DNA from: Streptosporangiales bacterium
Lineage (GTDB): Bacteria; Actinomycetota; Actinomycetes; Streptosporangiales; Streptosporangiaceae
Assembly (NCBI GenBank): GCA_009380095.1
Contig: WHSL01000046.1
Coordinates: 1-32,288, forward strand
Reading direction: 5' to 3'
Length of the DNA: 32,288 nucleotides
This document shows positions 1 through 32,288 of this stretch, piece by piece. Every line of letters starts with the position of its first letter. The stretch's first letter is position 1. The notes under the pieces were generated by a model. It saw only the letters and a list, made by a program, of their open reading frames with translations. It did no database searches and was not told the DNA's origin. A program made the translations under genes and the position numbers.

Positions 1-919
1 TAGGGTCGGCGGCGTGGCGGAGTGGACGTCCTTGCGGCGGCTGGTCGCCGAGCAGCGCTGACTGGCCGAAGGCGCCGTGGATGACCGCGTCCACGGCGGC
101 GTCGAGATCGGCGTCGTCGAGAACGATGACCGCGTTCCTGCCGCCCAGCTCGAGCTGCGTACGCGTCAGCCGGCCGGCGCCGGCCCTGTTGATCGCCTGC
201 CCGACGGGCAGCGAGCCGGTGAAGGAGATGCCGGCCACCCGCGCGTCGTCGACGAGCGCCTCGCCGGCCTCCCGGTCGCCCTGGATCAGGTTGAGCACCC
301 CGGCCGGCAGGCCGGCGTCGCGGAAGGCCTGGACCAGCAGCGCCGAGGTCAGCGGCGTGAGCGGGGACGGCTTGAGCACCGCGGTGCAGCCCGACAGCAG
401 CGCGGGCGCGATCTTCCACATCGGGATCGCGACCGGGAAGTTCCACGGCGTGATCAGTCCGACGACGCCGATCGGACGGCGGAAGGTCATGACGACGGTA
501 CGAGGCTCCTCCGCCGCGGTGGTCTCGCCGTTGATGCGGCGGGCCTCCCCGGTGATGAACTCGAGGATGGTCAGCGCCCGGGTCGCCTCGCCGCGCGCCT
601 CCGAGAGCCGTTTGCCCTGCTCACGGATGATCGCCTCGGTCAGCTCCTCGCCCCGGTCCTCGAGGATGCGGGCGGCCTTGGTCAGCACCTTCGCCCGGGC
701 GATCGGGCCGATCGCGTCCCAGGCGGGGTGTGCGGCCTCGGCGGCGTCGACGGCGGCGGTGACGTCGGCGGCGACGGACTCGGGGAACTCGCCGATGACG
801 TCGTCGGTGTCGGCCGGGTTGAGATCCGTACGCGTCACGCCACCGCTGCTCGGTGTCCACGCACCGGCGACGAAGTTGCGCAGGTGAAGCGGGTGGACCT
901 TGAAGTCGAGCTGGGTCAC
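1..919 (-). CDS. NAD(P)-dependent aldehyde dehydrogenase, partial, frame broken at the active site
   Basis: Oxidises an aldehyde to an acid or acyl-CoA with NAD(P). The leftward frame opens at GTG 919 (VTQLDFKVHPLHLRNF). It shows the ALDH N-terminal fold, then TPWNFPVAIPMWKIAPAL, KPSPLTPLT, GDREAGEALV, FTGSLPVGQ and the catalytic-Glu motif LELGGRNAV. About 300 of the usual ~480 residues are in the window; the C-terminus lies beyond base 1. Near base 61 the expected GQxC motif is out of frame: the reading frame gives GQSALLGD, while the next frame gives QRCSATSRR, which is the family's catalytic-Cys block. This is either a real inactivating indel or a sequence error. The alcohol dehydrogenase just upstream (955-1932, same strand) could supply an aldehyde substrate, which is inference. 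The physiological substrate cannot be read from the sequence. Confidence 0.82.
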   Translation of the reverse strand, partial: MTQLDFKVHPLHLRNFVAGAWTPSSGGVTRTDLNPADTDDVIGEFPESVAADVTAAVDAAEAAHPAWDAIGPIARAKVLTKAARILEDRGEELTEAIIREQGKRLSEARGEATRALTILEFITGEARRINGETTAAEEPRTVVMTFRRPIGVVGLITPWNFPVAIPMWKIAPALLSGCTAVLKPSPLTPLTSALLVQAFRDAGLPAGVLNLIQGDREAGEALVDDARVAGISFTGSLPVGQAINRAGAGRLTRTQLELGGRNAVIVLDDADLDAAVDAVIHGAFGQSALLGDQPPQGRPLRHAADP

Positions 920-954
920 GGAACGGCGCTCCGCGGGTCGGGGTCGCGTGGGCG

Positions 955-1932
955 TCAGGGCATATGGACGGCGATGCGGGGCGCCGTACCGGCGTTGGAG
1001 GCGGCGACGGCCGCGTCGATGTCGCGGAGCGCGTACGGGGCCGGCACCAGCTCGCCGAACAGCCGCTGGACCGGGGTCCGGCCCAGGAAGCCGACGGCTT
1101 CGACGAGGTCGTCGACGCGGTAGTTGTGGCAGCCCACCAAGGAGGTCAGGTTCTTGACGAAACCGCTCGGCTCGAAGCCCACCTCGGGCGCGGGAGAGAC
1201 GGAGCCGATCAGCGCGACGCGGCCGCCCATGTCGACCACCCCGAAGGCCGCCCGCACGGCCCGGCTGCTGCCCGACAGCTCGAGGATCACGTCGGCTCCG
1301 TGCTCCTGGGCCGCCGCGGCGAGGTCCTCCGGCGCGACCACGACGGTGGCGCCGAACCGCGTCGCGAGCTCCCGGCGTGCGGCGTCCACGTCGGAGGCGA
1401 TGACGGTCGCGCAGCCGCGGTCGCGGCGTAGGCCACGGCGGTGAGGCCGAGCATCCCGCAGCCGAGCACGACGACGACGTCGTCACCGGTCAGGCCCACC
1501 CGTCGTGCCGCGCAGACCACCGTGGCGGTCGCGCAGTTCGCGGGGGTGGCCACCGCCGGCGGGCAGGTCCGCCGCGAGCCTCACCAGGCCGGTGCCGGCG
1601 ACGAGGTGCACGTGGTCACCGAAGCCACCGTTGAAGAGCCAATGGTCGTCGATCGCCTCGTGCCCGTACCCTTCCGCCACCGGCGACCCGTCGGCGGCGG
1701 TCGCGCCACCGCCGGTGGTGACCACGTGGCCGATGGCCTCGTGGCCGAGGACCGTCGGCAGCGGCGTCGGGCGGTCCCCGTTGATCGTGTGCAGGTCGCT
1801 GCCGCAGACGGTGGCGAGCTCGGTGCGTACCAGGACCTCGCCGGGCCGCAGAGTGGGCAGCGGCTGGGCGTCGATCGAGAAGCCCTTGTCCACCCCCGAC
1901 CAGACGGCCGCGGTGCCCTGCGTGATCGCCAT
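955..1932 (-). pseudogene. Zinc-binding alcohol dehydrogenase (MDR family), interrupted by two compensating indels
   Basis: Medium-chain Zn-dependent dehydrogenase of ~325 residues. It begins at ATG 1932 (MAITQGTAAVW) with the zinc-site motifs CGSDLHT and LGHEAIGHV. The first frame runs to about 1557 (LAADLPAGG). The protein then continues in another frame (VATPANCATATVVC, then the Rossmann part VVVLGCGMLGL). Near 1428 it returns to the original frame (DAARRELATRFGATVVVAPEDL to the stop at 955). The pattern fits one inserted and one deleted base, so only ~130 nt are out of frame. As written it cannot make a full protein; both indels could also be sequence errors. The CGSDLHT/GHE arrangement resembles dehydrogenases linked to phosphonate catabolism, but no other phosphonate gene is visible, so I do not assign a substrate. 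Confidence 0.75.
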
Positions 1933-2182
1933 GTCGTCCGTCCTGTCCGGTCAGCGGCGGATGGCCGCGGCGAACCTGCCGCCGGCGGTGGCCGGGGCGG
2001 TGCTCGGCGAGGCGCGTGCGGCGTTCACGGCGGGCATGAACGTGGCGGGGCTGACCGCGGCGGCCGTGCTGGCGGTCGTCGTGGTGATCGTCGCGGTGCT
2101 GTTCCGGCACGTCCCGCCGTACGGCGCCGCGCAGGCGCCCGAGACCGCTCAGGAGGAGCCGGAGCGCGTCTCTGTCGGCTGA
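1931..2182 (+). pseudogene. C-terminal remnant of an MFS (EmrB/QacA-type) transporter
   Basis: An 83-codon frame whose product contains a stretch AFTAGMNVAGLTAAAV followed by the hydrophobic run LAVVVVIVAVLF and RHVPP. That is what the last transmembrane helix and cytoplasmic tail of DHA2-family drug exporters look like. The remaining ~13 helices are absent; upstream sequence belongs to the opposite-strand alcohol dehydrogenase, whose start codon overlaps this one. I read it as a truncated relic left by a rearrangement. It could in principle be expressed as a single-helix peptide, but no convincing ribosome binding site is seen. Confidence 0.5.
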
Positions 2183-2284
2183 TCCCCGGGACCCCACCGG
2201 TCGGCCCTTGGGGAGCGCCTGCATTCGGCCGGCTCGGCCCTCGGGCGCGGCGATGGCCGAAAAGTGTCGGTGGGCGGTGGCAGG

Positions 2285-2722
2285 ATGGCGCGCATGGCAA
2301 TCGGAATCCAGGTGACGTTCGACGCGGCCGACCCCGCGGCGCTCGGCCGCTTCTGGGCCGGCCTGCTGGGCTACCAGATGCAGCCCCCGCCGCCCGGCTA
2401 CGACGACTGGCCCGCCGCCCTGCGCGCCTTCGGCTATGCCGAGGACGAGCTCGACAAGGCGTACGCCATCGTCGACCCGGGCGGTGCCGGGCCGCGCATC
2501 TACCTGCAACGCGTGCCGGAGGGCAAGACCGCGAAGAACCGCGTGCACCTCGACGTCAACGTGGGCGCCGGGCTCACCGGCGACGAGCGCCGCGCCAAGG
2601 TCGACGCGGAGGCCGAGCGGGCCCTGGCGCTCGGCGCGACCGTGGAGCAGCGGCTCGAGGAGCACGGCGAGTACACGGTGGTCATGCACGATCCGGAGGG
2701 CAACGAGTTCTGCCTGCAGTAG
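2285..2722 (+). CDS. VOC superfamily (glyoxalase-like) protein
   Basis: Small 145-residue protein with the vicinal-oxygen-chelate fold. It has the N-terminal strand IQVTFDAADPAALGRFWAGLLGY, a central YLQRVPEGKTAKNRVHLDV segment and the terminal VVMHDPEGNEFCLQ, typical of the Glyoxalase_6-type actinobacterial family. A metal-site His (HLDV) and Glu (GNEF) are present. Members may bind or modify small molecules, or confer antibiotic resistance, but the substrate is unknown. The start is ambiguous: ATG 2285 (MARMAIG) or ATG 2294 (MAIGIQ); a GTG further up at 2264 seems too long. It stands alone between the MFS relic and ggt. Confidence 0.8.
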   Translation: MARMAIGIQVTFDAADPAALGRFWAGLLGYQMQPPPPGYDDWPAALRAFGYAEDELDKAYAIVDPGGAGPRIYLQRVPEGKTAKNRVHLDVNVGAGLTGDERRAKVDAEAERALALGATVEQRLEEHGEYTVVMHDPEGNEFCLQ

Positions 2723-2872
2723 GGCACACGAGCTCGGAGGCGGAGCCGCGGCGGCCGGCCGTGGCGGTCCGTGCCACGGCCTGAATCGGCCGTGGCGGCT
2801 GTACGCGCCCCTCGATGCGTACGAGGATCGTGGGGCGCTCGGGGGTGACAGGTAGCCGGACACGGAGGCGTG

Positions 2873-4693
2873 ATGAGACACCCGCGAATGATCAGCCTGC
2901 TCGCCGCGGCGGTGCTGCTGCTGTCCACGGTGGCGCCCGCGTCGGCCGCCGAGGGCGCGGCCCCCGGCGCGCGCGGCCGCCCGGCGCCGGAGAAGCAACC
3001 GGTGGCGGAGGGCTTCGGGGGCGCCGTCTCCACCGTCGACGCCGACGCCACCCAGGCCGGCCTGGCGATGCTCCGCCGGGGCGGGAACGCGGTCGACGCC
3101 GCGGTGGCGGCCGCCGCGGCCCTCGGCGTCACCGAGCCGTACTCCTCCGGCTTCGGCGGCGGCGGGTTCTTCGCCTTCTACGACGCCAAGGCCAAGAAGG
3201 TCCGCACGCTCGACGGCCGGGAGAAGGCGCCCGCCGCGATGGAGGAGGACGCCTTCCTCGAGGACGGCGAGCCGATCCCGTTCGCCGAGGCGGTCACCTC
3301 CGGCCTCGGGGTGGGCGTGCCGGGCTCCCCGCTGCAGTGGCAGCGCGCGCTCGACGCCTGGGGCACGATGCCGCGCCGCACGGTGATGGAGCCGGGCATC
3401 CGGCTCGCGGAGCGCGGCTTCGTCGTGGATCCCACGTTCCGCCGGCAGACCGCGGACAACGAGGCGCGGTTCCGTGACTTCCCGGCCACCGCCGAGATCT
3501 TCCTGCCGGGCGGGGAGCTCCCCGAGGTCGGATCGGTGCTGCGCAACCCGGACCTGGCCGGCACGTACCGGGCGTACGCGAAGCGGGGCCCCGAGGTGCT
3601 GTACGAGGGCCCGATCGGCTCCGACCTCGTCGACACGGTCCGCGAGCCCCCGCTGGCGCCGGGCTCCACGCGCAACGCCCGCCCCGGCCTGATGACCACG
3701 GACGACCTCGCCGGCTACACCGCGCCCACCCGCAAGCCCACCAAGGTCGGCTACCGCGGCCTGGAGGTGTACGGGATGGCGCCGCCCTCCTCCGGCGGCT
3801 CCACGGTCGGTGAGGCGCTCAACATCCTGGAGACCGCGGATCCGGACGACCGCGTGCAGGCACTCCACCGGTATCTGGAGGCGAGCCGGCTCGGCTTCGC
3901 CGACCGCAACCGCTGGCTTGGGGACGCCGACCACGTGGACGTGCCGCTGTCCGAGCTGCTCGACGACGGGTTCGCCGGCGAGCGCGCCTGCCTGATCGAT
4001 CCGGACAAGGCGCTGGTCTCCCCGGTCGCCCCGGGCGAGCCCGACGGCTCGTACGAGCCCTGCGGCGCCACCACCGCCGAGCCCGCGCCGACCGGTCACG
4101 AGGGCACCTCCACGACCCACCTGACCACGGCCGACCGGTGGGGCAACGTGGTCGCCTACACGTTCACGATCGAGCAGACCGGCGGGTCGGGCATCACGGT
4201 GCCGGGCCGCGGCTTCCTGCTCAACAACCAGCTGACCGACTTCAACTTCGAGCCGCTCGCGCCCGGCGTTCCCGACCCGAACCTGCCCGCGCCGGGCAAG
4301 CGGCCGCGGTCCAGCATGGCGCCGACGATCGTGTTCAAGGACGGGAAGCCCTGGCTGACCACCGGCTCGCCCGGCGGCGCCACCATCATCACCACCGTCC
4401 TGCAGACCCTGGTCAACCGCATCGACCTGGGCATGACCCTGCCCCAGGCCATCGCCGCGCCGCGCGTCTCGCAGCGCAACGCCGCGGACGGCAACGCGCA
4501 GGCCGAGCCCGCCTTCCTCGCCTCGCCGGAGGCGGAGGAGCTCCGGGCGCTCGGCCACGGCTTCGCCTCGACGCCGGAGATCGGCGCCGCGGTCGGCCTG
4601 GAGTTCCTCGGCGGCGGCCGCATCCAGGCCGTGGCCGAACCGGTCCGCCGCGGCGGCGGAGCCGCCGCCGTCCTGATCCCCCTACGCGACTGA
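2873..4693 (+). CDS. ggt: Gamma-glutamyltransferase, secreted
   Basis: N-terminal nucleophile hydrolase that cleaves or transfers the gamma-glutamyl group of glutathione and related amides outside the membrane. 606 residues. ATG 2873 follows GGAGG (2864-2868); a GTG at 2870 is the alternative. It starts with a signal peptide (MRHPRMISLLAAAVLLL, Ala-rich cleavage region ASAAEG). The large subunit begins at about residue 45 (GGAVSTVDADATQAGLAMLRRGG). The autoprocessing site is in GTSTTHLTT: Thr414 is the expected new N-terminal nucleophile of the small subunit, followed by the substrate loop FLLNNQLTDF and the C-terminal GSPGGATIITTVLQTL block. Length and motif order are normal for the family. 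Monocistronic; a strong hairpin (4709-4745) follows it. Confidence 0.95.
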   Translation: MRHPRMISLLAAAVLLLSTVAPASAAEGAAPGARGRPAPEKQPVAEGFGGAVSTVDADATQAGLAMLRRGGNAVDAAVAAAAALGVTEPYSSGFGGGGFFAFYDAKAKKVRTLDGREKAPAAMEEDAFLEDGEPIPFAEAVTSGLGVGVPGSPLQWQRALDAWGTMPRRTVMEPGIRLAERGFVVDPTFRRQTADNEARFRDFPATAEIFLPGGELPEVGSVLRNPDLAGTYRAYAKRGPEVLYEGPIGSDLVDTVREPPLAPGSTRNARPGLMTTDDLAGYTAPTRKPTKVGYRGLEVYGMAPPSSGGSTVGEALNILETADPDDRVQALHRYLEASRLGFADRNRWLGDADHVDVPLSELLDDGFAGERACLIDPDKALVSPVAPGEPDGSYEPCGATTAEPAPTGHEGTSTTHLTTADRWGNVVAYTFTIEQTGGSGITVPGRGFLLNNQLTDFNFEPLAPGVPDPNLPAPGKRPRSSMAPTIVFKDGKPWLTTGSPGGATIITTVLQTLVNRIDLGMTLPQAIAAPRVSQRNAADGNAQAEPAFLASPEAEELRALGHGFASTPEIGAAVGLEFLGGGRIQAVAEPVRRGGGAAAVLIPLRD

Positions 4694-4708
4694 GACAACA
4701 CGACGAGA

Positions 4709-4745
4709 CGGCCCGGGCGCTCGCACCCCGCGAGCACCCGGGCCG
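4709..4745. terminator. Bidirectional hairpin terminator between ggt and the nitronate monooxygenase gene
   Basis: Arms 4709-4724 and 4730-4745 (CGGCCCGGGCGCTCGC against GCGAGCACCCGGGCCG) pair over 16 positions with one mismatch and a 5-nt loop. It lies between two convergent genes (stops at 4693 and 4768), so it probably ends both transcripts. There is no T-tract, as is usual in high-GC actinobacteria. Confidence 0.7.
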
Positions 4746-4767
4746 GCTCTGCCGGCGGGGGACTCTG

Positions 4768-5886
4768 TCAGTCCTTGATGAGCGTGCCCATGCGTTCCAC
4801 GGCGTCGGCGAATTCCTCGATCATGTCGTAGACGACCTGCTTGGCCGGCTTGACCTGGTCGAGCTGGCCGACGACCTGGCCGACGAAGTAGTTGGCGAGC
4901 TCGCGGGCGCCGGAAGAGCCGCTTTCGGCCGCCTGGTTGATCCGCCGTACCGCCGTCTCGGCGAGCACCATCTGCAGGGGCATCGGCAGCGACCCGGGGC
5001 TGTCCGGCCCCTCCCACTCCTCGGTCCACGCGGAGACCAGCTGCCGCGCGGGCTTGCCGGTACGGGACCGCGAGCGCACCGTGTCCCGCGACGTCGCGGC
5101 GAGCATCTTCTGCTTCACCGCCGGCAGGGTCTCCGCCTCCTCGGTGGTCAGCCACACCGACCCGGTCCACACGCCCGAGGCGCCCAGCGCCATCGCCGCG
5201 GCCATCTGCCGGCCCGAGGCGATGCCGCCCGCGGCCAGCACCGGCACCGGCGCGACCGCGTCCACCACCTGGGGGACCAGCACCATGGTGGCGATCTCCC
5301 CGGTGTGCCCGCCCGCCTCGGTGCCCTGCGCGACGATCAGATCGGCGCCGGCGGCCACCTGCCGCCGCGCGTGCTCCACCGTCCCGACCAGCGCCGCCAC
5401 GGGCACGTCCCGCGCCCGCGCCGCGGCCACCATCTCCGGCGGCGGCGTGCCGAGCGCGCTGGCGATCAGCCGGATCGGGTGGGACAGCGCCACGTCGATG
5501 AGCTCGGTGGCGCCCTCCGCGGTCACCCGGGTACCGGAGCCGCGCGGCGCCCGGACCGGCTCGGCGCCGGGCACCCCGTACTTCTCGAGCAGCGCCCGGA
5601 CGAAGTTCTTGTGCTCCTCGGGGATCAGCGCGAGCAGGTCCGCCTGCTTGTCCCGCGCCTCCTCGGCGATCTTGCCGGGCACGAGCACATCGACCCCGTA
5701 CGGCCGGCCGCCCACCTGGCCGTCGATCCAGCGCAGCTCCGTCTCCAGCTGTTCCGGGCTGTAGGCGACCGCGCCGAGCACGCCGAAGCCGCCCGCGTTG
5801 GTCACCGCCGCCACCACGTCGCGGCAGTGGCTGAACGCCACCAGCGGGAACTCGACGCCGAGCAGGTCACAGGCGGGGGTGCGCAT
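4768..5886 (-). CDS. Nitronate monooxygenase family FMN oxidoreductase
   Basis: 372-residue TIM-barrel flavoprotein of the 2-nitropropane dioxygenase/NMO family. Motifs visible: FSHCRDVVAAVTNAGGFGVLGA near the N-terminus, AQGTEAGGHTG (family His region), and the FMN-phosphate part VLAAGGIASGRQMAAAMALGASGVWTGS. The start ATG 5886 is preceded by AAGGAG at a good distance; the longer open frame up to 6000 overlaps the upstream gene and was not used. It is the third gene of the leftward thiolase/DUF35/NMO set, 37 nt after the DUF35 gene. In mycobacteria NMO-fold proteins also work in sterol-ring or lipid breakdown (IpdC), so a reductase role on a CoA-linked substrate is plausible. True nitronate oxidation is the family name only. 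Confidence 0.85.
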   Translation of the reverse strand: MRTPACDLLGVEFPLVAFSHCRDVVAAVTNAGGFGVLGAVAYSPEQLETELRWIDGQVGGRPYGVDVLVPGKIAEEARDKQADLLALIPEEHKNFVRALLEKYGVPGAEPVRAPRGSGTRVTAEGATELIDVALSHPIRLIASALGTPPPEMVAAARARDVPVAALVGTVEHARRQVAAGADLIVAQGTEAGGHTGEIATMVLVPQVVDAVAPVPVLAAGGIASGRQMAAAMALGASGVWTGSVWLTTEEAETLPAVKQKMLAATSRDTVRSRSRTGKPARQLVSAWTEEWEGPDSPGSLPMPLQMVLAETAVRRINQAAESGSSGARELANYFVGQVVGQLDQVKPAKQVVYDMIEEFADAVERMGTLIKD

Positions 5887-5923
5887 GGCGACTCCTTGGA
5901 CGACGGGGTCAGGGAACGCTGTG

Positions 5924-6319
5924 TCAGCTGCCAACGAACACGGGGTACGGCTCGCCCTCCGACGGCCGTTCGAACCGGGCCCGCAGCGGCAGCCCGGCAC
6001 GCAGTTCGGCCGCGGGCGCCTCGACCGCGGCGGTCATCCACGGCCCCTCGGCGAGCTCCACCAGCCCGGCCACGTCCGGCTCGGGGGTGGCGCCGTCCGG
6101 GCCGGGCCTGCCGTGCGCCACGACCCAGCTCACGAGCGTGCCGGTGCCGGCGGAGGCGGCCCACCCCGGCTCGGTGCCCGGGCAGTCCGGGCAGCCCCGC
6201 GCGTCCGGCCCGTACCAGGCCGAACAGGACGGGCAGCGGCGCAGCATCAGCTCGCCGCGCGCGGCCCCGTCGAAGAATCCGGCCGACCGGTCGTCCCTGC
6301 GGACAGGCCCGCTGTGCAT
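5924..6319 (-). CDS. Zn-ribbon/OB-fold (DUF35) protein, partner of the thiolase-like protein
   Basis: 131 residues. An N-terminal helix (GFFDGAARGELMLRRC) leads into a four-Cys rubredoxin-like zinc ribbon (CPSC...CPDC), then an OB-fold strand set (GTLVSWVVAHGR ... VAGLVELAEGPWMTAAV). This is the usual DUF35 architecture, which binds CoA thioesters and pairs with thiolase-like enzymes (for example ChsH2-DUF35 with Ltp2). Its ATG 6319 sits one base after the stop of the thiolase-like gene, so translation is probably coupled and the two products likely form a complex. Confidence 0.88.
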   Translation of the reverse strand: MHSGPVRRDDRSAGFFDGAARGELMLRRCPSCSAWYGPDARGCPDCPGTEPGWAASAGTGTLVSWVVAHGRPGPDGATPEPDVAGLVELAEGPWMTAAVEAPAAELRAGLPLRARFERPSEGEPYPVFVGS

Positions 6320-6320
6320 G

Positions 6321-7496
6321 TCAGGACCCCTTCACGTGCGGGGAGAGGATGAGCGTGGCGTGGTGCGCGAGGATGCCGCCGTTCCCGCTGGCCAGCACGA
6401 CGTCGTGCCGGTCCGCCTGGCGTTCGCCGCCCTCGCCGCGGGCTTGGATGACGGCCTCGGCGAGCGGCGTGAACCCCCACATGTAGAAGCCGGAGAGCTG
6501 CCCGCCGCCGGTGTTGGTGGGCAGCGACCCGCCGGGGCCGAGCGCGCCGCTCGCGGCGAACGCCCCGCCCTCGCCCTTGGCGCAGAACCCGTAGTCCTCC
6601 AGCGTGATCACGACGGTGTAGGTGTAGCAGTCGTAGATCTCGCAGACGTCCACGTCGGCGGCCGTGATCCCGGCCATCTTGAACGCCGACGCGCCCGAGG
6701 TGACGGCCCCCGTACGGAGCCCGAACGCGCTGCCCCGCGTCATCCGCTGCCCCGGGTGGCCCTGCCCCCAGCCCCACACGTGCGCGGGCGGGCGGGCCAG
6801 CCCGGCGGCGCGCTCGGCCGACGTCACGATCACCGCGACGCCGCCGTTGGAGACGAGGCAGCAGTCCAGCAGGTGCAGCGGCTCCGCCACCCAGCGGGAG
6901 GCCTGGTGGTCCTCGAGCGTGATCGGCTCGCGCATCTGCGCCCGCGGGTTCCCGGCCGCCCAGGCGCGCTGGCCGACCGCGACGGCGCCGAACTGCTCGC
7001 TGGTGGTGCCGTACGTCTCCATGTGCCGCCGCGCCGCCATCGCGTACATGGCGTTGACACTGCGCATGCCCGCGGCCGCGGCGTACCCCTGCAGGCCGTG
7101 CCACTCGCCGGCCGAGCCGCCACGGCCGCCGTACGCGGCCCCGGCCGAGGTGCCCGGGCGCAGCGGCGCGTCCGCGAACACGCAGGCCACGGCGGAGGCG
7201 GTGCCGCTCATCACGGCCATCGCGGCGTGCGCGACCATGGCGCCCGCGGTGGCGCCGAAGGCGTTCATCTGGGTCAGCAACCGCAGGTCGGTCAGTCCGA
7301 GGTCCTGCGCGAGGTCGATGCCGATCCCGCCGGTGATGCCCGCGCTGACGAGGAGCCCGTCGAGGTCGGCGAGGCCGAGGCCGGCGTCGTCGGCGGCGAG
7401 CCGTACGGCCTCGGCGGCGAAGCTCCGTGCGCTCCTTCCGTAGACCTTCCCGACGTCGGTGATGCCGAGACCTGCGATCGCGGCGCCTGTGTCCAT
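6321..7496 (-). CDS. Thiolase-like (SCP-x/Ltp2-type) protein lacking the catalytic cysteine
   Basis: 391-residue thiolase-fold protein. Where true thiolases have N-x-x-C-x-x-G, this one reads NAFGATAG, so the nucleophilic Cys is replaced by Gly. The usual HDCF-like motif reads YDCYT, and the GHP loop reads GGGQLSGFYMWG. These changes match the Ltp2 group, which acts as retro-aldolases releasing propionyl-CoA from steroid side chains, with Tyr residues in place of the thiolase triad. Together with the adjacent DUF35 subunit this supports an aldolase or lipid-transfer role on a CoA thioester rather than classic thiolysis. Start ATG 7496 follows AGGAC. It heads the leftward operon and has a candidate promoter/operator at 7551-7578. 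The exact substrate is unknown. Confidence 0.85.
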   Translation of the reverse strand: MDTGAAIAGLGITDVGKVYGRSARSFAAEAVRLAADDAGLGLADLDGLLVSAGITGGIGIDLAQDLGLTDLRLLTQMNAFGATAGAMVAHAAMAVMSGTASAVACVFADAPLRPGTSAGAAYGGRGGSAGEWHGLQGYAAAAGMRSVNAMYAMAARRHMETYGTTSEQFGAVAVGQRAWAAGNPRAQMREPITLEDHQASRWVAEPLHLLDCCLVSNGGVAVIVTSAERAAGLARPPAHVWGWGQGHPGQRMTRGSAFGLRTGAVTSGASAFKMAGITAADVDVCEIYDCYTYTVVITLEDYGFCAKGEGGAFAASGALGPGGSLPTNTGGGQLSGFYMWGFTPLAEAVIQARGEGGERQADRHDVVLASGNGGILAHHATLILSPHVKGS

Positions 7497-7550
7497 GGAC
7501 GTCCTATGCGAGATGATCGAAGCAAGCAGAGCGATCCGATACCTGATCGC

Positions 7551-7578
7551 AGCATACCGAATCTGGTTCGGTAGTCGA
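7551..7578 (-). promoter_or_regulatory. Promoter with embedded palindromic operator upstream of the thiolase operon
   Basis: A 19-bp palindrome at 7555-7573 has 7-bp perfect arms TACCGAA/TTCGGTA around TCTGG. Read leftward, TCGACT (7578-7573) and TATGCT (7556-7551) are separated by 16 bp and look like -35 and -10 boxes, so the palindrome fills the spacer and touches both. That is the expected position for a TetR-type repressor site controlling the genes starting at 7496. Neither the regulator nor binding is shown. Confidence 0.5.
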
Positions 7579-7691
7579 CCCCTGGGGCTGTGACCGATGT
7601 CCGCCGACGGCGCGTCCCTTACCGCAGGTCACCCGATGCGCTGTTATCCTGGTCGCCCGTGGAATTGAACGGCCCGGCAACGAGGCCGTGA

Positions 7692-10051
<2,360 letters not shown>

Positions 10052-10150
10052 GTCGCGCATTAGCGACCCCAGGGCCGCGGATCCCCTAATCTCATGGGAA
10101 ATGAGCGCGCGACCGGCGCCCGCCGGATCGCCGGGGTGGGGAGGTGAGGC

Positions 10151-11149
10151 GTGAGGCCGACCGCCGGGTCCGCGCCGCGCCCTGCCGGCGACCCCGCCGA
10201 GACCGCTCCGGTGCTGGCCAAGGAGCTCGGCACGTATCTGGACCATCTGGCGGTGGAGCGGGGGCTCGCGGCCAACACGCTGAGCTCGTACCGGCGCGAC
10301 CTGCACCGGTACGTCATCGCGCTGACCTCCCGGGGCCGCGGCGCGCTCGCCGAGGTCACCGAGGAGGACGTGACGGCCTTCGTACGGGCGCTGCGGGAGG
10401 GCGACGGCGGCCACCCGCCGCTCGGCGCCACCTCCGCGGCCCGCGCCGTGGTGAGCGTGCGGGGCCTGCACCGGTTCGCGCTGCGCGAGGGCCTCGCGCC
10501 GGACGACCCCGCCCGCGAGGTCCGCCCGCCCGCGCCGCCCCGCCGGCTGCCCAAGGCGATCTCCATCGACGAGGTGGAACGGCTGCTCGCCGCCGCCGGC
10601 CCCGCGGGCGCGCCGCTCGGCCTCCGCGACCGCGGGCTGCTCGAGCTGCTGTACGGCACCGGCGCGCGCATCTCCGAGGCGGTCGGCCTCGACCTCGACG
10701 ACCTGGACCGCGGCACCGCCGCGGAGACCGGCGACGAGGTCGGCGTGGTGCGGTATCGCGGGAAGGGCGGCAAGGAGCGGATCGTGCCGGTGGGCCGCTA
10801 CGCGCGCGCCGCCGTGGACGCGTACCTGGTGCGCGGCCGCCCCACGCTCGCCGCCTCCGGACGCGGCACGCCCGCCCTGTTCCTGAACGCCCGCGGCGGC
10901 CGGCTCACCCGCCAGGGCGCCTGGGCGGTGCTGCACGCGGCCGCGGAGCGCGCCGGGCTCGCCGAGGTCTCCCCTCACACGCTGCGGCACTCCTTCGCCA
11001 CCCACCTGCTCGACGGCGGCGCCGACGTACGGGTCGTCCAGGAGCTGCTCGGACACGCCTCCGTCACCACCACCCAGGTCTACACGCTCGTCACGGTGGA
11101 CCGGCTGCGTGAGGTCTACGCGGCGGCCCATCCGCGGGCCAACGGGTGA
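10151..11149 (+). CDS. xerD: Site-specific tyrosine recombinase XerD
   Basis: 332 residues from GTG 10151, preceded by a GGGGAGG-type site. The N-terminal SAM-like DNA-binding domain ([23 protein letters not shown]) is followed by the catalytic domain. The catalytic set is visible: Arg173 (GARISE), Lys205 (GKGGKER), His276 and Arg279 (HTLRHS), His302 (GHAS) and Tyr311 (QVYT). Works with XerC at dif to resolve chromosome dimers. Its place immediately before parA/scpA/scpB is the conserved actinobacterial arrangement and supports a housekeeping rather than phage role. The glycine/acid-rich insert near residue 195 (GTAAETGDE) is a small lineage feature. Confidence 0.95.
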
Positions 11150-11228
11150 CCGGCCCGTCCGGACCGAGCCGGGGGCTCTGCGCGCGTCGCCTTGCTGGTG
11201 ATGTTGGGCTCCCCTAAAGTCCCCCTCT

Positions 11229-11248
11229 GACAACCTGTTTTCGTTGTC
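11229..11248. promoter_or_regulatory. Inverted repeat upstream of the ParA gene
   Basis: GACAAC (11229-11234) and GTTGTC (11243-11248) are perfect 6-bp arms around an 8-nt spacer in the 167-nt gap between xerD and parA, about 70 nt before the parA start. It could be an operator or the start of a structured leader; the short length makes it only suggestive. Confidence 0.3.
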
Positions 11249-11316
11249 GACATGGCGGCAGTGCCGTCGGCGCCGGCGACGGGCCGGGGCGAGACCGCCA
11301 GGGAGGGTCTGGGCTG

Positions 11317-12267
11317 GTGACCGAGTCTGCGAACAACGGCGAAACGGCGTTCGCCGCGACGGCGGCGCCCAGGCCCACGACGGAGAATCCGTGGGGCGTG
11401 ACACACGACCCCTCGGTGCTCGGGCCCACTCAGCGGCCCAAGCCCACGTTCCCCGAGCCCCCGCCGGTCGGTGACCACGGCCCGGCCCGCGTGGTCGCCA
11501 TGTGCAACCAGAAGGGCGGGGTCGGCAAGACCACGACCACCATCAACCTCGGCGCCGCCCTCGCGGAGTACGGCCGCAAGGTGCTGCTGGTGGACTTCGA
11601 CCCGCAGGGCGCGCTGTCCGTCGGGCTCGGCATCAACCCGCTCCAGCTCGACCTCACCGTCTACAACCTGCTCATGGAGCGGTCGGTCGAGGTCGAGGAC
11701 GTCCTGCTGAAGACCAACGTCGACGGCATGGACCTGATCCCCAGCAACATCGACCTGTCCGCCGCCGAGGTGCAGCTGGTCAGCGAGGTCGCGCGGGAGC
11801 AGATGCTCTACCGGGTGCTCCGCCCGGTGCTGAACGACTACGACGTGGTCCTCATCGACTGCCAGCCCTCGCTCGGCCTGCTCACCGTCAACGCGCTGAC
11901 CGCGAGCGACGGCGTCGTCGTGCCGCTGGAGTGCGAGTTCTTCGCGCTGCGCGGTGTCGCGCTGCTGATGGACACGATCTCCAAGGTCCAGGAGCGGCTG
12001 AACGAGAAGCTGGAGATCGAGGGCCTGCTCGCCACCATGTACGACTCCCGCACGCTGCACGCCAGAGAGGTTCTGGCCAGAGTGGTGGAGGCGTTCGGCG
12101 ACAAGGTCTTCCACACCGTGATCAACAGAACCGTCCGCTTCCCCGACGCGACCGTCGCGGGGGAGCCCATAACGCGATTCGATCCATCGTCCGGAGGTGC
12201 CAACGCCTACCGGGAACTGGCCAAGGAGGTGCTCGCGAGGTGGCCAGTGCGCGGTCTCGCCGAGTGA
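11317..12267 (+). CDS. ParA/Soj-family chromosome partitioning ATPase
   Basis: 316 residues from GTG 11317 with GGGAGGG at 11301-11307. After a disordered ~60-residue leader comes the deviant Walker A motif (CNQKGGVGKTTTTINLG), Walker A' VLLVDFDPQGALSVGLG and Walker B VVLIDCQPSLGLLTVNAL. These define the ParA/MinD dimerising ATPases that bind DNA nonspecifically. It sits next to scpA/scpB and xerD and not beside parB/gidB, so it is the second, condensin-linked ParA found in actinobacteria rather than the oriC ParA. A small RHH-like gene overlaps its end, which is reminiscent of ParA plus adaptor pairs. Confidence 0.9.
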   Translation: MTESANNGETAFAATAAPRPTTENPWGVTHDPSVLGPTQRPKPTFPEPPPVGDHGPARVVAMCNQKGGVGKTTTTINLGAALAEYGRKVLLVDFDPQGALSVGLGINPLQLDLTVYNLLMERSVEVEDVLLKTNVDGMDLIPSNIDLSAAEVQLVSEVAREQMLYRVLRPVLNDYDVVLIDCQPSLGLLTVNALTASDGVVVPLECEFFALRGVALLMDTISKVQERLNEKLEIEGLLATMYDSRTLHAREVLARVVEAFGDKVFHTVINRTVRFPDATVAGEPITRFDPSSGGANAYRELAKEVLARWPVRGLAE

Positions 12268-12659
12268 ATCTGCCCGGCGCGGCTGAGCTGTTTCGACCGA
12301 CCACTTCACCTGCACCGCAGGCGCCACCTCCGGGGCCGCCCCCCGACGAGGGTCCGCCGACCGAGCCGGGCCCGCCGCAACCGCGGCGCGGCGCGCGCAA
12401 GGCGCGGACCAGCGGGCGGCAGCGGCACGACGAGAAGATCACCGTGTACATCTCCGCCGAGGAGTTGCTCGACCTCGAGCACACCCGCCTCACGCTGCGC
12501 GGATCGTACGGGATCGCGGTCGACCGTGGCCGCATCGTGCGTGAGGCGGTGGCGGAGCTGCTCGCCGACTTCGAGGCATCGGGGGAGTCCAGCCTGCTCA
12601 TCCGCAGGCTCCGTGAGGAACAGCCCGCCACCGGAGCATCCTCGGAGTCGCTCTTCTGA
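12240..12659 (+). CDS. Small ribbon-helix-helix-like protein coupled to ParA
   Basis: 139 residues if GTG 12240 is used (AAGGAGG at 12223-12229); GTG 12264, overlapping the parA stop as GTGA, is the alternative. The first ~55 residues are Pro/Arg-rich and disordered. The rest reads DEKITVYISAEELLDLEHTRL ... VDRGRIVREAVAELLADFE: a short beta strand followed by two helices, which is the ribbon-helix-helix plan of small ParB-type and CopG-type DNA-binding proteins. Overlap with parA (28 nt) predicts co-translation. I infer a DNA-binding adaptor for the ParA ATPase. It is a conserved hypothetical in actinobacteria to my knowledge, and the fold is my reading, not a database result. Confidence 0.7.
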   Translation: MASARSRRVNLPGAAELFRPTTSPAPQAPPPGPPPDEGPPTEPGPPQPRRGARKARTSGRQRHDEKITVYISAEELLDLEHTRLTLRGSYGIAVDRGRIVREAVAELLADFEASGESSLLIRRLREEQPATGASSESLF

Positions 12660-12664
12660 CGTCA

Positions 12665-12744
12665 AGATCAACAAATTGGGGGAGGATTTTGTAGGCGCGA
12701 CCTGCGGGTTTCCCTCCAAAATCCTTCCCCGTAATTGTTGATCT
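12665..12744. repeat. 80-bp long inverted repeat (MITE-like or strong hairpin) upstream of scpA
   Basis: Left arm 12665-12691 and right arm 12717-12744 are near-perfect complements. Both begin AGATCAACA at their outer ends and end GGATTTTG at their inner ends, with a G-run in between. They differ by a few bases, and a 25-nt loop separates them. It is much more AT-rich than its surroundings. It could act as a terminator of the parA operon, a dispersed miniature element, or a binding site for a partition protein. Confidence 0.75.
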
Positions 12745-12803
12745 CGCCGGGGGAGGGGCTGGGATGGGGTCGGAGGGGGCGCGGGGTCCGTTACCTTCGG
12801 AGC

Positions 12804-13871
12804 GTGAACGACCTGACGGCGCGGGGGACCTGGGGGACAGGGCGGCCGGCCCCGGACGAGGCCGGCGTCCCGCATGAGACGGGCCGTCCGGGCGAGGGGG
12901 CCGAGCCGAAGCCGTCCGGCTTCCAGGTGCACCTCGACGTCTTCGAGGGCCCGTTCGACCTGCTGCTCGGGCTGATCTCCAAGCACAAGCTGGACATCAC
13001 CGAGGTCGCGCTGTCCCAGGTGACGGACGAGTTCATCAGCTACATCAGGTCCCAGGCCGCCGACTGGGACCTCGATCAGGCCAGCTACTTCCTACTCGTC
13101 GCCGCCACCCTGCTGGACCTCAAGGCAGCCCGGCTGCTCCCCTCGGGCGAGGTGGAGGATGAGGACGACCTCGCCCTACTGGAGGCGCGTGACCTGCTGT
13201 TCGCGCGGCTGCTGCAGTACCGTGCGTACAAGGAGGTGGCCGGGGTCTTCGCGGACCGGTTCGCCGCCGAGTCGCGGCGGCACCCGCGGTCCGTGCCGAT
13301 GCAGGCCGAGTTCGCCGGCCTGCTGCCCGAGGTGCTGATCCGGCTCGGCCCGCAGGAGTTCGCGCTGCTCGCCGCCCGGGCGCTGGCGCCGAAGCCGCCG
13401 CCGATGGTGTCGGTCGAGCACATCCACATGCCCCGGGCGAGCGTACGGGAGCAGGCGTCGCTGCTGATCGAGCGGTTGCGGCTGCGCCGGTCCGCCACGT
13501 TCCGGGAGCTGACCGCGGACTGTGCGGGCACGTACGAGGTGGTGGCGCGGTTCCTGGCGCTGCTGGAGCTGTTCCGTGAGGCCGCGGTGGCGTTCCAGCA
13601 GCATGACCCGCTGAGCGAGCTGCACGTGAGCTGGGTCGGTGCCGACGAGGGAGAGGTCGTGCTGGGGGCCGACGACTACGAGGGCGCCGCCGCCGAGCAG
13701 GCCGAACGCCGCGAGGGAGCGGACGCCGCCACCGACGCCGCCGAGGACGCGGACGGTGACGCGGACGGTGACGCGGACGGTGACGCTGCCGAGGACGCCG
13801 AGGGTGGCGCCGCGAAGGACGCCGAGGCCGACGCCGTCGCCGCCGAAGCCGAGAGGACCGAGGATGACTGA
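12804..13871 (+). CDS. scpA: Segregation and condensation protein A (kleisin)
   Basis: 355 residues; GTG 12804 (VNDLTARGTWG) is the first plausible in-frame start after the inverted repeat. After a ~40-residue disordered leader the kleisin N-terminal domain is clear: FQVHLDVFEGPFDLLLGLI, then KHKLDITEVALSQVTDEFI and FLLVAATLLDLKAARLLP. The C-terminal winged helix (SVREQASLLIERLRLR ... ELFREAAVAFQQ) contacts the SMC head. Residues beyond ~300 form an acidic Ala/Asp/Glu tail with three exact 12-bp repeats (13749-13784), giving DADGDADGDADGD. The stop overlaps the start of scpB by 8 nt. Confidence 0.93.
   Translation: MNDLTARGTWGTGRPAPDEAGVPHETGRPGEGAEPKPSGFQVHLDVFEGPFDLLLGLISKHKLDITEVALSQVTDEFISYIRSQAADWDLDQASYFLLVAATLLDLKAARLLPSGEVEDEDDLALLEARDLLFARLLQYRAYKEVAGVFADRFAAESRRHPRSVPMQAEFAGLLPEVLIRLGPQEFALLAARALAPKPPPMVSVEHIHMPRASVREQASLLIERLRLRRSATFRELTADCAGTYEVVARFLALLELFREAAVAFQQHDPLSELHVSWVGADEGEVVLGADDYEGAAAEQAERREGADAATDAAEDADGDADGDADGDAAEDAEGGAAKDAEADAVAAEAERTEDD
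13749..13784 (+). repeat. Three tandem 12-bp repeats in the scpA tail
   Basis: Three exact copies of GCGGACGGTGAC encode repeated Ala-Asp-Gly-Asp. In-frame 12-bp units can expand or contract without breaking the frame, so tail length may differ between strains. Confidence 0.85.
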
Positions 13872-14535
13872 CCACGACCGCCCGCCGGAGCCGTCCGTCC
13901 CCATGGACGACGACGCCGGTGCGGCGGCGCGCGGGGCCGTACCGGAGCCGGCCGAGCCTGCGGCGGGCGAACAGGAGCCGGGACTCGCGGAGCTGCGGGG
14001 GCCGTTGGAGGCGATCCTGCTGATCACCGACGAGCCGGTGACCGTCGACGTGCTGGCCACCACGCTCGACGTGCGGCCGGAGACCGTGGAGACGGCGCTG
14101 CGCGAGCTGACCGAGGAGTACGCCGCCCAGGGCCGCGGGTTCGACCTCCGCGAGGTCGCCGGGGGCTGGCGTTTCTACACCCGCTCCGAGCACTCCGGCG
14201 TGGTCGAGCGGTTCGTCCGGGACGGCCAGGAGGTGCGGCTCACCCAGGCGGCGCTGGAGACGCTGGCCGTCGTGGCGTACCGGCAGCCGGTCAGCCGCGC
14301 CCGGGTCTCGGCGGTCCGCGGTGTGAACTGTGACGGCGTCATGCGTACGCTCGTACTCCGGGGGCTGATCGAGGAGGCCGGCCACGAGCCCGAGACCGGC
14401 GCCATTCTCTACCGCACCACGAACTACTTCCTCGAGCGCATGGGCCTGCGCGACCTCGACGAGCTCCCCGAGCTCGCCCCCTTCCTGCCCGACGACGTCG
14501 AAAGCTTCGAAGACACCGACCATGCCACCACGTGA
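13864..14535 (+). CDS. scpB: Segregation and condensation protein B
   Basis: 223 residues from ATG 13864, overlapping scpA by 8 nt. A ~45-residue acidic leader precedes two winged-helix domains: LRGPLEAILLITDEPVTVDVLATTL, and the second starting LTQAALETLAVVAYRQPVSRARVSAVRGVNCDGVMRTLVLRGLIEE. These are the standard ScpB motifs. ScpB dimerises and binds ScpA to complete the SMC condensin complex. It overlaps the following pseudouridine synthase by 14 nt, a tight translational chain. Confidence 0.95.
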   Translation: MTDHDRPPEPSVPMDDDAGAAARGAVPEPAEPAAGEQEPGLAELRGPLEAILLITDEPVTVDVLATTLDVRPETVETALRELTEEYAAQGRGFDLREVAGGWRFYTRSEHSGVVERFVRDGQEVRLTQAALETLAVVAYRQPVSRARVSAVRGVNCDGVMRTLVLRGLIEEAGHEPETGAILYRTTNYFLERMGLRDLDELPELAPFLPDDVESFEDTDHATT

Positions 14536-15496
14536 CAACCGCGGCGGCGGCCGCTCCGGCCGCCGCCCCCAGCGCCCCGCCCGCGACGACGCCCGCTCCC
14601 GTCCCCGGCCGGGCGACCGCTCGGGCCGCCCTCAGGACCGCCCCCGCGAACGGGAGGCCGAGGCGGGGCTGTCCCGCGAGGCCCGGGAGCGCCTCGACGC
14701 GCTCCGCGCCGACTTCGCCGCCGACCCCGACCGGGACACGCCCGAGGGGGACCGCGACACGCACAGTGACGTGCCCGGCGGCGTACGGCTGCAGAAGGTG
14801 CTCGCCGCGGCCGGCGTGGGCAGCCGGCGCTACTGCGAGGAGCTCATCGCGGACGGCCGGGTCGAGGTGAACGGCCAGGTCGTACGCCGTTTCGGCGCCC
14901 GTGTCGACCCCGCGACCTCGGAGATCCGGGTCGACGGGCAGCGCGTGGTGACCGCCTCCGACCTCGTGTACTTCGCGCTCAACAAGCCGCGCAAGGTCGT
15001 CAGCACGATGCACGACCCGGAGGGCCGCAGGTCGCTCGCCGACCTCGTGGACCGGCCGGAGCGGCTGTTCCACGTCGGCCGGCTCGACTACGACACCGAG
15101 GGCCTCATCCTGCTCACCAACGACGGCGAGCTGGCGCACCGCCTCGCGCACCCCAGCTACGAGGTGCTCAAGACCTACCTGGCCGACGTGCCCGGCCCGG
15201 TCACCCGTAAGACCGAGCACCGGCTGCGCGACGGCGTGGAGCTGGAGGACGGCCTCGTCCGCATCGACGGGTTCCGCGTCGTGGACCGGCTCGGCGACCG
15301 TGCGATGGTGGAGGTCACCCTGCACGAGGGCCGCAAGCACATCGTGCGCCGGCTGCTCGCCGAGGTGGGCCACCCGGTGAGCCGGCTGGCGCGCATCCAG
15401 GTGGGGCCGATCGCGCTCGGCACGCTCAAGGCCGGCACGATGCGGGCGTTGACCAGCAAGGAGGTCAGCGACCTCTACTCGGCGGTGGGCTTGTAG
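14522..15496 (+). CDS. rRNA pseudouridine synthase, RluB/RsuA family
   Basis: 324 residues from ATG 14522. The first ~80 residues are an Arg/Pro/Gly-rich basic leader, likely disordered and RNA-binding. An S4 domain follows (VRLQKVLAAAGVGSRRYCEELIADGRVEVNGQVV). The catalytic domain has Asp189 in HVGRLDYDTEGLILLTNDG and the family segment VTLHEGRKHIVRRLLAEVGHPV. It isomerises uridine in 23S rRNA (RluB acts at U2605 in E. coli); the exact position here is inferred from family and from its conserved place after scpB. Confidence 0.93.
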   Translation: MPPRDNRGGGRSGRRPQRPARDDARSRPRPGDRSGRPQDRPREREAEAGLSREARERLDALRADFAADPDRDTPEGDRDTHSDVPGGVRLQKVLAAAGVGSRRYCEELIADGRVEVNGQVVRRFGARVDPATSEIRVDGQRVVTASDLVYFALNKPRKVVSTMHDPEGRRSLADLVDRPERLFHVGRLDYDTEGLILLTNDGELAHRLAHPSYEVLKTYLADVPGPVTRKTEHRLRDGVELEDGLVRIDGFRVVDRLGDRAMVEVTLHEGRKHIVRRLLAEVGHPVSRLARIQVGPIALGTLKAGTMRALTSKEVSDLYSAVGL

Positions 15497-15548
15497 GGTG
15501 CCTCACGGTGGGGGAGCTCATCCGGGCGGCGAAGCGAAGGAGTGGCTG

Positions 15549-15911
15549 GTGGCGGTGCAGGCGATCCGGGGTGCGGTGCAGGTCGACGCGGACGAGCGTG
15601 AGCTCGTACTGGAGGCGACGACCGAGCTGGTCAACGAGGTGATGACGCGCAACGCGCTGGACACCGACGACGTGATCAGCGTGATCTTCACCGCGACGCC
15701 CGACCTGACCTCGGAGTTCCCCGCGCTCGCCGCGCGGAAGCTGGGCTTCACCGACGTCCCGCTGCTGTGCGCGGCGGAGATCGCGGTGCCGGGCGCGCTG
15801 CCGCGGGTCGTACGGTTGATGGCGCACGTGGAGACCGACCGGCCGCGGTCGGAGATCCAGCACGTCTACCTGCGCGGGGCGCAGGCCCTCAGGCTCGACA
15901 TCGCTCAGTAA
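15549..15911 (+). CDS. aroH: Monofunctional chorismate mutase, AroH class
   Basis: Converts chorismate to prephenate for Phe/Tyr synthesis. 120 residues from GTG 15549 (VAVQAIRGAVQ) with AAGGAG just upstream; the open frame extends to 15498 but the extra 17 residues are not family-like. Active-site residues known from the Bacillus enzyme are at matching places: Arg7, Glu77, Arg89, Tyr107 and Arg115. Together with tyrA further down it supplies the prephenate branch; the hexosaminidase gene now separates the two. Confidence 0.94.
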   Translation: MAVQAIRGAVQVDADERELVLEATTELVNEVMTRNALDTDDVISVIFTATPDLTSEFPALAARKLGFTDVPLLCAAEIAVPGALPRVVRLMAHVETDRPRSEIQHVYLRGAQALRLDIAQ

Positions 15912-15958
15912 CGGGTCTCGCGTGGCCGGATTCGGCCTCGCGAAGGGGCTTGCGGGGT

Positions 15959-15985
15959 TAAATTGGCAAGTTAGTTTCCAATTTA
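15959..15985. promoter_or_regulatory. AT-rich inverted repeat at the hexosaminidase gene start
   Basis: TAAATTGG (15959-15966) and CCAATTTA (15978-15985) are perfect 8-bp arms around CAAGTTAGTTT. This is a sharp AT-rich patch in very GC-rich DNA. It overlaps the first in-frame ATG at 15985. The GTTAGTTTCC core resembles sugar-responsive operator elements upstream of actinomycete glycoside hydrolase genes, which suggests control by a carbohydrate repressor. Confidence 0.5.
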
Positions 15986-17685
15986 TGGCGAACCACTGGA
16001 GACTCCGGCGGTTAAGTCCGCTAAGTCCGCACGCGCGCGACCCCCGCGTCCACCATCCATCCGGATCCGGAGGCCCGCGCCGTACGCGGCGGTGGGCCGT
16101 GCTGGCGGCGGCCACGGTCGCCGTCCTCGGGTCCACCGTGACCACGGCAGGCGCCGCACCCATGGTCCTTCCCCAGGAAGCCGAGGCCGCTGCCGCCGCT
16201 CCGAGCGGGCAGCCCCGGCTCGTGCCGCAGCCCGCCTCGCTGCGTACGGTCCCCGGTGACCACTTCACGCTGGCCCGCTCGGCGCGTGTCGTCGTACGGG
16301 GCGACGGCGCGGCCAAGGACGTGGCGTCGTATCTGGCCGGTGTGCTCCGGCGGTCCACCGGGTACGCGCTGCCGGTCACCGGCCGGCCCGCCGCGGGGGC
16401 GATCACCCTCGCGCTGTCCAAGGGCGTCGCGGGCGGGGAGGCGTACCGGCTGAACGTGCGGCGCGGCGGCGTGGAGCTGACGGCCCGTACCGCGCAGGGG
16501 CTGTTCCGGGGCGTGCAGACGCTGCGCCAGCTCTTCCCCGCCAAGGTGGAGAGCGTCGGTGTCCAGTCCGGCCCGTGGGTGCTGCCCGGCGTACGGATCG
16601 CCGACGCTCCGCGTTTCTCCTGGCGCGGCGCGCATCTCGACGTGTCCCGGCACTTCTTCGGCGTGAACACGGTCAAGCGGTACATCGACCTGATCGCGCT
16701 CTACAAGGTGAACGTGCTGCACCTGCACCTCTCCGACGACCAGGGCTGGCGGATCACCGTCGACTCCTGGCCGCGGCTGACCTCGGTCGGCGGCAGCACC
16801 CAGGTCGGCGGCGGGCCGGGCGGCTTCTACACCAAGGCCGCCTATGCCGAGCTGGTCCGGTACGCGTCCTCCCGCTTCATCACGGTGGTGCCGGAGATCG
16901 ACACGCCCGGGCACACCAACGCGGCGCTCGCCTCGTACGCCGAGCTCAACTGCGACGGCGTGGCGCCGCCGCTGTACACCGGCATCGACGTGGGCTTCAG
17001 CTCGCTCTGCATCAACAAGGAGGTCACGTACCGGTTCCTCGACGACGTCACCCGTGAGGTGGCCGCGCAGAACCCGTCGCGCTTCTACCACGTGGGCGGG
17101 GACGAGGCGCACAGCACCTCGCCCGAGGACTACGTGACGTTCATCGACCGCATGCAGGGCATCGTCGATGACCATGACAGGACCATGATGGGCTGGGTGG
17201 ACATCGCGCGCGGGAACCTCAAGCCCGGGGCGATCGCGCAGTACTGGTATCCCGACGAGGGGTCGGCGGGGCGTACGGAGCTCGCCCGCGAGGCCACGAG
17301 CAAGGGGGCCAAGCTGGTGATGTCCCCGGCGAACCGTACGTACCTGGACATGAAGTACGACCCGAGCACGCCGCTCGGGCTGTCCTGGGCCGGGTTCGTC
17401 GAGGTCGCCGACTCCTACGCGTGGGATCCGGCCACGCTCGTGGACGGCGTCGGTGAGTCCGACGTGCTCGGCGTCGAGGCGCCGCTGTGGAGCGAGACGC
17501 TGCTGAACATCGACCACATCGAGTTCATGGCTTTCCCGCGGCTGCCCGGCATCGCCGAGATCGGCTGGTCTCCGGCTTCGGGCCGGTCCTTCGACGAGTA
17601 CCGGGAGCGGCTCGCCGCGCAGGGTCCGCGCTGGACCGCCATGTCCGTCGACTTCCACCGATCGCCACAGATCCCCTGGGAGTGA
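15985..17685 (+). CDS. Secreted beta-N-acetylhexosaminidase (GH20)
   Basis: Releases terminal GlcNAc/GalNAc, for example from chitin oligomers. 566 residues if ATG 15985 is used; that gives an unusually long basic region before the signal helix (RRTRRWAVLAAATVAVLG ... TTAGAAP), so a later GTG at 16099 is possible. A GH20b N-terminal domain (LVPQPASLRTVPGDHF ... GVQTLRQLFP) is followed by the TIM barrel: YKVNVLHLHLSDDQGW, VVPEIDTPGHTNAA and the catalytic Asp373-Glu374 pair in HVGGDEAHS. No cell-wall anchor or carbohydrate module is seen. It lies between aroH and tyrA, breaking an otherwise housekeeping run, and has its own AT-rich control element. Confidence 0.93.
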   Translation: MANHWRLRRLSPLSPHARDPRVHHPSGSGGPRRTRRWAVLAAATVAVLGSTVTTAGAAPMVLPQEAEAAAAAPSGQPRLVPQPASLRTVPGDHFTLARSARVVVRGDGAAKDVASYLAGVLRRSTGYALPVTGRPAAGAITLALSKGVAGGEAYRLNVRRGGVELTARTAQGLFRGVQTLRQLFPAKVESVGVQSGPWVLPGVRIADAPRFSWRGAHLDVSRHFFGVNTVKRYIDLIALYKVNVLHLHLSDDQGWRITVDSWPRLTSVGGSTQVGGGPGGFYTKAAYAELVRYASSRFITVVPEIDTPGHTNAALASYAELNCDGVAPPLYTGIDVGFSSLCINKEVTYRFLDDVTREVAAQNPSRFYHVGGDEAHSTSPEDYVTFIDRMQGIVDDHDRTMMGWVDIARGNLKPGAIAQYWYPDEGSAGRTELAREATSKGAKLVMSPANRTYLDMKYDPSTPLGLSWAGFVEVADSYAWDPATLVDGVGESDVLGVEAPLWSETLLNIDHIEFMAFPRLPGIAEIGWSPASGRSFDEYRERLAAQGPRWTAMSVDFHRSPQIPWE

Positions 17686-17784
17686 TCCTCCTCCTCGACG
17701 CGGGGGCGCGCCGGCGGTCCACGTCCGCCCGACCCACTACGCTTGAGCTGGTCCAGGGTGGATCGGTTCGAGGAGTTGAGCGTC

Positions 17785-18951
17785 GTGCGGGTCGTGGTGA
17801 TGGGCGCCGGGCTCATCGGCACCTCCATCGCGCTGGCCCTGCGGGCCCGCGACGCCGACGTGCTGCTCACCGACCGCGATCCGGCCAACCTCCGGCTCGC
17901 CACCGACCTCGGCGCCGGCCGTTCCCTCGAGGGTGCGGAGCCGGGCCTCGCCCCCGCCGGCGAGCCGCGTCCCTGGTCCGGCGATGCGCCGGGTCCTGCC
18001 TCCGCCGGTGGGCGGGCGGAGCCGGGGGCCGAGCCGGTCGCGGATCTGGTGGTGATCGCGGTGCCGCCGGCGGCCGTGGCCGCCACGCTGCGCGACGCGC
18101 AGGCGCGCCGTCTTGGCCGGGTCTACACCGACGCCGCGAGCGTGAAGTCCGCCCCGCTGGCCGCCGCGCGCACCCTCGGCTGCGACCTGGGGTCGTACGT
18201 GCCCGGCCACCCGATGGGCGGCAGCGAGCGCTCCGGCCCGGCCGCCGCCCGCGCCGACCTGTTCCTCGGCCGGCCCTGGGCGCTCTGCCCGGCACCGGAG
18301 ACCGCGGAGTCCGCCGTCGAGGCGGTCACCGAGCTGGCCCGCGCGTGCGGCGCCGAGCCCGTACGGCTGTCGCCCGCCGACCACGACCGCGCCGTCGCGC
18401 TCGTCTCGCACGGCCCGCACGTCACCTCCGCCGCGGTGGCCGCCCGGCTCGCCGCGGGCGATCCGGCCGCGCTCCGCCTCTCCGGCCAGGGCGTGCGGGA
18501 CGTGACGCGCATCGCCGCCGGCGACCCGCGGCTGTGGACCGGCATCCTGCGGCACAACGCCGGCCCCGTCGCCGACGTGCTGGACGCGGTGGCGCACGAC
18601 CTCACCGAGGCCGCCGCCGCGCTCCGCAAGCTCGGCGCGGGCGACGACGCCTCCGCCGACACCATGACCGGGCTGCTGCGCCGCGGCAACACCGGGCGGG
18701 ACCGCATCCCCGGCAAGCACGGCGGCCCGTCCCGGGCGTACGCGGTGGTGCCGGTGGTGATCCCCGACGAGCCCGGCGCGCTGGCCCGGCTCTTCGCCGC
18801 CGCCGAGACGGCCGGCGTCAACATCGAGGACGTGCGGCTCGACCACTCGCCGGGGCTTCCGGTGGGTGTCGCGCAGCTGTCCGTACGGCCCCAGGAGGCG
18901 GAGCGGCTGTCCGCCGCCCTCGCCGAGAAGGGCTGGTCCGTCCACGGCTGA
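17785..18951 (+). CDS. tyrA: Prephenate dehydrogenase
   Basis: Oxidative decarboxylation of prephenate to 4-hydroxyphenylpyruvate for tyrosine. 388 residues from GTG 17785, nine bases after GAGGAG; an upstream TTG frame is less likely. NAD-binding GAGLIGTSIALAL is at the N-terminus, the TyrA core is TDAASVKSAPL and GHPMGGSERSG (catalytic His region), and an ACT domain ends the protein (VVPVVIPDEPGALARLFAAAETAGVNIEDV), implying tyrosine feedback. Between the first Rossmann strands (about residues 50-88) there is a Gly/Pro/Glu-rich insertion (EGAEPGLAPAGEPRP...) not usual for the family. Confidence 0.92.
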   Translation: MRVVVMGAGLIGTSIALALRARDADVLLTDRDPANLRLATDLGAGRSLEGAEPGLAPAGEPRPWSGDAPGPASAGGRAEPGAEPVADLVVIAVPPAAVAATLRDAQARRLGRVYTDAASVKSAPLAAARTLGCDLGSYVPGHPMGGSERSGPAAARADLFLGRPWALCPAPETAESAVEAVTELARACGAEPVRLSPADHDRAVALVSHGPHVTSAAVAARLAAGDPAALRLSGQGVRDVTRIAAGDPRLWTGILRHNAGPVADVLDAVAHDLTEAAAALRKLGAGDDASADTMTGLLRRGNTGRDRIPGKHGGPSRAYAVVPVVIPDEPGALARLFAAAETAGVNIEDVRLDHSPGLPVGVAQLSVRPQEAERLSAALAEKGWSVHG

Positions 18952-19055
18952 GTGGGGCGCGGGGCTCGGCGTGCGTCACGTGGCTCAGGATGTCGGTGGA
19001 GACCGGTAACCTCGACGCGGATGGGATGAGAATCCCCGGAGGGAGAGGTAGCCCA

Positions 19056-19751
19056 GTGAACGCGGGTCCCCAGGAACCGACGCTCGTCGTCGCCGTCGAC
19101 GGGCCGTCCGGGTCGGGCAAGTCCAGCACGGCTCGTGGGGTGGCTCGCGCCCTGCGCCTGCGCTATCTCGACACCGGGGCGATGTACCGGGCGATGACGT
19201 GGTGGATGCTCCGGCACGACGTCGACGTGTCCGACCCCGCCGCGGTGGCGGCCCGGGCGGACGAGCCCGTGATCGAGATGACGACGGCCGACCCCGACGC
19301 GCCCGCCGTGTCCGTCGACGGGGTCGACGTGTCCGGCCCGATCCGCACGCGTGAGGTCACCAACGCGGTGAGCGCGGTGAGCGCCGTTCCCGAGGTGCGC
19401 ACCCGGCTCGTCGCCCTCCAGCGGGAGCTGATCGGCGACGGCGGCATCGTCGTCGAGGGCCGTGACATCGGCACCGTGGTGGCGCCCGACGCGCAGGTCA
19501 AGGTGTTCCTGACCGCGAGCCAGCAGGCGCGGGCCCAACGACGGGCCGCGGAGCTCACCGCCGACCCCGCGGCCACCGTGTCCACCACCCGGTCCGAGAT
19601 GGACACCCGGGACCGCCTCGATTCGACCCGCGCCACGTCGCCGCTGCTCAAGGCGGACGACGCCGTCGAGGTCGACTCCACGGAATTCGGCCTTGACGAG
19701 GTCATCGCACAGATCGTCAAGCTCGCCGAGGAACGGGTCGCCGCGCTGTGA
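19056..19751 (+). CDS. cmk: (d)CMP kinase
   Basis: Phosphorylates CMP and dCMP with ATP. 231 residues from GTG 19056, downstream of GGAGGGAGAGG; ATG 19026 would add ten residues of untypical sequence. P-loop [29 protein letters not shown] (CMP contact), [18 protein letters not shown] and [11 protein letters not shown] are all canonical. The LID region is [11 protein letters not shown]-like at its usual place. It overlaps der by 4 nt (GTGA), the common cmk-der pairing. Note that (d)CMP analogues made by the TS-like enzyme at 23975 would need a kinase such as this one. Confidence 0.96.
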
Positions 19752-21181
19752 CCGACTACGAGAACACGGCCCCGCCGGGTGACGGCGAGGGCGGGCACGC
19801 CGAGGGCGGCCCGGCCTTCGACCCCCCGGCCCTGGCCGACGACCTGGACCTGACACCCGCCCCGGTGGTGGCGGTCGTCGGGCGCCCCAACGTGGGCAAG
19901 TCCACCCTGGTCAACCGCATCATCGGCCGCCGCGAGGCGGTCGTGGAGGACGTTCCGGGCGTCACCCGCGACCGGGTCGCGTACGACGCCAACTGGGGCG
20001 GCCGCCGGTTCACCGTGGTCGACACCGGCGGCTGGGAGCCGGCGGCCAGCGGCCTCGCCGGCGCGGTCGCCGACCAGGCCATGCTGGCCGCCGAGACCGC
20101 CGACGTGATCCTCTTCGTGGTGGACGCCAGGGTCGGCGCCACCGATGTCGACGACGCCGCGGTGGAGATCCTGCGCCGCACGAACAAGCCGGTCGTCCTC
20201 ATCGCGAACAAGGTCGACAACCAGCAGCAGGAGCTCGAGGCCTCCGCGCTGTGGAACCTCGGCATCGGCGAGCCGTACCCGGTGAGCGCGCTGCACGGGC
20301 GGGGGAGCGGCGACCTGCTCGACGCGATCCTCGCCGCGCTGCCGGGCGCGCCGCCGGAACAGCTCGGAACGCCTATCGGCCCGCGCCGCGTGGCCCTCCT
20401 CGGGCGGCCCAACGTCGGCAAGTCCAGCCTGCTCAACAAGCTCGCGGGGGAGGAGCGCGTGGTCGTCGACGCCGTCGCCGGCACCACCCGTGACCCGGTC
20501 GACGAGCTGATCGAGCTGGGCGGGCGCACCTGGCGGTTCGTCGACACCGCCGGCATCCGCCGCCGCGTGCACGGCCTCAAGGGCGCCGACTTCTACGCCA
20601 CCATGCGCACCACCGGCGCGCTGGAGCGCTCCGAGGTCGCGGTCGTGCTGCTCGACGTGAGCGAGCCGCTCGCCGAGCAGGACCTGCGGATCATCTCCAT
20701 GGTCGCCGAGTCGGGCCGCGCGCTCGTGCTCGCGTTCAATAAGTGGGACCTGCTCGACGACGAGCGGCGCTACTACCTGGAGCGCGAGATCGATCGCCAG
20801 CTCGCGCGCGTCCGCTGGGCCCCCCGGGTCAACATCTCCGCGCGGACCGGCCGGCACCTCGACCGTTTCGTCCCGGCGCTGGAGACGGCGCTGGAGTCGT
20901 GGGACACGCGGATCTCCACAGGTCGGCTCAACACCTGGCTCAACGAGGTCATCGCCGCCAAGCCCCCGCCCGTCCGCGGCGGCCGCCAGCCCAAGATCCT
21001 CTTCGCCACCCAGGCGAGCACCCGCCCGCCCCGGTTCATCCTCTTCACCACGGGCTTCCTCGAGGACGGCTACCGCCGCTTCCTCGAACGCCGCCTCCGC
21101 GAGGACTTCGGCTTCGAGGGCACGCCCATCCACATCACCATGCGGATCCGGGAAAAGAAGACCCGCCCCGCCCGCCGCTGA
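19748..21181 (+). CDS. der: Ribosome biogenesis GTPase Der (EngA)
   Basis: 477 residues from GTG 19748. Two tandem G domains: first [15 protein letters not shown] with DTGGWE and NKVD; second [15 protein letters not shown] with DTAGIR and NKWD. A C-terminal KH-like domain ([18 protein letters not shown] ... [14 protein letters not shown]) completes the family layout. It acts in 50S subunit maturation. A ~35-residue acidic N-terminal leader is typical of actinobacterial Der. It is the last gene of the core run before tRNA-Pro. Confidence 0.97.
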
Positions 21182-21330
21182 CGCCACAGCGCGCCTCGAT
21201 CAGCCCGCAGGGGGAGGGGCGCCGATCGGCCGAAACGCGGATGCTCCACACCCCGCACGATGCGCGAGGAACGCGGCGACTGCGATAAGGTGGGTCGCGC
21301 ACGCCGAGGAGAGCGATCTCCCCAGCGGGC

Positions 21331-21404
<74 letters not shown>

Positions 21405-21419
21405 CAGCGTAGACGCAGC

Positions 21420-21459
21420 TCAAGGGCCTGATCGTCCATAGGGATGATCAGGCCCTTGA
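21420..21459 (+). terminator. Hairpin after tRNA-Pro
   Basis: Perfect 14-bp stem: TCAAGGGCCTGATC (21420-21433) with GATCAGGCCCTTGA (21446-21459) and a 12-nt loop, followed by TCGTTT. Placed 15 nt after the tRNA, it is a likely terminator. Confidence 0.7.
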
Positions 21460-21791
21460 TCGTTTGACCGCACCATGACCGCAAGACGGGACGTCAGCTG
21501 GTGACATAGAACAACCCTGATTGATAGGTCAGCACGCGGGCGGGGCGCCAAGTTTGCGGTTTTGAACATCCCAGGCAACCAGGGGTCGGAGCCCGGCCCC
21601 GGATACCCAGCGACGTCTCGGCGCCCAGCGCCTATGCCGACCTTGCAGCCAGTGGCCTTGCGACGCCCACTTGGCCGTCTCGCACCGGAACAGGCAGCCC
21701 ACCCAGGGAGGGATGGAGGAGGCTGTGTCCGCTGCGGACGTGCCGACATACCCTCCCGGCCGTGACGGCCCGGCCTTTCAGTGGCCACGAT
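21460..21791. other. Non-coding stretch, no gene recognised
   Basis: Both strands were read; open frames here have no recognisable domain or consistent codon pattern. Base composition is less GC-skewed than the core genes. It looks like decayed insert DNA at the edge of the accessory block. Confidence 0.5.
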
Positions 21792-21936
21792 GTCGCCTAT
21801 CTGACGTTCACCGGCTCGGGATGGGGTGTCTCCCGACGACGGCATCACGCTCGACGCGGCCGCATTACCGGGAAGCATCCAGGCCCTGCGCGACCGCAGT
21901 TACACCTTCACCACACTCGACGCCCTGCTCTCCTGA
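21792..21936 (+). pseudogene. Relic of a polysaccharide deacetylase (NodB-like)
   Basis: One frame gives VAYLTFTGSGWGV, like the NodB start VAYLTFDDGP. A neighbouring frame then gives DDGITLDAAALPGSIQALRDR and SYTFTTLDALLS before a stop, like the family's C-terminal 'LP.I...L...GY.F.TLD.LL'. Most of the ~200-residue domain is missing and the two pieces are out of frame. Confidence 0.45.
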
Positions 21937-22036
21937 CGCGATGACCGGAGGTCCCTGTGGCCGGGGACGTCGGCGTCCCCTCTGGGGTGGGACCCGTATC
22001 AGGGTGAAGGCGTCCCCTCATGAAGGGAGGTTGGTC

Positions 22037-22440
22037 ATGAGGATCGTTGTCGGAGTCGACCGGTCGGCCGAGAGCCGGTCGGCCATGATGTGAGCAACGC
22101 CGAGGAGGCGTTGCGGCACGGCCATGGGGTTGAGCTGGTGCATGCCGACTTCGTGTGGCACCGCGGCGGCACGTTGAGCCAGGCGGCCAGAGCGCAGATC
22201 CAGGCCGATGAGCGGGCGATGCTGGAGGCCGCCGCCGAGGCGGTGGGCAAGACCGGGGTCCCGGTGACGACCTACTCCGCCCCGGGTGAGCCGGCGGATG
22301 TGCTGCTGGAGTGCGCCCGAGGTGCGGCGATGCTGGTTCATCCGAGGACGACCGACCTACAGCGGGGCATCAGGTCAACGAACTCACGTACCGGGCGCCG
22401 TGCCCGGACCGCGACCACCACGGCCTGTCAGGTGGGGCCT
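22037..22440 (+). pseudogene. Decayed universal stress protein (UspA family)
   Basis: A good start (GGGAGG before ATG 22037) gives MRIVVGVDRSAESRSAMM and then a TGA at 22091. In the next frame the protein resumes: EEALRHGHGVELVHADFVWH ... AAAEAVGKTGVPVTTYSAPGEPADVLLECARGAAMLV. The usual G-rich ATP loop is missing, and a third frame gives HQVNELTYRAPCP, resembling the UspA end. At least two frame breaks plus a lost nucleotide-binding loop mean it is not functional. GGGGAC/GTCCCC inverted hexamers about 70 nt upstream may be remains of its promoter region. Confidence 0.7.
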
Positions 22441-22457
22441 CTTCGAACAGATGCGAC

Positions 22458-22619
22458 CTAGTGTCCTGTGGACGGGCGGGGACTGGAAACGGAGCAACCC
22501 GGCCACGGTCACTGAGGCGGCGCAACCGATCGGGAAACCGACGGCCATGAAGACCCCAGGACCTACCGCCGCGAACCGCCACCGCGCCAGTCCCCGACCC
22601 TACAGGCGGAGAACACTAG
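22458..22619. mobile_element. MITE-like 162-bp element with CTAG ends
   Basis: Outer ends CTAGTGT (22458-22464) and ACACTAG (22613-22619) are inverted. Inner GGGGACTGG (22478-22486) and CCAGTCCCC (22587-22595) are a second inverted pair. CTAG at both ends could also be a target duplication. No open frame inside. The right end contains the stop codon of the leftward Nudix gene (22616-22618), so insertion may have reset that gene's C-terminus. Confidence 0.45.
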
Positions 22620-23080
22620 CCGATGTGGGGGGTGGCGTTGTGGGTGGCGTGGTGGATGCGAAGGTGGACGGTGGGGTGGATGTCGTAGGTATGCAGGTTC
22701 TCAAGGGGGATGTATTCGAGCTCGGTGGACTCGTGGGATAGGCGGAGGTGGCCGCCGGTGGTGCGGGTGTGGAAGACGACGGTGAATTCTTGGCGGACTT
22801 CGCCGTCGTCGTAGGCGAGGCGGTGGTCGGGGTCGGTGTAGATGCCGGCGATCGTGGTGGGTTCGACGTGGAGGCCGGTTTCTTCGAGGACTTCGCGTCG
22901 TAGGCAGTCGGCGATGGTCTCGCCGATGTGCATCTTTCCGCCGGGTAGTGACCATCGTCCGGAGTCGGCGCGGCGTTGCAGGAGGATGGCGCCGGACTCG
23001 TCGCGGATGATGGCGGCGGCGCAGGGCGGCATGGTGTTGGCGGGCGGGGCGTTGGGGTCGCGGTAGTGGTCGCGCCGCAC
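22616..23080 (-). CDS. Nudix hydrolase, linked to XRE regulator
   Basis: 154 residues from GTG 23080, two bases after the stop of the XRE gene and preceded by AGGAAGG, so the pair is an operon. The Nudix box is perfect: G-x5-E-x7-REVLEETGL beginning at PGGKMHIGE. AAAIIRDESGAILLQRR and GRWSLPGG in front are typical of MutT/NTP-pyrophosphatase-like members. It probably hydrolyses a nucleoside di- or triphosphate derivative. Given the divergent TS-like/NDP-kinase genes, the natural guess is a modified pyrimidine nucleotide, but that is inference. The His/Thr-rich C-terminal end (TVHLRIHHATHNATPHIG) overlaps a MITE-like repeat. Confidence 0.9.
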   Translation of the reverse strand: MRRDHYRDPNAPPANTMPPCAAAIIRDESGAILLQRRADSGRWSLPGGKMHIGETIADCLRREVLEETGLHVEPTTIAGIYTDPDHRLAYDDGEVRQEFTVVFHTRTTGGHLRLSHESTELEYIPLENLHTYDIHPTVHLRIHHATHNATPHIG

Positions 23081-23082
23081 GG

Positions 23083-23817
23083 TTAGTCGCCTTCCTGTGG
23101 GTGGCAGGTGGCCCAGACGTCTTCGAACTCCAGGGCGAAGGTTTCGAAGAGCCCGTGCGGGCTGTGTTTGCGGAGGTGGAGGGCTGGGTGTTCGTAGCCG
23201 CGGCGGCGGATCATATACGGGGTGACGATCATTTGGTCGTCGGCGCGGACGATGGTGTTGTAGAGGTGGCTGCGGTGCAGCCCGAGCTGGACGGTGGGCA
23301 GCCGCCAGATGTGTTGTCCGCGTCCGAGGGCGTCTTTGACGCGACCGCGGAAGGTTCCGCCGAGCTGCTCGAGGGCATCTCGTTCGTCGACATGGTCGCA
23401 GTCGGGGTCGATCAGCGCGACACGTACCTGGACGTGGTGTTCGGTGATGCTGGACGGCAGGCGGGGGTCGCATTCCCAGAGCCAGTGCCCGGTGTAGGCG
23501 AGTACGTCGATGCGTTCGCGGGCGCCGAGCAGGAGCGCCGCCCAAAGTTCCGTGGGGACGTTGGAGCGTCGGCCCCACGCCGCTGCGATCTCCACCGCGG
23601 CCGACGCGGTCGGGGCGAGGTCGGGGCGGGCCTGCGGCCACAGGTCCTGCTCTGTCGCCGAGAGGTAGGTGGCGGCGGCCATCCGGTTGCGGCGGTGGGG
23701 GAGACGTCCGGCCATCCAGCGGCTGACCGTCTTGGCGTCCACGCCGCATGACCTGCCCAGCTCGGCCGCGCTGACACCAGCGGCGATCATCGCCGTACGC
23801 AGCCGCTCGTTCGCCAT
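23083..23817 (-). CDS. XRE-type HTH regulator with large C-terminal sensor-like domain
   Basis: 244 residues from ATG 23817. An N-terminal helix-turn-helix (RLRTAMIAAGVSAAELGRSC, then VDAKTVSRWMAGRLPHRRN) covers residues ~5-45. The C-terminal ~170 residues (WAALLLGARERIDVLAYTGHWLWE ... LYNTIVRADDQMIVTPYMI ... GLFETFALEFEDVW) resemble the DUF5919-type module of actinobacterial XRE proteins, with a phospholipase-D-like strand/helix pattern. It is likely a ligand-responsive repressor controlling itself, the Nudix gene and the divergent four-gene operon; direct repeats at 23821-23893 are candidate operators. The ligand is unknown. Confidence 0.8.
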   Translation of the reverse strand: MANERLRTAMIAAGVSAAELGRSCGVDAKTVSRWMAGRLPHRRNRMAAATYLSATEQDLWPQARPDLAPTASAAVEIAAAWGRRSNVPTELWAALLLGARERIDVLAYTGHWLWECDPRLPSSITEHHVQVRVALIDPDCDHVDERDALEQLGGTFRGRVKDALGRGQHIWRLPTVQLGLHRSHLYNTIVRADDQMIVTPYMIRRRGYEHPALHLRKHSPHGLFETFALEFEDVWATCHPQEGD

Positions 23818-23820
23818 GGT

Positions 23821-23893
23821 GACGTCCTACCAAAGCCGGGACGTCCCGTGAAGCGTCCCGCAGGACGTTTCCGCGTCCCGTAGTGCGGCGGGA
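23821..23893. promoter_or_regulatory. Repeat-rich divergent control region (candidate XRE operators)
   Basis: CGTCCCG occurs at 23842-23848, 23854-23860 and 23874-23880 and, partly inverted, as GCGGGAC at 23887-23893. A perfect palindrome GGGACGTCCC lies at 23838-23847 and GACGTC at 23821-23826. All are in the 157-nt gap between the divergent XRE gene and the TS-like gene, where a shared operator is expected. Confidence 0.55.
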
Positions 23894-23974
23894 CTGTAGG
23901 CGACGTCAGCGTCGCCCGGGATTCCGCCCGCTGGACATCTCCGGCAGGTGGTGACCTGCGCAGGGAGGTCGTTC

Positions 23975-24988
23975 ATGCTCACGCCGGAGGCGTTCCCCGA
24001 CTTCACCTCCGCCTATGTCGCCGTACTGCGGCATGTGTACGCCTGCTACGAACACCAGTCTGCCCCGCGGGGCAACGCGTCGCGGGAGTGCCTGGGGGTC
24101 ACCTTTCGGTTGACGGATCCGCGTGAGCGACAGCTGTGGCTGCGTACGCGGCGGCAGAAGCTGCCGTTCCATATCGCCGAGACCCTCTGGTACCTGGCCG
24201 CGCGCGACGACCTGGAGATGATCGGGCACTATGCGCCGGGGCTGGCCAAGCACTCCGTCGACGGGCAGCGGCTGACGGGGACCGCGTACGGGCCGAAGCT
24301 CTTCGGGCCCGGCGCGGACGGGGTGAGCCAGTGGGGGAGGGTGATCGCCCTGCTGGCGAGTGAGGAAGGCACCAAGCGGGCCGTGCTGACGATGTTCCGG
24401 CCGGAGGAACTGGTGGAGTCGTGGGCCAACCCGGACGTCTCCTGCACCCTCGGCCTGCAGTTTGCCCTGCGCGACGGCGTGCTGCACGCCGCCGCCTTCA
24501 TGCGCGGCAACGACGCGTGGCGGGGCCTGGCGGGAGATGTTTTCGCGTTCACCGTGATGCAGGAGATCGCGGCCGCCGAGCTCGGGGCACGACTGGGGCA
24601 CTACACGCATCACGTGACTTCGATGCACATCAACGACGCCGACCTCGGGGGCGTCGTACGGCTCCTCGATGAGGTCGTCGAGCCGCCTCCTACACTGCCG
24701 GCGGCGCGGGTGCTGGTGATGCCGTCGAGGCCATGGCCCCAGATCCGGGCCGTTCTCCGCGAGGAGGAGGCGCTGCGGACCGGCCGCGTCTCGCATACGC
24801 CGCACAGCATCAATCAGCTCGGGCTGGATCCGTACTGGCAGCAGTGGCTGCTTAACCTCCAGGCCTACCAGGAGATCCGCACCGCGGATCGGGTCCACGT
24901 CGCTACCTGGGCTGCCCTGTCCCCGCAATACCGCTGGGCGCTCGCGGCGCGGTGGCCAGGCCAGGTGCCGGCCGGGGACGTGCTGTGA
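23975..24988 (+). CDS. Thymidylate synthase-fold enzyme, predicted (d)CMP hydroxymethylase-like
   Basis: 337 residues from ATG 23975 (GGAGG at 23964-23968). The ThyA fold is recognisable: Glu69 in IAETLWYL, Tyr105 in GTAYGPK, QWGRVIALL, catalytic Cys157 in DVSCTLGLQF, Arg177 and Asp180 in MRGND, His218 in SMHIN. Spacings from Cys to Arg, Asp and His equal those of E. coli ThyA (C146, R166, D169, H207). The uracil-selecting Asn177 of ThyA falls on Asp188 here (GLAGD). That swap is the known mark of T4 dCMP hydroxymethylase and of CMP hydroxymethylases such as MilA. ThyA Tyr209 is Asn220. A ~75-residue C-terminal extension follows. I predict 5-hydroxymethylation (or methylation) of a cytidylate with CH2-folate. 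First gene of a four-gene overlapping operon. A deviant dUMP enzyme is the alternative. Confidence 0.72.
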   Translation: MLTPEAFPDFTSAYVAVLRHVYACYEHQSAPRGNASRECLGVTFRLTDPRERQLWLRTRRQKLPFHIAETLWYLAARDDLEMIGHYAPGLAKHSVDGQRLTGTAYGPKLFGPGADGVSQWGRVIALLASEEGTKRAVLTMFRPEELVESWANPDVSCTLGLQFALRDGVLHAAAFMRGNDAWRGLAGDVFAFTVMQEIAAAELGARLGHYTHHVTSMHINDADLGGVVRLLDEVVEPPPTLPAARVLVMPSRPWPQIRAVLREEEALRTGRVSHTPHSINQLGLDPYWQQWLLNLQAYQEIRTADRVHVATWAALSPQYRWALAARWPGQVPAGDVL

Positions 24989-25542
24989 CCGAGGTGGATT
25001 GGTCGCGCTGGACGGTGATCTTGTGCAAGCCGGACTGCGCCGAGCGCGGACTCATCGAGGTGGTCCTGGAACGGATCGCCGAACACGTCACCCTCACCAC
25101 TAGGCGTGAGCTGCACGCGAGTGAGCAACAGATCCTGGCGCACTACGCCGACATGGTCGCAATGGACGCCTTCTTTCCCTTTGACACCGCTGCTGCTCTG
25201 CGCCGCCGCTACGTGGGCGCCTTGGTCACTGTGGCCCTCGGCTACGGCCCAGATGCCGCCGCCCGCGTACGAGCGCAGCTTGGGCACTACAACCCGGCGA
25301 TGGCACCGCTCGGCAGCATCCGGGGCGACTTCGGCACCGACAGCCACCTCCGGGCGCGGGCCGAGGACAGGTTCATCGACAACCTGATCCACACCTCCGA
25401 TGACCCGCCCGGTGCCGAACGCGAGTTCGCGATCTGGTTCGGGCCTGCCGCACAGCATCTGCTCACACCGCCCTCCTCCGATCCCTCAGGAGCCGAAGAT
25501 GCCACGAACGCTTCCGCTGATCACCGAGCAGGAACGCCGTGA
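24985..25542 (+). CDS. Nucleoside-diphosphate kinase homologue
   Basis: 185 residues from GTG 24985, overlapping the TS-like stop as GTGA. NDP kinase residues are kept: Lys15 in CKPD, Arg113 in GSIRGDFG, and the phosphohistidine His136 in NLIHTSDD; AEREFAIWF ends the fold. It is longer than usual (~140-150) through an insert around residues 60-95 and a ~30-residue tail that reads into the next gene. Sequence is clearly divergent from housekeeping Ndk, which presumably exists elsewhere. In context it would convert the diphosphate of the TS-like enzyme's product to the triphosphate. Its 3' end overlaps the radical SAM gene by 44 nt. Confidence 0.85.
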   Translation: MTEVDWSRWTVILCKPDCAERGLIEVVLERIAEHVTLTTRRELHASEQQILAHYADMVAMDAFFPFDTAAALRRRYVGALVTVALGYGPDAAARVRAQLGHYNPAMAPLGSIRGDFGTDSHLRARAEDRFIDNLIHTSDDPPGAEREFAIWFGPAAQHLLTPPSSDPSGAEDATNASADHRAGTP

Positions 25543-26665
25543 CCTCACTCCCGAAGCACTCGATGTGGTCGACTACCGCAAGTCCGGTCTAAGCCTCAAC
25601 CACGTGATCGGCTGCCCCCTGGACTGCGCCTACTGCGTACGCCACACCTTCGGCCTCTGGCCTCAGCGCCAACCGCGCGCCCTGATGACCGACCAAGAAG
25701 CTGTCGAACGGCTGGTGGGCAGCCCGTGGTTCCAGCCGCAGGTCACCCCAATACAGGTCTTCAACCGGGCCACCGACCCGTTCCTGCCCCAGGTACGGCC
25801 TCACACCTTCGCCGTCCTCCACGACCTCGACGCGCGCCGTCTCACCAACCATGTCCTGCTGATCACCCGGTTCCGGGTCACCGAGGCCGACTGCGTTGCG
25901 CTCAACGAGCTCCAGCACCTGCGGGTGACGCTACTCATCACCTACTCGGGCATCGACGACCCCCGCATCGAACCGTTCCCGTCAGCCGTTGCCGCCGAGA
26001 CCCTCGCCCGTACGGCCGCCGTACGGCCGCGCCGCTACCGCGTGATCCTCTACTGGCGCCCCCTGGTACCTGGACTCAACGACACTGCCGAGCACATCCG
26101 CCGCGCGGCCGCCGTCGGCGCGCAAGCCGACGGCACGGCCTTTACCGGCCTCTTCTTCAAGGACCAGATCGCCGACTACTACCAGGCCAACGGCCTACCC
26201 GAGCCCTACGTCGACACCGCGCGCCGCAAGATCCTGCCGTGCGACCTGGAGCAGCGGATCATCAACGGCTTCACCCGGCACCGCGGCGGCGTTCTCTTCC
26301 GGAAGACCTCGTGCGCCGTGTCCTTCGCACACGGACGCCCGGACTACAACGGCCACTACGGCATCCGCGAACTCTGCGACATCTGCCCGGTCTCCCAACT
26401 CGACCTGTGTGCAGCCGGCCACCGCACACCCTCTGCCGAGGAGATCGAGGCCGTGGCCGCCCGCGCACCCGGCGGGGGAGACCTACGGGTGGCCGAGCTG
26501 ACACGGCGTGCCGCCCGCGTCGAGGGCAACACGGCCGAGCAGCTCAGGTACTACGTTCAGCACACACTCGCCTTCCAGATCCACGACGCGGCACGACCCC
26601 ACCACCACGGCCGGCACGGCCGCGCCGACATCGGCTGGAACCAAGGAGACCCACTGGATGACTGA
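25499..26665 (+). CDS. Radical SAM protein with extra C-terminal Fe-S-type cysteines
   Basis: 388 residues from ATG 25499 (CAGGAG seven bases upstream). The CX3CX2C cluster motif is Cys39, Cys43, Cys46 (IGCPLDCAYCVRH). The barrel resembles the spore-photoproduct-lyase/Rv2578c-like branch (FNRATDPFLP, HVLLITRFRVTEADC, LLITYSGIDDPRIEPFP, WRPLVPGLND). Four more cysteines at 272, 293, 296 and 304 (TSCAV ... LCDICPVSQLDLC) suggest an auxiliary cluster or zinc site. It could repair or modify a pyrimidine nucleotide or DNA base, given relatives such as SP lyase; the substrate is not readable. Third gene of the operon; overlaps the exonuclease gene by 8 nt. Confidence 0.85.
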   Translation: MPRTLPLITEQERRDLTPEALDVVDYRKSGLSLNHVIGCPLDCAYCVRHTFGLWPQRQPRALMTDQEAVERLVGSPWFQPQVTPIQVFNRATDPFLPQVRPHTFAVLHDLDARRLTNHVLLITRFRVTEADCVALNELQHLRVTLLITYSGIDDPRIEPFPSAVAAETLARTAAVRPRRYRVILYWRPLVPGLNDTAEHIRRAAAVGAQADGTAFTGLFFKDQIADYYQANGLPEPYVDTARRKILPCDLEQRIINGFTRHRGGVLFRKTSCAVSFAHGRPDYNGHYGIRELCDICPVSQLDLCAAGHRTPSAEEIEAVAARAPGGGDLRVAELTRRAARVEGNTAEQLRYYVQHTLAFQIHDAARPHHHGRHGRADIGWNQGDPLDD

Positions 26666-27197
26666 GCCACGCGGCCGGTACGCAGCAGTCGACGTCGAAG
26701 GCAACGGACAGCAGCCCCCCGACCTCGTCGAAGTCGCTGTCGTCCCTATCGACAACGGTCACATCGGCGAGCCCCGTGCGTGGCTGCTGCGCCCCGCCCG
26801 GCCGGTCACCCCGATCGCCCGCCGCATCCACGGACTCAGCACCGAACAACTCGCCGACGCGCCGACCATCGCCGAAGTTGCCGACGAGATCAGGACCGCC
26901 ACAGCCGGACGAACCATCGTCGCCCACGCCGCGCACGTCGACGTGACAGCACTCAAGCGACACCTACCCGGCTGGCACGCCGCCCGAGTAGAAGACACCC
27001 TCCGCCTCGCCCGCCAAACCCTGCCCCAACGCCCGTCCTACAGCCTCGACGCACTCATCGCCGAGCTCGGCCTCGATCATCACATTCCCCTCGACCTACG
27101 GCGACACCGAGCCGCGTACGACGCCCTCATCACTGCACGACTATTCATCGCGTTGACGAACACAGACATGCGGCAGGTCCAGGACGGGCTGTTCTGA
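26658..27197 (+). CDS. DEDDh 3'-5' exonuclease (DnaQ-like)
   Basis: 179 residues from ATG 26658, overlapping the radical SAM stop by 8 nt. Exo I: Asp12 and Glu14 (AVDVEGNG); Exo II: Asp95 in VAHAAHVD; Exo III: His150 and Asp155 (HRAAYD). All four metal ligands and the general base are present. IARRIHGLSTEQLADAP is the usual DnaQ linker. It is a stand-alone domain with no polymerase or helicase attached, so it may trim DNA or short oligonucleotides, possibly ones bearing modified bases made or recognised by the upstream genes. Last gene of the operon. Confidence 0.88.
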   Translation: MTEPRGRYAAVDVEGNGQQPPDLVEVAVVPIDNGHIGEPRAWLLRPARPVTPIARRIHGLSTEQLADAPTIAEVADEIRTATAGRTIVAHAAHVDVTALKRHLPGWHAARVEDTLRLARQTLPQRPSYSLDALIAELGLDHHIPLDLRRHRAAYDALITARLFIALTNTDMRQVQDGLF

Positions 27198-27204
27198 GCT
27201 TCAC

Positions 27205-27550
27205 GGACCTGTAGGTGCACGCGGACAATCGCGACAGCCCGGCGCAGGGCATCTCGTGTGGTGAGCACGTCCCCCGATGAGCGCGGAGGGTGGCCAGGTG
27301 CGGGCAGGCGCGCACAACACCTCGAGCTGGCGGTGTTCGTCAGCGTCGAGATCTGCGGGGTTGCACAGGAACCAGCCGGTGGCCTGCTGGACCGTCGGTG
27401 GTAGCTGTGGAGCTGGCGGTGGGGCAGGAAGGCCGGTCCGCCGGGGCCGGACGTAATGGCGGACCACGGTGTTTGCGCCGCGGGGCGAGGCATAGGCGAC
27501 GTGGTTCGGCGTTGCCGCCGCGCTTGCGGCCGTCGTAGGTGCCCATGCAC
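27205..27550 (-). pseudogene. C-terminal relic of an ISL3-family transposase
   Basis: Leftward, the pieces RGANTVVRHYVRPRRTG, TVQQATGWFLCNPADLDADE and HRQLEVL match the C-terminal 'VTGWL..PD.L..D...L' block of ISL3 transposases. The sequence then jumps frames twice: RACPHLATLRAH, and GDVLTTRDALRRAVAIVRVHL (usual 'FA.ML..R....L..W...V'). The DDE core is absent. It separates the four-gene operon from the following repeats. Confidence 0.6.
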
Positions 27551-27565
27551 TAGCCTCGGGCTTTC

Positions 27566-27670
27566 GTGCGCCCAGCAGAGCAGGAGGTGAAGGTGCGTGA
27601 GTAGCTGATCTTTCTGTTCGTAAGCTCGTCGTCGCTTGCCGGTGGAAGTCCGGTCCGTGGACCACCCCGG
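27566..27670 (+). other. Possible group II intron 5'-end fragment
   Basis: GTGCGCCCAGCAGAGCAGG begins right after the left inverted end and resembles the conserved GUGCGCCCAG start of bacterial group II introns. A later GCCGGTGGAAGTCCGGTCC resembles a domain I stem found in such introns. No reverse transcriptase frame and no domain V are present, so at most a 5' fragment remains. Confidence 0.3.
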
Positions 27671-27709
27671 GTTCGTTGGAGGCCCTGGTACCTGGAAGGG
27701 TGAGGGGCT

Positions 27710-27829
27710 ATGGCACCCCCGAGGAAGTATTCGCCTGAGCTGCGAGAGCGTGCGGTTCGGATGGTCTTTGAGCTTCGAGCCCGGTCACCCGGACCGTCTC
27801 CAGCAACAACACCGCACCGGCCTGGCTGA
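27710..27829 (+). pseudogene. Truncated IS3-family transposase OrfA
   Basis: ATG 27710 gives MAPPRKYSPELRERAVRMVF, the usual start of IS3 OrfA with its first helix, then loses similarity at about 27776 and stops at 27829. Only ~22 of ~95 family residues remain. Confidence 0.65.
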
Positions 27830-28049
27830 TAATCCCCGAACCATCCGGCGACACCACGACCCTGGCATACCGACCTGTAATCTTCACGTGGAAGGCGCCT
27901 TCCAGCGCGGGTGTTCCGAGACTTCAGCAATCCCGATTCTCCCAGCTCAAAGGCACCTTTCGCGTTCAAACAGCCAACCCGCACCCACCACCCGGTGAAA
28001 GCCCGAGGCTAGAGACCTTCCACCCCTGGCCAGTGGATCGTGCGGCGAG

Positions 28050-28072
28050 TGTCTCGATATTCATTCGAGACA
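28050..28072. promoter_or_regulatory. Orphan 23-bp palindrome
   Basis: TGTCTCGA (28050-28057) and TCGAGACA (28065-28072) are perfect 8-bp arms around TATTCAT. Size and symmetry fit a TetR/MarR-family operator, yet no intact gene starts beside it; the nearest downstream intact gene begins at 28480. The rest of 28013-28180 shows nothing else. Confidence 0.45.
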
Positions 28073-28180
28073 ACGAACTCGCCTGGCTCACCCGGATACT
28101 CCCGCCCGAGCTGAGCTGACCGGGCAACCGCATTCGCCGCAGCTATCGGCGACCGCCGCCCGAGTCTCCCCGGCGGGGCG

Positions 28181-28357
28181 TGGCTCTTCGTGCACCTCCC
28201 GCTACTCATCGCCCTCGCGGTGGCGTCGGTGGGAATCGAACACGCGGTGAGTGCGGACGCGGCGCATGTGCTCTCGGCACCCGAGCGCTGGATGCTGCTG
28301 GGGCCCGTCGCGGCGTACCTCCCCTTCGAGGCGGTCATCTGCTTCACCACGAAGTGA
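28181..28357 (+). pseudogene. C-terminal fragment resembling low-temperature-requirement protein A
   Basis: One frame reads WLFVHLPLLIALAVASVGIEHAV, then AERWMLLGPVAAYLP-like sequence and a TGA at 28357: two hydrophobic helices like the last pair in LtrA-family membrane proteins ('YLHLPL..GI....VGVE.A'). No start codon or upstream helices are present. Confidence 0.4.
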
Positions 28358-28423
28358 TCGGTGGCGGTGGACCCGGCGTACGCCCCATGCGGGTCTGACT
28401 CGTCCTGGGTCTCGCGTGGAGCC

Positions 28424-28445
28424 CTTGAATACCTGAGTATTTGAG
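28424..28445. promoter_or_regulatory. AT-rich imperfect palindrome upstream of the acyl-CoA dehydrogenase gene
   Basis: CTTGAATAC (28424-28432) and GTATTTGAG (28437-28445) match at 7 of 9 mirrored positions with a perfect AATAC/GTATT core and 4-nt spacer. It lies 35 nt before the start codon, an expected repressor position. Confidence 0.4.
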
Positions 28446-28479
28446 GTTGCGGACGCACGGTCCTTGAGGAGGCGCTGGC

Positions 28480-29760
28480 ATGGCTTGGGATTTCCAGACC
28501 GAACCGGAGTTTCAGGAGAAGCTGGACTGGATCCAGCGGTTCTGCGAGGAGAAGGTCGAGCCGCTGCACCACGTGTTCCCCCACGCCGCCCGGTTGCCGG
28601 ATCCGGCGGTGAAGGCCTATGTGCGGGAGTTGCAGCAGGAGGTCAAGGACCAGGGGCTGTGGGCACTGTTCCTCGACGAGGAGCTCGGCGGCCCCGGCCT
28701 CGGACAGCTGAAGCTGGCCCTGGTCAACGAGATACTGGGCCGGTATCCGGCCGCCCCCCAGCTGTTCGGCGCCGCCGCGCCCGACACCGGGAACATGGAG
28801 ATGCTCGCCGCCTACGGCACCGAGGAGCAGAAGAAGCGCTGGCTCGGACCGCTGCTGAACCAGGAGATGTTCTCGGCGTACTCGATGACCGAGCCCCAGG
28901 GAGGCTCGGACCCCAACCTGTTCAAGACCCACGCCGTCCGAGACGGCGACGACTGGGTGATCAACGGCGAGAAGTGGTTCACCTCAGCCGGACGGGTGGC
29001 CGACATCCTGTTCGTGATGTGCAAGAACGGCATGTTCGTGGTGCCGCGCGAAACGCCGGGCGTCGAGATCATGCCGGAGCCGCGCAACCACAACCACATC
29101 GTCTACACCGACGTCCGGGTGCCCCACGACCATCTCCTCGGCCCCGAGGACGGCGCCAAGGTGCTGGCTCAGCGCCGGCTGGGAGGCGGTCGCATCCACC
29201 ACGCGATGCGCACGATCGCCCAGTGCAGGCTGGCGCTGGACATGATGTGCGAGCGGGCGCTGTCGCGCGAGTCGCACGGAGCGGTCATCGCCGAGCACCA
29301 GATGGTGCAGGAGAAGATCGCCGAGGCGTACGTGAAGCTCAAGATGCTGCGGCTCTATGTACTGGAGACCGCGTGGAAGATCGACCAGACCTCGACGCAG
29401 GAGGCTCGGACCGACATAGCCGGGGTGAAGTTCACCATGGCCCGGGTGCTGCGCGAGATCTCCTTCGACGCGCTCCACATCCACGGCTCCCTCGGCACCA
29501 CCGACCTCACGCCGCTGCACGACATGTACGCCGCCGCGCCGACGATGGGCCTCGCCGACGGCGCCGACGAGGTGCACAAGGCCACCGTCGCCCGTCGCGT
29601 GCTCCGGGGCTACCGCCCCCACGAGGGCTACTTCCCGCGCGAGTACCGTCCCTACAAACGGGCGCAGGCGTGGGAGAAGATGCGGCCGGTCCTCGCCGAC
29701 CGGCCGGAGCTCGCCAAAGCCGCGGAGAACTGGAAGCAGTACTTCGCCACCCGCTCATAG
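28480..29760 (+). CDS. Acyl-CoA dehydrogenase
   Basis: 426-residue FAD flavoenzyme that introduces an alpha-beta double bond into an acyl-CoA. ATG 28480 follows AGGAGG (28467-28472). Domains in order: N-terminal helical (MAWDFQTEPEFQEKLDWIQRF), beta domain with the FAD/substrate segments AYSMTEPQGGSDPNL and WVINGEKWFTSAG, and C-terminal helical domain with IHGSLGTTDLTPLHDMY and GLADGADEVHKATVARRVL. The last motif and the length place it with the ACAD10/11-like FadE group that favours long or branched acyl chains. Stand-alone gene with a candidate operator at 28424; the luciferase-like relic follows on the other strand. Confidence 0.93.
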   Translation: MAWDFQTEPEFQEKLDWIQRFCEEKVEPLHHVFPHAARLPDPAVKAYVRELQQEVKDQGLWALFLDEELGGPGLGQLKLALVNEILGRYPAAPQLFGAAAPDTGNMEMLAAYGTEEQKKRWLGPLLNQEMFSAYSMTEPQGGSDPNLFKTHAVRDGDDWVINGEKWFTSAGRVADILFVMCKNGMFVVPRETPGVEIMPEPRNHNHIVYTDVRVPHDHLLGPEDGAKVLAQRRLGGGRIHHAMRTIAQCRLALDMMCERALSRESHGAVIAEHQMVQEKIAEAYVKLKMLRLYVLETAWKIDQTSTQEARTDIAGVKFTMARVLREISFDALHIHGSLGTTDLTPLHDMYAAAPTMGLADGADEVHKATVARRVLRGYRPHEGYFPREYRPYKRAQAWEKMRPVLADRPELAKAAENWKQYFATRS

Positions 29761-29779
29761 GGGCGGCTGTCAGGTCTGC

Positions 29780-30537
29780 TCAGAGGCCGAGGCGGCGGCT
29801 TTGACGGGCGATGAAGGCGAGCACCTCGTCGGCAGGGCGATCGGGGAGACCCCACATCACATCGGTGATCCCCGCGTCGTCCCGTGCCGCGAGGTTCTCG
29901 GGAGTCGGTTTCTCCATGGCCAGCAGGTGTACCTGCGGCCGCCCGGTGCGTCCCGCGTCGGCCCATGCCTTGCGGAGCCGGTCGCATTTGGCCGGGATAT
30001 CCCGCTCGGTCGGGGTGGTCATCCAGCCGTCGGCGGAGCGCGCGATCCAGGCGAACGTCTTCGGCCCGCCGCCGGCGCCGATGATCAGTGGATGTGCCGT
30101 TGAGCCGGCTTCGGGTACGCCCATGAGGGGCCGAACGACACGAACTCCCCGTCGTAGGCGGCCTCCTCCCGGGTCCACAACGCCCGCATCGCCTCGACGT
30201 ACTCGCGGAGCACGGTGCGCCGGCGGGCGGCCGGAACCTTGTGGTCGTCGAGCTCATCGGTGTTCCAGCCGAAGCCGGCGCCGAGGGTGACGCGGCCACC
30301 CGAGAGGTGGTCCAGGTCGCGATCGTCTTGGCCAACGTGATCGGGTCGGACTCGACGGGCAGGGCGACCGCGGTGGCGAGCCTGATGCGGGAAGTGATCT
30401 GCGCCGCGGTGGCCAGGGCGACCCACGGGTCGAGGGTACGGAGATAACGGTCATCGGGCAGGGTCTCGTCACCCCCGTGCCGCATCGACGGGCGTGATCC
30501 CACGATCGCTGGTGAACAACACAATCCCGTGCCGCAT
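29780..30537 (-). pseudogene. Decayed LLM-class (F420-dependent type) oxidoreductase
   Basis: Leftward from ATG 30537 (MRHGIVLFTSDRGITPVDAAR). About 30-40 family residues are then missing before GGDETLPDDRYLRTLDPWVALATAAQ. A one-base loss near 30314 shifts frame (expected TIATLDHLSGGRVTLGAGFGWN), and another shift near 30095 separates AYPKPAQ from HPLIIGAGGGPKTFAWIARSADGW. The remaining C-terminus reads to a stop at 29780. The original enzyme was a ~280-residue TIM-barrel luciferase-like monooxygenase. Three separate lesions make this a real pseudogene rather than one sequencing slip. Confidence 0.8.
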
Positions 30538-30703
30538 CGCACTCGCCACCTCGGTCCTCGATGCGGTTCATCAAGCAGCCTGGTCGAGCACTGTCTCCGC
30601 CAGCGTTCGCGCCACACGTCCCGGGTGCGCGACGGTCGAGGCCGCGCCGGTCGGGAAGAACTGATACATCGATCGACAGCAGTGTGAATCGTTGGGTGGA
30701 GGA

Positions 30704-31081
30704 GTGACGGCGAAGCGGGGCGACACCGATGCGGGGCCCGCCATGGGAAGGCTGCCGGCCACCCGGATCGGGCTGCTCGGCGGGCTGACCGGGATCCTGT
30801 GCTGTGTGGGCCCGGCCGTGCTGGCCTTGTTCGGGGTCGTCGGCGCCGGCACGGCGTTCACCTGGGCGACGCGGCTGTACGACGGCTACGCGTGGTGGCT
30901 CCGGCTGGCCGGGCTCGTCGTCATCGCGGTGCTGGTCTGGGTCTCGCTGCGGCGCCGCAACGCCTGCTCCATCGCCGGGCTCAAGCGGGTGCGGTGGCGG
31001 CTGCTGGGCGTACTGGCCGTGGCCGTGGTCACCTACGGCGTGCTCTACGGCGTGACGACCTGGCTGGGGTCGTTCGCCTGA
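30704..31081 (+). CDS. Small MerT-like membrane protein
   Basis: ~125 residues with three predicted helices. The first, GLLGGLTGILCCVGPAVLALFGV, carries a vicinal Cys33-Cys34 pair followed by VGP, as in the mercuric transporter MerT (CCVGP). A later Cys lies in RRRNACSIAGL, and a third helix (LLGVLAVAVVTYGVLYGVTTWLG) ends the protein. The start is uncertain: GTG 30704 abuts GGAGGA; TTG 30692 or ATG 30743 are alternatives. It could move a thiophilic metal or metalloid. Convergent with the radical SAM/methyltransferase gene, which also has many cysteine pairs. Confidence 0.6.
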   Translation: MTAKRGDTDAGPAMGRLPATRIGLLGGLTGILCCVGPAVLALFGVVGAGTAFTWATRLYDGYAWWLRLAGLVVIAVLVWVSLRRRNACSIAGLKRVRWRLLGVLAVAVVTYGVLYGVTTWLGSFA

Positions 31082-31107
31082 ACCCCAGCCCGGCCCTCTT
31101 CCCCCGA

Positions 31108-32288
31108 TCAGGTGGTGCGGGTGGCGATGAGGAGGCAGTAGCCCGCGATCCCGTCCGCCGCGGCCTTGGCGGCCGCGCGGGCGAGGTCGAGCCCGCGGCC
31201 GACGTCGATGATGGTGTTGCCGGCCATGCGGAGCAGCCGCAGCCGTGCCTGGATCTGCTCGATCATTTCGGTCAGCGCCTCGTCGTGCTGCTCGATGGTG
31301 GTGGTCGTCAGCCCGGCGTCGGCGAGGATCTGCGTGTACTCCTCGGCCGGGCGGGCGTCGGCCAGGCAGGCCACCCAGCCGGCGAGGTCGTCCAGTTCGG
31401 GTGGGAGTGGGCCGTTGACGGTGATGTCGGTGATCCCGGCCCGGCCGCCGTGCCGCAGCACGCGTGCGAACCCCGCTGCCGCGACCGGTTTGTTGGTGAA
31501 CGTGCAGAAGGCGCATTCGTAGATCACGGCGTCGAAGGTGGCGTCGCCGAACGGCAGCGTCTCGGCGTCACCGACGTGGAAGGTGACCTGGCCGGCGAGC
31601 CGGGCGCCGGCGGCGACGCCCTCCGCCGTGGCCACGTTGTCCGCGGACAGGTCGACCCCGGTGAAGACCTCCTCCCGGTAGCCGACCGAGTTGTACGCGC
31701 AGAAGGGGATCAGCCGGCCATCGGGGGTGATCTCCTCGACGCAGCACTTCATGAGCTGGCGGACGTTGAGGGTGTACGGGTCCTGGAAGTCCTGGATCAC
31801 GATCATGGACGCCTTGTCGGTGACGTTCTTGACCGCCGCGGGCAGGTCGATCCCGCAGGTGACGCATTCCAGCTGCTCGTCGGTCTCCGGGCGGCCCATG
31901 AACGCCGAGGCCGACCACAGCTTCTCCAGCGCCTCCCGGATCGCGTAGTCGGGGACCACCCGGTCGCTCACGTAGTCGCGATGGTCCTCCACCTTGACCA
32001 GCCGCGGGATCGGCACCACGCCGTCCTTGTCGACCAGCACGTAGGTGATGGACCGGCAGGCCGGGAAGCAGCACGGCACGGGGAAGAAGTCGCTCGCCCG
32101 CAGCCATTCCGGTGCCTGCGCCGCGAGGGCGTGGATGATGTCGGAGTTGGTCAGCCGGGTCAGCGGATCGAACTCGATGTGCCGCCCCGAATGCGTGACC
32201 GGCTGGAACGACACCGACCGGACCGCCGGATGCCGGACACCGAACTGGACGATGTCGCCGAGCTCGTGTTCGTTGAGCCCCTTCTCCA
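31108..32288 (-). CDS. Radical SAM protein C-terminus fused to a truncated SAM-methyltransferase domain (partial)
   Basis: The gene enters from the right edge; an internal GTG at 32214 is not the true start because the frame and similarity continue upstream (EKGLNEHELGDIVQFGVRHPAV). The first part (VSFQPVTHSGRH, DPLTRLTNSDIIHAL, FFPVPCCFPACRSITYVL, ECVTCGI, PFCAYNSVGYREEV) matches the C-terminal half of radical SAM methylases of the hydroxymethylpterin (MJ0619-like) type. The reading then passes without a break into a class I methyltransferase like ArsM-type proteins (TGVDLSADNVATAEG, GDAETLPFGDATFDAVIYECAFCTF, FARVLRHGGRAGITDI). The expected motif I (D-x-G-x-G-x-G) is not seen at the junction, so the methyltransferase part may be an in-frame deletion product. 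The N-terminal CX3CX2C lies outside the window. Confidence 0.7.
   Translation of the reverse strand, partial: EKGLNEHELGDIVQFGVRHPAVRSVSFQPVTHSGRHIEFDPLTRLTNSDIIHALAAQAPEWLRASDFFPVPCCFPACRSITYVLVDKDGVVPIPRLVKVEDHRDYVSDRVVPDYAIREALEKLWSASAFMGRPETDEQLECVTCGIDLPAAVKNVTDKASMIVIQDFQDPYTLNVRQLMKCCVEEITPDGRLIPFCAYNSVGYREEVFTGVDLSADNVATAEGVAAGARLAGQVTFHVGDAETLPFGDATFDAVIYECAFCTFTNKPVAAAGFARVLRHGGRAGITDITVNGPLPPELDDLAGWVACLADARPAEEYTQILADAGLTTTTIEQHDEALTEMIEQIQARLRLLRMAGNTIIDVGRGLDLARAAAKAAADGIAGYCLLIATRTT

Follow-up and report, generated by a model that had tools for sequence, protein, structure and literature searches.

A widespread and apparently undescribed radical SAM–exonuclease gene system and its cytidylate hydroxymethylase-like version in a Streptosporangiales bacterium

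What would a divergent set of genes for nucleotide enzymes, a regulator and an exonuclease accomplish together in a Streptosporangiales bacterium, and do all of them belong to one system? The locus lies on contig WHSL01000046.1 of assembly GCA_009380095.1, in a stretch of 32,288 nucleotides hereafter called the window. Open reading frames and Pfam matches bear out the six genes and families that an earlier note on this DNA had placed here. The leftward arm (minus strand) consists of a Nudix hydrolase gene with a GTG start (22616..23080; Pfam NUDIX, 3e-20) and, 2 nt away, an XRE-type regulator gene (23083..23817; HTH_31, 1.5e-6) whose product has a weak DUF5919-like match at its C-terminus (3e-4, below cut-off). 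The rightward arm (plus strand) encodes a MilA-type cytidylate 5-hydroxymethylase-like enzyme of the thymidylate synthase (TS) fold (23975..24988, with a longer alternative start at 23948; Thymidylat_synt, 4.8e-12), an NDK-like, divergent nucleoside diphosphate kinase (24985..25542; NDK, 1.4e-19), the core radical SAM enzyme with its CxxxCxxC motif (25499..26665) and a DEDDh 3'-5' exonuclease resembling ExoX/DnaQ (26658..27197; RNase_T, 2e-20). The overlaps of 4, 44 and 8 nt along these four genes are as first reported. Between the divergent arms, a cluster at 23837..23894 holds five of the 37 GTCCCG half-sites of the whole window, the first two together forming the palindrome GGGACGTCCC; none of 300 simulated windows reached five sites in 64 nt, and the pattern makes the cluster a likely operator. 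A tRNA-Pro gene is present at 21331-21405. A tRNA-anchored island was nevertheless rejected, no attachment-like repeat of at least 16 nt being found within 21000-32288.

The conserved unit at this locus is the four rightward genes rather than all six. Gene content, order and co-conservation were computed across related loci: the order TS-NDK-radical SAM-exonuclease is kept in 23 of the 24 that were fetched, the remaining one stopping at a contig edge. The radical SAM gene is present in 23/23 genomes with this TS type, against 41/345 overall in the order and 0/32 of those with a weaker TS match only (hypergeometric P = 5e-25 for co-occurrence with the TS type, a value that ignores shared ancestry). 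The recurrence of the four genes together is beyond chance. The XRE query, for its part, matched no locus except the window's own, and of 20 TS-type loci two gave a match to the Nudix profile, a clear one in a single case; at most TS-type loci a Nudix or HD match is absent. Because the XRE and Nudix genes are not conserved with the operon, a unit of six genes was ruled out. The earlier note had put all six families forward as one candidate system and had named a lack of co-conservation in other genomes as its refutation. Since the four rightward genes are co-conserved, this refutation fails for those four, and the six-gene view falls for the regulator and the Nudix hydrolase.

The wider system is centred on the radical SAM enzyme and the exonuclease, with TS+NDK as an exchangeable addition. 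An exonuclease gene lies within 5 kb of the radical SAM gene and on the same strand in 116/117 rows spanning several phyla (111/112 distinct rows), with a gap below 300 nt in 111/112. This set of 117 excludes L132, where the radical SAM match falls in two pieces and is probably frameshifted, and L146, which meets a contig end; a radical SAM relative without exonuclease occurs at L092. TS+NDK and/or a thymidylate-kinase-like kinase accompany the core in 110/117 rows, and neither does in 7/117. TS+NDK appear in three separate radical SAM lineages, of which the window represents one, and were swapped as a pair at two loci; their distribution on the radical SAM tree fits gain or loss alike. The TS-like enzyme is thus not central to this wider system. 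The core is found on plasmids and chromosomes. On a Nostoc plasmid the radical SAM gene is followed by a kinase gene with no exonuclease annotated, and in Roseibium algicola an IS30 transposase comes after it, neither exonuclease nor kinase being annotated there.

The closest solved relative of the TS-like protein is MilA, a CMP 5-hydroxymethylase (5jnh, E 2e-79, residues 6-334 of 337). Equivalents of MilA E68, K133, C155, D186 and H216 are kept in 41/41 rows; two pairs among these, L125/L128 and L126/L143, with identical radical SAM proteins, probably each represent a single locus. According to the roles described in PMC5175136, Cys155, Glu68 and His216 are catalytic, Asp186 recognizes cytosine, Lys133 and Ala176 are tied to ribose preference, and Tyr218 contacts the 2'-OH. 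The near full-length homology and the five equivalents are shared with the cytidylate 5-hydroxymethylases of mildiomycin and bacimethrin, MilA and BcmA. The present family differs from MilA in having G (25 of 41 rows, including the window) or A (16) at the A176 position and N (32), G (7) or A (2) at Y218, which is not kept, and from both enzymes in its operon partners, NDK, radical SAM enzyme and exonuclease here, an N-glycosidase there. The hydroxymethylase signature initially read in the TS-fold enzyme is real, as the kinship with MilA shows. An ordinary dUMP methylase, the outcome that would have contradicted that reading, is improbable on the residue check, which gives a cytosine-type D rather than the uracil-type residue in 41/41 rows, and an ordinary thymidylate synthase (ThyA) was rejected on the same position. 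That the TS-like gene replaces a missing ThyX/ThyA is a doubtful reading that misfits the residues; the source genome has no ThyX match and a second TS-like ORF with only a weak match, but the assembly is 97% complete and ThyX is also absent from 3/20 relatives searched.

The radical SAM enzyme scores only 15.4 bits against Pfam Radical_SAM (cut-off 29.5), its profile retrieved only three unrelated matches among solved chains (E 0.97-0.99), the core has no NCBIfam match over cut-off, and five of these proteins found no match in PADLOC. A 57-row alignment contains seven invariant cysteines, C39, C43 and C46 of the CxxxCxxC motif and four in the C-terminal part, the latter being a candidate auxiliary Fe-S site. 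Radical SAM structures are the top structural matches of the predicted model (pLDDT 94). Spore photoproduct lyase is its best VIA-align match (Z 15.4, rmsd 3.4, 251 aligned, 10% identity) and ranks third by Foldseek, whereas viperin-type chains reach Z of about 12 to 13 by VIA-align. The fold of the lyase is shared over residues 1-269, but the present enzyme carries about 120 extra residues with the four invariant cysteines and sits in an operon of nucleotide enzymes. A phage origin was rejected, no match to this radical SAM enzyme being found in 50,697 phage records; nine IMG/VR contigs (putative viral) carry relatives. One radical SAM gene, searched at the nucleotide level only, had no match in E. 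coli genomes.

The exonuclease matches ExoX (4fzx, 6e-15), and among 112 rows its third acidic residue is D 90 times and E 22 times. Together with the Nudix protein it matches generic, little informative PADLOC models (DEDDh 7.5e-29, PDC-S48 2.4e-21, PDC-S07 2.4e-14), the Nudix match being the candidate model PDC-S07. Judged by its family, the Nudix hydrolase is a possible accessory for the house-cleaning of a nucleoside triphosphate. The catalytic His of the NDK-like protein is kept in 42/42 rows, and the source genome encodes another NDK, with a stronger match, separate from the operon. In other versions of the system the alternative partner is a Tmk-like kinase by Pfam, matching only the candidate model PDC-M51B in PADLOC (9.5e-12), or an AAA_28 kinase, whose model matches thymidylate kinase, NadR and the albomycin kinase AbmG (8j5f, Foldseek rank 16, E 5e-6), one AAA_28 protein having no PDB match by sequence. 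DEDD exonucleases of actinomycete genomic islands have been tied to phage defence, namely the deoxydinucleotide nucleases or diDNases (PMC11706625). These are NrnC-like, unlike the ExoX/DnaQ-like enzyme here, and 'radical SAM' is counted 0 times in that paper.

The surroundings of the core include defence genes in some lineages. Named anti-phage genes lie within about 9 kb of it in four of seven alphaproteobacterial plasmid lineages, the other three having none, and in 0/6 control stretches twice as long from six of those plasmids, the defence words having been chosen by eye after the focal regions were viewed. Few PADLOC matches were specific among 109 ORFs that flank 24 loci of the Tmk type in Actinomycetota (of 46, L038-L083) and were scanned without a control: a Shedu, a type I restriction protein and an SspA/DndA match, the last perhaps a cysteine desulfurase with a housekeeping role, besides weaker MADS-type matches in six. 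These ORFs are what was kept of 138 chosen, mostly nearest regulators and aldo/keto reductases having been dropped by eye, and some of them, called mechanically, may not be genes.

Our preferred, tentative reading, held at somewhat less than even odds, takes the locus for one version of a mobile system that would make a nucleotide analogue and thereby hamper the synthesis of phage nucleic acid; its core is a radical SAM enzyme like spore photoproduct lyase together with a DEDDh exonuclease. The reactions, step order, regulation and anti-phage role that we infer would run as follows. CMP (or dCMP) would be hydroxymethylated by the TS-like enzyme, and the product phosphorylated up to the triphosphate by a host NMP kinase together with the NDK-like enzyme; at some stage the radical SAM enzyme would alter the nucleotide, giving the harmful analogue. 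The exonuclease would strip this analogue from the 3' ends of host DNA or RNA, the Nudix enzyme would degrade surplus triphosphate, and the XRE protein would govern both arms through the GTCCCG cluster. Suggestive in its favour are the MilA-type residues, the conserved operon, the radical SAM–exonuclease core, the swapping of TS+NDK as a pair, the fact that other core partners are also nucleotide kinases (Tmk-like, AAA_28), the phosphohydrolases of some versions (Nudix in the window, HD on alphaproteobacterial plasmids, a weakly MazG-like protein in one Streptomyces plasmid version) and the anti-phage neighbours of plasmid lineages relative to controls. Precedents suggest the same by analogy: viperin pairs with CMPK2, a kinase bearing a TMK domain (PMC9132166), and thmA-C combine a radical SAM enzyme, a kinase and a triphosphatase giving resistance (PMC12691670). 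Counted against it are the few specific defence matches in actinomycete flanks, the lack of a PADLOC match for five of the radical SAM proteins, a model whose similarity to a DNA repair lyase exceeds that to viperin, the absence of Tyr218 and the rarity of Nudix or HD matches at TS-type loci. A more specific proposal, which we hold to be doubtful, is a new immunity type in which the lyase-like enzyme with its extra, cluster-binding C-terminal part would convert a C5-substituted pyrimidine nucleotide (thymidylate in Tmk-type versions, 5-hydroxymethylcytidylate in TS+NDK versions) into an antiviral one, while the exonuclease would clean host nucleic acid.

The strongest rival, unlikely but worth weighing, is a small nucleoside-antibiotic cluster whose product, like 4'-thiothymidine, would be released against competing bacteria, with the exonuclease, Nudix or HD protein conferring self-resistance. 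The make-up of thmA-C, where an AbmG-like nucleoside kinase joins a radical SAM enzyme and a resistance-giving triphosphatase (PMC12691670), suits it, as do the AbmG match of the AAA_28 model and the place of MilA in mildiomycin biosynthesis. NDK and an exonuclease fit intracellular action at least equally, however; defence genes adjoin the core on several rhizobial plasmids; and no transporter was found in the ten recurring neighbour clusters scanned with Pfam (of 40 listed), though MFS_1 matched 3/109 flanking ORFs.

Sets of a TS-like enzyme and kinases are typical of phages that hypermodify their DNA. A base modification of DNA or RNA, in which a 5-substituted cytosine nucleotide would be polymerized and then altered by the radical SAM enzyme with the exonuclease as editor, would also accord with a best VIA-align match that acts on DNA. 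It is improbable, in view of the 50,697 phage records without a match to the radical SAM enzyme and of the Lys at MilA 133 and the small residue at 176, which, with the roles given in PMC5175136, favour ribonucleotides. Equally hard to credit is nucleotide or DNA repair or salvage, in which the exonuclease would excise a damaged nucleotide, the radical SAM enzyme repair it and the kinases recharge it: the resemblance to spore photoproduct lyase (Z 15.4) and an exonuclease adjoining a kinase fit, but the occurrence is patchy (41/345 genomes in the order) with plasmid-borne copies, and repair offers no obvious role for a hydroxymethylase.

To return to the nucleotide-analogue reading, the literature matches listed contain analogues only and no described system with this combination, in line with the novelty first claimed. 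By gene content, the thmA-C cluster for 4'-thiothymidine and AbmG/AbmM of albomycin likewise join a radical SAM enzyme and a nucleoside kinase (with or without a triphosphatase); the present system differs from them in its exonuclease core and its TS+NDK addition. Viperin (SAND) and CMPK2 form a comparable pair of a radical SAM enzyme and a nucleotide kinase of Tmk type, with defence genes nearby in some hosts, whereas the present radical SAM enzyme shows no sequence relation to solved ones, carries the extra C-terminal cysteines and has an exonuclease in its core. The best reading, by analogy, is of a system like viperin/CMPK2 in logic which homology does not place as viperin. Apparently, then, this is a widespread and undescribed gene system, and a recurrent nucleotide-modifying set with a core radical SAM enzyme unmatched in PADLOC and at NCBIfam cut-offs offers a concrete, testable lead. 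It could lead to a novel nucleotide active against viruses or bacteria, to a radical SAM reaction on nucleotides that is likewise novel, and to an example of self-protection by a dedicated exonuclease. If the reading is true, the logic of viperin and CMPK2, a radical enzyme with a dedicated nucleotide supply, would have arisen more than once.

The region is organised in two divergent arms, with genes for a Nudix hydrolase (22616-23080) and an XRE regulator (23083-23817) on the leftward, minus strand. The rightward, plus-strand arm encodes a TS-like protein (23975-24988, with GGGAGG before its ATG and GTG 23948 as an alternative start), an NDK-like protein (24985-25542), a radical SAM (rSAM) enzyme (25499-26665) and a DEDDh exonuclease (26658-27197). 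The six genes, their divergent arms and the overlaps of 4, 44 and 8 nt at the three successive junctions of the rightward arm, all proposed in the earlier note, were confirmed. Between the arms, five GTCCCG half-sites are packed into 58 nt (23837-23894), out of 37 in the window. None of 300 sequences simulated with the first-order composition of the window held five such sites per 64 nt; their mean GTCCCG count was 66, above the 37 observed, and the longer form CGTCCCG is not enriched window-wide (22 versus 28 in shuffles). For GTCCCG, clustering alone is the unusual feature. The cluster is consistent with an operator common to both arms and recognised by the XRE protein, a likely role that we regard as putative. 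A tRNA-Pro (GGG) gene lies directly upstream of the region (21331-21405), and no attachment-type repeat was found downstream of it with the settings used.

Conservation within the order separates the two arms. Among 345 genomes, the TS-like protein gave 25 strong matches (E < 1e-80) including the window. All 24 other loci, retrieved with their flanks, carry an NDK gene 3' of the TS gene, and 23 of them display the complete TS-NDK-rSAM-exonuclease order (one, L132, with its rSAM match split in two pieces), the remaining locus running off its contig. In the comparison of weaker places, which covered four loci (37-43% identity) and the broken TS piece L152 and left about 30 further weaker places outside it, no NDK, rSAM or exonuclease match was found. 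The genome search for co-occurrence suggested in the earlier note recovered an rSAM gene (E up to 1e-60) in 23/23 genomes with a strong TS match versus 41/345 overall, and in 0/32 genomes with only a weaker one (P = 5e-25 for co-occurrence, a statistic that ignores shared ancestry). The co-conservation predicted for six genes thus holds for TS, NDK, rSAM and exonuclease and fails for the leftward arm: the XRE query matched no locus beyond the window's own, and the Nudix profile matched two of 20 TS-type loci, one of them clearly.

The rSAM family was then used as bait in a collection of 84,980 species genomes, where 272 relatives were confirmed. The best 80 of these 272, together with relatives from plasmids, nine IMG/VR contigs and the order-level search, gave a table of 117 loci (112 distinct). 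An exonuclease gene lies within 5 kb on the same strand in 116/117 rows, separated from the rSAM gene by less than 300 nt in 111 of the 112 distinct ones; L092, a relative on a long branch, is devoid of it. The partners vary: TS+NDK in 43 of the 117 rows, a Tmk-like kinase in 41 (one member matching Pfam Thymidylate_kin at 9e-28), an AAA_28 kinase in 42 and none of these in seven. An aldo/keto reductase is a frequent neighbour, and an HD protein occurs at some alphaproteobacterial plasmid loci. The relatives come mainly from Actinomycetota, and also from Alphaproteobacteria, Cyanobacteria and metagenome bins labelled Nitrospirales, Acidobacteriota and Obscuribacterales. The nine IMG/VR contigs (L118-L126), viral by database label, carry the system, several as a TS-NDK-rSAM-exonuclease-kinase-reductase set.

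TS+NDK occurs at three places on the rSAM tree, a quick tree in which the window's branch is long: a clade of 22 rows (20 distinct), a second clade with the Streptomyces plasmids among its members, and the window itself, at the base of a 49-row Tmk-type clade (SH-aLRT 99). The TS and NDK trees broadly agree, and two loci (L106, L111) combine an rSAM gene of the second clade with TS+NDK of the first-clade kind. These placements suggest that TS and NDK are exchanged together, as a pair added to an rSAM and exonuclease core, with gain or loss possible in each case.

Seven cysteines of the rSAM enzyme are invariant in 57 rows: C39, C43 and C46, and an additional set (C272, C293, C296, C304) that suggests a candidate auxiliary Fe-S cluster. 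With its predicted model (pLDDT 94), VIA-align ranked spore photoproduct lyase best (Z 15.4, rmsd 3.4, 251 aligned residues) in a near tie with PFL-activating enzyme (14.8), Foldseek had PFL-activating enzyme at rank 1 and spore photoproduct lyase at rank 3, and viperin ranked lower in both. For a model of the AAA_28 kinase of L123 (pLDDT 94.6), Foldseek put thymidylate kinases on top and the albomycin kinase AbmG at rank 16, and VIA-align gave NadR (16.9) effectively tied with thymidylate kinases (about 16). Given these matches and the Pfam match of the Tmk-like partner, the two alternative kinases seem to share a fold class and to act on nucleotides or nucleosides.

The hydroxymethylase signature attributed to the TS-fold enzyme was borne out. 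Its nearest solved relative is the CMP 5-hydroxymethylase MilA, whose E68, K133, C155, D186 and H216 (roles from PMC5175136) have equivalents in 41/41 rows. The A176 position holds G in 25 rows and A in 16, and the Y218 position holds N, G or A, not Tyr. Since the MilA residues are kept, a cytosine nucleotide is the likely substrate, whose sugar may be ribose or deoxyribose. The catalytic His of the NDK-like protein is present in 42/42 rows, and the same genome has a much stronger NDK match at a separate place. The exonuclease, closest among solved structures to ExoX, PolC and DnaQ, retains D12 (110), E14 (111), H150 (112) and D155 (111) across 112 rows, with Asp as the third acid in 90 rows and Glu in 22. 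Elsewhere in the window's genome, a second, weak TS-like ORF (L158, contig C329, 5592-5951) adjoins a HAD-like gene, and no ThyX was detected (assembly 97% complete). A MilA-like TS (37% identity) is also found on Priestia megaterium plasmid pPmC-129-1 (L037, 7527-11075), between a nucleoside 2-deoxyribosyltransferase on one side and a SAM methyltransferase and a HAD hydrolase on the other; judging from the bcm genes, this locus may be a plasmid-borne bacimethrin-type cluster.

The neighbourhood of the core was surveyed on alphaproteobacterial plasmids from the annotation of 11 of 16 full-length-match records, representing seven lineages; the other five are more Labrenzia/Roseibium and Rhizobium. 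In four of the seven, the core has named anti-phage genes no more than about 9 kb away. These are Shedu and ABC-3C in Rhizobium and Sinorhizobium chiapasense; for Agrobacterium vitis, a TIR protein and a product annotated 'anti-phage deoxyguanosine triphosphatase'; and, on S. meliloti M162 psymA (L166), a DncV-like synthase, ThiF and patatin just upstream of the core with one small gene between, a set that may be read as a CBASS operon whose effector is patatin. In Mesorhizobium, Gluconobacter and Labrenzia/Roseibium, the genes near the core are of toxin-antitoxin, helicase, methylase or mobile-element type and were left out of the anti-phage count. The defence words, picked by eye post hoc, were applied to loci and controls alike, and occurred in 0/6 control stretches of 38 kb (210 features), taken from six of these plasmids, one stretch being largely conjugation genes. 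For 109 ORFs flanking 24 Tmk-type loci in Actinomycetota, PADLOC gave, at E up to 1e-10, four matches to mad2 and single matches to Shedu, a type I restriction protein, SspA/DndA (this one may be a housekeeping cysteine desulfurase), mad3, mad8 and a GlgB-type model; because these counts have no control set, they show no enrichment. Among the Pfam matches of these ORFs, the regulators DUF6879 and DUF5753 recur. Seven Streptomyces plasmid loci have regulators and plasmid genes, and one of them also encodes a protein with weak similarity to MazG (PF03819 at 18.1 bits, under the cut-off).

The claim that this combination is undescribed stands among the literature matches listed, subscription papers and preprints being outside their scope: no published account of the gene set was found there. 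PADLOC had no match for five rSAM proteins of the family and for the kinases gave no more than weak or candidate-model matches, such as PDC-M51B (9.5e-12) for the Tmk-like kinase of an rSAM operon (L061, 12530-13174); the window's rSAM protein has no NCBIfam match over cut-off. In the simplest reading across versions, the rSAM enzyme would alter a pyrimidine nucleotide supplied by TS+NDK or by a Tmk-type kinase, and the exonuclease, likewise a phosphohydrolase in some versions, would curb damage to the cell. A carbon at C5 is common to thymidylate and hydroxymethyl-CMP, and the thymine lesion on which spore photoproduct lyase acts is linked via its methyl group. Chemistry at C5 is therefore a plausible, if speculative, shared theme.

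Two known sets appear close in logic. Viperin (products treated in PMC10732462 and PMC9642334) has as partner CMPK2, which carries a C-terminal TMK domain and supplies CTP (PMC9132166). The thmA-C genes make 4'-thiothymidine and encode an rSAM enzyme, a kinase resembling AbmG and a triphosphatase for self-resistance (PMC12691670). An exonuclease, part of the system here, is absent from both sets in the sources consulted. The recurring gene system itself has good support, and the chemistry and purpose proposed for it are putative. Its logic resembles that of viperin and nucleoside-analogue pathways, and it may be a new immune system.
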